Below, piece by piece: positions 1 through 63,491 of a stretch of 63,491 bases of DNA. Below the pieces are notes generated by a model, which saw only the letters and a list, made by a program, of their open reading frames with translations, did no database searches and was not told the origin of the DNA. Both the position numbers and the translations under genes were made by a program. The DNA comes from Levilactobacillus parabrevis ATCC 53295 (lineage in GTDB: Bacteria > Bacillota > Bacilli > Lactobacillales > Lactobacillaceae), in contig NZ_AZCZ01000014.1 in NCBI RefSeq assembly GCF_001434055.1, forward strand, positions 1-63,491, written 5' to 3'. How positions within the stretch are numbered: the stretch's first letter is position 1; every line of letters begins with the position of its first letter.

Positions 1-3
1 TGT

Positions 4-1170
4 CTATTTTATTGACAGGGGACCACTTCTCTTAACGGCTGGATCTGCCACCTTGCAATAAGTATAAGTAATGGTCTGTTCAGAACTGGTAAACTTCCCT
101 GTTTCCTCTCCAGTCGTCTTAACCAGGTTGTACCCAGAAATCTCAAGCGGTTCTGCCTGGTAATCAGCTCCCAGGGATCCGGTCAACGTTTTATCCGGCT
201 TTAATGACTGGCCTTGCTCGTCAACGTAACGGATAGTAACAGGCTTGCTGGAGACTGTAGACGGTGTGGTGGGTGCAGCTACCCTTTTAAATACAAAACA
301 GCTTGGCTGTCCCGCCATGCTTAATTGACCATCCGCAACATCCTTCATAGTTCCATCCACATCTTGCTGGGTCACAAAGTTCTTGAGTGACCTCCCTAGC
401 AATGCCCGCTCCTGTACTTCTGAGGCTTCTGGATCTAGTTTACTGAGTTGTTCTGCAGAGTATTGCGATAAGTAAATCTTTGATTTTAAATTCAAAACTT
501 CATTATAATTTCCTAGTATTGCTTCCTTAGTTCCAAAATATGAATCAAGCATTGGCCTAAAATTTTTTATTAATTCACTCGTAGAGGCTTCCAATCGCTT
601 TTGACGGATATTTTCCTGATAGTCCTTTACAATTGCGTCAATATCTACGCCTTCTGGATCTAGAGAGATCTGAGCGGCCGTCTTTAGTGCCCAGCTGAGC
701 ACATAAACATACGTGCCGAGAAATTCAGTTAAATCCTTTCCTTCAGTGAGTCCATATGTTTTTAAATCGTCACCCGTTAGATAATCGGCTAAGGATTCAT
801 TAGGCGTATTTAAAAGACCACCGCCGAGAAAATGCATAGCTACCGCAACATTATCGGAAGCATCATCTTCACCGACATCCGAAACAAAAATTTCGTGAAA
901 ATTATCATCTGCCACTTCTTGAACAGTGTAGAGTTGCTTATTCTCTGGATACCAAGGAACATGAGTTGTCACGCCCTTTTCATCCGTGATTAGATTGTAT
1001 GGCACTTGTACCAAATCAACTTGAATACGCTCAGGGATAACACTGGCATCGCCCGCTACCGCATCCACAGAACTCGCCGTTGCTGCCTGGGTCGTCACGG
1101 GCACAATTGCGCCACCCGCTAGGATTAACGTGAGGCCGGCCACCAACAGCCGGCGGACCAGATCAGTCAT
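4..1170 (-). CDS. Secreted protein with C-terminal MucBP-like domain
   Basis: A 388-residue exported protein of unknown role. Residues 1-29 form a signal peptide (basic MTDLVRR start, hydrophobic core, likely cleavage after TTQA). Residues about 40-290 match no family I recognise; they are charged and probably helical. Residues about 310-373 look like a MucBP repeat (VTIRYVDEQG ... GYNLV ... ITYTY), a domain found in Lactobacillus mucus-binding adhesins. The protein ends 16 residues later with no LPxTG motif or membrane tail, so it is either released or held non-covalently. Two cysteines (in QPSCF and YTYCK) could form a disulfide, which is uncommon in exported proteins of this group. The start is supported by GAGGTGA 6 bases upstream. 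It could be a truncated version of a longer anchored adhesin. Confidence 0.8.
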   Translation of the reverse strand: MTDLVRRLLVAGLTLILAGGAIVPVTTQAATASSVDAVAGDASVIPERIQVDLVQVPYNLITDEKGVTTHVPWYPENKQLYTVQEVADDNFHEIFVSDVGEDDASDNVAVAMHFLGGGLLNTPNESLADYLTGDDLKTYGLTEGKDLTEFLGTYVYVLSWALKTAAQISLDPEGVDIDAIVKDYQENIRQKRLEASTSELIKNFRPMLDSYFGTKEAILGNYNEVLNLKSKIYLSQYSAEQLSKLDPEASEVQERALLGRSLKNFVTQQDVDGTMKDVADGQLSMAGQPSCFVFKRVAAPTTPSTVSSKPVTIRYVDEQGQSLKPDKTLTGSLGADYQAEPLEISGYNLVKTTGEETGKFTSSEQTITYTYCKVADPAVKRSGPLSIK

Positions 1171-1360
1171 AGAATCACCTCATTATTATGATTGGTATAC
1201 ATTGCTCAGTTTAACACAGCAGGTGGTAAAACATGTCGATTATTAATCAGACTGATCGCATATTCTATGTGAGCCAGCCTCACATCACGTTAGATTGGCT
1301 CTGTGCTTGCTTTCCCTGGTGTCACTCTAGAAGTGGTCACTGATACACTAAAAATGAACA

Positions 1361-1395
1361 CAAAAAAACCGGTAGCAGTCATAAACTGCCACCGG
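1361..1395 (-). terminator. Rho-independent terminator of rpmE2
   Basis: On the minus strand an arm beginning CCGGTGGCAG pairs across a short loop with CTGCTACCGG (one internal mismatch) and is followed by seven T residues. It lies 23 bases after the rpmE2 stop codon. Confidence 0.9.
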
Positions 1396-1417
1396 CGACA
1401 AATCATATTTATTATAA

Positions 1418-1669
1418 TTAGTCGTTTGCCAAACCGTATTTCTTATTGAAACGGTCCACAGCACCATCGGCTTGGGTAAACTTTTGCTTACCAGTGTAGA
1501 ATGGGTGTGAATCTGAAGAAATTTCGACACGGATCAATGGGTAAGTGTTGCCATCTTCCCATTCAACCGTTTCGTCAGAAGTTGCCGTTGAACCAGACAA
1601 GAACTGGAAGCCAGTACTTGAGTCTTGGAACACAACTTCGTGGTAATCTGGGTGAATTCCTTGCTTCAT
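1418..1669 (-). CDS. rpmE2: 50S ribosomal protein L31 type B
   Basis: An 83-residue protein of the large ribosomal subunit. The start [14 protein letters not shown], the core [12 protein letters not shown] and the end [17 protein letters not shown] are typical of L31 type B. It has no CxxC zinc pair, so this is the zinc-independent paralogue. In Bacillus the equivalent gene is induced by zinc starvation through Zur. I see no Zur palindrome upstream here, so it may be the constitutive L31. A ribosome binding site (AAAGGAG) precedes the ATG. It is transcribed away from murA from its own promoter, which overlaps the end of murA. Confidence 0.96.
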
Positions 1670-1737
1670 AATGTATTACGCTCCTTTGCCCTGGTTCATC
1701 TACTGAGCCAGAGATTGATTTAATCGTCAACCGTTGA

Positions 1738-1766
1738 ATTATACCATGAAACCCAATTACGGGCAA
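1738..1766 (-). promoter_or_regulatory. rpmE2 promoter
   Basis: On the minus strand TTGCCC (1761-1766) and TATAAT (1738-1743) are separated by 17 bases. The -10 lies about 70 bases upstream of the rpmE2 ATG and the -35 sits just past the murA stop codon. Confidence 0.7.
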
Positions 1767-1769
1767 TGG

Positions 1770-3059
1770 CTAATCTTGGCCGTTTTCTACCAAACTTTCT
1801 TTACTCACAATTTCAACATCCGCGTTCAGCGCCGTCAGCTTAGCAACGATGCGATCGTAACCCCGCAGAATGTTATCGGCCTCTTCGATTTCAGTATCGC
1901 CATCGGCCATGAGTCCCGTGATGACCAGCGCAGCGCCCGCCCGGATTTCACCGGCCTCGACCTGACTGCCCGTCAGCCCCTCACTCGGATCGACCACAAT
2001 CATGTCGTCCTCCGAACGAATGTTAGCACCCATCTTCCGCAGCTCCGCAATGTGCATGATACGCTTGGGATAGATGGTATCGATAACCACGCTACTCCCG
2101 TTCGCCCGGAACAACAACGGCGTTAATGGCTGTTGCAGGTCCGTCGCAAACCCAGGAAAGGGCATCGTCTTGATGCGAATCGGTTTGAGGTTTTCCGAAC
2201 GTGGCACGTAAATGCTGTCTTCGTTGATCTCTAGTGGCACGCCCATTTCGATCATCTTGGCCGTAAAGGCTTCGAGATGTTCTGGAATCACGTTCTTAAT
2301 AACGACGCCATCCCCAACGGCCGCAGCCATCGACAGGTAGGTCCCGGCTTCGATCCGGTCCGGAATAATCGTGTGGGTGTTCATCGCCCGCAGCGTTGGT
2401 ACCCCTTCGATACGAATCACATCGGTACCGGCCCCTCGAATGTGCGCTCCCATGTTGTTCAGGAACGTCGCAACATCGATAATTTCGGGCTCCTTAGCGG
2501 CATTTTCAATCACCGTGGTCCCCACTGCTTTGACCGCCGCAAGGATCGAATTGATCGTAGCCCCGACTGAGACCATGTCCAAGAAGATCCGGGCACCATG
2601 CAAGCCTTCGGGACCGGTCGTGATGCGTACCGTGCCGTCATGTTCCTCCACCGAAGCGCCCAAGGCTTCGAATGCCTTGATATGCTGGTCGATTGGCCGT
2701 GGACCAATGTTATCGCCACCCGGGAAACTTAGCGTGGCCCGTTGGAACCGCCCCAACAAGGACCCCATAAAATAGTACGATGCCCGCAAGCTCTTGATAG
2801 CCTTGCTAGGTAGCGGTGCCTCCACAATCTCAGTTGGGTCAATGGTCAAGACCCCGTCTTCGAATGTTGAGCGCACGTTCATTGATTTCAGAATTAACAT
2901 TAAATTGTGCACGTCAAGGATATCCGGTACCATATCAAAACGGACCGGGGTATCAGCGAGAATCGCTGCCGGAATTAAAGCCACTGTGCTGTTTTTGGCG
3001 CCACCGATCGTCACTTCTCCAGAAAGGCGACGGCCGCCGTGAATTATCATTTTTTTCAT
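1770..3059 (-). CDS. murA: UDP-N-acetylglucosamine 1-carboxyvinyltransferase (MurA), Asp variant
   Basis: A 429-residue cytoplasmic enzyme that transfers enolpyruvate from PEP to UDP-GlcNAc, the first committed step of peptidoglycan synthesis. Lys22 and Asn23 (IGGAKNS) match the conserved substrate-binding pair. The catalytic loop reads [14 protein letters not shown], so Asp116 (codon at 2712-2714) replaces the cysteine that corresponds to Cys115 of E. coli. Cys-to-Asp MurA enzymes are known to stay active and to resist fosfomycin. The start MKKMIIHGG was chosen over an upstream in-frame extension because it matches family length and has AGTGAGGA before it. Lactobacillales usually carry two murA genes, and this is probably the second (MurZ-like). 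Confidence 0.95.
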
Positions 3060-3183
3060 TATGAAGCTATCCTCACTTAATAATCTTCCTTTTAATTCCA
3101 TACAGTCAGATACCATGATAAATAATGCCGGGCAAAAAGACAACACTTTCCCGGTATTCTGGCTAAAATGTAATATTAGCCCA

Positions 3184-3720
3184 CTACAATACCTCGTCTC
3201 GGAGGTCATCTAGGTTCTTGGCGAGTATGGTGTCGATAATGATTTTCGTTAGTTTATGTGGGGATTCGGGCATGCCGTCCTTCACCCATTTTTTTAAAAT
3301 GTTCTGTAGGCCAGCGCCAATGTAAGCACCCTGGTAGTCCGCAATATGCGGCGACTTAGGCCCTGTCTGGGCAACCAACTCCTGCATCCGTTTCAATAAA
3401 TCGGTTCGACCTTCAATGAAGACCAGATTACTTAGCTTCTTATCTTCATAGAATGCCGTCAGGAGGTGTTCTAAGGCCTGACTGGGGCTGGCTCCCTTCA
3501 ACGGGTGCAAAGCCGCCACAAAGGCCCGTTCAATGCTCGCCACGCAGTCATAGATGTCGGTGTAGTACCGGTAAAACGTGGTTCGGTTCACATCGGCCAT
3601 CGTACAGACCTCCGTGACCGAAATGGCGTTAATCGGTTTACTCTCAAGTAAAGACAACACAGTATCCTGAATCACACGCTGGGTATACTGGGCCCGCCGA
3701 TTATTTTTCACACCAACCAT
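3184..3720 (-). CDS. TetR/AcrR family transcriptional regulator
   Basis: A 178-residue DNA-binding protein. Residues about 8-60 form a TetR-type helix-turn-helix, with the recognition segment [21 protein letters not shown]. The C-terminal part is a ligand/dimer domain of unknown specificity. The start MVGVKNNRR follows GGGAGTGAGAG, and an in-frame upstream extension has no ribosome site. The gene is divergent from the ABC transporter at 4165, so a local repressor role is likely; the ligand cannot be told. A 6-bp perfect inverted repeat (4024-4037) just upstream of the transporter promoter is a candidate operator. Confidence 0.85.
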
Positions 3721-4164
3721 AACTCTCACTCCCACTTGCCGGCACACCGACAGTTCTCCGCTGCTCCGACACAAATCATATCGTCATCGCAGTTGCTTAA
3801 TAGATTAATTATAAGAGACATTACGTGCCGCCAACCCCCACTTCATGGTAAAGTTAAGGCCGGTCAACGGGTTGTTTTTAGTCTATGCTCATTGTCTAAC
3901 GTTAAAACCGCTCAGTCACGCAACTCATCTAAGTTAGGTAAGTGACGGACCTTTAGCCTAGGCATCGTTGGACGCCGGCGGCCTGTCATTAGCGCAACAC
4001 CTTGGCCAAAACAGTTGCAAAGACAACAGTTCTGTTGACATTGGCGCTTGCCAATTAACGGTTTTATTTCTATCATGTTAGACACGGTGTTGCATTAATG
4101 TATATTTTATCAGAAATACACCGCAAACAACAGTCGAATTCAAAAAATGGAAGGATTATTTTAA
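3721..4164. promoter_or_regulatory. Divergent intergenic region between TetR gene and ABC transporter, with promoter and candidate operator
   Basis: This 444-bp gap holds a good plus-strand promoter for the transporter: TTGCCA (4048-4053), a 17-bp spacer and TATCAT (4071-4076). An inverted repeat CAACAG-TT-CTGTTG at 4024-4037 lies just upstream of the -35. A weaker symmetrical stretch ACACGGTGT lies at about 4081-4090, after the -10. Both are candidate TetR operators. A TATAAT on the minus strand near 3817 could serve the regulator gene, but no matching -35 is clear. No gene is seen here. Confidence 0.6.
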
Positions 4165-6498
4165 ATGCTGGAACTCAAACACATCAAGAAATATTACTAC
4201 GTGGGGGACTCTGTCACGAAGGCCCTCGACGATGTTTCCGTTGCTTTCCGCTCCCAAGAGTTCGTTGCGATCCTTGGCCCAAGTGGCTCTGGGAAGACGA
4301 CCATGCTGAACGGTATCGGTGGCCTGGACATTTACGACTCCGGGGACTTGGCTATCGAAGGTAAATCGACCAAGGACTTCTCCGCCGCCGACTGGGACGC
4401 CTACCGGAATAATTCTGTGGGTTTCATCTTCCAGAGCTATAACATCATCGGCCACCTGAGCATCCTCGACAACGTGGAAATGGGGATGACCCTGAGTGGT
4501 GTCTCCAACGCTGAAAAGAAGGAAAAGGCCCTCAAGGCCCTCGACCGCGTCGGCTTGACCGACCATATCAATAAGAAGCCAAACCAATTATCTGGTGGGC
4601 AACTCCAACGGGTCGCTATCGCGCGGGCCATCGCCAACGAACCAGAGATTCTGTTGTGTGACGAACCCACTGGTGCCCTGGATACCGAAACCAGCGAAGA
4701 AATTATGAAGCTGATCAAGGAACTCTCCGCTGAGCGACTGGTGATCATGGTTACCCATAACCCTGACCTGGCCCACGAATACGCCGACCGGATCATCGAG
4801 TTCGCCGATGGGAAGATTCAACACGACTCCGACCCCTACGACGATCACGCCGATGCCGAACAATTCAAGTTAAAGAAGACCAAGATGACCTTCTGGACCG
4901 CATTGAAGCTGTCATTTAACAATATTCGGACCAAGAAGGGGCGAACCGCGCTGACGGCATTTGCCTCCAGTATCGGGATCATCGGAATCGCTATCGTGCT
5001 GGCCCTCTCCAATGGTTTTCAGACCCAGATCAACAAGACCCAGTCCAACACGCTGGCGCAATTCCCCATCACCATTTCGCAAACGGCCCAGGACAGCTCG
5101 ACCACTGGTCCCCAGAACAATAAGAAGACGACCAAGTCCAACAAGGTCGTCGCTAAGATCAGTGACGCCGACAAATCCGTTCACCAAAACAAGATTACCA
5201 AGAGTTACTTAAAATACGTTAAAAACATTAACGGTAACTTAAGTAAGAACATCACCTACACCTACGCGACCGGGATGAACCTCCTGCGGCAAACGGACGG
5301 CAAGACCAAGACGGTCTCCTTCTCCAACGCCGACAGTAGCAATTCGAACAGTCCAAGTGCCATGCAATCTGCCATGTCCGCTTCGACTGGTGTCGGGGGT
5401 TCCGTCTACCCGAGCGCTAACGATGGCGGCACGAACTTCCTGAAGAAGCACTACAAGGTCATCGCCGGGAGTTATCCCAAGAGTGCCAACGATGTGATCT
5501 TACTCGTTGACCGCGACAACTCGACAAACATCAATGCCCTGAAGAATCTAAACTTTGACGTTAAGGACAATCAAAAGTTGAACTACGATAAGATTGTCGG
5601 CACGAAGATCAAAGTTGTCAACAACAATAACTACTACCAAAGCCTGCCTACTGGTAACTACGTTCCAAATAAGGCAACGAATTCCCTTTACAATAACAAA
5701 GACAACACGACCATCAAGATTGCCGGTATTCTGCGGGTCAAGTCAAAATCCTCTGAGAACGTTCTGTCTTCCGGGATTGCCTACAGCGACAAACTGACGC
5801 AAAACATTATCAAAGCCAACAAGAACTCTGATATTGTAAAGGCCCAAAAGAAGGCCGACAGCAACGTTATGACGGGTCAGACCGTTAACAAGGATACCAA
5901 GACTAACTTGGTCAGCTACCTTGGTGGCTCGACCACCCCAGCAAGTATCCTGATCTACCCGAACACCTTTAAGAACAAGGATAAGGTCCTCCATTACCTG
6001 GACAAGTACAACAAGGGTAAGAGCAAATCCGACAAGGTGATCTACACCGATATGGCCGGGACTGTCTCCGACCTGACCGGGGGCTTGATGGATGCCATCA
6101 CTTACGTCCTCGTTGCTTTCGCCGGGATCTCATTGGTTACCAGCATGATCATGATCGCCATCATCACGTACACCTCCGTCCTCGAACGGACCAAGGAAAT
6201 CGGGATTCTCAAGGCCTTAGGGGCCCGGAAGAAAGATATCACCCGGGTATTTGATGCTGAAACGTTCATCCTCGGTGTGGGTTCCGGGGTTCTCGGAGTC
6301 ATCATCGCTTGGCTCCTGACCTTCCCCATCAACATCGTCTTAAAGAGCATTACCGACCTCAGCAACGTCGCGCACCTGAACCCCGTCCACGGAATCGTGC
6401 TGATTATCATCAGTACCGTTCTAACCATGTTGGGTGGCCACATCCCAGCACGGATGGCGGCCAAGAAGGACGCGGCAACGGCATTGCGTTCGGAATAG
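4165..6498 (+). CDS. MacB-like ABC transporter, fused ATPase and FtsX-type permease
   Basis: A 777-residue fusion. Residues 1-235 are an ATPase of the MacB/LolD class with Walker A GPSGSGKT, signature LSGGQ and Walker [13 protein letters not shown] membrane helix follows at about 265-285, then a large lysine-rich external region (about 290-655) and three more helices (about 660-770) in an FtsX fold. Such four-helix mechanotransmission ABC proteins expel or sense antimicrobial peptides or toxins; the substrate here is unknown. The divergent TetR gene suggests inducible control. The start follows GGAAGGA at moderate spacing. Repeat element A begins at the last base of its stop codon. Confidence 0.92.
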
Positions 6499-6718
6499 GT
6501 TAAGAACTATCGCCTGCGGCTGTCAGGATTCCGTCTGCTGTGAGGACCGACTCCAGCCAAGAAGCTGGCTTCCGTCTCGGTTTGAAACCTCGCAAAAGTC
6601 ATGCGAGTTTCCAAACACGCCCTGCGCTGTAAGACCGGGAAAAAACAAACGCCCGGTCTAACAGCGCTGCCACGGCTGACTACATCCTGACCTCCTCCGG
6701 CTAGACTAGCTTTTAACC
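6498..6718. repeat. Structured intergenic repeat, copy A
   Basis: A 221-bp imperfect palindrome that starts on the stop codon of the ABC transporter gene. Its ends (GGTTAAGAACTATCGCC ... GACTAGCTTTTAACC) are inverted relative to each other. TCAGGAT (6523-6529) pairs with ATCCTGA (6684-6690). Inside are a CCAGC/GCTGG hairpin, AAACCTCGCA/TGCGAGTTT (6585-6610) and a 16-bp stem (6624-6639 with 6652-6667, one A:A mismatch). The sequence and architecture match copy B at 30679-30893, and five stem base pairs differ by compensatory changes. It encodes no convincing protein. It may be a non-autonomous mobile element or a structured RNA. Confidence 0.8.
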
Positions 6719-6780
6719 AATGAACATTCGTTACAGCAATGACGACGGGTCCTCACTTTTTTCAAATTTAATCTAACAGA

Positions 6781-6820
6781 AAGGTCCCACAAATCAATTT
6801 CGATTTGCGGGACCTTTTTT
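6781..6820 (+). terminator. Terminator after the ABC transporter / repeat A
   Basis: GGTCCCACAAATC (6783-6795) pairs with GATTTGCGGGACC (6802-6814) and is followed by a T run. AA precedes the hairpin, so weak activity on the minus strand is possible. Confidence 0.9.
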
Positions 6821-6909
6821 CAATTATATCAACTCAAAACTTTTAATTCCGCCCGACTTCATGCCGGTTTCCACCACCGTTGCCCGGTGAGCTACCATGT
6901 AAGCCGTGA

Positions 6910-7073
6910 GGGTGGCAGAAATCGGCCCAGCCGTGGGAATTCTCTAAGTGGCACAGCCACTTAGAGAATTGGTGGCTGTGAAACTCGTTTCTCAGAGGTT
7001 CATGGCCAAGTCTGGAGACCGCACTACGGCTCCAGACGCCCGCCCACAGCGTCACGGCCGATTTCTGCCACCC
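6910..7073. repeat. Nested perfect palindromes downstream of alsD (copy G)
   Basis: The outer arms at 6910-6927 and 7056-7073 are a perfect 18-bp inverted repeat (GGGTGGCAGAAATCGGCC). Within them lie a perfect 15-bp stem (AATTCTCTAAGTGGC, 6938-6952, with 6956-6970) and an 8-bp stem (GTCTGGAG 7010-7017 with 7030-7037). A 9-bp CACAGCCAC/GTGGCTGTG pairing competes with the 15-bp stem. Weaker symmetry continues outside the arms. The layout (outer stem plus inner hairpins, about 200 bp, right after a stop codon) resembles copies A and B, although the primary sequence differs. Confidence 0.7.
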
Positions 7074-7098
7074 GGTAAGGCGTGCTGGTAAGACCCAG

Positions 7099-7809
7099 TT
7101 AGCCTTCTGCTTCGTGGATGGCGCCTTGGATGTCATCTTTGGCGAAATCGTGTTCGCAGTATGCTTGGTCATCTACCGGCAGATGCTGTTCCAATGTTGA
7201 GAACGTTTGCACCTGGACATCCCCCGTCACCGTGCCGAAGTCCAGCAGGTGCCCGCCAAAGTCGTGGGCCGCTGACAGAAAGTGGTCATGGTAACCACCT
7301 ACTGCAACGCCGTCAAACACTTGTGGTGAGTAGTAACCAAGCAGAGTCCCCTCCACCTTGTCGCGGGTGAAGATGCTCTGTTGCTTAGCCGTTTCTGCTA
7401 GTGACTTGAATGGCCGTTCGGATTTCGCCACGGCCCGGGTCTTCACGTCTGTAAAGGTCCCGGTGACCAGGATGGAGAAGAAGGTGTTGGCGTTGTGCGT
7501 CAAGCCCAGCACCTGATCGTGTAGCTCTTCCTTGGTGGCATTCTCCACCGTCATCAGTGGCTGATAAGCGGCGAAGTGGCTGTTGGCAAATGGCAACGTG
7601 AAACTCTCCGGCACCACGTTGACCTCGCCACGACTGTTGACCTGGTAAGGCTTGCCGTCGAGAATAATCAGCTCGCCGTCTAAGCCTTCCCCGGTACCGA
7701 TCCCGGTGTCACCGTGAGCCAGTAATTCCTTCATCGTCAGCGTTCCCGTCAATAAGCCCGGAACCAATAAAGCCAAGGTCCCGTGTTGATAGAGTGTTGC
7801 TTCGTTCAT
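7099..7809 (-). CDS. alsD: Alpha-acetolactate decarboxylase
   Basis: A 236-residue cytoplasmic enzyme that decarboxylates alpha-acetolactate to acetoin, which limits acidification and draws off pyruvate. The zinc ligands are visible in GGYHDHFLSAAHDFGGH, and the family motif GTGEGLDGELIILDG near the N-terminus is intact. Length is normal for the family. It lies 13 bases after alsS, with AGGGAG before the ATG, so the two form an operon. The 3' flank carries the large palindromic element at 6910-7073. Confidence 0.96.
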   Translation of the reverse strand: MNEATLYQHGTLALLVPGLLTGTLTMKELLAHGDTGIGTGEGLDGELIILDGKPYQVNSRGEVNVVPESFTLPFANSHFAAYQPLMTVENATKEELHDQVLGLTHNANTFFSILVTGTFTDVKTRAVAKSERPFKSLAETAKQQSIFTRDKVEGTLLGYYSPQVFDGVAVGGYHDHFLSAAHDFGGHLLDFGTVTGDVQVQTFSTLEQHLPVDDQAYCEHDFAKDDIQGAIHEAEG

Positions 7810-7822
7810 ATCATTACTCCCT

Positions 7823-9499
7823 TTAGCTTAAAACATCTTTCAACAATAATGATTTTAGTTTTAAATTGTCCCGATAGTCAACCGGAATCTGAACGACCAC
7901 GGGTCCCTCAGTCTGGAAAGCCTGATCTAAGGTCGCGGCCAAGTCCTTGGCATGATCGACGCGTAAGCCAGTGGCACCAAAGCTTTCGGCATACTTGACG
8001 TAGTCGACGGGGCCAAAGCTGACCCCGGCTTCGTGACCGTATTTGGCAACTTCTTGGAATTTCACCATGTCGTAGGCGCCGTCGTCCCAAATCAATTGGA
8101 CGATCGGTAACTTCAAGCGGACCGCCGTCTCCAACTCTTGACTGGAGAACAGGAAGCCCCCGTCACCGGCAACCGAAACGATTGGTTGGCCGGGACGTTC
8201 CAACGCAGCGGCAATCGCCCACGGAAAGGCAACCCCCAGCGTCTGCATCCCGTTACTGAACAGGAGGTGCCGTGGTTGGTAGCTCCGGAAGTAGCGGGCC
8301 ATCCAGATGTAGAAACTGCCGACGTCAACGGTGACCGTCGTTTCATCGTTTACCTTATTCTGAAGCGCTTGGATGATGGCCAGTGGGTGAATTCCGTGTT
8401 GGTCATCGGCAGCGGGTGCTTCGGCCTGAGCGGCTAACGTCTTGCCAGACTGGTCGAGTTGCGCCTGAACCTCTTCGGACAGAGCCCAATCAGCAGGTAA
8501 CTTCTGGACGATGGCCCGTAGCGTCTTGGCAATGTCGGCGTGAACAACCATTTCGGGTTGGTAGTCCGTGGTAATTTCAGGAACTACGCTGTCCAAACTG
8601 ATTACATCGCCTGTCCGATCGGCATTCCAAATACGCGCTTCATATTCCACGGGATCGTAACCAACCGTGATGACCAAGTCGCTTTGTTTTAGCAAGTTAT
8701 CGCCGACTTGGTTCCGGAAAAGGCCGACCCGACCAAAGTAGTTGGTGACCAAGTCACGTGAGACCACCCCGGCACCTTGGAACGTTTCCACAACGGGAAC
8801 AGCAACATGCTGTAAGAGCTCGCGAATAGCCGCCGTCACGTCGCTGGCTGAGGCTCGCATCCCGGCTAGGATGACGGGCAACTTAGCATGCTGAATCTTT
8901 TCGACGATGGCATCAATGGTCGCAGCGTCCGCCACCCCTTGATCGACCGTTGGCACGGCCTTGATTTCTGGTCGATCAACGGCGCCGTTCAGGACGTTTT
9001 GTGGCAGAGAAATAAAAGTAGCGCCCGCCTTGGGTGCAACTGCCGTCTGGTAAGCGTTTGCAAACGCTTCAGAAAGACTATTGGCGTTCTGAACTTCTAC
9101 GCTAGACTTAGTGGCCGAGCTCATCAGTTCCTTGCTAGGAATACTCTGGTGGGTCAGCCGACCAATATCGTCTTGCGGAACTTGTCCACCGAGGGCGATG
9201 ACGGGGTCCCCTTCGGCCGTGGCCGTGATGAGACTGGTCGTCAGGTTCGATACCCCGGGACCGGAAGTCGTCGCAACTACGCCGGGCTTGCCAGTCAGCC
9301 GGCCGATCCCAGAAGCAATCAACGCTGCATTCTGCTCGTGCCGCGTAATAATTAATTTGGGCGCGCGTGGATCCTTGCTGTATTCAATACCCTCAAATAG
9401 TTGGTCGACCTTGGCTCCTGGAATACCAAAAACATACTTAATGCCTTGATTAATCATGCTTTGAATCAGTGCTTGTGCACCAGTCTTCGTATCTTTCAC
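7823..9499 (-). CDS. alsS: Catabolic acetolactate synthase
   Basis: A 558-residue thiamine-diphosphate enzyme that condenses two pyruvates into alpha-acetolactate, the substrate of AlsD. It has the N-terminal TPP domain (FGIPGAKVDQLFEG), the central domain and the C-terminal TPP domain with GDGGFLFSSQELETAVRL. The usual Asn that ends the GDG motif is Asp here (WDDGAYDM); Asp can also bind Mg2+. It lacks the FAD-dependent regulatory partner of the anabolic enzyme. Translation starts at GTG after AAGGCGGGG. The gene is divergent from a MarR gene with shared promoter elements and holds a cre-like palindrome at 9052-9069. Confidence 0.95.
   Translation of the reverse strand: MKDTKTGAQALIQSMINQGIKYVFGIPGAKVDQLFEGIEYSKDPRAPKLIITRHEQNAALIASGIGRLTGKPGVVATTSGPGVSNLTTSLITATAEGDPVIALGGQVPQDDIGRLTHQSIPSKELMSSATKSSVEVQNANSLSEAFANAYQTAVAPKAGATFISLPQNVLNGAVDRPEIKAVPTVDQGVADAATIDAIVEKIQHAKLPVILAGMRASASDVTAAIRELLQHVAVPVVETFQGAGVVSRDLVTNYFGRVGLFRNQVGDNLLKQSDLVITVGYDPVEYEARIWNADRTGDVISLDSVVPEITTDYQPEMVVHADIAKTLRAIVQKLPADWALSEEVQAQLDQSGKTLAAQAEAPAADDQHGIHPLAIIQALQNKVNDETTVTVDVGSFYIWMARYFRSYQPRHLLFSNGMQTLGVAFPWAIAAALERPGQPIVSVAGDGGFLFSSQELETAVRLKLPIVQLIWDDGAYDMVKFQEVAKYGHEAGVSFGPVDYVKYAESFGATGLRVDHAKDLAATLDQAFQTEGPVVVQIPVDYRDNLKLKSLLLKDVLS
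9052..9069. promoter_or_regulatory. cre-like perfect palindrome inside alsS
   Basis: AAGCGTTTG-CAAACGCTT is a perfect 18-bp palindrome of the LacI/CcpA operator type, about 430 bp into alsS. It fits the cre consensus at most positions. It could act as a roadblock for carbon catabolite control, but coding constraint cannot be excluded. Confidence 0.5.
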
Positions 9500-9543
9500 C
9501 GTTACCCCGCCTTTTTTAAAGTTTATTCAGTCATTTGATTGTG

Positions 9544-9593
9544 TTGACAAGTCAACTTAGATTCATCATAATGGCATTAAGTTGTTTTGTCAA
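9544..9593. promoter_or_regulatory. Interlocked divergent promoters of alsS and marR with operator
   Basis: Plus strand: TTGACA (9544-9549), 17 bp, CATAAT (9567-9572), reading into the MarR gene. Minus strand: TTGACA (9588-9593), 17 bp, TATGAT (9565-9570), reading into alsS. The two -10 boxes overlap. The region is a large inverted repeat: GTGTTGACAA...AACTTA matches TAAGTT...TTGTCAACAC. The left -35 lies within TTGACAAGTCAA, a MarR-type palindrome. Polymerase cannot occupy both promoters at once. Confidence 0.8.
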
Positions 9594-9622
9594 CACAGAA
9601 GATTTCGGGGAAGGAGTTATCC

Positions 9623-10045
9623 ATGAAAGATCTCGGTTATTTGGCACAGGACATTTCGATTCTGCACCGCAAATACTACAAGGACACGCGTGAGGCGTTT
9701 GCCAAATTGGGGCTCAACCCCACGGCTGCTTGCGTTTTATTGACGGTTCACGAACACCCCGACATTAATCAAAATCAGGTTGCTAAGACACTGGTCATCG
9801 ACAAGGGGCTAACCACCCGTGAGGTCAACAAGATTCTCGGCCTCGGCTACCTGACCAAGACCGCTGGCACGGGCAAGACGCAATTGTTGACGCTGACCTC
9901 TGCCGGCGAAGACGTGGTCGACCAGGTACAAACGATCCGCCGTAGCTGGTGGCAGGACCGCTTTGACCAAACCGGCATCGACGCCAATAGTCCACTGATT
10001 CCAGCGATTGAGACGGCAGTGACGAATATTATTGAAGTGGACTAA
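9623..10045 (+). CDS. MarR family transcriptional regulator
   Basis: A 140-residue winged-helix regulator. Residues about 35-100 hold the MarR DNA-binding region (HPDINQNQVAKTLVIDKGLTTREVNKILGLGYL, with the usual wing after it). The ATG at 9623 follows GGAAGGAG; an in-frame TTG at 9587 falls inside the promoter region and is rejected. It is divergent from alsS-alsD and probably represses both itself and that operon through the palindromes in the shared promoter. The signal is unknown; weak acids or phenolics are usual for this family. Confidence 0.88.
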   Translation: MKDLGYLAQDISILHRKYYKDTREAFAKLGLNPTAACVLLTVHEHPDINQNQVAKTLVIDKGLTTREVNKILGLGYLTKTAGTGKTQLLTLTSAGEDVVDQVQTIRRSWWQDRFDQTGIDANSPLIPAIETAVTNIIEVD

Positions 10046-10062
10046 TCGGCGAGTAAGATCAG

Positions 10063-10090
10063 TTGACGTGTACGACGCATGGTGTACACT
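10063..10090 (+). promoter_or_regulatory. Promoter and candidate operator of toxin-antitoxin operon
   Basis: TTGACG (10063-10068), a 16-bp spacer and TACACT (10085-10090). TGTAC (10069-10073) and GTACA (10084-10088) form an inverted repeat within it, as expected for an antitoxin-autoregulated promoter. Confidence 0.6.
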
Positions 10091-10109
10091 ATGTTTTGGA
10101 GGTGGTTCC

Positions 10110-10385
10110 ATGCAAACTAAAGAAACAGATCGTATCAACGCTAGAGTTCAGCATGACGTTAAAGTTCGTGCACAGATTGAACTTGAAAAAAACGGACTCA
10201 CAATTTCAGAGTATTTGCGGATCGTTTTAACTTCAGTCGCCAACAACGGTCTTCCTGAACACTTTGCACAGCCTAAACAGGAAGTTGTTGATTCAATTAT
10301 GGAAATGACTGATGCTATGACCAATAACAAATCATTATCCGGTGGCACCTCCAAAGAGGCGTTTGAACGGTCATTGCGTGAATGA
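10110..10385 (+). CDS. RelB/DinJ family antitoxin
   Basis: A 91-residue protein with a ribbon-helix-helix N-terminus (RINARVQHDVKVRAQIELEKNGLTISEYLRIVL), typical of RelB/DinJ antitoxins, and a C-terminal tail expected to wrap the toxin. The start follows GGAGGTGG; an in-frame extension from 10032 is rejected because it runs through the promoter. The stop overlaps the toxin start by four bases, which suggests coupled translation. It should neutralise the toxin and repress the operon. Confidence 0.85.
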   Translation: MQTKETDRINARVQHDVKVRAQIELEKNGLTISEYLRIVLTSVANNGLPEHFAQPKQEVVDSIMEMTDAMTNNKSLSGGTSKEAFERSLRE

Positions 10386-10756
10386 GCCACATCCTTAATG
10401 AAACTTCACAGTTCAAGCATCAATTGAGACGCGTCAGGAAAAGTCCTCGTTGGCGCCCTATTTTTGAGGGACATGTTCCCTTCGATAGTGATGAAAGATC
10501 TCCTTGGGATTATGTCACCGACTGCCTACTGACTGGGAGCGAGATCCCTGATTATTTCTACGTTCATCCTCTACATTTTCCAAAAGCATTAGAAAAGCAA
10601 ATCAAACGTCGACTGCCTACAAGTGAACACGTCACGATTCAAGTCCTCGAGCTACATTTCGATGGTCACAATGGAAATCATTTACTAGTTTTTTATGACA
10701 GTACCGATGTGACGACATTGCTAGCTATCGGCACTCATAGTGACCTATTTTCGTAA
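10382..10756 (+). CDS. YafQ/RelE-like type II toxin
   Basis: A 124-residue basic protein. The C-terminal end TTLLAIGTHSDLF matches the GTH-x-x-LF signature of YafQ ribosome-dependent mRNA interferases, and the antitoxin upstream is DinJ-like. The middle (residues about 30-95) is longer than in E. coli YafQ (92 residues) and holds an unusual WDYVTDCLL...YFYVHPL section. The family assignment rests on the C-terminus, the operon layout and size. The histidine in GTH would be the catalytic candidate. Confidence 0.72.
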   Translation: MSHILNETSQFKHQLRRVRKSPRWRPIFEGHVPFDSDERSPWDYVTDCLLTGSEIPDYFYVHPLHFPKALEKQIKRRLPTSEHVTIQVLELHFDGHNGNHLLVFYDSTDVTTLLAIGTHSDLFS

Positions 10757-10775
10757 AAATACTCGCACGTAAAAA

Positions 10776-10818
10776 ACGCCACATCTTCCAGAAATATGGA
10801 CGATGTGGCGTTTTATTT
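10776..10818. terminator. Bidirectional terminator between toxin gene and pyrG
   Basis: ACGCCACATC (10776-10785) pairs with GATGTGGCGT (10802-10811). T residues follow on the plus strand and six A residues precede it, so it can end both converging transcripts. Confidence 0.9.
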
Positions 10819-10842
10819 AGTGACATTAACTTGATTTATAGC

Positions 10843-12486
<1,644 letters not shown>

Positions 12487-12490
12487 CTAT

Positions 12491-12524
12491 AAAAAAGCTC
12501 CCTATTCATTCGGAATAGGGAGCT
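12491..12524 (-). terminator. pyrG leader attenuator
   Basis: On the minus strand AGCTCCCTATTC pairs with GAATAGGGAGCT and is followed by TTTTTT, about 40 bases before the pyrG ATG. In Bacillus extra G residues at the transcript start pair with the pyrimidine-rich 5' arm (GCUCCC) of this hairpin and let transcription continue when CTP is low. The same arm sequence is present here. It also terminates readthrough from rpoE. Confidence 0.85.
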
Positions 12525-12566
12525 ACTTCACCGTCCAGTTGTCCTTGCTACAAGTAGCAGGGAGCC

Positions 12567-12603
12567 CAAAAAATATAGTACCTGTTTTTAGACTGGAGGT
12601 CAA
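12567..12603 (-). promoter_or_regulatory. pyrG promoter with GGG start for reiterative transcription
   Basis: On the minus strand TTGACC (12598-12603), a 17-bp spacer, TACTAT (12575-12580), seven bases, then GGGCTCCC starting at 12567. The start GGGCTC is the one used in Bacillus pyrG for CTP-dependent G addition. Confidence 0.8.
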
Positions 12604-12618
12604 GCGAACAGAAAAAAC

Positions 12619-13275
12619 TTATTTCTGTTCTTCGTCATCATCATCGTCATCGTCGGCTTCGTCGTCATCGGCGGAAAAGTCGAGATTGTCAGTATCGTCA
12701 TCATCTGGCGCTTCCATTTGAGAAAGCTGATCTTCGATACCATCAGGGATGTCTTCTGTATCGTCTTCTTCGTCATCGTCATCGATGCCCAAGCCGGTCT
12801 GTAACTTACCCAGATCTGGCCCAGACCCAGTGGCGCTATCATCATCGTCGTCATCAGTGGCGTAGGTGGTGGTATCGTCGTCTTCTGGATCGTCGTCATC
12901 GTAATCGATCACATCATCGTCATCGGTCGTGTCAGCCAAGAAGGCGTTAACCTTCTTACGCTTCTTACGCTTAGGTTGATCTTCATCTTCCTCGGCGTGA
13001 ACCGTTGCTTCATCGATGGATTCAAACGGATACCAAGTTCGCAGTCCCCAAAGGTTATCACCCAGAGAAATGAAACTACCATCGACATTTAAATCCGTAT
13101 AGAATTGGGACAGCCGGTCACGAACTTCCGCGTCGCTGTCACCCAAATATGCTTGGACGGCGTTTGCCAAGTCGGCAAAAGCCATCACATCGCCATGTTG
13201 TGACAAAATGGCGTGAGCAACTTCGATCATTGATAATTCCTTTTTATTCTGGCCCTCAAAGACTTTTAATTCCAA
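12619..13275 (-). CDS. rpoE: DNA-directed RNA polymerase delta subunit
   Basis: A 218-residue subunit specific to Firmicutes that speeds polymerase recycling and sharpens promoter choice. The N-terminal globular domain ([24 protein letters not shown], about 1-90) is followed by a disordered, very acidic tail rich in Asp (about 95-218) with one basic patch, KRKKRKK. The start is taken as TTG at 13275, 8 bases after AAAGGACG, which matches the family N-terminus; an upstream in-frame GTG is less likely. It lies upstream of pyrG, an order kept in Bacillus. Confidence 0.96.
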
Positions 13276-13319
13276 ACTGGTGCACGTCCTTTCCACAGTC
13301 TACGAAATATGATACTCGC

Positions 13320-13760
13320 TTATGCCGTAAATTGCAATCTAATCTTGTAGTTCCCGACTAATTCTTCCCCGGCATAGAGGAGATAGTCGATCTTCACATT
13401 TCCACTAAATGGCTTTTCCTTGAAGCTGGTCTCCAGATACGGCGTGACCGTTTCGATTGGCATGATGCCATAAGGTGTGTTGTACCGGGCTGTCACGCGC
13501 TTGCCACTGATGAAATGCAGGCGCAATTCCGCCTCGGCGTTTCGCGTCAGGTGAACTTCACCCTCCGGCGTAAATTTCATCGTCACTGGTGTCTGCTCCC
13601 CGGTCTCATTATCGGGTTCCAGATACCGCAAGTACAGGTTGGCTCCCATCTGGACCAGCTGACCATCAACGTCTAACTGGTAGTCGGAAACGTCATCATT
13701 TTGCTTGATATGGGTCTCCAAGTGAATCATCACGGGCACCCCCGCCGATAGTTGATCCAT
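13320..13760 (-). CDS. DUF1934 beta-barrel protein (YwiB-like)
   Basis: A 146-residue cytoplasmic protein with features of DUF1934: alternating beta-strand pattern, the central TPVTMKFTPEGEVHLTRN and the segment YNTPYGIMPIETVT. The family has a lipocalin-like barrel and no defined reaction. It is usually found near rpoE and pyrG, as here. The ATG at 13760 is chosen because GGAAG lies 7 bases before it; a GTG two codons upstream is too close to the ribosome site. Confidence 0.85.
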   Translation of the reverse strand: MDQLSAGVPVMIHLETHIKQNDDVSDYQLDVDGQLVQMGANLYLRYLEPDNETGEQTPVTMKFTPEGEVHLTRNAEAELRLHFISGKRVTARYNTPYGIMPIETVTPYLETSFKEKPFSGNVKIDYLLYAGEELVGNYKIRLQFTA

Positions 13761-13860
13761 CTGCACACTTCCTTTCCGCGAATTGTCTGGGTTAATTATA
13801 GTTCATTTCCCACGGAAAGCCTACTTATTATGCTCTTTTAACTAACTTCTGAATCAGAAA

Positions 13861-14005
13861 TTTTCGTCTGCATCGGGCAGGGATTCTGCCGCTGCAAAGA
13901 TCGCCTCTGGTCAAAGTGCGGGCTTCCGGTTCGGATTGGAACCCGGCCAAGTTCATGCGAGTTTCCTGTAAGGTTGGAAAATCCCTGATAGCGGCAGTCC
14001 GCAAC
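13861..14005. repeat. Diverged copy of the structured repeat (copy C)
   Basis: The start CGTCTGCATCGGGCAGGGATTC resembles the 5' end of copies A, B and D. CAGGGATT pairs with AATCCCTG (about 13977-13987), and CCGGTTC...GGAACCCGG forms an inner hairpin. ATGCGAGTTTCC matches the second hairpin of copy A. It fills most of the 350-bp divergent gap between the DUF1934 gene and lipL, where no other feature is seen. Confidence 0.55.
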
Positions 14006-14108
14006 TTTCCCCTCCCTTACCATCAAGCAGAATTGGTCCAGACCATGACGTGGCCCAAGTTTTCTAGTATAATGAGAGCATTGAAACGATTTCACGAAAG
14101 CAGGTGGC

Positions 14109-14945
14109 ATGATGGGACCCTTCGATTTACCCGGTGACAGTATTCAGACCGTAACTACGGCGATTCCGGCTGATCAGAAAAATCTGGCCTTTGGCTATAC
14201 CAATGCTCTGCTAGACCTGGTACCGACGCTTAAACAGCCCATATTGCACTTCTGGACCATGCAGCCCACGGTAATCATGGGACTGAAGGATAAACGGCTT
14301 CCAGAGCTGACAGCGGCTATTAGAGCCGTTCAGCGGTATGGCTATGATTACGTTCTTCGAAATTCTGGTGGTTTGGCCGTGGTCGCCGATGGTGGCGTCC
14401 TGAACGTTTCACTTTTTTCTCCGCTGACCACGCCAATTCCCAGTATTGAAGCGGCTTACGCTCAGATGACCAGTCTCGTGGATGCCACCTGGCCCGAGCT
14501 GGCACTACAACACTATGAAATCACGCGATCCTACTGTCCCGGCGACTACGACCTGAGCGTTAACGGCCTAAAGATTGCCGGAATTGCCCAGCGTCGCAGC
14601 ACCAATGCCTTGGTCACGATGCTCTACCTCAGTGTCACCGGTGATCAGCCCATGCGTGGCGATCTGATTCGCAGCTTCTATCGTGCGGGTCTGGGCGATC
14701 ATTCCAACGACTGGCATTTTCCTGATGTCGATCCTAACGTGATGACCACCACAGCTGCCCTGCTCAACCAACCGTTGACCGTGGCCGATGCGCAAGAACG
14801 TTTTCTCACCGCTTGTTCGACAGCCGGTCTCCGCGTCGGTCGGGCTAAGTTAGCAGCAATGATGGCCGAGCCGCAATTTACGACAACGCTGACGCGCGAG
14901 ACTGCCCAGATGGCCCGTCGCCAACCGCGCTTGACTGCTATGTAA
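14109..14945 (+). CDS. lipL: LipL-like octanoyl-GcvH:protein N-octanoyltransferase
   Basis: A 278-residue member of the lipoate-protein ligase A / LipB fold. The segment RSYCPGDYDLSVNGLKIAGI holds the Cys (in CPG) that is the acyl-carrying residue of LipL and LipM, and the lysine of GLKIAG. It is followed by AQRR. These match Bacillus LipL (YwfL), which moves octanoyl or lipoyl groups from GcvH to 2-oxoacid dehydrogenase E2 subunits. In lactobacilli it probably supports lipoate scavenging. An HD phosphohydrolase of the YwfO type follows, and ywfL and ywfO also lie in one region in Bacillus. AGGTGG precedes the start. Confidence 0.85.
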   Translation: MMGPFDLPGDSIQTVTTAIPADQKNLAFGYTNALLDLVPTLKQPILHFWTMQPTVIMGLKDKRLPELTAAIRAVQRYGYDYVLRNSGGLAVVADGGVLNVSLFSPLTTPIPSIEAAYAQMTSLVDATWPELALQHYEITRSYCPGDYDLSVNGLKIAGIAQRRSTNALVTMLYLSVTGDQPMRGDLIRSFYRAGLGDHSNDWHFPDVDPNVMTTTAALLNQPLTVADAQERFLTACSTAGLRVGRAKLAAMMAEPQFTTTLTRETAQMARRQPRLTAM

Positions 14946-15064
14946 GACTTGCTTGATCAGAGTCGTTTCGTTCTGGTTTCATCCCCTGAACTGGTACACT
15001 AGGCCCAGTAAGAACGATAACGATGCTAAAAAAATATAATTTTAAATTGTCAGGAGGAATCACT

Positions 15065-16432
15065 GTGAGCTACGCAACCGCACGACTGCCCCGTGAAAAA
15101 GTTTTCCGGGACCCCGTGCATAACTACATTTACGTGCAACATCAAGTTATTTTAGACCTGATTAATTCCCGAGAATTTCAACGACTCCGCCGCATCAAAC
15201 AACTGGGCACAGCCTCGCTGATCTTCCATGGTGCGGAACACTCACGTTTCACCCACTCACTGGGTGTCTACGAAGTCACGCGCCAAATCTGCGATAACTT
15301 CCAACGCAACTACCCTACGAAAACGCCAGGTGATGGCGGTTGGGATGACAACGAACGGCTGACCGCGCTGTGTGCGGCTTTACTTCACGACATCGGTCAC
15401 GGCCCATACTCACACACGTTTGAGCATATTTTCCACACGGATCATGAGGCAATTACCGCTGAAATTCTGACTTCGCCCAAAACCGAAGTCAACCAAATTT
15501 TACGGCGGGTCAGTCCAACCTTCCCGCAAGAAGTAGCCAGCGTTATTCAAAAGACCTATCCAAATCCGCAAGTGGTCCAGATGATCTCCAGCCAAATCGA
15601 CGCCGATCGAATGGACTACCTCTTGCGGGACGCCTACTTCACTGGGACTGAATACGGAACCTTTGACCTGACGCGGATTCTGCGGGTAATGCGGCCATAC
15701 AAGGACGGCATCGCCTTCGCTATGAACGGCATGCACGCCGTCGAAGACTACATTGTGAGTCGCTTCCAGATGTACCAGCAAGTCTATTTCCACCCGGTTT
15801 CTCGATCGATGGAAGTCGTGCTGGATCACCTACTCGGCCGCGCCAATGAATTATATCAGGCAGGTAAGAGCGACGAAAGTTTCATCCCCCACCTCCTGTT
15901 GCCCTTCTTCAACCACCAATTCGACCTGGAAGATTACCTCAACCTAGACGATGGCGTGTTGACGACCTACTTCATTCACTGGCGACAATCACCGGATGAA
16001 ATCTTGGCCGATCTGGCGCACCGCTTCTTGGATCGAAAGCCACTAAAGAGTGCCATTTTTGACGCGCATACTCAGCAACAGTTGCCACATCTGCGTGATC
16101 TGATTCGCTCGGTCGGCTTCAACACCGAGTACTACACGGCCACCGACAATAGCTATGACCTGCCTTACGACGATGCTTACGATCCCAAAGTCACGCATCC
16201 TTTGACACAGATTGAACTTCAGGAACCAGACGGCAGTCTCCGTGAACTTTCAACGGTCTCTGACTTGGTCAACGCCATCCGCGGGAAATTTACCGGAGAT
16301 CAACGGTTCTTCTTCCCGAAAGAGATGTTGAATCCAGGCAACGATGCTCCTGAAATTTTCCAGCCAGTCTTTGACGAGTTCGGTGGCTACATCCAAAACG
16401 ACCAACTCATCGATCGGAAAGGTTCTGACTAA
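15065..16432 (+). CDS. HD-domain phosphohydrolase, YwfO-like
   Basis: A 455-residue member of the SAMHD1/dGTPase-like HD family. Metal ligands are visible as H in EHSRFTHSLGVYE, the HD pair in ALLHDIGHGPYSHTFEH, and D in SQIDADRMDYLLRD. Bacillus and Enterococcus relatives hydrolyse dNTPs to the deoxynucleoside and triphosphate. Translation starts at GTG (VSYATARLPREK) after AGGAGG; earlier in-frame codons have no ribosome site. The stop is one base from the next start, so the first HAD gene is probably coupled. Confidence 0.9.
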   Translation: MSYATARLPREKVFRDPVHNYIYVQHQVILDLINSREFQRLRRIKQLGTASLIFHGAEHSRFTHSLGVYEVTRQICDNFQRNYPTKTPGDGGWDDNERLTALCAALLHDIGHGPYSHTFEHIFHTDHEAITAEILTSPKTEVNQILRRVSPTFPQEVASVIQKTYPNPQVVQMISSQIDADRMDYLLRDAYFTGTEYGTFDLTRILRVMRPYKDGIAFAMNGMHAVEDYIVSRFQMYQQVYFHPVSRSMEVVLDHLLGRANELYQAGKSDESFIPHLLLPFFNHQFDLEDYLNLDDGVLTTYFIHWRQSPDEILADLAHRFLDRKPLKSAIFDAHTQQQLPHLRDLIRSVGFNTEYYTATDNSYDLPYDDAYDPKVTHPLTQIELQEPDGSLRELSTVSDLVNAIRGKFTGDQRFFFPKEMLNPGNDAPEIFQPVFDEFGGYIQNDQLIDRKGSD

Positions 16433-16433
16433 G

Positions 16434-17249
16434 GTGACACCTAAGCTGATTGCCGTGGACATCGACGGCACACTTCTCGATCCACAGAATACGCTGACTG
16501 TAGCCACGATCGCTGCCATCCAGGCAGCAGTTGCGACCGGAATCAAGGTCGTCTTGTGCACCGGGCGGCCCTTGACCGGCGTGCAACCCTACCTCAACGC
16601 CCTCGGCCTCCACGGTGACGACCAATACGTCATTACCTACAATGGCGGCCTGGTGCAGACCACAACGGGAACAGTGCTTGCGAGCAATGCCTTGAGTTAT
16701 GCCGATTACGTAGACCTCGAAGCGTTCGCCCGCAAGTCTCGCGTTCATTTCCACGTGGTCACACCCAAGCACCTGTACACGGCCGACCGCGACATTAGCC
16801 GCTATACGGTCAAGGAAAGTCAGTTGGTCCACTTACCGTTGCGTTTCCGAGAGGCCACAGCGATGGACCCCCAGTTGTTGATGCCAACCGCCGTCTATAT
16901 CGACGAGGTGGCCAAAATTGATGCGCTTCGATTACCCGCTACGTTCTATCAGCGCTTCTACGTGGTTCGCACCGATCCACACTTCATCGAGGTCATGGCC
17001 CCGCAGACCAACAAGGGCAATGCCCTAAAGAAACTAGCCACCTACCTCAACTTGCCAATAGCAGCAGTTATGGCGCTTGGCGACCAAGACAATGATTTAC
17101 CAATGATTTCCACCGCCGGACTAGGGGTGGCCATGGGAAACGCTAACGACCGTGTCAAAGCGGCTGCCGACGTGACCACCCTGACCAATGCCGACGATGG
17201 CGTGGCGGCGGCCATTTATAAATACGCGTTGAATCCAGACTTAGCATAA
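16434..17249 (+). CDS. HAD superfamily sugar-phosphatase (Cof type), copy 1
   Basis: A 271-residue HAD class IIB hydrolase. Motif I is [10 protein letters not shown] with the nucleophilic Asp, motif II is LCTGRP, and motifs III/IV are NKGNALKKL and [12 protein letters not shown]. The family dephosphorylates sugar phosphates, FMN or PLP; the substrate is not readable. The start is GTG at 16434, one base after the stop of the HD gene. The next gene is a close paralogue, so this is a tandem duplication. Confidence 0.92.
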
Positions 17250-17268
17250 AAGGAGAATTGCGAACAAC

Positions 17269-18078
17269 ATGACAATTAAAATGATTGCGATTGATATTGA
17301 CGGAACCTTACTGAACGAAAAGAACGAATTGGCCCCGGCCACGATTGAAGCCGTCCAAGCTGCCAAGGCTCAGGGCATCAAAGTCGTTCTGTGTACCGGT
17401 CGCCCCCTGACTGGGGTGCAACCTTACCTGGACGCCCTCGGCCTCAGCGGCGACGACCAATACGCCATCACCTACAACGGCTCGGTGTCCCAGACGGTCT
17501 CCGGCAAGATGATGACCAACCACTCCCTGAGTTTCGATGATTACATCGACCTCGAGGCCCTGGCCCGCAAGATGCAGGTTCACTTCCAGATTGAAACGCC
17601 AGACTTCATCTACACGGCAAACAAGGACCTCAGTGGCTACACAATCTTCGAAAGTTACCTGGTACGCATGCTGATTCGGTACCGCGAAGTCGGCGAAATG
17701 GATCGCGACTTAACCATTTCTAAAGCCATGTTTGTGGACGACCCCGATATCATCAACCGAGTTAACAAGGAAATCCCTCAAGATGTTCGCGACCGCTACT
17801 ACGTGGTTCAAAGTACGCCATTCTTTATCGAAGTCATGAACAAGAAGGCCAGCAAGGGGAATACGCTGGGTGAACTGGCTACTAAGCTGGGCTTCACAGC
17901 TGATGAGGTCATGGCTCTGGGTGACCAAGGAAACGACCTGACCATGATTCAGTACGCCGGTCTCGGTGTTGCTATGGGCAATGCCATCGACGAGGTCAAG
18001 GACGCTGCTCAAGCCGTAACACTGACTAACGCTGAAGATGGTGTGGCAGCAGCCATCCGGAAGTACGCTTTGAAGTAA
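17269..18078 (+). CDS. HAD superfamily sugar-phosphatase (Cof type), copy 2
   Basis: A 269-residue HAD IIB protein with [33 protein letters not shown] and [12 protein letters not shown]. It shares long stretches with the preceding gene (for example [19 protein letters not shown] and GLGVAMGNA), so they arose by duplication. The cap domains (residues about 85-190) differ more, which suggests different substrates. AAGGAG lies before the ATG. A terminator follows, so the lipL/HD/HAD/HAD run ends here. Confidence 0.93.
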
Positions 18079-18099
18079 TACTCTAATTTGATTTTAGGA

Positions 18100-18133
18100 T
18101 TGACCGACACTAACTTAGTCGGTCAATTTTTTT
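18100..18133 (+). terminator. Terminator after the HAD genes
   Basis: TTGACCGAC (18100-18108) pairs with GTCGGTCAA (18118-18126) and is followed by seven T residues. Confidence 0.95.
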
Positions 18134-18266
18134 GCGTACTTTTTTCCAACGCCTTCAGTCGCCAATAATCAGTAGCGTAACCAAAAAAGGGACGCTCGCC
18201 ACTTGGCCAACATCCCCATCACTAAATCGATTTAATTTTCAGCACCATCACTGCACTATTCGGGCC

Positions 18267-18617
18267 CTAAAACAAGGTCAAAATAACGCCAACAACGATA
18301 TAAATAGCGCCGGCTAACAGCCCGAAGCGCGCACCACCATTCACCACAATCGGTGAATTTTTCACGCTCGCCACGTGTCGCACGTCGACTTTTTCTCCGG
18401 GTAGCGGCTCCTGCCCCTTCTTACGCTTGTGCCGCCAGCCAGTGAACATGTGTCCCTTGGCCAGCACACAGATCAGGCCAAAGAGCACTAAGGCTAGTCC
18501 CACCATAAATAACAGGTTACCAATCACCATCAAGGGTTGCCCCAAGATGCGCATGGCCAGGGCAACTAGCAGACCACCGGCAACCCAGCCCGTGGTCCAT
18601 CTCTGCCAACTTTTCAT
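18267..18617 (-). CDS. Small membrane protein, DUF3899-like
   Basis: A 116-residue protein with three predicted membrane helices: about 8-24, 30-52 and 95-116. A basic loop (WRHKRKKGQ) lies between the second and third. The size and layout resemble DUF3899 (no known function), but I cannot confirm the family by eye. GAAGGGAG lies before the ATG. It sits downstream of prs but behind a terminator, so it is probably transcribed separately. Confidence 0.7.
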   Translation of the reverse strand: MKSWQRWTTGWVAGGLLVALAMRILGQPLMVIGNLLFMVGLALVLFGLICVLAKGHMFTGWRHKRKKGQEPLPGEKVDVRHVASVKNSPIVVNGGARFGLLAGAIYIVVGVILTLF

Positions 18618-18678
18618 TTCATAAACTCCCTTCAGCGTTAGCCCAGTAACTAACGGGTCTTATTTCAAAAATGATAAG

Positions 18679-18715
18679 AAAAAAACTTGAGCCAACGCCC
18701 AGCGCCGCTCAAGTT
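18679..18715 (-). terminator. Terminator of prs
   Basis: On the minus strand AACTTGAGC (18707-18715) pairs with GCTCAAGTT (18684-18692) and is followed by TTTTTTT. It lies just after the prs stop codon. Confidence 0.93.
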
Positions 18716-18726
18716 TTTTGTCTGTT

Positions 18727-19707
18727 TTATTGTTCGTGACTCCGGAAACGGTTCTTGAACAATGGGCTGACCGGCCGGTTTTCGTTGATCCGCTTGATGG
18801 CTTGACCAATCAGGGGACCGACGGAAATTTGTTGAATCTTTTCAATCTGCTTGTCGGCAGTCAATTGAATCGAATCCGTCACCACTAACTTCTTAATTGG
18901 TGAGTTCTTGATTCGTTCGATTGCGGGACCGGATAATACCGGGTGCGTACAGCTAGCGTAGACTTCCTTGGCGCCAGCATCCATCAAGGCCTGTGACCCC
19001 AACGTAATGGTCCCCGCGGTATCGATCATATCATCGATCATGATACAACGCTTACCCTTGACATCCCCGATAATATTCATGATTTCCGCAACATTGGCCC
19101 GTGGCCGCCGCTTGTCAATAATGGCAATCGGTGCCTTCAGGAATTCAGCCAATGCCCGGGCCCGAGTTACCCCACCATGGTCGGGTGAAACGACAACAGC
19201 GTCTTCATCCAAGTGGTTAGTTAAGAAGTAATCGGCCAACAGTGGCGCGCCCATCAAATGATCAACTGGCACGTCGAAGAAGCCTTGAATTTGGGCAGCA
19301 TGCAGGTCTAAAGCCAAGACCCGCGTAACGCCTGCCGTTTGTAACATGTTTGCCACTAATTTCGCCGTGATTGGTTCCCGTGACCGGGCTTTCCGGTCTT
19401 GACGAGCATAGCCGTAGTACGGAATGACCACGTTGATGGTAGCCGCACTCGCGCGCCGCAAAGCATCGATCATGATCAACAGTTCCATCAAATTGTCGTT
19501 GACGGGAGCCGACGTCGACTGAATTACGTAGACGTGGCAGCCCCGCACACTCTGTTCGATGTTAATGCGAATTTCACCGTCGCTGAACCGGTCCACCGAA
19601 GTTTTCCCCAATTCAACACCAACTTCGTTAGCAATCTTACGGGCTAACGGTTTGTTGGAGTTCAACGCAAAGATCTTTAATTTAGGGTCAAAATATTGCG
19701 TAGCCAT
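18727..19707 (-). CDS. prs: Ribose-phosphate pyrophosphokinase
   Basis: A 326-residue enzyme that makes PRPP from ribose 5-phosphate and ATP for purine, pyrimidine, His and Trp synthesis. It has the class I motifs: [28 protein letters not shown] and the PRPP loop [14 protein letters not shown]. The ATG at 19707 follows GGAGG; an in-frame extension of six codons is rejected. It follows glmU, as in Bacillus. A minus-strand promoter (TTGTGT, 17 bp, TAAAAT) lies in the 83-bp gap at about 19755-19785. Confidence 0.97.
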
Positions 19708-19790
19708 AATTTCCTCCAATAGCAAGTTATCTGCCAGAATTCACTACAATAATTTTATGCTATCGGGTCTCGAAACACAAGACCTTCAGC

Positions 19791-21170
19791 TTAATCTTCA
19801 CCGCGATAAGGCAGTTTCTGGTAATAATTTGGCTTGTTAGTCTGCCGTTCCCGAGCAATCGCCATGTCATATTGATTGACGGCATCGGTAATGGTCGAGC
19901 CCGCTGCGATAAAGCTGTGATCAGCCACATCTAACGGTGCCACTAAGTTCGAGTTAGAACCAATGAAGGCATCGTCACCCACAACGGTCTCATGCTTATT
20001 CTTGCCATCGTAATTAACGAAGACCACACCACAACCAACGTTGATGTGCTTGCCTAATTTTGCATTCCCAACGTAGGTCAAATGACCCACCTTAGTCCCC
20101 TCACCAATCGTAGCCTTTTTCACTTCGACAAAGTTACCGAGGTGAACTTTAGGTCCAATGTGAGATTCTGGCCGCAAGTGGCTGTTAGGTCCAATGTTAG
20201 AGCCACTGGCCATGTCGGAATCTTCAAGTAAGGAAGATGTCACGGTCACGTGGTCGGCCAACGTAGCGTTCCGTAGTTCGGAGTGAGACCCAATGTAGCA
20301 GTCATCGCCAATCACGGTATTGCCCTTTAGTTGAACGCTAGGTTCGATAATGGTATCGGCCCCGATCTTCACACCGGCGTCAATGTACGTCGTGGCGGGA
20401 TCGATCAAGGTTACGCCGTCACGCATGTGTTGTTTGTTGATCCGGTCACGCATGATCTTAGTGGCGTTGGCCAGTGCGACCCGGTCGTTAACACCCATGG
20501 ATTCATCAAAGTCAGCCATCTTGTACGCTGCCACGATGTCTCCGTCATGCTTCAGGATTTCAACGACATCGGTCAGGTAATATTCACCCTGGGCGTTGTC
20601 GTTAGAGGTCTTGTGTAAGGCAGCGAAAAGCTTCTTGTTGTCGAACACGTAAACCCCTGTGTTAATTTCGTGAATTTCTTGTTCTTCGGAGTTGGCATCC
20701 TTTTGTTCCACGATTTTTTCCACGATACCGATATTGTTCCGCACGATTCGACCGTAACCGGTAGGATCTGGGGCAACGGACGTTAAGATCGTAGCGGCCG
20801 CATGCTTGGCTTCGTGGTAGGCGAAGAGGTCTTCAAACGTCTGTGCTTGGAACAGTGGCGTATCGCCACTCACAATCAGCGTTGTCCCTTCTTCATCCTT
20901 CAAAATGGGTTCAGCTTGTAACACAGCATCCCCAGTCCCAAGTTGCTTGGCTTGCAGGGCGTATTGCGTCCGGTCGCCCAGCGTGGCTTGCACGTCATCG
21001 GCACCGTAGCCGACAATCGTGACAACCTTATCCATGTTGGTCTTTTCAACTTGGGTCAGCACGTGGTCGACCATGGCCTTGCCACAAACCTTGTGTAGAA
21101 CCTTATACAGCTTTGACTTCATCCGCGTACCCTTACCGGCTGCGAGGATAATCGTATTTCTCGTGCTCAT
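19791..21170 (-). CDS. glmU: Bifunctional GlmU (GlcNAc-1-phosphate uridyltransferase / GlcN-1-phosphate acetyltransferase)
   Basis: A 459-residue bifunctional enzyme that makes UDP-GlcNAc for peptidoglycan and teichoic acids. The N-terminal pyrophosphorylase domain starts with [11 protein letters not shown], and VSGDTPLF follows. Residues about 250-459 form a left-handed beta-helix of hexapeptide repeats ending in the acetyltransferase site (KTKHE-like [16 protein letters not shown]). AGGAG lies before the ATG, and purR ends 11 bases upstream, so they are co-transcribed. Confidence 0.98.
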
Positions 21171-21181
21171 TCCGATATCTC

Positions 21182-22021
21182 CTAATTTAATGAATTATTT
21201 TCATCGCCAAAAATCTGAGTCAGGTAATTCCCTGGCGCCACACGGATCTGTTCATCCGCGGTCTGGATTTTCAGTAACGAGGTGTACTTGCTAACGGTCC
21301 GTTGACCGTCAAAATCACCTTCGGCAAAGACTGCCACGCCGGCGAGTTGTGAGTCAAACTCATCGACCAGAGAGCGCAGGCCCCCAACGGTCCCGCCACC
21401 CTTCATGTAATCATCAACGATTAACACGCGTGAATTTGGCTTCACACTCCGCTTGGACAACGCCATCCGTTCGATCCGCTTGGTCGAACCGGAAACGTAG
21501 TTCACACTCACCGTTGAACCTTCAGTAATCTGAGAGTCATGCCGCACAATCACAAACGGCACATTCAGGTAACTGGCAACACTCTGCGCCAGCGGGATCC
21601 CTTTGGTAGCTACCGTCACGACAACGTCAACGGACTGGTTCAGGTACTGGGTTGCCAAGATCCGACCAATTTGTCGCAAGGCTGCGGGCCGGCCCAAGAT
21701 ATCTGACATATAGACGTAGCCACCGGGTAGATACCGGTCGGCTTCGGACAATTCAGTAATCATTTCATCAACAAATTGTTCGGCTTCTTCTCGTAAAATG
21801 TAAGGAATAAAACGGGCACCACCAGCGGCGCCGGGGACGGTCTCCAGCAGACCGGTACCACGAGCTTGGAGCGTCCGCTTCAAAATAGTCAGATCTTCAC
21901 TGATGGAAGACTTGGCCGATTCATACCGCGCTGCAAAAAATGTCAAAGACACCAATTGGTGCGGGCGTTCTAACAAATACCGAGTCATATCGACCAAACG
22001 GTCACTTCTTCTGACTTTCAA
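21182..22021 (-). CDS. purR: Pur operon repressor
   Basis: A 279-residue PRPP-responsive regulator. The N-terminal winged helix ([19 protein letters not shown]) is followed by a type I phosphoribosyltransferase-like domain with the PRPP loop [13 protein letters not shown]. It controls purine genes by binding PurBoxes; PRPP acts as effector. The start is TTG at 22021, which matches the family N-terminus and lies 5 bases after GAGGTGA; a GTG three codons earlier is possible. A PurBox in its own promoter suggests autoregulation. Confidence 0.95.
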
Positions 22022-22064
22022 CCTCTTCACCTCATCTATTTCTTTAGAGTTAATTGTAAGCCCA

Positions 22065-22103
22065 ATTTTAGCATAAATGTTCGGGTTTTTCGTTACATTT
22101 CGG
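22065..22103 (-). promoter_or_regulatory. purR promoter with two PurBox-like sites
   Basis: On the minus strand an extended -10, TGCTAAAAT (22065-22073), lies next to a full PurBox CCGAACATT (22076-22084). A second site CCGAAATGT (22095-22103) lies 19 bp further upstream in the same orientation. The tandem spacing fits dimer binding on one face of the helix. Confidence 0.7.
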
Positions 22104-22293
22104 TTAGAATTAATAATTTTTTGGGACTTTTATCAAAATGAAAGCATAATCCACCATTATCTGACCATGAAAGCCAAGAAAGGTCTGAACCATTTACGCT
22201 TAATCAACCTCACTTCGGGGCAATCCCCTCACTTCCAGTTATCAGCCTATAGGTTTCCCACGTCACTTTCAACTGATTGCCATCACGATATGC

Positions 22294-22336
22294 AAAAAAA
22301 ACGTGACGACTCAACGCAAAACGTTGAGTCACCACA
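22294..22336 (-). terminator. Terminator downstream of the zinc transporter operon
   Basis: On the minus strand GACTCAACG (stem extended by GTGGT/GTCAC) pairs with CGTTGAGTC across TTTTG and is followed by eight T residues. It lies about 150 bp after the permease stop codon and upstream of the purR promoter. The rest of the 464-bp gap at 22022-22485 holds the purR promoter and a short repeat derivative. Confidence 0.88.
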
Positions 22337-22438
22337 GCTTCAGACCACTTTTTATTTAACTATTGCTTATAATTCAAAATACCTCAAACCGCAAATCGTG
22401 CCAGGATAATACACCGCAGTCGAGCCAACATCATATTT

Positions 22439-22470
22439 GAAAACAAGCTTAGCCGCAGACGACCGTTTTC
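22439..22470 (-). repeat. Short derivative of the structured repeat (copy H)
   Basis: GAAAAC (22439-22444) and GTTTTC (22465-22470) flank a core that on the minus strand reads GGTCGTCTGCGGCTAAGCTTG. Its first half matches the 5' end of copy D (GTCGTCTGCGGCT), and CGGCTAAGCT matches the end of copy F. It looks like a deletion product that keeps both ends. Confidence 0.5.
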
Positions 22471-22485
22471 AACCTGTATGCTAGC

Positions 22486-23283
22486 TCATTCCGCCGTCTG
22501 TAGTCGTTGCCAACCCAGCGCAATGAAGTAGAAGACGGCTTCGATAGCCGCGATGAAGAATGACACGGGGAAGTTCGTCACGTAGCTCAGCACCAGCCCG
22601 CTCCAGACGCCGACTAAGGCCAACGTGATGGCGAGCACCATCATCCCCCCCACCGTGTGGGCGAAGTACTTGGCCGTTGCCGCTGGTAGCGTCAGCAGGA
22701 TGAAGATCAACAGTGACCCCACGATTTGGGCCGCCACGCTGACACTCAACGCCAGCAAGACCAAGAAGGTAATCGACAGTGCATTGGTCCAAAGCCCCTT
22801 GACCCGGGCCCCTGTATGGTCAAATGAATCGAATTTCAGGAACCGGTAGATCACGAAGACCACAACCAGTACGAGCAGGGACAGCCATAGCATCTGCTGG
22901 ACATCACCAGCACTGATACCGATAACACTCCCGAATAAAATACTCGTCGCGTAACTGGCATTCTTATTAGCCAGCGAGAGGAACAGAATCCCCAGCCCAA
23001 TGAACAGCGCCGAAATAGCACTCGTCGCCGCTTCTCGTCGTTCGGAACGCGCCGAGAGTTGCCCCACAATGACCGAGCTGACCACCGTAAACAGTAACAT
23101 CCCGTTTAACGGTGCCCAACCGGCAAAGACCCCGAAGGCTGCCCCGGAGAAACCAATTTCAGAGAGCGTATGCGTCAAAAAAGACATGTTGCGGGCAATC
23201 ACGAAGACACCCATGATGCCACAGATGATGGCAATAATGGTGCCGGCCGCGAAGGCGTTTCGCATAAATTCATAACTAAACAT
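22486..23283 (-). CDS. Metal (zinc) ABC transporter permease
   Basis: A 265-residue membrane protein of the ABC-3 family (ZnuB/AdcB/MntB), with about seven helices. It starts MFSYEFMRNAFAAG and has the family core LTHTLSEIGFSGAAFG. It is the pore of the importer whose ATPase and binding protein lie upstream. Its start overlaps the end of the ATPase gene by 8 bases, so they are coupled. Zinc is favoured over manganese because a Zur-like box heads the operon. Confidence 0.92.
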   Translation of the reverse strand: MFSYEFMRNAFAAGTIIAIICGIMGVFVIARNMSFLTHTLSEIGFSGAAFGVFAGWAPLNGMLLFTVVSSVIVGQLSARSERREAATSAISALFIGLGILFLSLANKNASYATSILFGSVIGISAGDVQQMLWLSLLVLVVVFVIYRFLKFDSFDHTGARVKGLWTNALSITFLVLLALSVSVAAQIVGSLLIFILLTLPAATAKYFAHTVGGMMVLAITLALVGVWSGLVLSYVTNFPVSFFIAAIEAVFYFIALGWQRLQTAE

Positions 23284-23974
23284 TTTCGCCCTCCCACACC
23301 TTTTCGGTCGTCAAATTCGCGATGGGCCCCTGTTCTACCTTGCCGGGGGTCATCATCAAGTAGTGTTGCGTATACTTCTGCGCCATCGGAATATCGTGAG
23401 TCACGAAGAGCACCGTCAACTTCAAGCGTTGATTCAACTCCGTCACCAAATCCAGAAGCTCCGTCTTGGTCACGGGGTCCAAACTAGCCGTCGATTCATC
23501 TAAAATCAACAAGTTGGGGGCTTCTACCAAAGCCTGCGCAAGGTACGCCTTCTGCTTTTCACCACCCGAAGCCTGACCGATGGGCCGCTTGGCCAACTGC
23601 TTCAGACCGGTCTGGTCCAGAATCTTTTGAACCTTAGCGCGTTCCTTGGCCGAAAGCCATGGCAGTTTCCAACCCGTCAGATTCAGTCCAACGAAGTCCT
23701 TGATGGTCAGCGGATAATCGGCATCGATATTTCTGAATTGCGGCACGTAACCGATCGTCACTTCGCCCTGGCTAGGCAAATACGAAATCTTTCCGTGAGT
23801 TGGGCGCAATTGATGGAGGATGGTCCGCATCAACGTCGTTTTCCCGACCCCGTTTTTTCCGATGATACTCCAGATTTCGCCCTGGTTGATTGTCAGATTA
23901 AGGTCGTTAAATACCGGGTGATTGGGAAAGGTCACGCCGAGATGTTCTAATTTTAAAATGGGTGCACTTTCCAT
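23276..23974 (-). CDS. Metal (zinc) ABC transporter ATP-binding protein
   Basis: A 232-residue ATPase with Walker A GKNGVGKT, signature QASGGEKQK and Walker B LLILDESTASLD, of the ZnuC/AdcC type. It energises uptake through the permease. Its ATG overlaps the stop of the binding-protein gene by one base (TAATG) and its end overlaps the permease start, so all three are translated in tandem. Confidence 0.94.
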   Translation of the reverse strand: MESAPILKLEHLGVTFPNHPVFNDLNLTINQGEIWSIIGKNGVGKTTLMRTILHQLRPTHGKISYLPSQGEVTIGYVPQFRNIDADYPLTIKDFVGLNLTGWKLPWLSAKERAKVQKILDQTGLKQLAKRPIGQASGGEKQKAYLAQALVEAPNLLILDESTASLDPVTKTELLDLVTELNQRLKLTVLFVTHDIPMAQKYTQHYLMMTPGKVEQGPIANLTTEKVWEGENV

Positions 23975-24909
23975 TAGGACTGCCCCTCCTTCGCTTGAAT
24001 TCGTTGAACCTGTTGATACTGCTTCAGCATCCAGGTCCGGTAGCTTTGATTGACCGGCATCGTCTCGGTTACCTTGACGATGGGGATATTGTATTCCTTG
24101 GCCAGATTGACCATTGCCGTCACATTTTTACTGGTGTTCTGTGTGTTTTCCACGAAAAATGCGATCTTACGCTGTTTGATTTGATTTTGGAGCTTGGTAA
24201 TATCAGCCGGGGTTGGGTCGCTGTCCTCTTCAATTGACTGGGCAAAATGTCCATCGCTGATTCGATAGCCCATTGCACTTAACGCCAAGTCAAAGACGGG
24301 CTCACTTACCGCAACCTGTTGGTAATTGCTGTGTTTGGCCAATTGCTTAGCGAGGCGCGGCAAGACCGCTAGTTGTTTCTCATAGGCGATGCCGCGACGT
24401 TTGAATGCCGCCGCATGGCTCGGATCAAGCTTACTAAATTGCGCCACCAAGTGACGGGTTACCTTGACCATGGTCGTAGGGTCCGTCCACAAGTGGGGAT
24501 TATCCCCCGTTTTCTTACCCATGAGGGTGCCAATCGTGAGTTTCTTCGTCTGAGCATCATCGTTAGCCGCTACAACCCGGTCCATCCAGCTATCATAGCC
24601 CAATCCATTGGCAATGACGACATCGGCCTTAGCGACCTTCTTAGCCGTCTTCACGTCTGGCTCATAACTTTCGGCATCAATGCTAGGACTATTGATAACC
24701 GTGGTCACCTGACCGCGATCACCCAGAATGGTCTTGGCCGCTTCGCCATAGAACCCCAGCGTCGCCACCACATGAATCTGATTGTCGGCACGCTTAGTGG
24801 TGGGCGCCGCCGAGCATGCACTCAGGGTAACTCCCACCATTAAGACGGCCAGCAAGGTCAGCAGACCCCGCCGCCAAAATTTTCGTTTTCCAAGCTGCAA
24901 TCGACTCAT
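23974..24909 (-). CDS. Metal (zinc) ABC transporter substrate-binding lipoprotein
   Basis: A 311-residue cluster A-I binding protein (ZnuA/AdcA class). Residues 1-32 form a lipoprotein signal with lipobox LSAC. Ligand histidines are visible in NPHLWTDPTT and DGHFAQS, with an acidic ligand near the C-terminus. The His-rich loop common in zinc-specific members is short or absent, so specificity rests mainly on the Zur box upstream. It is the first gene of a three-gene operon. Confidence 0.92.
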   Translation of the reverse strand: MSRLQLGKRKFWRRGLLTLLAVLMVGVTLSACSAAPTTKRADNQIHVVATLGFYGEAAKTILGDRGQVTTVINSPSIDAESYEPDVKTAKKVAKADVVIANGLGYDSWMDRVVAANDDAQTKKLTIGTLMGKKTGDNPHLWTDPTTMVKVTRHLVAQFSKLDPSHAAAFKRRGIAYEKQLAVLPRLAKQLAKHSNYQQVAVSEPVFDLALSAMGYRISDGHFAQSIEEDSDPTPADITKLQNQIKQRKIAFFVENTQNTSKNVTAMVNLAKEYNIPIVKVTETMPVNQSYRTWMLKQYQQVQRIQAKEGQS

Positions 24910-24930
24910 CCCATCTCTCCGCTAAATATG

Positions 24931-24953
24931 TAAACAGTAATGATTACCGTTTA
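24931..24953. promoter_or_regulatory. Zur box upstream of the zinc ABC operon
   Basis: A 23-bp palindrome with arms TAAACAGTAAT and ATTACCGTTTA around a central G; one pair mismatches. It matches the Bacillus Zur operator pattern (GTAATnATTAC core) and lies 22 bp before the binding-protein start, where a repressor would block transcription when zinc is ample. Confidence 0.85.
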
Positions 24954-25000
24954 ATATCTTACCAGATAATGAAAACTTGTCAACCACGCTTAAGGCTTCT

Positions 25001-25936
25001 TTAATCAACATATTTTTTCAGAAAATCTGCCACCATTTGGTCATACTTGACCGGATCCGTTTTCCGCGTCGCTATGTGAGCGGCACTAGGGTCACGATAC
25101 TTTTCCTTAGGCCCCGCTGCGGCTCGATAAAGAACATCCAAGTTCTCCACGGGAACCGTTTGATCGTTGGCTCCCTGGATCAATAGCAACGGCAAATGCG
25201 TATGCCGGAGCTGCTCAGCAATGTTCCCGTCGGATAAGCGGTACCCCTCAGCCAACCGGGAATATTGATTAGCAATCGGGACAATTGGATACGTTGGCAA
25301 GTGGTATCGGTGGCGAATCCGGAAGCGGGCTTCCGCCAAGACGGAGGCGTACCCGGAATCGGCAATTATGGCCTTAACGTTGTGTGGCAGATCTTCGCCG
25401 GCAGTCGCCATCACCGTGGCGGCCCCCATCGAGATACCTATCAAAACGATCTCACAGTCATCCCCATACTTGGCGATCACCTGATTGATCCAGCCGGTAT
25501 AATCCAAACGATCGGGCCAGCCGTAACCAATCGTGTGGCCCTCGCTATCGCCGTGAGCCCGAGCATCGGGCATCAGCGTGGCGTACCCCCAATTATGGAA
25601 GACTCGGGCATACGGAATCATTTGTTCGCGAGCGTGACCTAGGCCGTGGGCCAAAATGGCCACGCGCTTCGTGGGCTTCTCGGCCTCCACCAAACTTGCC
25701 CGCAGAATCAGCCCATCTAAGCTGGTCTGCGTCCATTCAGCCGGATCGTGTCGCAGATACCAAGCATTATCGTCCGCCGTATTTTCAGCAATGGCGCGTT
25801 TTTTAGTTTTGAGTCGATTATGACTGAAGGATTTCGTGGCGGCCTGATAGACCACTGCGGCGCCACCCAAAACACTGACAGCCCCAACGGCAGCCACAGC
25901 CGCGGTACCGCCCAGAATTTTTTGCCAAGTTTTCAT
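25001..25936 (-). CDS. Membrane-anchored alpha/beta hydrolase
   Basis: A 311-residue protein with one N-terminal membrane helix (about 8-30: KILGGTAAVAAVGAVSVLGG), which should place the enzyme outside the cell. The hydrolase domain has the oxyanion segment LAHGLGHAREQM, the nucleophile in GISMGAATVM, and an Asp and His near the C-terminus (GANDQTVPVE; SAAHIA). It belongs to the serine aminopeptidase S33/DUF1749-like group often called 'alpha/beta hydrolase' in lactobacilli; the substrate is unknown. The start MKTWQK follows GGGGTAG; an 18-codon upstream extension is rejected. Confidence 0.85.
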   Translation of the reverse strand: MKTWQKILGGTAAVAAVGAVSVLGGAAVVYQAATKSFSHNRLKTKKRAIAENTADDNAWYLRHDPAEWTQTSLDGLILRASLVEAEKPTKRVAILAHGLGHAREQMIPYARVFHNWGYATLMPDARAHGDSEGHTIGYGWPDRLDYTGWINQVIAKYGDDCEIVLIGISMGAATVMATAGEDLPHNVKAIIADSGYASVLAEARFRIRHRYHLPTYPIVPIANQYSRLAEGYRLSDGNIAEQLRHTHLPLLLIQGANDQTVPVENLDVLYRAAAGPKEKYRDPSAAHIATRKTDPVKYDQMVADFLKKYVD

Positions 25937-26167
25937 ATTGACTACCCCATTTCTAGTTATTTTCGACGCTGTATCGGATTCAGCGGTCACTAAAAAATAG
26001 GTTTGACCCCCACCACACTAAATCAGACGACTACAACGTTCATTTTAGGTTTATTACCTCTACTCTAGCTAAAAATGAGAGCGTTTTCCACTCTTTACTT
26101 AAAATTAGTTCCAATTTCAGGGGATACTTTCCCAATACCACTTGGCGACACTGCAAAAACGGCCGAC

Positions 26168-26299
26168 CTACTTCGACTTGTTCCCCTTATGGTCACTGTA
26201 TAACAGCTGAATCAATTCCAACTGCGTTAATTGTCCTTTCAGGACTGCCCCGACTTCAGCAACTAGCCGTGGATCTACGGGGATATTTTCTCTCTCCAA
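26168..26299 (-). CDS. Small conserved-looking protein of about 43 residues
   Basis: A short reading frame in the 500-bp gap between the hydrolase and the uracil-DNA glycosylase gene. From a TTG at 26299 it reads MERENIPVDPRLVAEVGAV followed by LKGQLTQLELIQLLYSDHK and ends at 26168. GAGGTGAAGG lies 8 bases before the TTG; a GTG three codons upstream (26308) is an alternative. The balanced, helical composition looks like a real protein, not random translation. Function is unknown. The rest of the gap (25937-26167) shows nothing clear. Confidence 0.45.
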   Translation of the reverse strand: MERENIPVDPRLVAEVGAVLKGQLTQLELIQLLYSDHKGNKSK

Positions 26300-26378
26300 T
26301 GCCTTCACCTCACCTAGCTATCATGACCGTTTTTACTGGGCAACACCAGCCAAACGCCTTATAAATTTTGTTATATGC

Positions 26379-26419
26379 AAAAAGGCGCCACATCAACGTT
26401 TTCATTGGCATGACGCCTC
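26379..26419 (-). terminator. Terminator of the uracil-DNA glycosylase gene
   Basis: On the minus strand AGGCGTCATGCCA is followed by a loop and TGTGGCGCCT, then TTTTTGC. The stem is imperfect. It lies 18 bases after the stop codon at 26437. Confidence 0.7.
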
Positions 26420-26436
26420 TTAAATTCCAAGCTAAT

Positions 26437-27018
26437 TTAATGAATAATTTGTTTTACGCGAGCCTGCAGATCAGGCACAACATTATCTAAAAACCACGGG
26501 TGCTGATGCAGCCACCCATAGTTTAAGGGCGACGGGTGTACCAGCGGAAAGTAATCCGGTAAGTAGTCCTGATAATGGTCTACCGTAGCCGTCAACGTCC
26601 GCTCACGCTGCGGCAGATAGTATTTCTGCGCGTACTGACCAATCAACAGAGTCAGCTTAATGTTGGGCATCAGCTCCAACAGAGGCGCGTGCCATTTGTC
26701 CGCAAATCCCTTACGCGGCGGCAAATCGCCGCCGTGAGCGTGCTTGCCTGGATAGTAAAAATCCAACGGCAACACGGCGATCTTTCCCGAATGATAGAAC
26801 TGATCCTTGGTTACGCCCATCCAGTCCCGCAAGCGATTCCCACTGGCATCATCCCAGAAGGTCATCGAGGCTTGGGCCCGCCGACTCGGCGCCTGACTGA
26901 CCAGTAGAATCTCCGCCCCGGATTCAGTGTGGTAAAGTGGCTGAATCCCCTGTTCGGTAAAGGCTTGATTCTGTGGATCGTCCTGAATGGCTTGAAAAAT
27001 CTGTGTGGCCGTCTGCAT
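26437..27018 (-). CDS. Uracil-DNA glycosylase family protein
   Basis: A 193-residue protein of the UDG superfamily. The N-terminal motif LLVSQAPSRRA corresponds to the GxxPG water-activating region, and HPSPLNYGWLHQHPWF corresponds to the DNA-intercalating HPS loop. It should remove uracil or a related lesion from DNA. It is unlike family 1 Ung and is the group usually labelled 'uracil-DNA glycosylase family' in lactobacilli. GAGGAGG precedes the start. It lies 18 bases after ispE and may be co-transcribed with it. Confidence 0.82.
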   Translation of the reverse strand: MQTATQIFQAIQDDPQNQAFTEQGIQPLYHTESGAEILLVSQAPSRRAQASMTFWDDASGNRLRDWMGVTKDQFYHSGKIAVLPLDFYYPGKHAHGGDLPPRKGFADKWHAPLLELMPNIKLTLLIGQYAQKYYLPQRERTLTATVDHYQDYLPDYFPLVHPSPLNYGWLHQHPWFLDNVVPDLQARVKQIIH

Positions 27019-27036
27019 CAATGATTCCTCCTCAAC

Positions 27037-27891
27037 TTACGGTAATGGCCGTACCAAATACACCTCGCGGCAGAACCCCTTCATGCCGTTAAACACACGT
27101 TGGGCCCGCGACTGCTTACTGCATAAACCAAAGACGGTCGGTCCAGTCCCACTCATCTGAGCAGCATCGGCTCCGAACTTCATCAGCTGTTGTTTCAACT
27201 GGGTAATCTCCGGGTAACGGTGGGCCGTCAGCGGCTCTAGTACGTTTCCCATGACCGCACACATCTCCGCAATATCCTGATTGCGCACCGCCTTCAACAG
27301 GCTATCAATATCCGGATGTTCCAAGTCATCGTAGCGAATCTGCTGAAGAATACTGGGCGTGGAGACGCTCACCTTAGGCTTGGCCAAGACCACCCACGCA
27401 GCCGGCAACTTCGACAGCGGCGTAATCCGCTCGCCACGACCGCGCACATGGGCCGTCCGACCGTAAACACAGTACGGCACGTCCGAATCAATCCGCAAAC
27501 CAAGCTCGGCCAGCTCCTGCCAACTCAATCCCAGGTTCCACAGTTGATTCAGGCCCCGTAACACGGCGGCGGCATCGGATGAGCCACCCCCTAATCCCGC
27601 AGCCACGGGAATATTCTTTTTAATCCGAATGTTGACTCCCTCACCCACATTGAATTTCGTTTGGAGTAAATGGGCGGCCTGATAGGCCAAGTTTCGCTGA
27701 TCATTTGGCAAAAAGCCACTATCCGAGGCAACCCGGATGCGTTTGTGTTTGGTTAACGTTTGAATTTCAACATAGTCCGCCAAGTCCACGGACGTCATGA
27801 CCATGTTCCACTCCTCCGCGCCATCCTGGTGATGGTACGGGGTGTCAAGCCCGAGGTTTATCTTGGCAGGCGCCTTTTCAATCAGTTGCAT
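27037..27891 (-). CDS. ispE: 4-(cytidine 5'-diphospho)-2-C-methyl-D-erythritol kinase
   Basis: A 284-residue GHMP kinase. The N-terminus EKAPAKINLGLD and the ATP loop PVAAGLGGGSSDAAAVL are those of IspE. The C-terminal SGTGPTVFGL is also kept. IspE belongs to the MEP isoprenoid route, yet this window also has HMG-CoA reductase of the mevalonate route (36808). Lactobacilli lack the other MEP genes as a rule, so the substrate here is uncertain. AAGGTGAG precedes the ATG. The position downstream of veg is as in Bacillus. Confidence 0.95.
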   Translation of the reverse strand: MQLIEKAPAKINLGLDTPYHHQDGAEEWNMVMTSVDLADYVEIQTLTKHKRIRVASDSGFLPNDQRNLAYQAAHLLQTKFNVGEGVNIRIKKNIPVAAGLGGGSSDAAAVLRGLNQLWNLGLSWQELAELGLRIDSDVPYCVYGRTAHVRGRGERITPLSKLPAAWVVLAKPKVSVSTPSILQQIRYDDLEHPDIDSLLKAVRNQDIAEMCAVMGNVLEPLTAHRYPEITQLKQQLMKFGADAAQMSGTGPTVFGLCSKQSRAQRVFNGMKGFCREVYLVRPLP

Positions 27892-27976
27892 GAGCTCACC
27901 TTAATTCCAGATAGGCCACTGCCTACCGTTCTCCTGAATCTGATTAAGCCTATTATACTATGGTTGTGGCGAAAAT

Positions 27977-28033
27977 AAAAAGGGTTCTCCAAGCCCCACG
28001 CTAATTCCTGATTAGCTGGTGCCCGTGAACCCT
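27977..28033 (-). terminator. Terminator upstream of ispE (second after veg)
   Basis: On the minus strand a long hairpin has outer arms GGGTTC/GAACCC and inner arms GCTAAT/ATTAGC, followed by TTTTTATTTT. It lies between veg and ispE. Confidence 0.85.
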
Positions 28034-28051
28034 TAATTCTAAATTTTTGCC

Positions 28052-28075
28052 AAAATAAAAAGGCCTTACTGGCCA
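28052..28075 (-). terminator. Terminator of veg
   Basis: On the minus strand GGCC-AGTAA-GGCC is followed by TTTTTATTTT, directly after the veg stop codon. It stands in tandem with the hairpin at 27977-28033. Confidence 0.8.
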
Positions 28076-28081
28076 AATTAT

Positions 28082-28318
28082 TTATTCATCAAAGTCAACT
28101 TCGATGTTTTTGGTTAAAATATCGGTATAGCTATATGAAACCCGTTCAAACGAATTTTCGTCCTGGTCTAAATCCACAACGAATACAGCTGGATAGGTTT
28201 CCCGAAGAATTCCATGCCGTTCTGTTGTCTTCTTACGCCCGGCCTGCGCGATCACCATTAACTTTTCGCCAATGCGCTCGTCCAGTTTGTTCTTAATGTT
28301 CGCTAAACTTGTTGGCAT
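28082..28318 (-). CDS. veg: Veg family protein
   Basis: A 78-residue small protein. The start MPTSLANIKNKLDERIGEKL and the core QAGRKKTTERHGILRETYPAVFVVDLD match Veg, a DUF1021 beta-barrel that promotes biofilm matrix gene expression in Bacillus. The ATG at 28318 follows AGAGGTGA; an in-frame upstream extension is rejected. It has a strong promoter of its own and two terminators, as expected for a highly expressed single gene. Confidence 0.93.
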   Translation of the reverse strand: MPTSLANIKNKLDERIGEKLMVIAQAGRKKTTERHGILRETYPAVFVVDLDQDENSFERVSYSYTDILTKNIEVDFDE

Positions 28319-28331
28319 GCACTTCACCTCT

Positions 28332-28396
28332 GTGAAACATGATACCATGGTTTCACAAAAAACGCAAATTATACCACACTAGCCTACAATCCGCAA
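28332..28396 (-). promoter_or_regulatory. veg promoter and 5' leader hairpin
   Basis: On the minus strand TTGCGG (28391-28396), 17 bp and TATAAT (28368-28373). Downstream in the leader GTGAAAC (28350-28356 region) pairs with GTTTCAC (28332-28338), making a hairpin just before the ribosome site that might protect the mRNA or modulate translation. Confidence 0.75.
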
Positions 28397-28416
28397 GAAT
28401 CCGCAATTGAAAAGGG

Positions 28417-29307
28417 TTACATAAGTCCTTCATTGTGAAAAGCGTTGGTTAATTCGATGAAATTTATCAAGGTTAGCCGTTCTGGCCGTAACTGTTGCGA
28501 AATACCAACATCTGTCAGGACCGCTTCAATCCGTTCACGAACTTCTGGCTGCTTTCCAAAAATCCCTTGAAGATTGTTCCACAACGTCTTGCGGCGATGC
28601 ACGAAGCAACCCTTAACGAACTTGTACAAGGCTTGATCTTCGTACGGTTTGACTGGCAATGGCCCACGCGGCGTCAAGCGAATGATGGCGGAGTCAACGT
28701 TCGGTTGTGGAATAAAAGCTGTCCGTGGCACATCAAAAGCAACGGCCACGTGGGCGCGATATTGCATGACCACGGAGAGCGACCCGTAGGCCTTGGTACC
28801 CGGTTCAGCGACCAAACGATCAGCCACTTCACTCTGCATCATCACCACGATTTCATCGAAGCTGACCCCGCTCTGCAACACGCCCATCAAAATTGGTGTC
28901 GTGATGTAGTACGGTAGGTTCGCCACGATTTTCACGGGGTGGCCCGGTTCGAATTCATCCTTAATGACGGCCGGCAAATTTGCCTTCAAGATATCTTGAT
29001 TGATCACCTTGACGTTATCGTAATCCATCAACGTTTCGTCGAGGACTGGCAACAGGTTTTCATCGATTTCAAAGGCCACGACCTTTCGTGCCCGCTTAGC
29101 GATCTGTTCCGTCAGGGCTCCGATCCCAGGACCGATTTCAATGACGTTGTCGTTGTCAGTCACGTCCGCAGCGTTAACGATGTTGCGCAGGATATTTAAG
29201 TCCGAAAGAAAGTTTTGTCCCAGGCTCTTCTTAGCCACTAAACGGTAACGGGACAAGATGGCCTTGGTACGAGCTGGTGAGCCAATTTCGGGTACGCTAT
29301 TATTCAT
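28417..29307 (-). CDS. rsmA: 16S rRNA dimethyladenosine transferase
   Basis: A 296-residue RsmA (KsgA) methyltransferase that dimethylates two adenosines near the 3' end of 16S rRNA late in small-subunit assembly. The SAM site is [14 protein letters not shown] and the catalytic motif is [18 protein letters not shown] marks the N-terminus. The ATG at 29307 follows AAAGGAGGA and overlaps the end of rnmV by 8 bases. Loss of this protein gives kasugamycin resistance in many bacteria. Confidence 0.97.
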
Positions 29308-29869
29308 GGAAATCCTCCTTTTGACGAATCTGTTGCACTGCAGCGGCGAAGTCTGCGGGTTGAATGCTAAACATCCGCAAGCGCTTCTCCAACTGCTTAC
29401 CATTCACGTAACCAATCTGGAGAAGCTCACCGAGTTGTTCACGGCGGGCTTTAGCGCCGGCCCCGCCAATCAAGCCCGCCGCCATTAAATCTTCGTGGGT
29501 GATCAACGTGGGGGCTGCAGTCGTTTCGGTATACACGTGGTCGAGGGCGGCCCGAATGGCTTCCGGACTCGCATGTTCCACGCCAAGTGAGCCACCGGCC
29601 TTGTCCGGACGGCCCTCTGCTTTAGGTAAAAAGGCGTGCTTGGCATTCGGCACGGCCTCAGCCACAATCTTACGAATCTTTTCGCCGGAGAAATCAGGGT
29701 CGGTGAAAATGATCACGCCGCGCTGATCGGCTAACTTTTCAATGAGGGCTAGCGTATCGTCATCGATAGCGGAACCCCGTGTCTCGATGGTGTCGGCGTT
29801 GACCGCTCGATTGATTGATTTGGTATCATCTTTGCCCTCCACCACGAGGACTTCTTTAATCTTCTTCAT
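29300..29869 (-). CDS. rnmV: Ribonuclease M5
   Basis: A 189-residue Toprim-domain nuclease that matures 5S rRNA. The Toprim acidic residues are in [12 protein letters not shown] and [21 protein letters not shown] lies between. The start [12 protein letters not shown] was chosen because it matches the family; longer frames run into tatD. It overlaps the end of tatD by 14 bases and the start of rsmA by 8, so tatD-rnmV-rsmA form a tightly packed operon as in Bacillus. Confidence 0.96.
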
Positions 29870-30635
29870 TGATTTGATAAAACTCCTCTGCGTTGTGGTA
29901 AGTGGCGGCTGCGATTTCTTCCGGCGTCGTGTCACGTTCCTTGGCAATGGCTTCAACCGTATACCGAGTAAAGGCCGGTTCGTTCTGTTCCCCACGGTGG
30001 GGTTCCGGTGACAGATAGGGTGCATCGGTCTCAACCATCATCACATCGAGTGGCGTGGCCCGCACGGAGTCATGGACTTCGTGGGCGTTCTTGAAGCTAG
30101 CCACCCCAGAATATGAAATGTGCATCCCCAGGTCCAAGAACTTCTTGAGCCATTCGGGATCACCGTTAAAGCTGTGCATGACACCACCAATTTCACTGAT
30201 GCCGCCTTCCTTGAGAATCCGGTAGGTATCTTCAAAGGCGTCCCGGTTGTGAATGGCAACGGGCTTGCCAACCTCTTTGGCAATCGCGACCTGCCGAGCA
30301 AACACCTTGCGTTGCACGTCTTGTGGTGAACTGTCCCAGTGGTAGTCCAAGCCAATCTCGCCGAGCGCAACGACCCGGTCATCGGCTAATTGTTCTTCCA
30401 TAACCTTTTCAGCCGCCGCATCGTAATTCTTAGAATCCTCAGGGTGCCAGCCCACAGCCGCATACAGCTGTGGATACTGATGCGCCAGCTTAATGGCGTC
30501 GGCGTTCAGCTGCGTGTTGGAGCCAATGTTGACCATCTTGACGACACCTAGATCCGCCGCCTGCTTGAGGTAGCGGGGCACTTCTTTAATAAATTCTTCG
30601 CTATTTAAATGGGTATGTGAATCAAAGATTTTCAT
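29856..30635 (-). CDS. tatD: TatD family metal-dependent DNase
   Basis: A 259-residue TIM-barrel hydrolase. Metal ligands are in FDSHTHLN, the Glu of GEIGLDYHWD, the His in AIHNRDAFEDT, and MHSF and VETDAPYLSP. Members act as 3'-5' exonucleases or D-aminoacyl-tRNA hydrolases. AGGAGG precedes two adjacent ATG codons; the second (30635) matches the usual MKIFDSHTHL. It is the first gene of the tatD-rnmV-rsmA set, with repeat B and the DnaA-box cluster in the gap upstream. Confidence 0.95.
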   Translation of the reverse strand: MKIFDSHTHLNSEEFIKEVPRYLKQAADLGVVKMVNIGSNTQLNADAIKLAHQYPQLYAAVGWHPEDSKNYDAAAEKVMEEQLADDRVVALGEIGLDYHWDSSPQDVQRKVFARQVAIAKEVGKPVAIHNRDAFEDTYRILKEGGISEIGGVMHSFNGDPEWLKKFLDLGMHISYSGVASFKNAHEVHDSVRATPLDVMMVETDAPYLSPEPHRGEQNEPAFTRYTVEAIAKERDTTPEEIAAATYHNAEEFYQINEED

Positions 30636-30678
30636 CATGATCCTCCTATTTCCGTGAAACACTTTCCTTTGATACTTT

Positions 30679-30893
30679 GGTAACGATTACCGCCTGCGGC
30701 TGCCAGGATTCCGCCTGCTGTGGGGACCGGTCCAAGCCAAAGTTCGGTCTTGAACCTCGACTTGAAACCTCGCACAAACCCGCGAGTTTCCAAGCTCGTC
30801 CCATGGCGTAAGAACGGGCAAGATCCCCCGTCCTAACGCCATCGTCACGGCCGGCTCCATCCTGGCCTCCTCCGGCTAAACGAGTTGTTAACC
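30679..30893. repeat. Structured intergenic repeat, copy B
   Basis: A 215-bp imperfect palindrome homologous to copy A, between the tatD start and the DnaA-box cluster. The ends are GGTAACGATTACCGCC and GAGTTGTTAACC. CCAGGAT (30703-30709) pairs with ATCCTGG (30859-30865), AAACCTCGC pairs with GCGAGTTT, and 30803-30818 pairs with 30827-30842. In the last stem five base pairs differ from copy A yet remain paired (for example G-C to A-T and C-G to G-C). The same A:A mismatch sits at stem position 8 in both copies. Confidence 0.8.
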
Positions 30894-31029
30894 CGCTATC
30901 ATGACTGACCTGACTCCCAACTAAGAGTCTCAAAATCAGCCTATAGTAGCCTCGCTGACAACGTAGAAACAACCATCACCAGATAGTAAAGATACCACCA
31001 TTGCGGACTAAACGCGATATCGCTATCCA

Positions 31030-31300
31030 AAATAGTTATTCACAAGTGGATAACTATTTGAAGTTAGCGGTTATCAACAGCAAAATCAGCACTTATTCAC
31101 TCATTTCACTGCCTACCGCCATTATCGCAGACCTTATGAACAATTTCATCCACAATTCGCTGAATTATCAACCGACTTGTACACCTATCTGTTTATAGGT
31201 GGCGGAAGTTGTCCACATTTTACCGGCATTCATAATTCTGCCAATATCTTTTACACCGGTGGATAAGTTCGTAAGTGGATAACTCTTCCCTCTATCCACA
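31030..31300. promoter_or_regulatory. DnaA-box cluster between metG and tatD
   Basis: Nine sites match TTATnCACA with at most one mismatch. They are TTATTCACA 31036 (perfect), TTATCCACT 31045 (minus), TTATCAACA 31071, TTATTCACT 31093, TCATCCACA 31146, TTGTCCACA 31209, TTATCCACC 31258 (minus), TTATCCACT 31274 (minus) and CTATCCACA 31292. The first two sit inside a perfect 10-bp inverted repeat (AAATAGTTAT 31030-31039 with ATAACTATTT 31050-31059). No dnaA or dnaN is near, so this is better read as a DnaA-binding regulatory or titration locus than as oriC. Confidence 0.75.
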
Positions 31301-31341
31301 CACAGCTATCATCAGGAACTTATCAGCCAATTGAGACTCGC

Positions 31342-31400
31342 AGTTAAAAGCTAGCTTAGCCGGCGGAATCTCTGGTTGCGCAGGCGACGACCTTTTAACC
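31342..31400 (-). repeat. Short derivative of the structured repeat (copy F1)
   Basis: GTTAAAAGCTAGCTTAGCCGG at the left matches the inverted 3' end of copy A, and on the minus strand the right end reads GGTTAAAAGGTCGTCGCCTGCG, like the 5' end. The two ends face each other with little between them, so most of the interior is missing. Confidence 0.55.
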
Positions 31401-31420
31401 ACCTTGCCGAAACGTGTTCC

Positions 31421-31517
31421 AGAGGGCAGCTGGTTGCGCTTAACCCCGCCGCGTCAAAAATCCAAGTTCAGGATTTTTCACGCAACGACGTTAATACTCG
31501 CCAGCTAACCGCCCTCT
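31421..31517. repeat. Nested palindrome (copy F2) next to metG terminator
   Basis: Outer arms AGAGGGC (31421-31427) and GCCCTCT (31511-31517), then AGCTGG (31428-31433) and CCAGCT (31501-31506). The inner hairpin is GCGTCAAAAATCC (31451-31463) with GGATTTTTCACGC (31471-31483), with one C:C mismatch, much like the single mismatch in the main stems of copies A and B. Confidence 0.6.
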
Positions 31518-31535
31518 TCCACACTCTTTTGACAT

Positions 31536-31567
31536 AAAAACGCGGGTTTGGCGTCTCATCGACCCGC
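31536..31567 (-). terminator. Terminator of metG
   Basis: On the minus strand GCGGGT (31562-31567) pairs with ACCCGC (31542-31547) and is followed by GTTTTTATG. It lies 21 bases after the metG stop codon. Confidence 0.75.
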
Positions 31568-31587
31568 CGCCCACGCTTATGCGAACA

Positions 31588-33747
<2,160 letters not shown>

Positions 33748-33836
33748 TTAAGGCTACAAATTTTCGATTTAGTCGTTTGAACACTTACCGTTTGGGTCAC
33801 CACCACGACCGGAGTCACCCAACGCCAACAATTCAG

Positions 33837-34685
33837 TCAGAACAGATCCAACTGTTGTGGCGCCAGATTGTCCCAGTGCAGGCCCAGAATAGCTTGCAAG
33901 CGCAGGGCATTCGGTGCCGCATCCTTACCGGAGTTGTTGTTAAAGATCACGCAAACATCCTTGGCTTGCGTCGCCAACCGGCGAACCAAGTCCGCTAACG
34001 CCTGCAGCTCTTCTTCACTGTATTTGTACAGCGTGCGTGTCTTACGCCAACTCGCTCCCTGATTGAACCACCCCTGTTCATTTCGCCCGTGCAAGCGCAC
34101 AACAGCTAGATCAGGGGTTGTCACCGTTTCAACCAGTGGGATTCCGTTGTTCAAGTTATGGGGCTCATCGGTCGTGACGTTGGTCATCCGTAGCGATTGT
34201 AGGTATGCCGTCACATCAGCCGTCATTCCCGGCTCTTCAAACCAACTGGGGCTACGAAATTCCACCGCCACCGGTAGGTCCCCCATTTGAACGCGTACGT
34301 CACGTAAGTACTGGATATTCGCAGTTGTCCGGTTAAAGTACGGTGGAAACTGGAAGAGAACCGTTCGCAGCTGGTCATGGTCGACCAGGGGTTGAATGGC
34401 CTCACGAAATTGAATAAAGGCGGTTGCTCGCTCCGCATCAGTGGCAGGCGCGCTACGTTGGTCATGCTGCGTCATCACTTGATTAGCTTTCAAGATGTAC
34501 TGAAAGCCATCGGGTACCGCCGCCTGCCAATTCGCCACCGTGCTCTGTCGGGGAATCCCGTAGAAGGGCGTATCCAATTCGACGACTGGAAAATGCCCTG
34601 CATACTCACTCAACGTTACCGGGCGGTCCTCCCCACCAATCAAGGCGGGATGTTCCTTCCAGGTCGTCAATCCAATCGTAATCAT
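33837..34685 (-). CDS. DUF72 (YecE-like) protein
   Basis: A 282-residue TIM-barrel protein of DUF72. Typical segments are FPVVELDTPFYGIPRQSTV, YILKANQVMTQHD, LFQFPPYFNRT, VEFRSPSWF and VVRLHGRNEQGWF, and IFNNNSGKDAAPNALRLQ near the end. No activity is established for the family. AGAGGTGA precedes the ATG. It lies 11 bases after a small membrane-protein gene, in a run of minus-strand genes with the sirtuin. Confidence 0.92.
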   Translation of the reverse strand: MITIGLTTWKEHPALIGGEDRPVTLSEYAGHFPVVELDTPFYGIPRQSTVANWQAAVPDGFQYILKANQVMTQHDQRSAPATDAERATAFIQFREAIQPLVDHDQLRTVLFQFPPYFNRTTANIQYLRDVRVQMGDLPVAVEFRSPSWFEEPGMTADVTAYLQSLRMTNVTTDEPHNLNNGIPLVETVTTPDLAVVRLHGRNEQGWFNQGASWRKTRTLYKYSEEELQALADLVRRLATQAKDVCVIFNNNSGKDAAPNALRLQAILGLHWDNLAPQQLDLF

Positions 34686-34696
34686 CCTGTCACCTC

Positions 34697-35023
34697 TTAC
34701 TTTAAACGTTCAAACCGTTTGATCAAATCCACTTCTGGCGTGGTCAATTGCCCCGTCAGTTGGCTGATCAAACGTTTACCAGCAACTCGGTCGTTATACC
34801 GAATTGCCGTCACACAGATATCAATTAAGGCAAACATGACCGTCACCAAGATGGCCTCGCGCCGATTAAAGGTCGCATTAAAGAGCGTCACCAATTGGCC
34901 GCTAAACGCCAACTGAATGATACTGTAGACCAGCAGCGTGTCTGGCAACAGTTGAAGCACGTTCAACCACCGCAACCGCCGCACTAACTTTCTTAATTGT
35001 GCAATGACTTCTTGATGACTCAT
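34697..35023 (-). CDS. Small membrane protein
   Basis: A 108-residue protein of unknown function with two predicted membrane helices (about 22-42 and 57-75) and a basic N-terminus (RKLVRRLRWLN). The start MSHQEVIAQ follows GAGGGTG; a longer in-frame version would overlap the sirtuin gene and is rejected. It is packed between the sirtuin and DUF72 genes with gaps of about 10 bases, so it is likely co-transcribed. Confidence 0.75.
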   Translation of the reverse strand: MSHQEVIAQLRKLVRRLRWLNVLQLLPDTLLVYSIIQLAFSGQLVTLFNATFNRREAILVTVMFALIDICVTAIRYNDRVAGKRLISQLTGQLTTPEVDLIKRFERLK

Positions 35024-35033
35024 CGTTTCACCC

Positions 35034-35732
35034 TCAGACTCGCAACGCGTCGAAGAACTCGGTTGCGTCGGCTTGAACCATATCATAGGTAAAGCCCAGG
35101 TTTAATTTTTCTTGGTTAACGACCACGACCTGTGCCTGTTGATTGCGGTAATCGAGGAGGCCAGCAAACGGATAGACCCGCATGGAGGTCCCCACGATAA
35201 CGACCAGATCAGCTTGACTCATCGCCGCCACCGCGCGTTGCACGTTGGTGGTGTTCAAGCCCTCATCGTACAGCACAACGTCGGGCCGTAACCAGCCACC
35301 ATCGGCATCATGGTACGGCGACTTTAGGTAGTCGTGCCAGTCGGCCTTGGCACCACAGATCTGGCAGTACACGTTATAGAGGTTCCCGTGAAATTCGACC
35401 AGGTGCTGGGTATCCGCGACGTTGTACAAGTTATCGATATTTTGGGTAATGACCGTGGCCCGGTTTTGCCGAGTCAAGGCCGCTTGTTTCTCGTGAATGA
35501 CGTTGGGTTTGGCATCTGGATAGTACAGGTTCTGCTTCACATAATCGTAAAAGACTTCTGGTTCCTGTACCAAACAGCTGTGACTCAGATAGTATTCGGC
35601 GTTCCGATGGCCGGTGTACAAACCATTCTTGGACCGGTAATCCGGAATCCCAGACGGCGTAGACACACCCGCCCCGGTTAAGAATACAATGTGCTGAGCT
35701 TGATCAAAGGTCGCTTGTAAGCGCGCTTCCAT
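35034..35732 (-). CDS. Sirtuin (Sir2-type NAD-dependent protein deacylase)
   Basis: A 232-residue sirtuin. The NAD site is LTGAGVSTPSGIPDYRS, then TQNIDNLY and the catalytic His in VEFHGN. The zinc module has only one Cys pair (YCQIC); where the second CxxC should be, the chain runs through HDADGGWLRPDVV with no Cys. Zinc binding is therefore in doubt, as in some Firmicutes sirtuins. VGTSMRVYPFAGL and VVVNQEK complete the fold. Three ATG codons lie close together; the third (35732) has the best spacing from GGAAAGG. Confidence 0.92.
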   Translation of the reverse strand: MEARLQATFDQAQHIVFLTGAGVSTPSGIPDYRSKNGLYTGHRNAEYYLSHSCLVQEPEVFYDYVKQNLYYPDAKPNVIHEKQAALTRQNRATVITQNIDNLYNVADTQHLVEFHGNLYNVYCQICGAKADWHDYLKSPYHDADGGWLRPDVVLYDEGLNTTNVQRAVAAMSQADLVVIVGTSMRVYPFAGLLDYRNQQAQVVVVNQEKLNLGFTYDMVQADATEFFDALRV

Positions 35733-35780
35733 CCCCATCATCCTTTCCTTGTCTTGATTCTCTAAACTTGTCGTTGTTGT

Positions 35781-35803
35781 CTTCGCCTGCGGCTGCTAGG
35801 GTT
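35781..35803. repeat. 5'-end remnant of the structured repeat (copy E)
   Basis: CTTCGCCTGCGGCTGCTAGG matches the 5' end of copies A, B and D. Nothing else of the element is present. It lies between the HExxH gene stop and the sirtuin gene start. Confidence 0.5.
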
Positions 35804-35826
35804 ACAAACAAACATCTACGCTCAGT

Positions 35827-36792
35827 CTACCGCAAGATAAATGGCATTTCGAGTTTGTTGAAGAGTTCTTCAACCGTCATGTCATAGAGCTTCGTGAAGT
35901 AATCTGGCGTGTCATCCTTAGGCGCTGGTGATGGCAACACAAAAGCATTCTGCTCGTCAGCCCGGTTGAAGCCCACGTATGCCCGCCGTTGCGTCTTCTT
36001 TTCGTGCATATCGGAGTGATACAATTCAAAGATTTGCTTGACCTTCAAGCCGAGTTGCCGTTTGGACATGACACTGGTTAACGTGGTGAATTCGGTGTTG
36101 TGCAGCGCTGGTAAATGCCAAGCTTCCAATTGGGCATCGAAGGCCTTGAACAACTTGACCACGTTCCGGCGCAGCGTGAATGGTGAATCGACTGGCTTGG
36201 CCGTAATGACTGCATACAGCTTCTTAGCCGCAGCCAAACTGATGGGGTAATCCTTTTCGAAGTCCGTCATGACCTTGGCATCATCGGGGCCGAAGAAGAC
36301 CAATGCATCCAGCAATGTCAGCGTCCGTAACGTCATTTCATCGTCGACGGGTGTTGGTTCTGGCTTGATGGTGGCCTTCACACCGGCCAGGTAGAGGTCC
36401 TTGATCTCCGGTGTAATCAGGCCGTGCTTCTGCTGTTCGCTAACCACGACAAAGTGGCTCACGATATCGTAGAGTTCGGTTCCCATGATCATCAGCTGTT
36501 CATCAAGCTTAGGCTGCCCCGTCGTTAATGAGAAGAAGACTTGGGGGAACCCAGAGAGAATCATTAACAAATGGAGTAATTCGTGCGAAGCCGTGTAGTT
36601 AGGCGCCGTCAAGTCAGCCACTTGGATGGCAATGTCCTTACCCATTTGCATCTGTTGGGCTTGGTCGTGTCGCACGTAGCCAGCTTGGAGTTCACCAATG
36701 AATTGGACTTCGACTTTACCAGGATAAATGGCGTTGACCTGATTCAATAATCCCTGGACCGCCTCGTTAAGTTGAACATCTTTTGCTTTCAT
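35827..36792 (-). CDS. Conserved Lactobacillus protein with HExxH motif
   Basis: A 321-residue cytoplasmic protein that lactobacillus genomes often label 'IpaB/EvcA family'. No signal peptide or membrane segment is seen. Residues about 68-78 read ASHELLHLLMIL, an HExxH metalloprotease-type motif followed by hydrophobic residues, and a possible third ligand (GTELYDIVSH) lies about 30 residues on. The second half is mixed helical with the unusual KRQLGLKVKQIFELYHSD. No activity is proven. It lies 15 bases after the HMG-CoA reductase gene, so co-transcription is likely. Confidence 0.75.
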   Translation of the reverse strand: MKAKDVQLNEAVQGLLNQVNAIYPGKVEVQFIGELQAGYVRHDQAQQMQMGKDIAIQVADLTAPNYTASHELLHLLMILSGFPQVFFSLTTGQPKLDEQLMIMGTELYDIVSHFVVVSEQQKHGLITPEIKDLYLAGVKATIKPEPTPVDDEMTLRTLTLLDALVFFGPDDAKVMTDFEKDYPISLAAAKKLYAVITAKPVDSPFTLRRNVVKLFKAFDAQLEAWHLPALHNTEFTTLTSVMSKRQLGLKVKQIFELYHSDMHEKKTQRRAYVGFNRADEQNAFVLPSPAPKDDTPDYFTKLYDMTVEELFNKLEMPFILR

Positions 36793-36807
36793 AATTTAAG
36801 TTGTCAC

Positions 36808-38070
36808 CTATTTCTCTAAATTTGCTTGGCGTACAGCAAGCAGAGCCGCTTTAGCCTGTGCCGTCGTCGGTTGTGTGCTACCGCGAAGTCGGCCGACCAC
36901 CGCCGGAACTTCTCCCGGCGTTGCGCCAACCGACAGCGCGAGTGATTTTAATTGTAATTGCATGTGACCGTGCTGAATCCCATCAGTCACCAACGCACGC
37001 AGGGCTGCCAAATTTTGGGCCAACCCCACCGCTGCCGTCACACCCATCAGTTCACGGGCCGAGGTGATCTGCGCAATTTGCTGGTTGATGACCACTAACG
37101 GAAAGACCCGCGTGGCACCACCAACGTAACCCAGTGCTAGTGGCAAGGTCAGTTCACCGTGTAACGTTGTGTCCTCCAGCCACCAACGGCTGAGGCTCTG
37201 ATAGCTTCCATGACGACTCGCATAGGCATGCGCACCACTCTCCACGGCTCGCCAGTCATTGCCCATCGCCAAGACGACGGCATCAATACCGTTCATGATA
37301 CCCTTGTTGTGGGTCACCGCCCGATACGGATCGTGCTCAGCAAAGTCACTGGCATCACAGATCCGTTGGGCAACGGTCGTACCATCAATGGTTTTTGTCG
37401 CCAATTGGTCAACCGGTACCGCCACTTCGGCGGTCACTAGACTGTGAGTCGCATAGTTACTTAAGATACTCATCAAAACGTTGACGGTTAAATGTTCCTT
37501 TAAGTAATTCGCAACGGCCTCACAGATTGTGTTGACCAGATTGGCGCCCATCGCTTCACCGACATCGATGAACAAGTCCAGCGACATCCAGTACGGTGGG
37601 ATACAACGAATCCGTAACGAACGGGCCCCGCCCCCATGACCGATCAGCGAGGGATGAACCTCGTTGGCCACCTTCAAGAGCTCGTCTTGATGGGCGATCA
37701 ACCAGGCTTTGACCCCGGTACGATCGGCAACATGACTCAGGACGATCTGCCCCATGACTTCGCGGCGTTCAACTTTGGTGGTGATCCCCCGTTCGCTGGT
37801 CAACAGTCGACCTCCGTTGCTGGCAGCGGCGATAACAGAGGGTTCCTCCGTCACCATCGGCACGGCAATAGTCTGACCGTTGACCCGTAGATTAACGGCG
37901 ACTCCTTCAGGGAGACCGTAAGTCGTGAGGTAATTTTCAATCAAATCAGCATCGGCTGACCGCTGTCTAGCGGCAATCTTCGCCAATTGCTGAACCGTTA
38001 AATGACTCTGCTGAGCCAACAAGTCGCGCCGGGCCCCATAGGGTAGCCGGTAGAATGGTGTTTGTGCCAT
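36808..38070 (-). CDS. mvaA: Hydroxymethylglutaryl-CoA reductase, class II
   Basis: A 420-residue enzyme of the mevalonate route to isoprenoids. Catalytic residues are visible: Glu in TEEPSVIAAASNGG, Lys in THNKGIMNGIDA, Asp in AMGNDWRAVE and His in QHGHMQLQ. DVGEAMGANLVNT is the cofactor-binding segment. No membrane domain is present, as expected for class II. A ribosome site AGGAGG lies before the ATG. It follows ppx closely, within a run ppx-mvaA-HExxH gene. Confidence 0.97.
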   Translation of the reverse strand: MAQTPFYRLPYGARRDLLAQQSHLTVQQLAKIAARQRSADADLIENYLTTYGLPEGVAVNLRVNGQTIAVPMVTEEPSVIAAASNGGRLLTSERGITTKVERREVMGQIVLSHVADRTGVKAWLIAHQDELLKVANEVHPSLIGHGGGARSLRIRCIPPYWMSLDLFIDVGEAMGANLVNTICEAVANYLKEHLTVNVLMSILSNYATHSLVTAEVAVPVDQLATKTIDGTTVAQRICDASDFAEHDPYRAVTHNKGIMNGIDAVVLAMGNDWRAVESGAHAYASRHGSYQSLSRWWLEDTTLHGELTLPLALGYVGGATRVFPLVVINQQIAQITSARELMGVTAAVGLAQNLAALRALVTDGIQHGHMQLQLKSLALSVGATPGEVPAVVGRLRGSTQPTTAQAKAALLAVRQANLEK

Positions 38071-38082
38071 AAGACATTCCTC

Positions 38083-39003
38083 CTAGCGTTGACTGAGATA
38101 TTCGGAAATAATGCCTTCGCGGACCCCACTCTCGGAGAAAACAACCCGATCGGAGTCCAACATCTGTAAAAGTGTTACCAATGGCAACATCCCACCGATA
38201 ATAATATCGGCGCGGTCTAGTTCTAGGCCGGAGATACGTTTTCGTTCGGCCAACGGCACCCGTAACAGGCGTTCGAAGGTCTTCATGACTTGCTCAGTGG
38301 TCAAACGGTACCCGTGGATGTTCTCCACGTGTAGAATCTTTTGTTGCTGCCGATTCATGCGGGCCAGCGTCCGGTTAGCGCCGCCCAACAAGACCAACGG
38401 TAAATGCTTGGCATCGTTCAGCCACCAAATATCGCGGAGTCGTTCACGCAAGAAGACTTGCGCGGAGAACAGATCCACCGCTCGCACCCGGTCATCCAGC
38501 CGAAATTGCTCGGACAGGTTGACGGCGCCAAACGGCACGCTGATCAAGTTGGCATCGCGGCCATCCTTGACGTGGACCAATTCACAACTGGCTCCACCGG
38601 TATCTAGAAGCAGACAGTCTTTGACCTTCAGTCGGTTCACGGCCCCCAGGTAATCGTAATAGGCTTCCTGGTCACCGGATAACACTTCGAGGTCAATATC
38701 GGTCGCCACCGCGACACGCTTGAGAAATTCATCCCGGTTACGCGCCTGACGAACCGCCGCCGTGGCGATTCCCCTGACGACAAGGTTTGGCAATTGTTCG
38801 TAGTACGGTCGAAACGACTTCAACGCACTGATCGTACGGTCCATCGCCTTCGGTTGGAGAATTTTCTCGGGGCCCATGCCCTCCGACAGACGGCTGTCCA
38901 CCTTGACGCGATTAACCTCGCGGTAGGTGCCGTCATCGTGGAGTTCGTTAACGGCCATGCGGACCGAATTCGATCCTAGATCAACAATGGCTAAGTTTTG
39001 CAT
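38083..39003 (-). CDS. ppx: Ppx/GppA exopolyphosphatase family protein
   Basis: A 306-residue member of the ASKHA superfamily. The phosphate loops are VDLGSNSVRM at the N-terminus and LLLDTGGASCELV in the middle. The ATGG-like GIATAAVRQARN lies between. It should hydrolyse polyphosphate or pppGpp. It is the short form without the extra C-terminal domain of E. coli Ppx. GGAGGAG precedes the ATG; mvaA starts 12 bases after its stop. Confidence 0.9.
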   Translation of the reverse strand: MQNLAIVDLGSNSVRMAVNELHDDGTYREVNRVKVDSRLSEGMGPEKILQPKAMDRTISALKSFRPYYEQLPNLVVRGIATAAVRQARNRDEFLKRVAVATDIDLEVLSGDQEAYYDYLGAVNRLKVKDCLLLDTGGASCELVHVKDGRDANLISVPFGAVNLSEQFRLDDRVRAVDLFSAQVFLRERLRDIWWLNDAKHLPLVLLGGANRTLARMNRQQQKILHVENIHGYRLTTEQVMKTFERLLRVPLAERKRISGLELDRADIIIGGMLPLVTLLQMLDSDRVVFSESGVREGIISEYLSQR

Positions 39004-39023
39004 AGACTCTCCTCCGTTTCAGT

Positions 39024-40043
39024 TTAGCCGAAGTAGTCGATACCGATGGCGTGCCGAACTTCGTGTAACGTCTGTGCGGCAACCTGGTTAGCTTTTTCAC
39101 TACCCTGCTTCAAGATATCGTAAACGGCATCCTCGTTGGCAGCGTACTGTTCGCGACGGTCGCGAATCGGTTGGAGCTTGGCCTGAAGGACCTCGTTCAA
39201 ATACCGCTTAATTTTAACATCACCGAGCCCACCGTGCTGGTATTGTGCTTTCAAATCAGCAACGTGGTCCGTATCGTCGGCAAAAATATCGAGATACGTA
39301 AAGACAGTATTGCCTTCAATGTGGCCAGGGTCTTCAATGTGCACGTGCTCAGGGTCAGTGTACATCGACATTACTTTCTTCTGAATATCATCGGCGCTGT
39401 CAGCCAAGTAGATGGCATTATCCAACGACTTACTCATTTTGGCATTACCATCGAGCCCAGGAATCCGGCCTTGTCCCTTAGGTGGGAAGTAGCCTTCTGG
39501 TTCAACCAGAATCTCTTGTTGGTAAATGCTGTTGAAACTGCGGACGATTTCACGCGTCTGTTCCAGCATCGGTTCTTGGTCTTCTCCAACGGGCACCGTG
39601 TCGGCCTTGAACGCAGTGATATCAGCGGCTTGGCTCACAGGGTAGATGAAGAAACCAGCTGGGACACTTTCACCGAACGCCTTTTGTTTGATTTCCGTCT
39701 TAACCGTTGGGTTCCGGTTCAACCGAGCAACGCTGACCAAGTTCAAATAAGCCATCGTCAATTCGCTAAGAGCTGGAATCTGAGATTGAACAAGAATCGT
39801 GGACTTGGCGGGATCGATTCCCACTGCCAAGTAGTCCAACGCCACTTGTAACAGGCTGTGGCGGATTTTTTCGGGATCGCGGGCGTTGTCAGTCAGCGCC
39901 TGCATGTCGGCAATCATGATGAAGGTATCGTAATCGCCAGTGTTTTGCAGGGCAACCCGATTCTTCAGAGACCCCACGTAATGTCCAATATGAAGTTTAC
40001 CTGTTGGTCGGTCACCAGTTAATATAACGTGCTTTTTAGTCAT
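39024..40043 (-). CDS. trpS: Tryptophanyl-tRNA synthetase
   Basis: A 339-residue class I synthetase. The HIGH motif is [13 protein letters not shown] and the KMSKS motif is [20 protein letters not shown] marks the N-terminus. The start MTKKHV follows AAGGAAGAG; an upstream in-frame extension would run into the T-box terminator. Expression is set by the T-box leader upstream, which senses uncharged tRNA-Trp. Confidence 0.97.
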
Positions 40044-40061
40044 TAATACTCTTCCTTTCTG

Positions 40062-40262
40062 AAAAAGCGCCCCATTGGAGAAAGACTCCAATAGGACGCT
40101 AACTTGCGCGGTACCACCTAAATTGTGATCACTATGACCACCACTTTTGTCGTTAACGGGACCCCGCGATAATTGATTATCGATTGAATGTTCGGACGTG
40201 ACCCAATTCGACGCTAAAACCGTTTCAGCACGGGCGGTTTCTCTCTGGACTTGGCCTACTCT
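40062..40262 (-). ncRNA. T-box riboswitch of trpS
   Basis: On the minus strand the conserved T-box sequence AGGTGGTACCGCG (40107-40119) precedes a terminator hairpin with arms beginning AGCGTCCTATTGGAG and ending CTCCAATGGGGCGCT plus TTTTT (40062-40100). Further upstream stem I material includes CAGAGAGAAACC and GAATTGGGTCAC, which holds a TGG codon (40203-40205) as candidate specifier for Trp. Together these mark a tRNA-Trp-sensing leader. Confidence 0.9.
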
Positions 40263-40380
40263 ATATCACGACTTTCATGTACTTATTTTAGAGGTTTTCA
40301 CTGGGAAAGTAAACCGTCTTGTCAATACAAAGATTTTTATCATAACTGCTGGTTTGTTTGCTACACATTAAAGGAAAAAT

Positions 40381-40450
40381 GTCGTCTGCGGCTGCTAGGG
40401 ATTCCACCTGCCATGAGGACTGCCGGGAATCCAGAAATCCCAGCATCCCC
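40381..40450. repeat. Truncated copy of the structured repeat (copy D)
   Basis: GTCGTCTGCGGCTGCTAGGG at the start matches copies A, B, E and H. TGCTAGGGATT pairs with AATCCCAGCA (about 40434-40444), so the outer stem is kept while the interior is lost. It lies in the 485-bp divergent gap between trpS and the helicase gene. Confidence 0.6.
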
Positions 40451-40461
40451 AATCGCTTTGA

Positions 40462-40490
40462 TTGACAGGGACCCCTAAAATGACTAAACT
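40462..40490 (+). promoter_or_regulatory. Promoter of the HelD-like helicase gene
   Basis: TTGACA (40462-40467), a 17-bp spacer and TAAACT (40485-40490), about 40 bp before the start codon and directly after repeat copy D. Confidence 0.75.
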
Positions 40491-40528
40491 TGTTAAGCAA
40501 TTTAGCCTATCCAAAGGAGGCGGTCATT

Positions 40529-42835
40529 TTGACCACCAGCGAAGAAGCACAGGAACAACAGCGTGTTGACCACGTCGCTGCTCAGATCGGTGAGCGGATC
40601 GATAAGACCACGTCCGACTATACCGCCGCGCATAAAGAATTGCGCAACGTGTTGAAAAACTACAGCGAAAACACCTCAGTTAACTGGTTCGAAGTCGATG
40701 ACCGAATCGAAACCAGTGCCGAACTGCAACAGCAACGGGCATTGGTTTCCCGGCTAACTGAAAATCAAAACATCATTCAAGATCAACTCGATACCTTTAA
40801 AGAACTCCAACGGTCACCTTACTTTGGCCGGATTGACATCCAGGATCCGGGTGAAACGACACCGGAATCCCTCTACATTGGTACGGCCTCTTTTGTCGAT
40901 GACGATCAGAACTTTCTGGTCTACGACTGGCGGGCGCCAATCTCCAGTATCTACTATAATGGGGTCCTCGGTCAGGTCGCTTACAACACACCCGCTGGCA
41001 ATCAGCAGACCGACCTCCTGAAGAAGCGGCAATTTCTAATCAAAGATGGCCAGATTGAAAATATGTTCGACACCAACGAAACCGTGGGTGATGAAATGCT
41101 GCAACATGCGCTGGGTGAGCAGAACGATGCCACCATGCAAAACATTGTGGCCACTATTCAACGGGAACAAAACGACATCATTCGCGACACTAAGAGCGAC
41201 CTGCTCGTCGTACAAGGCGTGGCCGGCTCCGGCAAAACTTCCGCAATTCTACAACGGATCGCCTTTCTGCTGTATCACAGCCGCCGCGACCTAGAGGCCG
41301 ACCAAATCGTTCTCTTCTCGCCCAACCGACTGTTCAGCCACTATATCAGCGATGTCCTCCCTAGCCTAGGGGAACGCAACATGCGCCAGGTCACCCTCGC
41401 TGAATTTCTCACACAACGCTTCCAAGGATTAAAAGTCCAGACACAGTTCGAACGTTACGAAGCTGATCAACAAGTCCCAGTCAATCACCGGCTGCGCGAC
41501 TTCCGTGAGAGTGCCGCATTGATGACTGCGGTCAAGGATTACTGTCATACCTGCCCAGCCGATGAGCTGAAGTTTACCGACATTCGTTTCGACGGTCGCG
41601 TGTTCTTCAGTAAGGAAGAAATTCGCGATATCTACGAACAGTTCCCAGACGCCACCGCACCAGCCGACCGCTTTCTGCGGACCAAGAATGCCCTGGAAAA
41701 ACGGTTGAAACACCGCATTGCCGATGAGGCCAAGGCCGACTGGGTGCGTGACGAGATCGACCAGCTCAACGATGAAGATTATCACAATTGGTTGGGTGCC
41801 AACCATCTCGGTGAATTCGAACAACTCGATGACGAGATTGACTTCATTGCCCGGCAAATTGTGCGCAAACGCCTGCGATCGGTTGACGACGCCATTTATA
41901 ATGGCTACTTTTTAGACGCTTACAGTCAATACACGGCCTTCCTGAAGCACTGTCCGTTACCAGACAACGTGTCCGCTGACGAATGGCAGACGGTGGTCGA
42001 TGCCTACCAACACGACATTGAATTCCACCGATTGGCGCTGACCGATGCCGCCCCCCTGCTCTACCTGCGCGACCTCTTGATCGGTGGCGGGGCGAACCAC
42101 CGGATGCAGCACCTGTTCGTCGATGAGATGCAGGATTATTCGATGGCCCAACTGATTTACCTGCAACACGCGTTTCCTCGAGCCAAGCTGACCCTGCTGG
42201 GCGACAGTGAACAGGCGTTGTTCAAGGCGGTAGAATCCCCAGAATCCATCCTGAAAAAGTTAGATTCTGCTCTGAACGTCAAACGGTCACGGTTGATCAC
42301 GTTGCGGCGTTCCTACCGCTCGACCTACCCCATCACGACCTTTGCCAAGGCGCTGTTACCGGATGGCGACCAGATCGAGGCTTTCAACCGGCCAGGTGAT
42401 TTGCCCAAGGTCGTCATTCGCTACGATGAGGACGCTGCTTTCAAGGCATTGGCTAACGAAGTCTCGACGGAGCTTGCCACCAACGGTACCGTCGCCATCC
42501 TCACCAAGAGTACGACTGAGGCCAAACGCGTCTATCAGGAACTGCATGGCCAGTTCGACCTGACACGACTGACCGACACGGACCGTTCCTTACCTAAGGG
42601 CGTCGTCGTTCTGCCAATTTACTTGGCTAAGGGCTTGGAATTCGACAGTGTCATCGCCTACAACGTCTCGGCGGAAAATTACCCTGATGAACAAATGACG
42701 GGGACGCTCTACACGATTGCGTCACGGGCCATGCATCACCTGACGTTATTGAGTATCGGTGCAGTGTCACCGTTGATTGCCTCGGGAAAGATTCCACAGG
42801 CTGATTTGACGATTGAACATGAATTTCAAAACTAA
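40529..42835 (+). CDS. HelD-like RNA polymerase recycling helicase (UvrD/Rep family)
   Basis: A 768-residue superfamily 1 ATPase. Walker A is GVAGSGKTSAILQR, Walker B/motif II is LFVDEMQDYS, motif III is LLGDSEQALF, and the C-terminal motifs are TLRRSYRS and YLAKGLEFDSVI. The N-terminal coiled-coil arm (about 1-100) and the insert with VYDWRAPISSIYYNG are typical of HelD, which removes stalled RNA polymerase from DNA. The TTG start follows AGGAGG and is preferred over an in-frame ATG upstream that lies in the promoter. Its promoter abuts repeat copy D. Confidence 0.93.
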   Translation: MTTSEEAQEQQRVDHVAAQIGERIDKTTSDYTAAHKELRNVLKNYSENTSVNWFEVDDRIETSAELQQQRALVSRLTENQNIIQDQLDTFKELQRSPYFGRIDIQDPGETTPESLYIGTASFVDDDQNFLVYDWRAPISSIYYNGVLGQVAYNTPAGNQQTDLLKKRQFLIKDGQIENMFDTNETVGDEMLQHALGEQNDATMQNIVATIQREQNDIIRDTKSDLLVVQGVAGSGKTSAILQRIAFLLYHSRRDLEADQIVLFSPNRLFSHYISDVLPSLGERNMRQVTLAEFLTQRFQGLKVQTQFERYEADQQVPVNHRLRDFRESAALMTAVKDYCHTCPADELKFTDIRFDGRVFFSKEEIRDIYEQFPDATAPADRFLRTKNALEKRLKHRIADEAKADWVRDEIDQLNDEDYHNWLGANHLGEFEQLDDEIDFIARQIVRKRLRSVDDAIYNGYFLDAYSQYTAFLKHCPLPDNVSADEWQTVVDAYQHDIEFHRLALTDAAPLLYLRDLLIGGGANHRMQHLFVDEMQDYSMAQLIYLQHAFPRAKLTLLGDSEQALFKAVESPESILKKLDSALNVKRSRLITLRRSYRSTYPITTFAKALLPDGDQIEAFNRPGDLPKVVIRYDEDAAFKALANEVSTELATNGTVAILTKSTTEAKRVYQELHGQFDLTRLTDTDRSLPKGVVVLPIYLAKGLEFDSVIAYNVSAENYPDEQMTGTLYTIASRAMHHLTLLSIGAVSPLIASGKIPQADLTIEHEFQN

Positions 42836-42875
42836 CAGCCTATAACTTTCGGAAGTCTAACTTAATCAGAACTCA

Positions 42876-42917
42876 AACGACTTTGACTAGCAGTTGCCGG
42901 TTAAGGTCGTTTTTTTG
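42876..42917 (+). terminator. Terminator of the HelD-like gene
   Basis: AACGACTTTGAC (42876-42887) pairs with GTTAAGGTCGTT (to 42911), with two G-T wobbles, followed by a T run. Confidence 0.88.
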
Positions 42918-43051
42918 ATGTCCCATCCGTCCACCCAATCGCTTAGTTCAGCCGCTTCAGTTAACAAGGTCAGTCGTTTTGATTGTTCCCGCCAGCCCAA
43001 CCGACTATTGTGGGCCTCACACAAAGAAAATTCTGACTTGGAGTGACCGCG

Positions 43052-43648
43052 ATGCTATTACCAAAGTACTGTCAAACTAAACTCGGCGTCTTTAAGATTA
43101 GCAACGCCGTGATTCTGCTGTTCTGCTGGATTGTTCAGGTACTTGCCGTCAAGCTGGGACCCATCCAGCCCTTGCGCACGCTACGAACGTTGTTGATTTT
43201 CACCGTCGCCTATGCCGTGATGCTCTATCTCCCGGTGAAACTGAAGAAATACGTGACTCCCAAAGTACTAACTGAAATTTTGTTAAATTTCAATGTCGTT
43301 TTGACCGTGTATAGTCTGATCCTACTCATCCTGCCGCGCGCCTTGGATACGGCTAACCTGTCTTCCTCACAAGCCGGGCTGGGCATCTTCTTTTCCTTGC
43401 TGGGTATCCCCATGCCCTACATGCGGCCAAACGGGGTTTACGGTGTTCGGCTACCTTGGACGCGTAACTCCACGGAAATCTGGGACAAGACAAACCTGTT
43501 AGGCGCCCGCCTGCTCTTTGTTGTTGGCGTAGTCAGTCTCCTGATTGGGGCCTTCCAAGCTGCCTGGTTCCTGATGTCCCTGATGATCGGTGTAATCATC
43601 CTTACCGCTGCCACAGTTGGATACGCCTACCATTTGTCACAACCATAG
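43052..43648 (+). CDS. SdpI-like membrane protein
   Basis: A 198-residue protein with about six membrane helices. The loop NGVYGVRLPWTRNSTEIWDKTNLLGARL is the SdpI-family signature (GxRxPWTxxSxExWxKTNxxG). Bacillus SdpI gives immunity to the killing peptide SdpC and binds the regulator SdpR. No toxin or SdpR gene is next to it, so it may be an orphan immunity or stress protein. The ATG at 43052 lies 8 bases after GGAG; an in-frame GTG three codons upstream is less likely. Confidence 0.82.
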   Translation: MLLPKYCQTKLGVFKISNAVILLFCWIVQVLAVKLGPIQPLRTLRTLLIFTVAYAVMLYLPVKLKKYVTPKVLTEILLNFNVVLTVYSLILLILPRALDTANLSSSQAGLGIFFSLLGIPMPYMRPNGVYGVRLPWTRNSTEIWDKTNLLGARLLFVVGVVSLLIGAFQAAWFLMSLMIGVIILTAATVGYAYHLSQP

Positions 43649-43659
43649 TTTTTGAAAGC

Positions 43660-43695
43660 GATACGCTTGTTTTTATACGTACTAAGGCGTATCAT
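43660..43695 (+). promoter_or_regulatory. hicAB promoter with inverted-repeat operator
   Basis: TTGTTT (43667-43672), 17 bp, TATCAT (43690-43695). GATACGC (43660-43666) and GCGTATC (43687-43693) form a perfect inverted repeat that covers the edge of the -35 and the -10, as expected for HicB autorepression. Confidence 0.75.
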
Positions 43696-43718
43696 GCTAA
43701 TATCTAGGAGGCACTGAT

Positions 43719-43910
43719 TTGAAAATCACTGCTAAAGAAGTTCTTGATCGACTTAGTAACGAAGGATTCGTAGAGACTCGAATCAAGGGTGATCATCATA
43801 GGTTTGAAGATAATCAAGGCCACAAGGTGTCCGTTCCCTATACTCGACTCAAAGATACTATTAGCCCAACTACTTATCGCTTCATAAAAAGACAAGCTGG
43901 CTGGAAATAA
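43719..43910 (+). CDS. hicA: HicA family toxin
   Basis: A 63-residue mRNA interferase of a type II toxin-antitoxin pair. The dsRBD-like fold and the catalytic His in IKGDHHRFED, then GHKVSVPYTR, are typical of HicA (YcfA). The start is TTG after AGGAGG; it gives MKITAKEVLDRL. The antitoxin gene follows, and both share an operator-controlled promoter. The pair cuts mRNA when the antitoxin is degraded. Confidence 0.9.
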   Translation: MKITAKEVLDRLSNEGFVETRIKGDHHRFEDNQGHKVSVPYTRLKDTISPTTYRFIKRQAGWK

Positions 43911-43951
43911 TTCTGCCTCCGCAGCATTCAAAAATCAATGAGGTGAAAATA

Positions 43952-44353
43952 ATGGCTAAGACTCAAATTGTTGTTTATCCAGCTGTATTCATCAAAGATA
44001 CAGAAACCAATACCTTCACAGTAATTTTTCCGGATATTCCTAGCGCCATTAGTCAAGCTGATACCCTTGGCATGGCAATGGTCAACGCTGAGGAGGTTCT
44101 GGGCCTGATGCTTTATGACGAGGAAACCCGCCCTGTCGCTTCGCCACTTAAAAAGATTCAAGAAGATTATCCGCGAGACCAGGTTCAATTAGTCGCCGTT
44201 GATTTGGTCAAAGCTGGTAAGATGGTTTCAAAACCCCTAGTAAAGAAAAACACGACTATTCCAGCAGACTTAGCTCGCGAGGCCAGCGCACGCGGCATCA
44301 ATTTCAGTGCTGTACTTACAAATGCTCTCAAACATGAGTTAGAAAAGGCTTAG
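43952..44353 (+). CDS. hicB: HicB family antitoxin
   Basis: A 133-residue antitoxin. The N-terminal partial RNase H-like domain (YPAVFIKDTETNTFTVIFPDI, LGMAMVNAEEVLGLML) binds HicA. The C-terminal part (PADLAREASARGINFSAVLTNALKHEL) is a ribbon-helix-helix DNA-binding domain. The ATG at 43952 follows GAGGTG; a GTG three codons upstream overlaps that site. Together with hicA it forms a complete module, probably autoregulated at 43660-43695. Confidence 0.9.
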   Translation: MAKTQIVVYPAVFIKDTETNTFTVIFPDIPSAISQADTLGMAMVNAEEVLGLMLYDEETRPVASPLKKIQEDYPRDQVQLVAVDLVKAGKMVSKPLVKKNTTIPADLAREASARGINFSAVLTNALKHELEKA

Positions 44354-44392
44354 AGTTACTACCATGATTCAGCATCGTGTCTAACTAAAAAA

Positions 44393-44436
44393 ATCCCGTC
44401 GTCGCAAATAGCTTAGGTTATTTGTAACAACGGGAT
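44393..44436. terminator. Terminator between hicB and the secreted protein gene
   Basis: ATCCCGT (44393-44399) pairs with ACGGGAT (44430-44436), with an inner CAAATA/TATTTG stem. Seven A residues precede it, so it is strongest on the minus strand, ending the gene at 44451; some T residues also follow on the plus strand. Confidence 0.88.
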
Positions 44437-44450
44437 CTTTGTGTTTAATT

Positions 44451-44909
44451 TTAAAAAATTGCTGGCGCCTTCATCGTGGGAAACGTCGTATGGCGGCCAT
44501 AGTTGTGATAGCCCTTGTAGAAGTGTAATTGACTCTTTTGGACCTTCAACTTGTAGGTCATCCGCTGCCCATCGAACTGAACTTTACCGCCCTTGGGCGA
44601 ATATTGAATGCCCGATAGCTGATAGACGTGATGCCCCAATGACCGATATTTCAGCTTCTTCAGCCCATACCCTGGTAAGCGATAATAGTGTTCGCTACCT
44701 TCATCTAGACCAAAGAGATTCCCCGTGCTCTTGGTCTTACTGTACGTGATGTAGGCTTTATTGTCACCCTTGCCGTTATGGAACCAGGTGTGGCGCAAGA
44801 CTTTAGGCGTCCCCGCGTGCCACGTTGCCGCTTGGGCCGAGGTCAGGTCGGTTGCCGCTAAACCTAGCGACACGGCCGCAAGACCAATTAAAAAATAAGG
44901 TTTAACCAT
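44451..44909 (-). CDS. Small secreted protein
   Basis: A 152-residue exported protein. Residues 1-27 are a signal peptide with likely cleavage after TSAQA. The mature part is basic and rich in Lys, His and Tyr (KLKYRSLGHHVYQL, LHFYKGYHNYGRHTT). It has a beta-rich pattern like other small Lactobacillus wall-associated proteins, several of which occur nearby (50066, 61338, 62207). I recognise no family. GGAGGAGG lies before the ATG. Two terminator-bounded ends make it a single-gene unit. Confidence 0.75.
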   Translation of the reverse strand: MVKPYFLIGLAAVSLGLAATDLTSAQAATWHAGTPKVLRHTWFHNGKGDNKAYITYSKTKSTGNLFGLDEGSEHYYRLPGYGLKKLKYRSLGHHVYQLSGIQYSPKGGKVQFDGQRMTYKLKVQKSQLHFYKGYHNYGRHTTFPTMKAPAIF

Positions 44910-45047
44910 GGTGTAAATTCCTCCTCCGAATAACCACCGGGATTACTTCTCTTTGACAATACGCGTTGCCTACCGGTAAAGCAAGACAATTCGTTTTAAC
45001 CCCGCAATGGCCCGCAACGCGGACTAATCAACGATCGGACGATTTAC

Positions 45048-46232
45048 TCATTCGACTGCTGATGCCGCGGTTGTTTTGGGCATGTGCTTTAACGCCTGCT
45101 TCAACAATAGTGGCGCGATAATCGTGGCCAACACAATCACCAGAATCATGGCGGAGTAGTTGGCATCCCCCAGCAGACCAGCTTGATGCCCAATCTGAGC
45201 GGTGATCAGCCCCATCTCGCCGCGCGCAATCATCCCGGTTCCAATTACGCTACTACTGGTCCAGGAGAACCCGCACAGCCGCGCACCGAGGCCACAACCA
45301 ACCAGCTTGGTCAGACAGGCTAAGACGGTCAGCCCCACGATAATCCCCATATTCTCTGCCATGTGGTCGAGGGTCATATTCAACCCCACACTGACGAAGA
45401 AAACCGGGATAAAGATGGCATTCCCCAGTGGCTCCACGTGATCGGCCAAGACGGCCCGGTACGGCGTGTGTGCCACGGCGATGCCGGCAAAGAAGGCCCC
45501 AATGGCCCCACTCAACCCAACGATATCGGCCAACCAAGCCATTCCCAAACAGATGACCATCGACATAATGGTCACACTGGAAGCCATAACTAATCGTTCA
45601 CTCAGGTGCATCAGGTACGGTGCGACCCATTTAACCAATATGTACGTCCCACCAAAGAAGGCAATCTGCTCAATCAGAACTACGGCCAGGTTGGGCTGAC
45701 TACCCGCTGCCTTGATGCCTTGACTAGCCAGTAGACTGATCATCAGGGACAGTAGAACCACCCCCATGATATCGTCGGCCACAGCCGCCCCCAGGATGGT
45801 CGCGCCCTCACGCGTAGACAACGCGTGGTACTCTTTCAGCACAGCCACAGAAATCGAGACTGAAGTGGCGGAGAAGATTACCCCGATGAAGAGGGCTTCC
45901 AGCGCATTGAAGCCCCACCACCAGGAAGCCAAACCCATTACCGTGATTGGGAAGACAACGCCCAGCGTCGCCACCACAATGGCCGGTCGTAGATACTTCA
46001 TCAGCAGCTCCAAATTACTTTCCAAGCCACCCAGAAACATCAGAATAACCACCCCAATATCGGCAAACAAGTTCACCAGGCTATTAAGCTGCACCCAATC
46101 GAGCATGGCCGGTCCGATCAAGATTCCAATGACCAGCTCACCAATCACGGCGGGCACACCCAAACGGTTGGCAAAGTTTCCCGCCAACGTGGTTAATACC
46201 AGAATCAAACACAGTGTTCCGAGAAAAGCCAT
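45048..46232 (-). CDS. CPA2 family monovalent cation/proton antiporter
   Basis: A 394-residue membrane protein with about 12-13 helices. GELVIGILIGPAML, FLGGLESNLELLMKYLRPA and GAAVADDIMGVVLLSLM (the DD pair of the ion site) are those of NapA/KefB-type exchangers. It probably exports Na+ or K+ in exchange for protons. No C-terminal TrkA-N domain is attached, so this is the bare NapA form. GAAGGAGGG precedes the ATG. Confidence 0.92.
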   Translation of the reverse strand: MAFLGTLCLILVLTTLAGNFANRLGVPAVIGELVIGILIGPAMLDWVQLNSLVNLFADIGVVILMFLGGLESNLELLMKYLRPAIVVATLGVVFPITVMGLASWWWGFNALEALFIGVIFSATSVSISVAVLKEYHALSTREGATILGAAVADDIMGVVLLSLMISLLASQGIKAAGSQPNLAVVLIEQIAFFGGTYILVKWVAPYLMHLSERLVMASSVTIMSMVICLGMAWLADIVGLSGAIGAFFAGIAVAHTPYRAVLADHVEPLGNAIFIPVFFVSVGLNMTLDHMAENMGIIVGLTVLACLTKLVGCGLGARLCGFSWTSSSVIGTGMIARGEMGLITAQIGHQAGLLGDANYSAMILVIVLATIIAPLLLKQALKHMPKTTAASAVE

Positions 46233-46537
46233 CCCCGTCCCTCCTTCTTAAAAATTAATTAGTTTCTATCATACGCCACTTTTTCAGCCCACAAAAGAGC
46301 AAACTGCCGTCAAATTCTGGCACAAGATCATTAATGACGGATTGAAAAATTCAATTACCCCATCAGGTTGTCGTCACCGTTAATTAATTCAACCGATTTT
46401 GGTACTTTCACCTAACAATTAGTGGTAAACTTTGATTACGCTTTCAATTACAATTGATTTGCTCAGATAAACTGTTTGACCTAACCAACGTCTGTGATAA
46501 ATCTGTAAAAATCCAGAATCGAAGTGAGATGCTCGTT
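46233..46537. promoter_or_regulatory. Divergent gap with cre-like site before the beta-lactamase-fold gene
   Basis: This 305-bp gap separates the antiporter gene and the next, divergent gene. TGATTACGCTTTCA at 46433-46446 (minus: TGAAAGCGTAATCA) fits the cre consensus at 13 of 14 positions. No clear -35/-10 pair is seen, and no small gene. Confidence 0.45.
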
Positions 46538-47530
46538 ATGAAACACGCTTTCCGGCCACCCCGCCACAAAATACATATTAGCTGGTTGCTGCCCTACCTC
46601 CGCAACCGCAGAATCTTAGCTGGCCTCGGCATCTTCTTGATTGTCTTTGCCAGTCTGATTACGGTGCAGGCCCACCGCAACCGCACAAATCAACCCGCAG
46701 CGGCGGCTAATCAGCCAGCCAATGCGCATCAGATTGCCCAGAAACAACGTCACGTGAAGCACCAACTCCATCACTACTTAAAATCCGTGACGGCCGATGG
46801 CACCGCCAGCGTGAGCTTCTACAATTTAGGACCGGCCGCTGGTAGCGCCGCAGCGAAGTCGGCAACGGCCACCAAGTTCTACAAGTCTGGGGCCCTCGCA
46901 ACTTCAGCCAACGCCCACACGCCGGAAATCTCGGCTAGCACTTACAAGTTGTACATTGCGGCCTACCTCTTTCATCAACATGCGGCCGGACTATACACCT
47001 GGACGCCAGCCGAAGAAGATGGCTTTCAGCGGATGATCGTCAACAGTGCCAATGACTTCTCTGAAGACGTGATTGATACTTACGGTCCCGTCGCACTAGA
47101 CGATTATCTCGCCAGCCGGCACTACTACTCGCCAACCTTCGTCAGTGGTCAAGTTGCCACCACGACCGCTTATAGCCTAACCCTCGTACTGAAGGACCTT
47201 GCCACGCAGAGTGGACCGTTCAGTCACGCTAAGGATCAACAGAAGCTCCTGTCGTTGATGAAACAACAGGTCTACCGTACGGGGATTCCCGCCGGAGCCG
47301 CGGCTGCGAAAAAGGGGACGGTCGTTGCCGACAAGGTAGGCTTCCTGGCCGACACCAATAACGATGCCGCCATCGTCACCCTGCCCAACGGCGAACGCTA
47401 CATTCTGGTCATCATGACCCACGGCCACGAACAGGCCGGCTTTAGTGGTTTCCCTCGAATGGCTAAGATTGCTACTCACGTTCAGAAACTCGTCTACGAC
47501 CCTGCGATTGTTAAGGGGATCAGTAAATAA
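46538..47530 (+). CDS. Membrane-anchored beta-lactamase-fold protein (serine hydrolase)
   Basis: A 330-residue protein with an N-terminal signal anchor (about 18-40: ILAGLGIFLIVFASLITVQ), so the domain lies outside the cell. Class A beta-lactamase/PBP4-like motifs are SASTYK (SxxK nucleophile and base), a VNSANDFSED segment in place of SDN, and DKVGF in place of KTG. The whole is close to 'class A beta-lactamase-related serine hydrolase' of lactobacilli. It more likely acts on wall peptides than on antibiotics. The ATG at 46538 is better spaced from AGTGAG than the one at 46529. Confidence 0.85.
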   Translation: MKHAFRPPRHKIHISWLLPYLRNRRILAGLGIFLIVFASLITVQAHRNRTNQPAAAANQPANAHQIAQKQRHVKHQLHHYLKSVTADGTASVSFYNLGPAAGSAAAKSATATKFYKSGALATSANAHTPEISASTYKLYIAAYLFHQHAAGLYTWTPAEEDGFQRMIVNSANDFSEDVIDTYGPVALDDYLASRHYYSPTFVSGQVATTTAYSLTLVLKDLATQSGPFSHAKDQQKLLSLMKQQVYRTGIPAGAAAAKKGTVVADKVGFLADTNNDAAIVTLPNGERYILVIMTHGHEQAGFSGFPRMAKIATHVQKLVYDPAIVKGISK

Positions 47531-47537
47531 ATCTCAT

Positions 47538-47576
47538 AATGATCACTGACTAATTTAGTCGGTGGTCATTTTCTTT
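47538..47576 (+). terminator. Terminator after the beta-lactamase-fold gene
   Basis: AATGATCACTGAC and GTCGGTGGTCATT pair with few mismatches around ACTAAATT-like loop sequence, followed by TTCTTT. It lies 8 bases after the stop codon. Confidence 0.85.
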
Positions 47577-47696
47577 GGTGTTGGTTACCTAACCTTTCCT
47601 ATTGTGCCTCTAAATTGACCACGTCCCGCGCCGGTCCTACCATCAGTTTATCAAAATACCACACTGTGAACCGGCACTGGTCAGGAGGGAATCATC

Positions 47697-48206
47697 ATGA
47701 AAGACAGCCACTATATTCGTTGGGTCAAGCACCTGTTCCACATACAGGGGAGCCTCGCACCAAACCAGTCCCAAGAGGCCAATCAGGTCGGTGCTAACGC
47801 CTTTACCTATCTGTATTTTTACATCTTAATTTCTAGTCTGGTCTTCACCGGATTATCCTCTTGGATCTCCCGCACCCAGCTATTCCAGTTCGTCATTATT
47901 AGCGATGTCCTCGTTACGTTCATCATTGGGGGGCTGTACTTCAAGGAGTCGCTGACGCTGCTAGGTCTGAAGGCGCAACCCGAAGCACCGACAACACAGG
48001 CGGCCCAGATTCGTTTTGCCTGCCAACAAGCCTTCCAGAATGCCGCCCTCTTCTGGATTCTCATGGTCTTTAACGATCAACTTTCCGGGACATCATTCGT
48101 CAAATCCGTTGAAAATCTAAAGACTTTCTTGGTTACCATGGTGTTGGCCATTTTCATCGGCATTTCCACTCTAATCACTGAAAGCCGTCGTCGCCACAAG
48201 CCTTAA
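47697..48206 (+). CDS. Membrane protein with four predicted helices
   Basis: A 169-residue protein of unknown function. Helices lie at about 38-57, 64-83, 112-128 and 142-160. Both ends are soluble and basic. The layout recalls the DUF3278 group of Lactobacillales, but I cannot confirm this. AGGAGGG lies before the ATG. It converges with the acetyltransferase gene, with only one base between their stop codons. Confidence 0.75.
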   Translation: MKDSHYIRWVKHLFHIQGSLAPNQSQEANQVGANAFTYLYFYILISSLVFTGLSSWISRTQLFQFVIISDVLVTFIIGGLYFKESLTLLGLKAQPEAPTTQAAQIRFACQQAFQNAALFWILMVFNDQLSGTSFVKSVENLKTFLVTMVLAIFIGISTLITESRRRHKP

Positions 48207-48207
48207 C

Positions 48208-48747
48208 TTAATTGTCGTTTTGCTGTCGCCATTCGTCACGCAGACAACCATACTTCACCGAATCCCAGTACTGATCCTGCCAATAACGCACCTGCCGCAC
48301 ACGAGCCTCCTGTTGCAGACCCAGACTTTCGGCTAGCCGACACATACGAACGTTGCCCGACCACGTTGTGAGTCCGATATGGGGTAAATCAACGTGGTCC
48401 CACAGCCAATCAATCCACAGTGTCAGCGCCTGTTTGCCAATGCCACGATGCCAGTCTTCCGGTCGATACAAGACGATTCCCAAGTCGAGCCACCGCCGAA
48501 GTGCCCCGTCCTCGTAGTCGTACGAAACAATCCCGACCATGCAACCATCGACTCTGATGATTTGCCGAGCAGAATTCCCGATAAATTTCTGCGGCGCAAT
48601 CTCGGTCAGAAACTTTTCCCGACTGGGCACCTTGTCGTGAAAATAAGGACCATTCCACTTAAGCCATTCGGCCTGTGGATCACTAAAGGCTAACTGCCAA
48701 AAAGCCGGTGCCTCCGCTGCAGTTAGCGGTGCTAAGGTTACCATCAT
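48208..48747 (-). CDS. GNAT family N-acetyltransferase
   Basis: A 179-residue acetyltransferase. The acetyl-CoA loop is visible in YRPEDWHRGIGKQALTLWI, followed by GLTTWSGNVRMCRLAESLGL and the RVRQVRYWQDQYWDSVKYG ending, as in RimJ/YdaF-type members that modify N-termini or small amines. The substrate is unknown. GGAGGTGGG lies 7 bases before the ATG at 48747; a longer in-frame version is rejected. Confidence 0.88.
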   Translation of the reverse strand: MMVTLAPLTAAEAPAFWQLAFSDPQAEWLKWNGPYFHDKVPSREKFLTEIAPQKFIGNSARQIIRVDGCMVGIVSYDYEDGALRRWLDLGIVLYRPEDWHRGIGKQALTLWIDWLWDHVDLPHIGLTTWSGNVRMCRLAESLGLQQEARVRQVRYWQDQYWDSVKYGCLRDEWRQQNDN

Positions 48748-48856
48748 ATTACCCACCTCCAAATTTTTCTCAGTATACCAAAGAATAATTGCCAATCACA
48801 TTATAGGACTGTGACTAGCTATAATCATCCATTCCGCCGAAAGGGGAGCATTTATC

Positions 48857-49135
48857 ATGACACTCAAAACAAAATTCCTTCGCTTGATCAGTCTCACGTT
48901 ATTACTAGATGCCGGAACAGTCACCAGTAAACTCATCGCTGATTGGCTCGCACTCTCCGACGCACCCCGCTTTTTGTTTGCATTACTTTGGAGTATCAGC
49001 ATCGTTATCGTATTCGGTCTAGCTACAAAACTCTACAAGAAACTACGATCACAGTCAGTTGCTAAGAAATTCGTACTCACCTATTACATTATTTCACTGA
49101 TAACGCTTCTGACTATCGGATTCGGTATGACGTAA
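48857..49135 (+). CDS. Small membrane protein, 92 residues
   Basis: A hydrophobic protein with three predicted helices (about 10-28, 40-58 and 70-90) and a basic start. It follows AAAGGGGAG at good spacing. I recognise no family. It is the first of two small unrelated membrane-protein genes in tandem (next at 49303). Small proteins of this kind are sometimes bacteriocin-immunity factors, but no bacteriocin gene is visible. Confidence 0.65.
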   Translation: MTLKTKFLRLISLTLLLDAGTVTSKLIADWLALSDAPRFLFALLWSISIVIVFGLATKLYKKLRSQSVAKKFVLTYYIISLITLLTIGFGMT

Positions 49136-49302
49136 AGACATTACTGATTTTCGAGTCCAGTCGTCGCAATACTGCTATTGACTAGCTCTAAAAAAAGGAT
49201 ATAACTAAATCTATAGATACATTTTCTAATGATAATCTAATTATCGGAGTTTAGGTTCCATTAGTTTTTTTCACTATTCTAGTCGGAAAGAAGTCGGGAA
49301 AA

Positions 49303-49578
49303 ATGAGTAAATTATTACATCCAACCTTGAACATTCTATTCAAAGTTGCCTTCTTGGATTTTTATGTTTTTTTAGCAGCCGGAGTTTGTGCCATCGTACG
49401 GGTGCCTGACCACATTCTGTTCACCATTTGGACAGCCGTTGCCGTCATCTTCGTCCTCTCAGCGTTACTTACACTGAGTGGCATCATCTTCGCACAACTC
49501 TACCGCGAGATGGAGGCTATCTCAATCTTTGTACTCCAGGCAGGCTTAAGTATTTTCCTTTTGACCATGGTTCTATAA
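49303..49578 (+). CDS. Small membrane protein, 91 residues
   Basis: A hydrophobic protein with three predicted helices (about 12-32, 40-65 and 70-90). The ribosome site is weak (AAAGAAG about 10 bases before the ATG), and the 167-bp gap upstream is AT-rich with no clear promoter. It is similar in size and topology to the protein at 48857, but the sequence is not obviously related. Function is unknown. Confidence 0.55.
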   Translation: MSKLLHPTLNILFKVAFLDFYVFLAAGVCAIVRVPDHILFTIWTAVAVIFVLSALLTLSGIIFAQLYREMEAISIFVLQAGLSIFLLTMVL

Positions 49579-49773
49579 GCTATTTTTATCCAACGACCTT
49601 TCCCGACAGCGTTATGGGAAGGCCGCTTTTTGCTGACAGCTTTTCAACTCGCTACCAGGAATTTTCCTAACTATACGGGACTCCGAGGTGAATAGCAATG
49701 TAAAGTTGCAAACAACACCAAATCCGCTATAAAGATTGTTGTGACGGCGTTTCCAGCGATCCTCATTTTCACA

Positions 49774-49818
49774 CAAAAAGCAGCAACGCATCGCCAATTC
49801 AAGCGATACATCGCTGCT
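49774..49818 (-). terminator. Terminator downstream of the gene at 49842
   Basis: On the minus strand AGCAGCGATGTATCGC pairs with GCGATGCGTTGCTGCT around an 8-base loop and is followed by TTTTTGTG. The converging gene at 49303 ends about 195 bp to the left. Confidence 0.9.
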
Positions 49819-49841
49819 AATTATTTTCTATAGGCTAAACC

Positions 49842-50051
49842 CTATTCAGTCGTAAACTTCATGTACTCCGCCTTGATGTAAACCGTTTTATCATCTTTCT
49901 CATGGATAGCCATAAAGCCATTACTATCTGGAAAATCTATTTTAAGGATGTTTTTCCCATCGACTTCGTAGGTATAAATCCCAGCATCCAACCCTTTGGC
50001 CCCACTAGAATACTCAAGCGATACTATTTTATTTATTTTGTTCTCCTCCAA
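49842..50051 (-). CDS. Small protein downstream of a secreted protein gene
   Basis: A 69-residue soluble protein of unknown function, rich in beta-type sequence (GIYTYEVDGKNILKIDF, KTVYIKAEYMKFTT). The only in-frame start is a TTG at 50051. AGGAG lies 11 bases upstream and overlaps the end of the gene at 50066, so translation is probably coupled. It is more AT-rich than its neighbours, which may point to a recent origin. A strong terminator follows. Confidence 0.5.
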   Translation of the reverse strand: MEENKINKIVSLEYSSGAKGLDAGIYTYEVDGKNILKIDFPDSNGFMAIHEKDDKTVYIKAEYMKFTTE

Positions 50052-50065
50052 ATTTTCTCTAACTC

Positions 50066-50899
50066 CTAGTAAGCCGTGTCATCCGCGATTGGCGTGAAGT
50101 AGGTCTGACTGCCTAACTTGTACAAGCTGTAATAGACCCCCGGCATATCATCATCCGAAAAGCCCGCCCGATGTTGGGGCTGGTGTAAATTCTTCATAGC
50201 CAGCCGATACTGGGTCTGGCCACGCTTGGCCACGTGCTTCAGTGTTAATCCCTTAATTTTACGACCAAAGTACAGGTAGCGTGTGGCCCCTTTCACCCGA
50301 GTTCGATTAATCTTGGCCGATTGCAACGGCTTCGGGGTCATCGTTCCAGTGGTTGCCACGTACTTATGAATTTCGAGATAGCCGTCCGAGGTGACTTGAA
50401 CCCTCCGTTTGCTGGTCAGCTTATCAATCGCCGACTTGCTCCCAAGGTAGAGATCGCCGTGACTCCAGGTTGGCAAATAGACCGGCCGCTTAACCTTCTT
50501 GAAGGCTGCCGGACTAACCGTGAGATCCCGGACACTGGGCACGTAGCTCGGGTGCTGCGTGAAGGCCGTCTTCAAAACGTGATAGCTTAACTCGTTATCG
50601 TGATTGATCGACAGTGCCTGTTTCTTACTAGTGATATGATACTTCTGGCCAGAAACGACCGTATTCTTGGGAATCTTGACGGTCTTCGATGCAAAGGTGC
50701 CATCGGTATGGTTGGCCGTCATCTTGACCGTCACGGCCTTAGTTGACCGGTAGAACGTACTCGTGTAGAGATAATCGCGAGGAACCTGGTTCTTGCCAAT
50801 CCTCACGGTTGCCGACTTGGCACTGGCCTGCGTTCCCAGTCCAACTACACCCATCATCAAGGTAACTATGATGAGGCCTAACTTTGTGCTCATTTTCAT
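50066..50899 (-). CDS. Secreted protein of unknown function
   Basis: A 277-residue exported protein with a clear signal peptide (residues 1-27, cleavage after TQASA). The mature part is basic, with many Lys, Tyr and Thr, and has SH3-like or surface-layer-type beta segments (VRIGKNQVPRDYLYTSTFYR; KTVKIPKNTVVSGQKYHI). It ends with an acidic patch (SDDDMPGVYY). No catalytic motif is seen. AAAGGGGAG precedes the ATG. Similar surface proteins lie at 44451, 61338 and 62207. Confidence 0.75.
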   Translation of the reverse strand: MKMSTKLGLIIVTLMMGVVGLGTQASAKSATVRIGKNQVPRDYLYTSTFYRSTKAVTVKMTANHTDGTFASKTVKIPKNTVVSGQKYHITSKKQALSINHDNELSYHVLKTAFTQHPSYVPSVRDLTVSPAAFKKVKRPVYLPTWSHGDLYLGSKSAIDKLTSKRRVQVTSDGYLEIHKYVATTGTMTPKPLQSAKINRTRVKGATRYLYFGRKIKGLTLKHVAKRGQTQYRLAMKNLHQPQHRAGFSDDDMPGVYYSLYKLGSQTYFTPIADDTAY

Positions 50900-51063
50900 T
50901 GTAAAATCTCCCCTTTACTTAAAAATCTACGTCCGATCTATGTAATTGCTACCGATTCATCCCCGAAACAAATTGCTGTCGATTACATCTTCATTGTCGC
51001 GCAAATGCGGCAAGATTGCTATAGGCCACTGGCATTTAAAGCTATCTCTAAATTTCAGAATCT

Positions 51064-51099
51064 AAAAATTGCCGTCCCAAAAAGGACAGCAATTTTTTT
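51064..51099. terminator. Terminator at the end of the ABC exporter pseudogene
   Basis: AATTGCCGTCC pairs with GGACAGCAATT (one mismatch) around CAAAAA. T runs occur on both sides (7 on the plus strand, 5 on the minus strand). Confidence 0.8.
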
Positions 51100-51469
51100 A
51101 CACGCTCATCACTTGTAAATGATTCAACTCCCGCATGACTACCGGATCAGTTGCTCGTCCCCTAGTCGTCACACGACCGTTTGCCAGGACAATCACCACA
51201 TCTGCGAAGGCAAATAGCGTCGGATTGTATCGATGCGTAATCGTTGCTCAGCCCTCATCCAGTGTCATCAGGTGTTGTCCAATCATCCCGACTCTCCGTT
51301 TTATCCCCCGCCAACTTAGAGCTCGTTAATACGTCCGTAGCAGACTCAATCGCACACTGGCACTGATCGTATTCTGCCATTTAACCTTAGCGTATGAACT
51401 CCAGAAGTAAAAGACGGCGGCCACAATGACGTAGCTCCCGACTAACAACAGTAGCCATCCATAACTCAT
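51098..51469 (-). pseudogene. Decayed ABC exporter (permease and ATPase fragments)
   Basis: No full reading frame is present, but two pieces of one ABC protein can be read on the minus strand. The first, from 51469, reads SYGWLLLLVGSYVIVAAVF, then YFWSSYAKVKWQN and ISASVRLSLLRTY, then a stop, as in the membrane domain of exporters. The second (about 51290-51098) reads MTLDEG, a stop, then ATITHRYNPTLFAFADVVIV and LANGRVTTRG, the D-loop/H-loop end of an ATPase. The middle is deleted. It fills most of the gap between the oxidoreductase gene and the secreted protein gene; 50900-51060 shows nothing else. Confidence 0.7.
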
Positions 51470-51514
51470 GTGGGCCGGTATCCGTAATTAATTGAAGCAG
51501 CGCTGCCAAATTCG

Positions 51515-52849
51515 TTAATTGAAGTAAGTTAAATCCGAAGCCAGCGTTGGATAAGCCGTAATCGTCTGGCCAATCTCCGCGCTACCCATATGATTCTCGA
51601 TCACGAAGTCCAGGTAGTTGATAACCTGCTCAGCCTCACTGCTCAGAACCGCCGCCCCCACAATGTGTTGGCTCATCCGATCCACGACCACTTTGATTCT
51701 CGCGTGAGGGTCCTGAATCCGCTGGTAACTGTACCAGTGAGTCAAATCAAGATCATTGACCTGGTACTTATCTGGTGCCTGTGCCGCCTCAGTGGTCGTC
51801 ACCCCCAATTGGGCCAATTGCGCTTTGCCATAGACCACTGAAGGAATCGTCGGATACACGATGTCCGGTGAATCACAGGTTGTCAGCGTCTGCGTTAAGT
51901 AGCGGCCTTCAAAGCCAGCAACCGGCGTCAGCTTGGGCTGTGGCCGGTCGACCACGTCACCCAACGCAAAGATATGTGGATTGGTGGTCTGTAGATTGCC
52001 ATTGACCGTGATACCATGGGCCGTTGTGGCCACGTTGACGCGGTCCAGGTGCAGGTCGTCCACGACTGGCTTACGGCCAGCGGTGGCGAAGACCATCCCC
52101 GTCGTCCAGCTATCTCCCACAGCCGTGGTGACCTTGAACTGGTCGTCGGCAGGGGCAACGGTCGTGATCGTCGTGTTCAGTTGCACGTCAACGCCCTCCG
52201 CCTTGAGCCGATCCAACAGATCGTTAACTAAGTCACCGTCAAAGGCGCGCAGTGGCCGGTCGCTGTGATGGACCAGGTGAACACGACTACCAGCAGCGTT
52301 CGCAATCGACGCGAGCTCGACACCCACGTAACCCGCACCCATCAAAATAATATCAGCTGGCAAGTTATCTAAGTCTAAGAATTCATTACTAGTATTCAAC
52401 CACTCGGCCCCGTCAATGGCGGGAATTCGTGGCTCCTGACCGGTCGCTACGATCCAGTTAGCCGCGTTGAGCTGGTCGTCACCGACTGTCAACGTGCCGT
52501 CAGCATTAAAGCTGGCTGCGCCATGGAACGTCGCAATCTTGGCCGCTTCTAGGCCGCCGTGGGTCCCCGCTGGAATCTTAGTCGTATAAGCACGTTTAGC
52601 CGCCATCAGGGCCGGCCAATCAATCTGCGGCACACTGGCTAGTCCGTGGCCTTGCAGAGCTTCTGCACGGCCCTGAGCCTCAACCGCGGCCATCAAAATT
52701 TTCTTGGGATCACATCCCCGGTTAGGACACGTCCCTCCCCAGAGATCCTTCTCAACGACAGCAACGCTCATTCCCCGTGCGTGTAACCCATACACTGCGG
52801 CTAATCCACCGGGGCCGCCACCAATCACAACGATATCGAACTCTTGCAT
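51515..52849 (-). CDS. Pyridine nucleotide-disulfide oxidoreductase (glutathione reductase-like)
   Basis: A 444-residue FAD/NAD(P)H enzyme. The FAD site is VIGGGPGGLAAVYG, the redox disulfide is WGGTCPNRGCDPKK, the NAD(P)H site is LMGAGYVGVELAS, and the second FAD motif is PHIFALGDVVDRP. The C-terminal HxxxxE base of glutathione or mercuric reductases is replaced: the end reads TAYPTLASDLTYF, with Tyr for His and Ser for Glu. The disulfide exchange partner may therefore differ, and the substrate is unknown. AAGGGAAGG lies before the ATG. Confidence 0.88.
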   Translation of the reverse strand: MQEFDIVVIGGGPGGLAAVYGLHARGMSVAVVEKDLWGGTCPNRGCDPKKILMAAVEAQGRAEALQGHGLASVPQIDWPALMAAKRAYTTKIPAGTHGGLEAAKIATFHGAASFNADGTLTVGDDQLNAANWIVATGQEPRIPAIDGAEWLNTSNEFLDLDNLPADIILMGAGYVGVELASIANAAGSRVHLVHHSDRPLRAFDGDLVNDLLDRLKAEGVDVQLNTTITTVAPADDQFKVTTAVGDSWTTGMVFATAGRKPVVDDLHLDRVNVATTAHGITVNGNLQTTNPHIFALGDVVDRPQPKLTPVAGFEGRYLTQTLTTCDSPDIVYPTIPSVVYGKAQLAQLGVTTTEAAQAPDKYQVNDLDLTHWYSYQRIQDPHARIKVVVDRMSQHIVGAAVLSSEAEQVINYLDFVIENHMGSAEIGQTITAYPTLASDLTYFN

Positions 52850-53012
52850 CTGTATGAACCTTCCCTTCTTGGAAAACCTGATAGGAACTGGCTAGTATCA
52901 CACCAGCCAAGGCAATTCTATCAATCGGCCACTATCCATCGGGCAAACGCAGATCAGCTCAAGGTACTCTGACTTTACCCAACTATATGGTTAATTCTAG
53001 CACGGAAATGGT

Positions 53013-54119
53013 TTATTCCTGACCAATTTGCCCATTTACCTTTTCACGACGTAGTGTCCTGATGAGCTGGTAGCCCGTATAGCAGATGACCAGCAGCCCC
53101 GTAATCAGGTAAACCGGTCCGGCTGGAAAGTTCTGGAAGAAGGCTCCATAGACGATGGTGCCCGCGGGCAAGGCCAGCGTCATCAGCGTGCTAAACGTTG
53201 ACCCCACCCGACCAAGCAACTTGGTAGGCACCGTCATCTGCATGTAGACCGACATCGGCGTATTGATAAAGGCGAGGATCAGGCCAACGGCGACCGACCA
53301 GACAATCAGCCCAACCACCAGATTACGACCAGTGAACGCACTAAGAAAGATAATGCCCAACAGGGTAATACCCACCCCAGTCAGCACGCATAGCCGGAGA
53401 ACCGCGAGGAGTACTTTCTTAAACGATGGTAATACGGAGAGAATGAGGTTCCCCACCAGAACGCCCCCGGCAAAGCCACTCATGACCAGACTTAAGTTAG
53501 CATTTCCCAGATGCCGCTCCTGCACGATGGCGTAGGGTAAGCCGACATCTATCGAGCTCAGTAGAAAGTTCAGCCCGACCCCTAGCACAACAACCGATCG
53601 GAGTGTGAGCCGATTCTTGATGTAGACCAGGCCAATCTTAAATTGTTCCCACTCGCCGCCAGCCGTAGCCGCCTGCTCGATGGTTGCGAGTGTCTTAACG
53701 TGTTTGTCATTGACCAGCTCATGGACCGCCGCGGTAAACGTTGTGTTGGTCACCTTGTCACAGCAGGCGATGACGATCAGCAGCAGAATTGCGAGTAGCA
53801 TGGGATCGTTGATATTGGCCGTCAATACGGCGTACAGCACCAAGGCTACGATGACCGTTGCTTTACTCAGTAGGATCAGGGGTTTGTGGCGCCGGCGATC
53901 CACGAGATTTCCCACCGGCATGACCAGCAGAAGGCCAATCAGCGGGTAGATGATGGACCCGAGGCCAAAGCTAATGGCTGAATGCGTCCGGTGAAGTAAC
54001 ATCAATCCCATCGCAAAACTAAAGGTATCCCCACCCAGCGTACTAATAATATCGCTACTTGCCGCCTTGACGATTTGAATCGTCGACTGTCGGTTGCTGA
54101 TTTGAACGGAGTCAGCCAT
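53013..54119 (-). CDS. MFS transporter with apparent internal deletion
   Basis: A 368-residue major facilitator protein of the DHA1/macrolide-efflux type. Motif A is MPVGNLVDRRRHKPLI. The chain has about 10 helices instead of 12: after the NDKHVKTLATIEQAATAGG segment, where helices 5 and 6 with motif C should follow, the sequence passes straight to EWEQFKIGLVYIKN, the central loop. Roughly 40-60 residues seem to be missing in frame, so function is doubtful. The ATG at 54119 follows GGAAGGG. A divergent Rgg-type gene may regulate it. Confidence 0.8.
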   Translation of the reverse strand: MADSVQISNRQSTIQIVKAASSDIISTLGGDTFSFAMGLMLLHRTHSAISFGLGSIIYPLIGLLLVMPVGNLVDRRRHKPLILLSKATVIVALVLYAVLTANINDPMLLAILLLIVIACCDKVTNTTFTAAVHELVNDKHVKTLATIEQAATAGGEWEQFKIGLVYIKNRLTLRSVVVLGVGLNFLLSSIDVGLPYAIVQERHLGNANLSLVMSGFAGGVLVGNLILSVLPSFKKVLLAVLRLCVLTGVGITLLGIIFLSAFTGRNLVVGLIVWSVAVGLILAFINTPMSVYMQMTVPTKLLGRVGSTFSTLMTLALPAGTIVYGAFFQNFPAGPVYLITGLLVICYTGYQLIRTLRREKVNGQIGQE

Positions 54120-54231
54120 CTGCAATCATCCCTTCCGTTTGCATTGTTGCTCATTATTGTAGTCGCAATTCCCGCCAATTAATCCTATAATATGTAGCAA
54201 ATATGCCACGTTGCTGAAAGGAGTGCCTCCC

Positions 54232-55125
54232 ATGTCCACCATCGGCTCAACCTTAAAACAGATTCGCCAAGCCAAGGGCTTTACTCAAAAGGAAGTCTAT
54301 GGAGCCATCGTTTCCCGCTCCTTTGCGAGTCGCCTAGAGAGCGGCCAACACGACATTGCCGCTGAAAAGCTCTTTGCAATTCTGGACCGGTTGGGCGTTA
54401 GTGCCAATGAATTTCGTTTCATTCAAAACGACTATCAACCGACCGCGACCGAGCTGGCCCGCAGCCAGGTCATGTTGGCCTACGACCAGCAAAACTTCCC
54501 CCAGATTAGCCATCTTGCAGCAAAATACGCTCACAGCGAAAACCCGGCAGAACAGCGAATCGCGGTCGTCGCCAATACATTGATAATGGCCTTTGACCAC
54601 CGCACCATGGCGATCACCCCGGCGATGGAAACGTTGTGGCAACAGATTGCACTGACCAAGACCTGGACGCTCCAGGAGATTGACTTTGGTTCCATTCTGA
54701 TTGTCTTGACGAGTCTGAAACAAACACCACTCGCCGCGACAATTCGCAAGTATCACTTGACCTGTGACCGCTACGTCTCAGCGGCGGCCGATCCTTTTCG
54801 CGTCATGGATTCACGGGCATCTTTCGACCTAGTCGCGTTGCAACAATTGCTGAGCGAGAAGGCCTACCCTGCAGCCAAAGCCTTCAAACTACAATTATTG
54901 GCCGGCCACACGGAACACTTGACCAGTGATGGCATCCTCAATCAGCAATTATCGCTGTGGCTCTGGGAAAGTTATTTCGGCGAGACCGCTCGGGCACAAT
55001 CCTTGGGAAACGCGCTCCGCCAGATGCCGACGCCCCGCTTCCACCTGGGGATTCACGCCCTATTACACGCCTGGGAGGGTCGGGCGCAACAGTATCGACG
55101 CCGCAACATTAGCGACCACCGTTAA
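54232..55125 (+). CDS. Rgg/GadR/MutR family transcriptional regulator
   Basis: A 297-residue regulator. The N-terminal XRE helix-turn-helix is TLKQIRQAKGFTQKEVYG, then SRSFASRLESGQHDIAAEKL. The C-terminal helical region (about 70-290) is the Rgg ligand-binding part that senses short hydrophobic peptides in streptococci. The ATG follows AAAGGAG. A TATAAT lies at about 54186-54191. It is divergent from the MFS gene; no short peptide gene is visible beside it. Confidence 0.88.
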   Translation: MSTIGSTLKQIRQAKGFTQKEVYGAIVSRSFASRLESGQHDIAAEKLFAILDRLGVSANEFRFIQNDYQPTATELARSQVMLAYDQQNFPQISHLAAKYAHSENPAEQRIAVVANTLIMAFDHRTMAITPAMETLWQQIALTKTWTLQEIDFGSILIVLTSLKQTPLAATIRKYHLTCDRYVSAAADPFRVMDSRASFDLVALQQLLSEKAYPAAKAFKLQLLAGHTEHLTSDGILNQQLSLWLWESYFGETARAQSLGNALRQMPTPRFHLGIHALLHAWEGRAQQYRRRNISDHR

Positions 55126-55176
55126 CCTTGCGCCTGTGCTAAAATAATCTCTAGTAATGGTTAGAGGGGGAACACA

Positions 55177-55623
55177 ATGACATTCTATACGTATAGCTAT
55201 CTCACGACCCACCACAGTACGTGGCAATACGCGCGGATTGGCCTGCTAATTGCCCTGTTGATCGTGTTTATTGGCCTATTCGTGCATTACCTACGCAACC
55301 AGTGGAACGTCAAATATAAAGATCTTAGTATTATCACCGCAACGTTATTATTACTAGTCCTTGGCCTGCAAATCAATAGTCTGGTCTCGCTCCAGTCAGC
55401 AACCAAACAAACCGGCCAGATCACCGCGACCGTCCAGCAGGTGGCCAAGCAGCTCAAAGTCAAGCCGGGTAAGCTCAGTATCAACGCCACCACGACCGGC
55501 AGCGACCTACTGGTGAAATCACCCAAGGGTTACTACCGTCTGGACTACAACTCGGATGGTTCGGCGTTTGTGCTGGAAAAGATTACGTTGGAGAATCCTG
55601 AGATCACACTGGTAAAGGAGTAG
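55177..55623 (+). CDS. DUF3290 membrane protein
   Basis: A 148-residue protein with an external start MTFYTYSYLTTHHS, two membrane helices (about 20-40 and 52-72) and a C-terminal soluble domain (KPGKLSINATTTGSDLLVKSPKGYYRLDY). This is the layout of DUF3290, whose genes nearly always precede a DUF421 gene, as here (3 bases apart). The pair is thought to form a membrane complex of unknown role. AGAGGGGG precedes the ATG. Confidence 0.9.
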   Translation: MTFYTYSYLTTHHSTWQYARIGLLIALLIVFIGLFVHYLRNQWNVKYKDLSIITATLLLLVLGLQINSLVSLQSATKQTGQITATVQQVAKQLKVKPGKLSINATTTGSDLLVKSPKGYYRLDYNSDGSAFVLEKITLENPEITLVKE

Positions 55624-55626
55624 GCC

Positions 55627-56265
55627 ATGTTTGTATATTCGGATGTATTTATTAAATTAGTTGTTGGTTTCCTATTTATGACGGTATTGATCAACTTTTC
55701 CGGTAAGGGTAATCTAGCCCCCACCTCGGCAATTGATCAGGTCCAGAACTACGTCTTAGGGGGGATCGTTGGTGGGGTCATCTATAACTCCGCCGTTACT
55801 CTCCTGCAATTCGTACTGGTACTATTGATCTGGTCGTTGCTCATTCTGGTCACGCGTTATTTGAAAATTCATATCAGGGTGATCGGTAAATTTATTGACG
55901 GCGGTCCCATCACGGTGATTCGTGACGGTAAACTATTGGTGCACAACTGCCTGAAGGCCAACCTCTCCGCCAAAGAAATTGATTTTAAATTACGGACGGC
56001 CGGCGTCTATCAAATCGACGAGGTTAAACGGGCCATCGTGGAACAAAACGGTAGTCTGACCGTCCTACGCCAAGGTGACGGCTCGATTCGCTACCCAATT
56101 ATTGTTGACGGTCAGATTGATCAGGACGTGTTGGAACTGATGAATCACGACGAGACTTGGTTACTGGCCCAACTGCAGCAGCACGGCGTCCAAAACATTC
56201 GTGATGTTTACATGGCCAAGTATGAGAACCACCAGTTCGAGATTACACGGTACGATGAAGCCTAG
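55627..56265 (+). CDS. DUF421 (YetF-like) membrane protein
   Basis: A 212-residue protein with three N-terminal helices (about 6-24, 40-60 and 64-80) and a cytoplasmic C-terminal domain typical of DUF421: KFIDGGPITVIRDGKLLVHN, LKANLSAKEIDFKLRTAGV and RYPIIVDGQIDQDVL. Members are linked to membrane stress and spore or cell envelope functions in Bacillus, without a defined activity. It is translated with the DUF3290 gene. Confidence 0.9.
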   Translation: MFVYSDVFIKLVVGFLFMTVLINFSGKGNLAPTSAIDQVQNYVLGGIVGGVIYNSAVTLLQFVLVLLIWSLLILVTRYLKIHIRVIGKFIDGGPITVIRDGKLLVHNCLKANLSAKEIDFKLRTAGVYQIDEVKRAIVEQNGSLTVLRQGDGSIRYPIIVDGQIDQDVLELMNHDETWLLAQLQQHGVQNIRDVYMAKYENHQFEITRYDEA

Positions 56266-56365
56266 GTCCTCCGACAGAAGCGTTGTGAGCAATATCAATT
56301 ACCCGGTTATTTATTTACTCTAAAAGTGGTACGCTAAATGTAATAAGCATGAGGAGGGAACCCGT

Positions 56366-56896
56366 ATGGCCGCAGATCGATTACTGGAAGAATGGCAAAT
56401 CTACAACCGACAGCTTCAATGCATTGGCACTCGCCGACGCGAAGAGACGTTGGCACCTGGCGAATACCATCTGGTCGTTAATGCTTTTATCTTCAATGCG
56501 GGCGGCCAAGTCCTTCTGCAACAACGGTCTCCCAATAAGCTGTACTTTCCCAGCTACTGGGATTCCTCGGTTGGCGGGTCCGTGCAGGCTGGCGAAACGA
56601 TTGCCACGGCGATGCACCGCGAAATAGCGGAAGAAATCGGATGGGACATCCCCGTGAAAGCGGCCGATAACTACCTATTAGCGCCCCATTCTCACTGGAT
56701 CAGTGCATGGTTTGCGTTTCAGACAGACCACGCCGCGACTGACTTCATCGTCCAACACGATGAGCTACAACGGGTGGCGTTCTTTGACCAACCAGCGGCT
56801 CACGCCCACCTTCACCAAATTGGCTTCGATCCCTATACAGCAGAGTTGGATCGGGCTTGGGATCATTTACAATTAGTGGACGCTCATCAAGACTAG
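56366..56896 (+). CDS. Nudix hydrolase (isopentenyl-diphosphate isomerase-like)
   Basis: A 176-residue Nudix protein. The Nudix box GGSVQAGETIATAMHREIAEE followed by IGW is complete. Flanking segments (GEYHLVVNAFIFNAGGQVLLQQRS, WDSSVGGS) resemble the Idi-like and YfcD-type subfamilies. Substrate unknown; a nucleoside or sugar diphosphate is likely. GAGGAGGG lies before the ATG. A terminator follows. Confidence 0.88.
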   Translation: MAADRLLEEWQIYNRQLQCIGTRRREETLAPGEYHLVVNAFIFNAGGQVLLQQRSPNKLYFPSYWDSSVGGSVQAGETIATAMHREIAEEIGWDIPVKAADNYLLAPHSHWISAWFAFQTDHAATDFIVQHDELQRVAFFDQPAAHAHLHQIGFDPYTAELDRAWDHLQLVDAHQD

Positions 56897-56918
56897 CACG
56901 TTTCACGTACAATACTTG

Positions 56919-56953
56919 AGGTCGAACGCATCCGAGCGATTCGACCTTTTTTT
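56919..56953 (+). terminator. Terminator of the Nudix gene
   Basis: AGGTCGAA (56919-56926) pairs with TTCGACCT (56940-56947) and is followed by a T run. Confidence 0.92.
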
Positions 56954-56999
56954 GACCATATTTTTTAATTCAATACCACGTCCGTAAGCTGACAAGAAA

Positions 57000-57070
57000 G
57001 GGAACCACGGTCATTGTGCCGTGGTTCCCTCTTTATAAATGCGGTTGGCCACTCCCCAGTAGCCAACCGC
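57000..57070. terminator. Two adjacent perfect hairpins
   Basis: GGGAACCACGG (57000-57010) pairs with CCGTGGTTCCC (57019-57029), and GCGGTTGGC (57041-57049) pairs with GCCAACCGC (57062-57070). The first has weak T runs on both strands. The second lies directly after the stop of the small frame at 57071-57214. The stem of the first recurs at 57331-57365. Confidence 0.65.
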
Positions 57071-57214
57071 CTATTCGCTTATACCGGCTAAACGTGATAT
57101 TCCATGAGTGCTCACTTGAACCATCACAGACACGCCTCCCCCTTGCCAGTATTGTAACGACCCTACTCCATGGCCGGACAATAACATGTCACTAATGTCA
57201 ACGATTACCAGCAT
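57071..57214 (-). CDS. Possible small peptide of 47 residues
   Basis: A short frame in the 590-bp gap between the Nudix gene and the surface protein gene. It starts MLVIVDISDMLLSGHGVGSL and continues QYWQGGGVSVMVQVSTHG, ending SRLAGISE. CAGGAAG lies 7 bases before the ATG, and strong hairpins follow the stop. The glycine-rich, hydrophobic composition is peptide-like, but no leader/GG motif or partner genes are seen. It could be chance. Confidence 0.3.
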   Translation of the reverse strand: MLVIVDISDMLLSGHGVGSLQYWQGGGVSVMVQVSTHGISRLAGISE

Positions 57215-57330
57215 ACCAGGTCTTCCTGAAAAAAGAAATAGTTTCTGATTTAGCACGTCAGATTTGGAACGTTTACCGGTTAAATCTGCACTGGATCGCC
57301 TATTCTACAACGAACTGTGGCCCACAAGCA

Positions 57331-57365
57331 AAAAGGGAACCACGGTTGGTTTACCGCGGTTCCTT
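57331..57365 (-). terminator. Terminator downstream of the surface protein gene
   Basis: On the minus strand GGAACCGCGGT pairs with ACCGTGGTTCC and is followed by CTTTTTG. It lies about 125 bp after the stop codon; that interval shows nothing else. The stem resembles the hairpin at 57000-57029. Confidence 0.8.
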
Positions 57366-57490
57366 TAGATTCATCACTGTAGTCACTTGTGATGATTTAT
57401 CTTGCTGACTTGACTGCTTCATCATTGCGTCACAACAGTCAATCAGATTTTCTGGTTGTTGCCCTAGTCATTTTTTTAATTTGTTACGCT

Positions 57491-60400
57491 TTAATCCTTA
57501 CGCTTCCGGAATAGACGCCATGCACCGAGAATGAAGGTTCCCATCAGTGCGCCCAACCAAGCTAGTTTGGACTGGCCTTCGTTGGTCTGCGGGAGGTCAC
57601 CATTGCTGGTGTCTTCAGTGGCCACGTCCTGGCTCGTACGTAGCAGCGGATCTTCAAATCCGTCGTAACTGCCCCCAGCAAAAGTGTCGTTATCGATATC
57701 AGTGGTGTGGCTCGCTGCAATCCCATCCGCAGCGCCAGCATCCGTGAAGTCGGTCGTCGGGTTGCCAGAACCATTTTCATTGGTTGTTCCGGTCGAGTTA
57801 TCCGTGAGATTCGTGTCCGCATCGCCTGAATCACTGGTCGTTTGGTCTGTCTGAGCATCGCTGTCAGCATCACTAGCTGCATCAGTGTCGCTATCGGACC
57901 CGGCTTCACTATCACTGCCAGGATCATTCTCGTTGCCATTGACATCCCCTGCACCAGCGTTATTGTCAGAACCTTCTGAGTCGGAGTTACCAGTGTTGCC
58001 ATCTGAACCTTCAGAGCCTGAGTCACTCATGTTACCGTCCGATCCTTCTGAGTCGGAGTCGCCCGCGTTGCCGTCGGAACCTTCGGAATCGGAATCGCTC
58101 GTGTTGCCGTCCGATCCTTCTGAGTCGGAGTCACCCGTGTTACCGTCTGAACCTTCCAAATCCGAGTCACTGGTATTGCCTTCTGAACCCTCGGAGTCTG
58201 AATCGCCGGTGTTACCATCCGAGCCCTCGGAGTCTGAATCGCCGGTGTTACCGTCGGAGCCCTCGGAGTCTGAATCGCTCGTGTTACCGTCCGATCCTTC
58301 TGAACCGGAATCATTTAGGTCACCATCGTTGCCGTCGGAACCTTCCGAGTCTGAGTCGCTGGTATTGCCGTCGGAACCTTCGGAATCGGAATCACTGGTG
58401 TTGCCGTTTGAGCCCTCCGAATCGGAGTCACCAGTATTGCCATCTGAATCCTCGGAGTCTGAGTCACTAGTATTACCGTCGGAGCCTTCCGAATCTGAGT
58501 CACCAGTATTGCCGTCGGAACCTTCAGAATCGGAGTCGCTAGTGTTGCCTTCTGAACCCTCGGAGTCTGAGTCACCGGTGTTACCGTCCGAACCCTCGGA
58601 GTCTGAATCACTCGTGTTACCGTCTGAGCCCTCTGAGTCTGAATCACTCGTGTTGCCGTCCGATCCTTCTGAACCGGAATCATTTAGGTCACCATCGTTA
58701 CCGTCTGAACCTTCGGAGTCTGAGTCGCCAGTATTACCATCTGAGCCTTCCGAGTCAGAATCGCCGGTGTTACTATCGGAGCCTTCAGAATCGGAGTCAC
58801 TGGTATTGCCGTCGGAACCCTCGGAATCTGAGTCGCCGGTATTGCCATCTGAACCCTCGGAATCTGAGTCACCAGTATTGCCGTCGGAACCTTCAGAATC
58901 GGAGTCGCTAGTATTGCCATCTGAACCTTCGGAATCGGAGTCACCGGTGTTACCGTCGGAACCCTCGGAATCAGAATCGCTAGTATTTCCGTCTGAATCT
59001 TCGGAGTCACCAGTATTTCCTTCTGAACCTTCAGAATCGGAGTCACTGGTGTTGCCGTCGGAGCCTTCAGAATCGGAGTTGCCGGTATTGCCATCTGAAC
59101 CCTCTGAATCTGAGTCGCCGGTATTGCCATCTGAACCCTCTGAATCTGAGTCACCAGTATTGCCATCGGAACCTTCAGAATCGGAGTCACTAGTATTGCC
59201 ATCGGAACCTTCGGAATCGGAGTCACCGGTGTTACCGTCCGAACCCTCGGAGTCAGAATCGCTAGTATTTCCGTCTGAATCTTCTGAGTCGGAGTCACCA
59301 GTATTTCCTTCTGAACCCTCGGAGTCAGAGTCATCGGTGTTGCCGTCGGAACCTTCAGAGTCGGAATCGCCAGTGTTACCGTCTAAGTTCTCCGAATCGG
59401 AGTCACCAGTATTGCCGTCTGAATCCCCGGAATCTGAATCGCCGGTGTTACCTTCTGAGCCTTCGGAATCCGAGTCACCGGTATTACTATCGGAGCCTTC
59501 GGAGTCAGAGTCGCTAGTATTGCCTTCTGAACCTTCAGTGTCTGAGTCACCGGTATTACTATCGGAGCCTTCGGAATCGGAATCTCCTGTATTGCCTTCT
59601 GAGCCTTCAGAATTAGAGTCGCCAGTACTCTCTTCTGAACCCTCTGAATCTGAGTCGCCGGTATTGCCATCTGAACCCTCTGAATCTGAGTCACCAGTAT
59701 TGCCATCGGAACCTTCAGAATCGGAGTCACTAGTATTGCCATCGGAACCTTCGGAATCGGAGTCACCGGTGTTACCGTCCGAACCCTCGGAGTCAGAATC
59801 GCTAGTATTTCCGTCTGAATCTTCTGAGTCGGAGTCACCAGTATTTCCTTCTGAACCCTCGGAGTCAGAGTCATCGGTGTTGCCGTCGGAACCTTCAGAG
59901 TCGGAATCGCCAGTGTTACCGTCTAAGTTCTCCGAATCGGAGTCACCAGTATTGCCGTCTGAATCCCCGGAATCTGAATCGCCGGTGTTACCTTCTGAGC
60001 CTTCGGAATCCGAGTCACCGGTATTACTATCGGAGCCTTCGGAGTCAGAGTCGCTAGTATTGCCTTCTGAACCTTCAGTGTCTGAGTCACCGGTATTACT
60101 ATCGGAGCCTTCGGAATCGGAATCTCCTGTATTGCCTTCTGAGCCTTCAGAATTAGAGTCGCCAGTACTCTCTTCTGAACCCTCTGAATCTGAGTCGCCA
60201 GTATTTCCGTCCGAGTCATTCTCGTCCGTGTCGTCGGTATTCTCATCAGTTCCATTTGCATCACCGTCTGATTCATCAGTGGTCGTATCGCCACCCTCAT
60301 TATCTTCCGAATCAGTATCACCATCAGAGTCCGTGTTGCCAGTTTCAGTATCCGACGTGTCTGTATTCGAATCGCCCGCGTTTTCTTCTGAGCCTTCCGA

Positions 60401-61111
60401 ATCAGAATCGCTGGCATTACCAGTGGTCGTATCAGAATCATTAGTATCCGTCTCAGTCGTATCCGAGTCGTTGGTATTGCCACTGTTACCTTCTGAGCTT
60501 TCATTATCAGAAGAGTCTGACGATCCATCCGAACTGGTGTCACCTGTGCCATCCGTATCTAAGTCACCGGCGTTCCCATCGGTATCTCCTGTATCTGGCG
60601 CTCCCAAGCCAGTATCAGTATCCGTTGCGTCAGCGCCGTCCGTGACACCCGTCTGATCAGTATCCCCACCCTCATTACCGGTAGGGGTTTCCACATTTCC
60701 ATCGCCGTAACTTCCAGACGTATCAGTATCCGTCGTTGGAGTCTCGTAACCATTAGCGCCATCGTTGGTTGTGGCACCATCCGAAACGCTTTCCGTATTC
60801 GTAGTAGATTCACTTACTGCAGTTGTCACGTCTTGACTGTTATCATTTTCACTAATGGTTGTAGCTGAACTGGCCTCGTTTGAGCTGTTATTATTTTCAC
60901 TAGTTTGTGTCATCGTATTGGCCGTGGTCGGGGTAGTGACGGTTGCTGTTTCACTTGTATTCTTCGTCACATTGTCTACCGCTTTAGCTGGCGCTTGTTC
61001 CGTCCGTAATGTGTTGGCCTTTGCCGTAACTGGTTGATCTGCAAACATCCCTGTCCCTACCAGTGCGGCGGCCGCGGTGAGCCAGAGGCTCGTTCTTACG
61101 TTTTGCGTCAT
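57491..61111 (-). CDS. LPxTG-anchored serine-aspartate repeat surface protein
   Basis: A 1206-residue cell-wall protein. The signal peptide (about 1-31, MTQNVRTSLWLTAAAALVG) is followed by about 120 Thr/Ser/Asn-rich residues, a Gly/Asp/Thr-rich section, and about 850 residues of 12-residue units such as GNTGDSDSEGSD. The end is the sortase signal LPQTNEG, a hydrophobic stretch and RRKRKD-type tail (FRKRKD). The repeat resembles the SD stalks of staphylococcal Clf/Sdr proteins, but no adhesive domain precedes it. GGAGGAG precedes the ATG; an in-frame upstream start is rejected. An exact 540-bp duplication lies inside (59094-60199). Confidence 0.93.
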   Translation of the reverse strand: MTQNVRTSLWLTAAAALVGTGMFADQPVTAKANTLRTEQAPAKAVDNVTKNTSETATVTTPTTANTMTQTSENNNSSNEASSATTISENDNSQDVTTAVSESTTNTESVSDGATTNDGANGYETPTTDTDTSGSYGDGNVETPTGNEGGDTDQTGVTDGADATDTDTGLGAPDTGDTDGNAGDLDTDGTGDTSSDGSSDSSDNESSEGNSGNTNDSDTTETDTNDSDTTTGNASDSDSEGSEENAGDSNTDTSDTETGNTDSDGDTDSEDNEGGDTTTDESDGDANGTDENTDDTDENDSDGNTGDSDSEGSEESTGDSNSEGSEGNTGDSDSEGSDSNTGDSDTEGSEGNTSDSDSEGSDSNTGDSDSEGSEGNTGDSDSGDSDGNTGDSDSENLDGNTGDSDSEGSDGNTDDSDSEGSEGNTGDSDSEDSDGNTSDSDSEGSDGNTGDSDSEGSDGNTSDSDSEGSDGNTGDSDSEGSDGNTGDSDSEGSEESTGDSNSEGSEGNTGDSDSEGSDSNTGDSDTEGSEGNTSDSDSEGSDSNTGDSDSEGSEGNTGDSDSGDSDGNTGDSDSENLDGNTGDSDSEGSDGNTDDSDSEGSEGNTGDSDSEDSDGNTSDSDSEGSDGNTGDSDSEGSDGNTSDSDSEGSDGNTGDSDSEGSDGNTGDSDSEGSDGNTGNSDSEGSDGNTSDSDSEGSEGNTGDSEDSDGNTSDSDSEGSDGNTGDSDSEGSDGNTSDSDSEGSDGNTGDSDSEGSDGNTGDSDSEGSDGNTSDSDSEGSDSNTGDSDSEGSDGNTGDSDSEGSDGNDGDLNDSGSEGSDGNTSDSDSEGSDGNTSDSDSEGSDGNTGDSDSEGSEGNTSDSDSEGSDGNTGDSDSEGSDGNTSDSDSEDSDGNTGDSDSEGSNGNTSDSDSEGSDGNTSDSDSEGSDGNDGDLNDSGSEGSDGNTSDSDSEGSDGNTGDSDSEGSDGNTGDSDSEGSEGNTSDSDLEGSDGNTGDSDSEGSDGNTSDSDSEGSDGNAGDSDSEGSDGNMSDSGSEGSDGNTGNSDSEGSDNNAGAGDVNGNENDPGSDSEAGSDSDTDAASDADSDAQTDQTTSDSGDADTNLTDNSTGTTNENGSGNPTTDFTDAGAADGIAASHTTDIDNDTFAGGSYDGFEDPLLRTSQDVATEDTSNGDLPQTNEGQSKLAWLGALMGTFILGAWRLFRKRKD
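59094..60199 (-). repeat. Perfect 540-bp tandem duplication within the SD-repeat region
   Basis: The bases at 59094-59659 recur unchanged at 59634-60199, an offset of 540 bp (15 units of 36 bp). Base-for-base identity contrasts with the varied codons among other units, so the event is recent, or the region is misassembled. Confidence 0.85.
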
Positions 61112-61213
61112 CTTTTCTCCTCCAGATTTTCTTTGCCTTCTGTTCTCTCTGCCGATAATCAATATACTATCAAGTTAACCGTCAGAAAGAAACAAAAACC
61201 GTTTTTGGCAATC

Positions 61214-61247
61214 AAAAAAGGAACCCCTGCCAACTGACAGTGATTCC
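61214..61247 (-). terminator. Terminator of the C39-like peptidase genes
   Basis: On the minus strand GGAATCACTG pairs with the region ending CAGGGGTTCC (two mismatches) and is followed by TTTTTT. It lies about 90 bp after the stop at 61338, between that gene and the surface protein gene. Confidence 0.8.
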
Positions 61248-61337
61248 TTTCACGAAAAACGTTGATTTAACAGCGTTTATAAAATAAAAACATTTATATC
61301 GAAATGATTCCGGCTGACAAACGCTCCCGCGAATTGC

Positions 61338-62195
61338 TTAACGGATAGTAATTGCACGTGAATGCCGAGAGTGGTAAACCGTCATGAAGTTTCTGGTCGA
61401 TGTCCAGTAAACCTTGTTGGGCCAGCCTTTCTTCATGTATGGGTCAGCAACAAGAAACTTACCGTGCTTGTACCCGACTAGTGTCAGAACGTGGTACGGC
61501 CGTTGCTGCTGCATCCGCCAAGCCCCAGCGAAGACGACGGCATTGCCCCGCTTCACTTCACGAATGAGTTGGACCTTAGAAGCGCCTGTGATATTTGTGG
61601 CCAACTGATCATATGTCTTGGCATATTTGGTGAGCGGAGCTGGATAGATGGTCCGCGTCTCACCTGGCCGACTCTCCGTGTAAGGATTGCCGACGAAGCC
61701 CTTGTTTGGCGTCTTAGCCTTGGGCATCCGATTAATGATGGTCTTGAGACTGGTCTTGGTCGCAATCCCTTTAACGGAGAGCGCCATCTTCAGACTAGCA
61801 GCTTCACAAGCGTTCGGCGCATACGTGGGGGACAGTTGACTCGTATATGTGTAAGGTAACACATAAGAAGTCGGAAGTTTGACAGCAGTCGCATTGATCC
61901 AACCATAGTTATATCCACGCCGGCTTAATTGAAAGTACGCCGTCTGGCCCTTCTTAGCGACTTGATTGACTTGCATGAGTTTCCCAGCCAAATTACCCGC
62001 CTTACGAACACTCTTAGCCCCTTTTACATAAGGCTTGTTCCACAAACGCCACCCTTTTGACTTAATCACACGTGAATTGTACTGACGCCCAGACTTCACC
62101 GAATACGTGGTGGTACTGGCACTAGCAGACTGGACTCCTACTAACAGCAGCCCCACAAACGCGACAATACTTAATAATTTAATTCCTTTTTTCAT
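61338..62195 (-). CDS. Secreted C39-like peptidase, copy 2
   Basis: A 285-residue exported protein. Signal peptide about 1-27 (cleavage after SASA). An SH3-like wall-binding section (about 30-105: WRLWNKPYVKGAK, YNYGWINATAVKLP) is followed by a C39-like papain-fold domain (peptidase_C39_2). The catalytic Cys is in APNACEAASLKMAL, the His in YHVLTLVGYKHGK and the Asp in FLVADPY. Members cut wall-linked or extracellular peptides. It is a paralogue of the gene 11 bases upstream, with which it forms an operon. Confidence 0.85.
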   Translation of the reverse strand: MKKGIKLLSIVAFVGLLLVGVQSASASTTTYSVKSGRQYNSRVIKSKGWRLWNKPYVKGAKSVRKAGNLAGKLMQVNQVAKKGQTAYFQLSRRGYNYGWINATAVKLPTSYVLPYTYTSQLSPTYAPNACEAASLKMALSVKGIATKTSLKTIINRMPKAKTPNKGFVGNPYTESRPGETRTIYPAPLTKYAKTYDQLATNITGASKVQLIREVKRGNAVVFAGAWRMQQQRPYHVLTLVGYKHGKFLVADPYMKKGWPNKVYWTSTRNFMTVYHSRHSRAITIR

Positions 62196-62206
62196 GCTAT
62201 TTCCCC

Positions 62207-63106
62207 CTATTGAACGGCAACTGCGAAATGTTTGTAATTATAACTACGAGCCAACTTACTTGCCGATACCCAATATTTTCCTTGGTTCGGGTCCGCAACG
62301 TGATAGTAGCCCTTCTTATAACCATCCAGTAACATGACATGACTATTATTGATGCCAGTCCCCCAGAAGTAGTGCCCGTACTGTGCCTTCGCAAAGTGAA
62401 GTGTCACGTAGACCACGACTGGATTATGTAACCGTAATTGTGATCGTAACTTACTCAGACTAGCGCCACTCATGTTCTTAACGGGTTCGTACTGGTTGCC
62501 CCACTTCGCCAATGGCTTGGGGAATATCGACTGAAAGACGCCAGAAGTGACCTTGTAAGGACTCCCAGCAAATCCATTGTTCGGATTATTATTCTTACTC
62601 CGCGGAAGGCGCTTCATGAACGCTACCAGCCCAGTGGACTTCAGCGCGCCCTTGTAGTGTAAGCCTTCCAGTAAACTAGCCGATTCACAGCCCATCCAGG
62701 CTTTAACGGCATTCTGACTGATATAGGGTGCGTTCAGGTTAACTGCGCTGGGCGTCTTCAAATATTTATGCCACACCCAACCAGAATAAGATTTCTTGCC
62801 CTTACTGATAGAAGTGACGTAGTAATACCGATACTGCTTACCGTTAGCCTTCTGAATCAGCGCAGATTTACTAATGGCCCATGCCGTTTTGGGAAAACTT
62901 GCTAGCTTGTGGTTGGCGGTCATCGTCAACTGTCCATCCGTCGTCTTAAAGGCATAGGTTTTCCCTCTGGTATTTCCAGTAACTTTGCCAAAGGTCGTTA
63001 CATTCTTTTGGGAGACAACGTGCTGGGTGGCCGCCTGAGCCGTTACTAATCCAAAGCTTCCAATGGCAACTCCCGTTAAGAGTGTTACCAAAACTTTCTT
63101 GATCAT
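62207..63106 (-). CDS. Secreted C39-like peptidase, copy 1
   Basis: A 299-residue exported protein. Signal peptide about 1-26 (cleavage after TAQA). An SH3-like section (about 30-115, YYYVTSISKGKKSYSGWVWHKYL) precedes the C39-like domain with Cys in AWMGCESASLLEG, His in NSHVMLLDGYKKG and Asp in YHVADPNQGKYW. Compared with copy 2 it has the same order of parts but low sequence similarity. It is the first gene of the two-gene unit. The promoter lies in the 250-bp gap to tRNA-Thr, where nothing clear is seen. Confidence 0.85.
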   Translation of the reverse strand: MIKKVLVTLLTGVAIGSFGLVTAQAATQHVVSQKNVTTFGKVTGNTRGKTYAFKTTDGQLTMTANHKLASFPKTAWAISKSALIQKANGKQYRYYYVTSISKGKKSYSGWVWHKYLKTPSAVNLNAPYISQNAVKAWMGCESASLLEGLHYKGALKSTGLVAFMKRLPRSKNNNPNNGFAGSPYKVTSGVFQSIFPKPLAKWGNQYEPVKNMSGASLSKLRSQLRLHNPVVVYVTLHFAKAQYGHYFWGTGINNSHVMLLDGYKKGYYHVADPNQGKYWVSASKLARSYNYKHFAVAVQ

Positions 63107-63311
63107 TTACTAAACTTCTTTCTATGTGGTCACTATCAGTTTCAATTACCGTAGCAATAGCCTACCACAACAATCGATTAACTGGTGACGATGTTATGAA
63201 CGATTTGCTTAAAATTCGCATCCATCAGGATCTCACACCTGACACAAAACCAGTATACAGCGGGCTAGCGGCAGAAGACAAGGTCTCCTCCACTTTCCTT
63301 TGAAACCAAAA

Positions 63312-63344
63312 GGTCCCCGTAGCAGATTGTATGCTACGGGGACC
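63312..63344 (-). terminator. Terminator after tRNA-Thr
   Basis: On the minus strand GGTCCCCGTAGCA pairs with TGCTACGGGGACC, a perfect 13-bp stem, followed by TTTTGG. It lies 13 bases after the tRNA. Confidence 0.85.
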
Positions 63345-63357
63345 TCACATTGTGGTA

Positions 63358-63430
63358 AGCCGCTTATTGGATTTGAACCAACGACCTCTTCCTTACCATG
63401 GAAACGCTCTACCTACTGAGCTAAAGCGGC
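63358..63430 (-). tRNA. tRNA-Thr (anticodon GGU)
   Basis: The minus strand folds into a cloverleaf: acceptor stem GCCGCTT/AAGCGGC, D arm GCTC..GAGC, anticodon stem TTTCC/GGAAG with loop ATGGTAA (anticodon GGT, reading ACC/ACU), and T arm with GGTTCAAATCC. The discriminator base is U and the 3' CCA is not encoded. A 13-bp terminator hairpin follows. Confidence 0.95.
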
Positions 63431-63467
63431 ATACTACCATTATCGTTGATATTGGAAATAATGGCAA

Positions 63468-63491
63468 TAAAAAAAGAACCCTCACAGGGTT
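63468..63491 (-). terminator. Terminator of a gene beyond the right edge
   Basis: On the minus strand AACCCT-GTG-AGGGTT is followed by CTTTTTTT. It must end a minus-strand transcript that begins outside the window, upstream of tRNA-Thr. Confidence 0.85.

Follow-up and report, generated by a model that had tools for sequence, protein, structure and literature searches.

A folding element begins where an open reading frame ends

The window, i.e. the whole 63,491-nt stretch of Levilactobacillus parabrevis ATCC 53295 DNA analysed here, carries an open reading frame at positions 4165-6498, and the end of its stop codon is at the same time the start of a structured element, copy A. Together with copy B, this element had been described from the letters of the DNA as a dispersed structured element with compensatory stem changes. 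Both copies had been located correctly, and the element itself proved genuine, as judged from covariance-model scores and from covariation among 62 copies in comparison to shuffled alignments. The copies and remnants found along the window are collected in Table 1.

Table 1. Elements, their remnants and associated features along the window.
Feature	Positions	Strand	Remarks
T1 element, copy A	6498..6718	+	outer stem GGTTAA/TTAACC, closing stem, inner stem, three hairpins
Hairpin three (Hc) of copy A, which bears the conserved A:A mismatch	6624..6667	+	
Putative inverted duplicate of the gene-end bases 6467-6487, within the 3' flank of copy A	6736..6753	+	weak alone
T2 element, forming a convergent pair with copy A across a 174-nt spacer	6892..7103	-	
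Degenerate T1 element	13862..14026	+	
T1 element, copy B	30679..30893	+	
Collapsed T1 element, convergent partner of copy B	31340..31402	-	hairpin base alone remains (by eye)
Initial ~22 nt of a T1 element	35784..35805	+	remainder missing in comparison to L. fuyuanensis L178:14961-15165
5' fragment of a T1 element	40373..40453	+	

Copies A and B differ on both arms of the main stem at five positions (1, 2, 4, 5 and 12), and pairing is kept in all five, as the original prediction had it. The covariation of the outer stem (TCAGGAT/ATCCTGA versus CCAGGAT/ATCCTGG) had likewise been read correctly. The account of the main stem needs one amendment: copy A indeed pairs at 15 of 16 positions, the exception being A:A at position 8, but copy B pairs at 14 of 16, as it bears, besides the same A:A, an overlooked A:C at position 11. 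The latter is a single uncompensated change in the 3' arm. The possible inverted copy downstream of copy A has a score that is equalled by about 15% of mismatched flank pairs. In L. fuyuanensis (L178) the site of copy B is occupied by a T2 element, and a full copy is present at the site of the collapsed partner of copy B. The DNA between copy B and this partner (31029-31290) is about 85% conserved in L. fuyuanensis and contains many TTATNCACA-like motifs, which we take to resemble DnaA boxes.

The element belongs to a high-copy family with two types

With copy A as a DNA query, the host genome yielded 44 matches at E<=10, and for 41 the E-value was below 1e-28 (40 candidates scored). The covariance model R1, built from 62 copies, assigns 209 bits to copy A and 196 bits to copy B, both of which belong to its training set; its E-values are rough. 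Searching the host and related genomes with R1 revealed many further copies, and thus the repeat is by no means confined to the two copies noticed at first. In the host genome 139 matches were obtained among 150 scored candidates, and as there were 728 candidates altogether, the true copy number may exceed 139. The scores are bimodal. Ninety-nine matches lie above 110 bits and represent type T1, to which A and B belong; the other 40, at 26-96 bits, include T1 fragments and a second type, T2, which has the layout of T1 and other stem sequences and was aligned separately.

T1 is a branched palindrome of about 200 nt. In alignment A1 its closing stem pairs columns 5-23 with 181-199, and its inner stem pairs columns 27-36 with 167-177 and 37-40 with 116-119; three hairpins complete the structure. 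The outer stem differs among copies, GTTAAAA/TTTTAAC being, by eye, its commonest form, and the A:A mismatch of the third hairpin is kept, also by eye, in both T1 and T2. The 3' end of T1 in A1 is the nearly invariant CCTCCTCCGG, whose opposite strand reads GGAGGAGG and is Shine-Dalgarno-like. A conserved tail hidden in the long 3' side was considered and rejected, as the best 40 of 63 own-copy flank matches contained no tail-to-tail match across loci. Among 91 host copies the best identity does not exceed 91.9%, and no fresh insertion was seen.

The family is centred on Levilactobacillus

The sample comprised one genome per species, with sampled regions picked around copies. R1 matches 32 of the 35 Levilactobacillus genomes when 71 candidates are scored per genome, seven of these 32 having weak T2-like scores only (best E 1e-13 to 1e-15). 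Four element-rich genomes (G002, G030, G011 and G032) match in 71 of 71 scored candidates each, and in L. brevis CD0817 (G003) 137 of 150 scored candidates match. The host and its relatives thus carry around a hundred copies, or more, of a folding sequence of some 200 nt. Throughout the Lactobacillaceae, with 12 candidates scored per genome and stricter filters, R1 matches 40 of 201 genomes and 10 of the 40 sampled genera. T2-like relatives beyond the genus occur in Lactiplantibacillus (L106, L095) and Schleiferilactobacillus (L115, L116). A plain DNA query matched 27 of 58 genomes, all of them Levilactobacillus, and none of 23 genomes from other families of the order. There was no plasmid or phage match at E<=1e-5, and viral contigs did not match the one exact pattern with which they were searched.

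Copies turn their 5' end to genes and their 3' end to each other

With genes called as the longest open reading frames rather than by a trained gene finder, the copies examined lie between the longer frames: of 51 own T1 copies in an initial set, 44 are clear of any frame of at least 90 aa and the other seven overlap frames of 92-146 aa. Their placement is asymmetric. Among the 91 host copies a gene end is found within 100 nt in 45 of 54 cases on the 5' side and in 5 of 40 on the 3' side, and for gene starts the corresponding numbers are 20 of 36 and 2 of 48. In other words, the 5' end of own copies is the gene-proximal one, whichever way the gene points, and the 3' end is mostly far from genes.

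Stretches of four genomes were searched for neighbouring elements less than 700 nt apart, and of these 43 pairs are convergent, 12 tandem and none divergent (25, 8 and 0 in the host genome alone); some of the tandem cases are split copies, and some of the pairs are orthologous between genomes. Convergent neighbours and the gene-proximal 5' end are new features of the repeat, as is a third one, an inverted copy of the 5' flank within the 3' flank.

A minority of 3' flanks carry an inverted copy of the 5' flank

We compared the 3' flank of each T1 copy with the reverse complement of its own 5' flank, starting beyond the consensus outer stem; shuffled or mismatched flanks from within the set supplied the percentiles. 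Against mismatched pairs, 25 of 145 copies, a significant minority, lie above the 99th percentile, and 14 lie above the 99.9th; for T2 the numbers are 5 and 3 of 34. These counts do not represent independent events, because copies of sister species were counted separately. When copies with another element within 240 nt were left out, the signal was strong at 16-46 nt from the core (12/103 versus 2/410), faint at 46-90 nt (3/103 versus 4/409) and absent beyond 90 nt, and a long inverted duplication was therefore rejected. Single alignments of the best copies mostly span about 50-95 nt, some being longer and looser, and the inverted copy corresponds to some 50-75 nt of the element's own 5' flank, which at one site is a gene end together with its stop codon.

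Convergent pairs behave in the same way. In 39 of them, the outer flanks match the adjacent half of the spacer in inverted form above the 99th percentile in 11 and 10 cases, in contrast to 1 and 0 cases for the opposite half.

Two circumstances weaken this picture. As many as 120 of the 145 T1 copies, A and B included, stay below the 99th percentile, which counts against a model of flank copying, although age could account for them. Moreover, in at least two of the top cases (L186:7808 and L188:1548) the inverted flanks turn out, by eye, to be T2 arms; at times a T1 lies nested within a T2, and so some inverted flanks are merely arms of an older element. One nested arrangement, with T1 within T2 arms, is shared by sister species at 98.5% identity (L186:7808 and L199:10272), whereas the divergence of other orthologous copies reaches 29%.

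Filled and empty sites

Comparison of closely related genomes, namely the host with L. fuyuanensis (18 and 21 sites) and G011 with G026 (9 and 11 sites), revealed deletions, type swaps and ambiguous extra copies, and no clean gain. Copies are thus also lost by deletion, and two apparently empty sites, one at 35.8 kb of the window and the other being site A in L077, were discarded as such since the first bases of the element are retained there. At 3 of 18 own sites compared, the type (T1 or T2) differs between sister species. Because species pairs gave no clean gain, we examined single sites throughout the genus. Two of them, S1 and S2, were chosen for strong inverted copies, and they therefore illustrate the phenomenon and add nothing to the statistics.

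At S2, 30 orthologous loci were available from the 35 genomes, and only the host and L. fuyuanensis have elements no farther than 330 nt from the gene end. The order at the filled loci is gene, T1, x' (about 60 nt of inverted gene end with the stop codon), spacer, inverted T2 and next gene, whereas, judged by eye, some 20-150 nt separate the two genes at the 28 empty loci. The x' segments score 19.8 and 23.6 versus shuffled maxima of 14.5 and 16.2, and in none of the 28 empty loci does the inverted-copy test beat the shuffles (mean 8.4 versus 9.2 shuffled). At this one well-resolved site the inverted copy is thus missing from genomes without the element.

Among 30 loci of S1, 12 have T1 or T2 as the first element, just past the stop codon and always in sense orientation, and 15 have no element; a further element in the opposite direction is present at 3 of the 30. 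The inverted copy is here just above the shuffled maximum in the host (16.8 versus 16.5) and in L299 (14.4 versus 13.8), and the remaining 10 filled loci stay below it (e.g. 13.9 versus 17.2 in L287 and 13.3 versus 15.5 in L302).

Pairing is probably maintained as DNA rather than RNA

In the alignment of 62 copies, 94.0% of pair cells are standard in comparison to 83.9% (sd 0.3) after shuffling, and 50 of the 65 pairs have changed on both sides, versus 27.6 in shuffled alignments and 12-21 in slid controls. The covariation seen between two copies therefore holds in a larger alignment. Among 91 T1 copies, 65 pairs comprise 5323 Watson-Crick cells, 160 G.T, 156 A.C and 195 others, and the Watson-Crick share is 91% versus 77% in shuffles.

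It had been proposed that the fold is kept either as a structured RNA or as a DNA cruciform. RNA tolerates G.U on its own strand only. We thus compared the two kinds of exceptions with those in RNase P RNA from 30 Levilactobacillus genomes, taking the strand that folds with the lower energy; this is also the strand on which the match lies. There, variable pairs (1073 cells) contain 18.4% G.T and 0.09% A.C, a ratio of about 200:1. In the element G.T and A.C are about equally frequent, and when the plus strand is read at the 63 pairs which both strands' folds share, A.C (150) even outnumbers G.T (103); the fold of the minus strand alone leans mildly to G.T (4.0% versus 1.9%). For this reason the folding looks to be kept as DNA, not as RNA: pairing has been conserved, yet neither strand is favoured in the way expected of an RNA. 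The DNA half of the proposal thus fits better, and the RNA half less.

One might still suppose a structured RNA or a 3'-UTR element, in which compensatory changes keep the RNA fold and the position behind stop codons reflects a function in the transcript. Such a view could draw on the strong covariation, on the 54 own copies whose 5' side faces a gene end, 19 of which start 5-25 nt past the stop codon in sense orientation, and on S1, with its 12 of 30 sense elements just behind the stop codon and 3 of 30 further reversed ones. However, the exceptions are distributed quite unlike those of RNase P, the 5' end is gene-proximal even where the gene points away, and Rfam holds no match to the element, which bears out the statement that no named RNA family corresponds to it. 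At gathering scores Rfam reported one tRNA only in the window, and for 6400-7200 at E<=1 there were four sub-threshold matches, the best at 0.026. RNA was rejected as the main reading on the test of exceptions with the RNase P control, and we regard it as very unlikely.

A different objection is that no selection acts on the fold at all, the arms of a passive repeat being complementary only through template switching and exchange of hairpins between copies. The claim that the pattern can hardly arise unless the folded form is under selection was indeed too strong, since both processes also give two-sided changes; template switching between arms, proposed for RNA genes, can maintain stems (PMC8794818). 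In 11 orthologue pairs between the host and L. fuyuanensis we found 43 two-sided Watson-Crick changes, more than one-sided changes to G.T (15) or to A.C (25), along with 14 mismatches. Of these 43, 42 lie in five orthologue pairs which are 71-85% identical and apparently were replaced or exchanged, and some copies are closer to the copy at a neighbouring site of L. fuyuanensis than to their own orthologue (L051_8703, 92.8% versus 81.8%; L051_12850, 91.3% versus 73.1%). On the other hand, the six pairs of at least 89% identity contain 1 two-sided change, 8 to G.T and 14 to A.C, and thus direct double changes are not seen fresh, and no preference for G.T appears. Nor is the two-sided excess specific, as RNase P shows it too (2736 two-sided versus 1272 one-sided G.U changes). 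Certain mismatches, such as the A:A of the third hairpin, persist in both types (by eye), while copying of arms alone should erase them, which argues for some selection still; paired sites also change less often between orthologues (161/1419) than unpaired ones (256/1012). A fold maintained with no selection therefore seems doubtful to us. The two-sided excess was, for its part, dropped as a proof of a DNA mechanism, since RNase P has the same excess and nearly all the changes come from exchanged-looking orthologue pairs.

Elements next to paralogous genes look shuffled across neighbouring sites in two species (L051:12850, 15035 and 8703 with L177), as if they had been swapped along with homologous gene ends.

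A convergent pair within a larger unit in L. brevis

In L. brevis (G003, L266-L280), 11 loci share a core of T1, a 61-73-nt spacer and an inverted T2. Both ends of a MITE-like unit of about 610 bp, with terminal repeats like CTAAAGGTTGCAAG, are kept in L266, L267, L276 and L279, one or both ends being partly missing or less clear in the others, and direct repeats of 8 bp are visible by eye in two of the 11 (L276, L279). This composite thus has the terminal inverted repeats and direct target duplication of a MITE, and its ends and direct repeats imply that a pair can be carried by a MITE and moved by an ordinary transposase. Neither T1 alone nor the pairs in G000, G001, G011 and G026 have these characteristics. 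In these four genomes none of 40 pairs has shared ends above the 99th percentile, and none of 40 has a direct repeat of at least 8 nt, versus 15 of 389 controls. Single T1 copies show a weak excess of direct repeats (8/147 versus 17/730), in a set that also holds other genomes. The pair as a transposon with terminal inverted repeats was rejected for the host genome, as the outer flanks are dissimilar (0/40) and direct repeats are absent.

A proposed snap-back model of element addition

The reading that we favour, at a probability of roughly 0.45, is a non-autonomous DNA hairpin whose 5' end is joined to a 3' end of the target and whose own 3' end then primes snap-back copying. The element would be joined to, or copied onto, a 3' end of DNA, X, that a break, a nick or a stalled fork has left free, being delivered there either by a protein acting on the folded strand or by template switching to a resident copy. 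After folding, its own 3' end, paired next to X, would prime synthesis back along X, giving X-E-x', and the new end would subsequently be joined to the other side, Y. Capping of one end would thus yield a single element next to an inverted target copy, and capping of both a convergent pair, X-E-x'-y'-E'-Y. These steps could account for the inverted copies, the convergent pairs and the spacer halves that mirror their own sides. The closeness of the 5' side to genes of either direction is explained only partly by the added x'. Foldback priming at breaks is known to produce inverted duplications in yeast (PMC10622511). Besides the many copies with no significant inverted flank, three observations speak against the model: no enzyme was found, no insertion looks fresh, and an L. 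brevis pair has the marks of movement by an ordinary transposase.

Which enzymes might be involved was assessed in the 35 Levilactobacillus genomes. Y1_Tnp, with RAYT and IS200-type enzymes counted together, is present in 23 of them, with six matches in the host genome, and was not found in 12, including the element-rich G002, G030, G011 and G032. RVT_1 is present in 10 genomes and was not found in 25, the host among them. Because of these gaps neither a Y1 transposase nor a reverse transcriptase looks obligatory now, and both were dropped as obligatory partners; a past role of either is possible. A bolder version of the model, which we consider doubtful, is a hairpin without any transposase of its own kind that caps 3' ends at breaks, is mobilised by repair polymerases and leaves a fossil record of broken intergenic DNA.

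Two more conventional readings have to be weighed against snap-back copying. An ordinary MITE might be moved in trans by a DDE transposase, the inverted flanks being palindromes that predate the insertion. The L. brevis unit, with its CTAAAGGTTGCAAG-like ends and 8-bp repeats, speaks for it, as does the nesting of T1 in T2, but pairs of the four other genomes possess neither shared ends nor direct repeats, and the 28 empty loci of S2 have no inverted copy. We find this reading distinctly unlikely. Alternatively, inverted doublets may travel as folded single strands with the help of a Y1 (HUH) transposase, in the manner of REPINs, the 3' end of a half reaction snapping back. Inverted pairs are indeed described for REPINs (PMC3116915), and the host genome has its six Y1_Tnp matches; the lack of such matches in 12 of 35 genomes, four of which are element-rich with 71 of 71 candidates matching, makes this unlikely as well.

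Relation to known repeats and meaning

REP units are much shorter than the element of about 200 nt. Their doublets, REPINs or BIMEs, are, similarly to the element, high-copy, extragenic, non-autonomous and inverted, and form hairpins of single-stranded DNA (PMC3116915). The inverted doublets of a REPIN/RAYT system are matched here by 43 convergent, 12 tandem and no divergent neighbours. The element differs from REPINs by its several hairpins, by convergent doublets whose unique spacers vary in length and by inverted flank copies, and no obligatory Y1 enzyme was seen among the 35 genomes. ERIC, BOX, RUP and other intergenic MITEs resemble it in being short imperfect palindromes in intergenic DNA, whereas the element lacks direct target repeats in four genomes beyond L. 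brevis and has convergent pairs and inverted flank copies. ERIC has been reported at gene 3' ends (review, PMC10969869).

Integron attC sites directly follow the stop codon of a gene. The element also displays what characterises the attC type, namely a folded hairpin with a variable stem and conserved unpaired bases; unlike attC sites, it is dispersed singly or in pairs. For attC, variable stems with conserved pairing and conserved unpaired features are described in PMC2727003. Parvovirus ITRs and Streptomyces telomeres are self-priming terminal hairpins, and like them the element is a branched palindrome whose paired 3' end could prime synthesis, but it is chromosomal and internal, and has no known replicon or terminal protein. 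A parallel to the proposed copying is provided by foldback inverted duplications, in which the 3' end of a hairpin primes copying of its own flank (PMC10622511); in yeast a resident short inverted repeat gives a large duplication, while here a repeat of about 200 nt would give a copy of about 50-75 nt. In the literature we found no described Lactobacillus repeat of such a kind, many subscription papers lying outside the scope of this search, and in a table of stem-loop families in 40 genomes the sole Lactobacillus is L. johnsonii (PMC2267715).

If flank copying were true, it would be a way for a repeat to spread leaving an inverted, not a direct, target duplication, and would explain the pairing and the mirrored spacers together. 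The element also shows how "compensatory" covariation, which commonly serves to prove that an RNA is functional, can arise in DNA repeats, and comparing G.T with A.C exceptions is a cheap test which separates an RNA from a DNA repeat. Moreover, 139 model matches in one bacterial genome now have a name, and such copies may serve as typing markers in Levilactobacillus.
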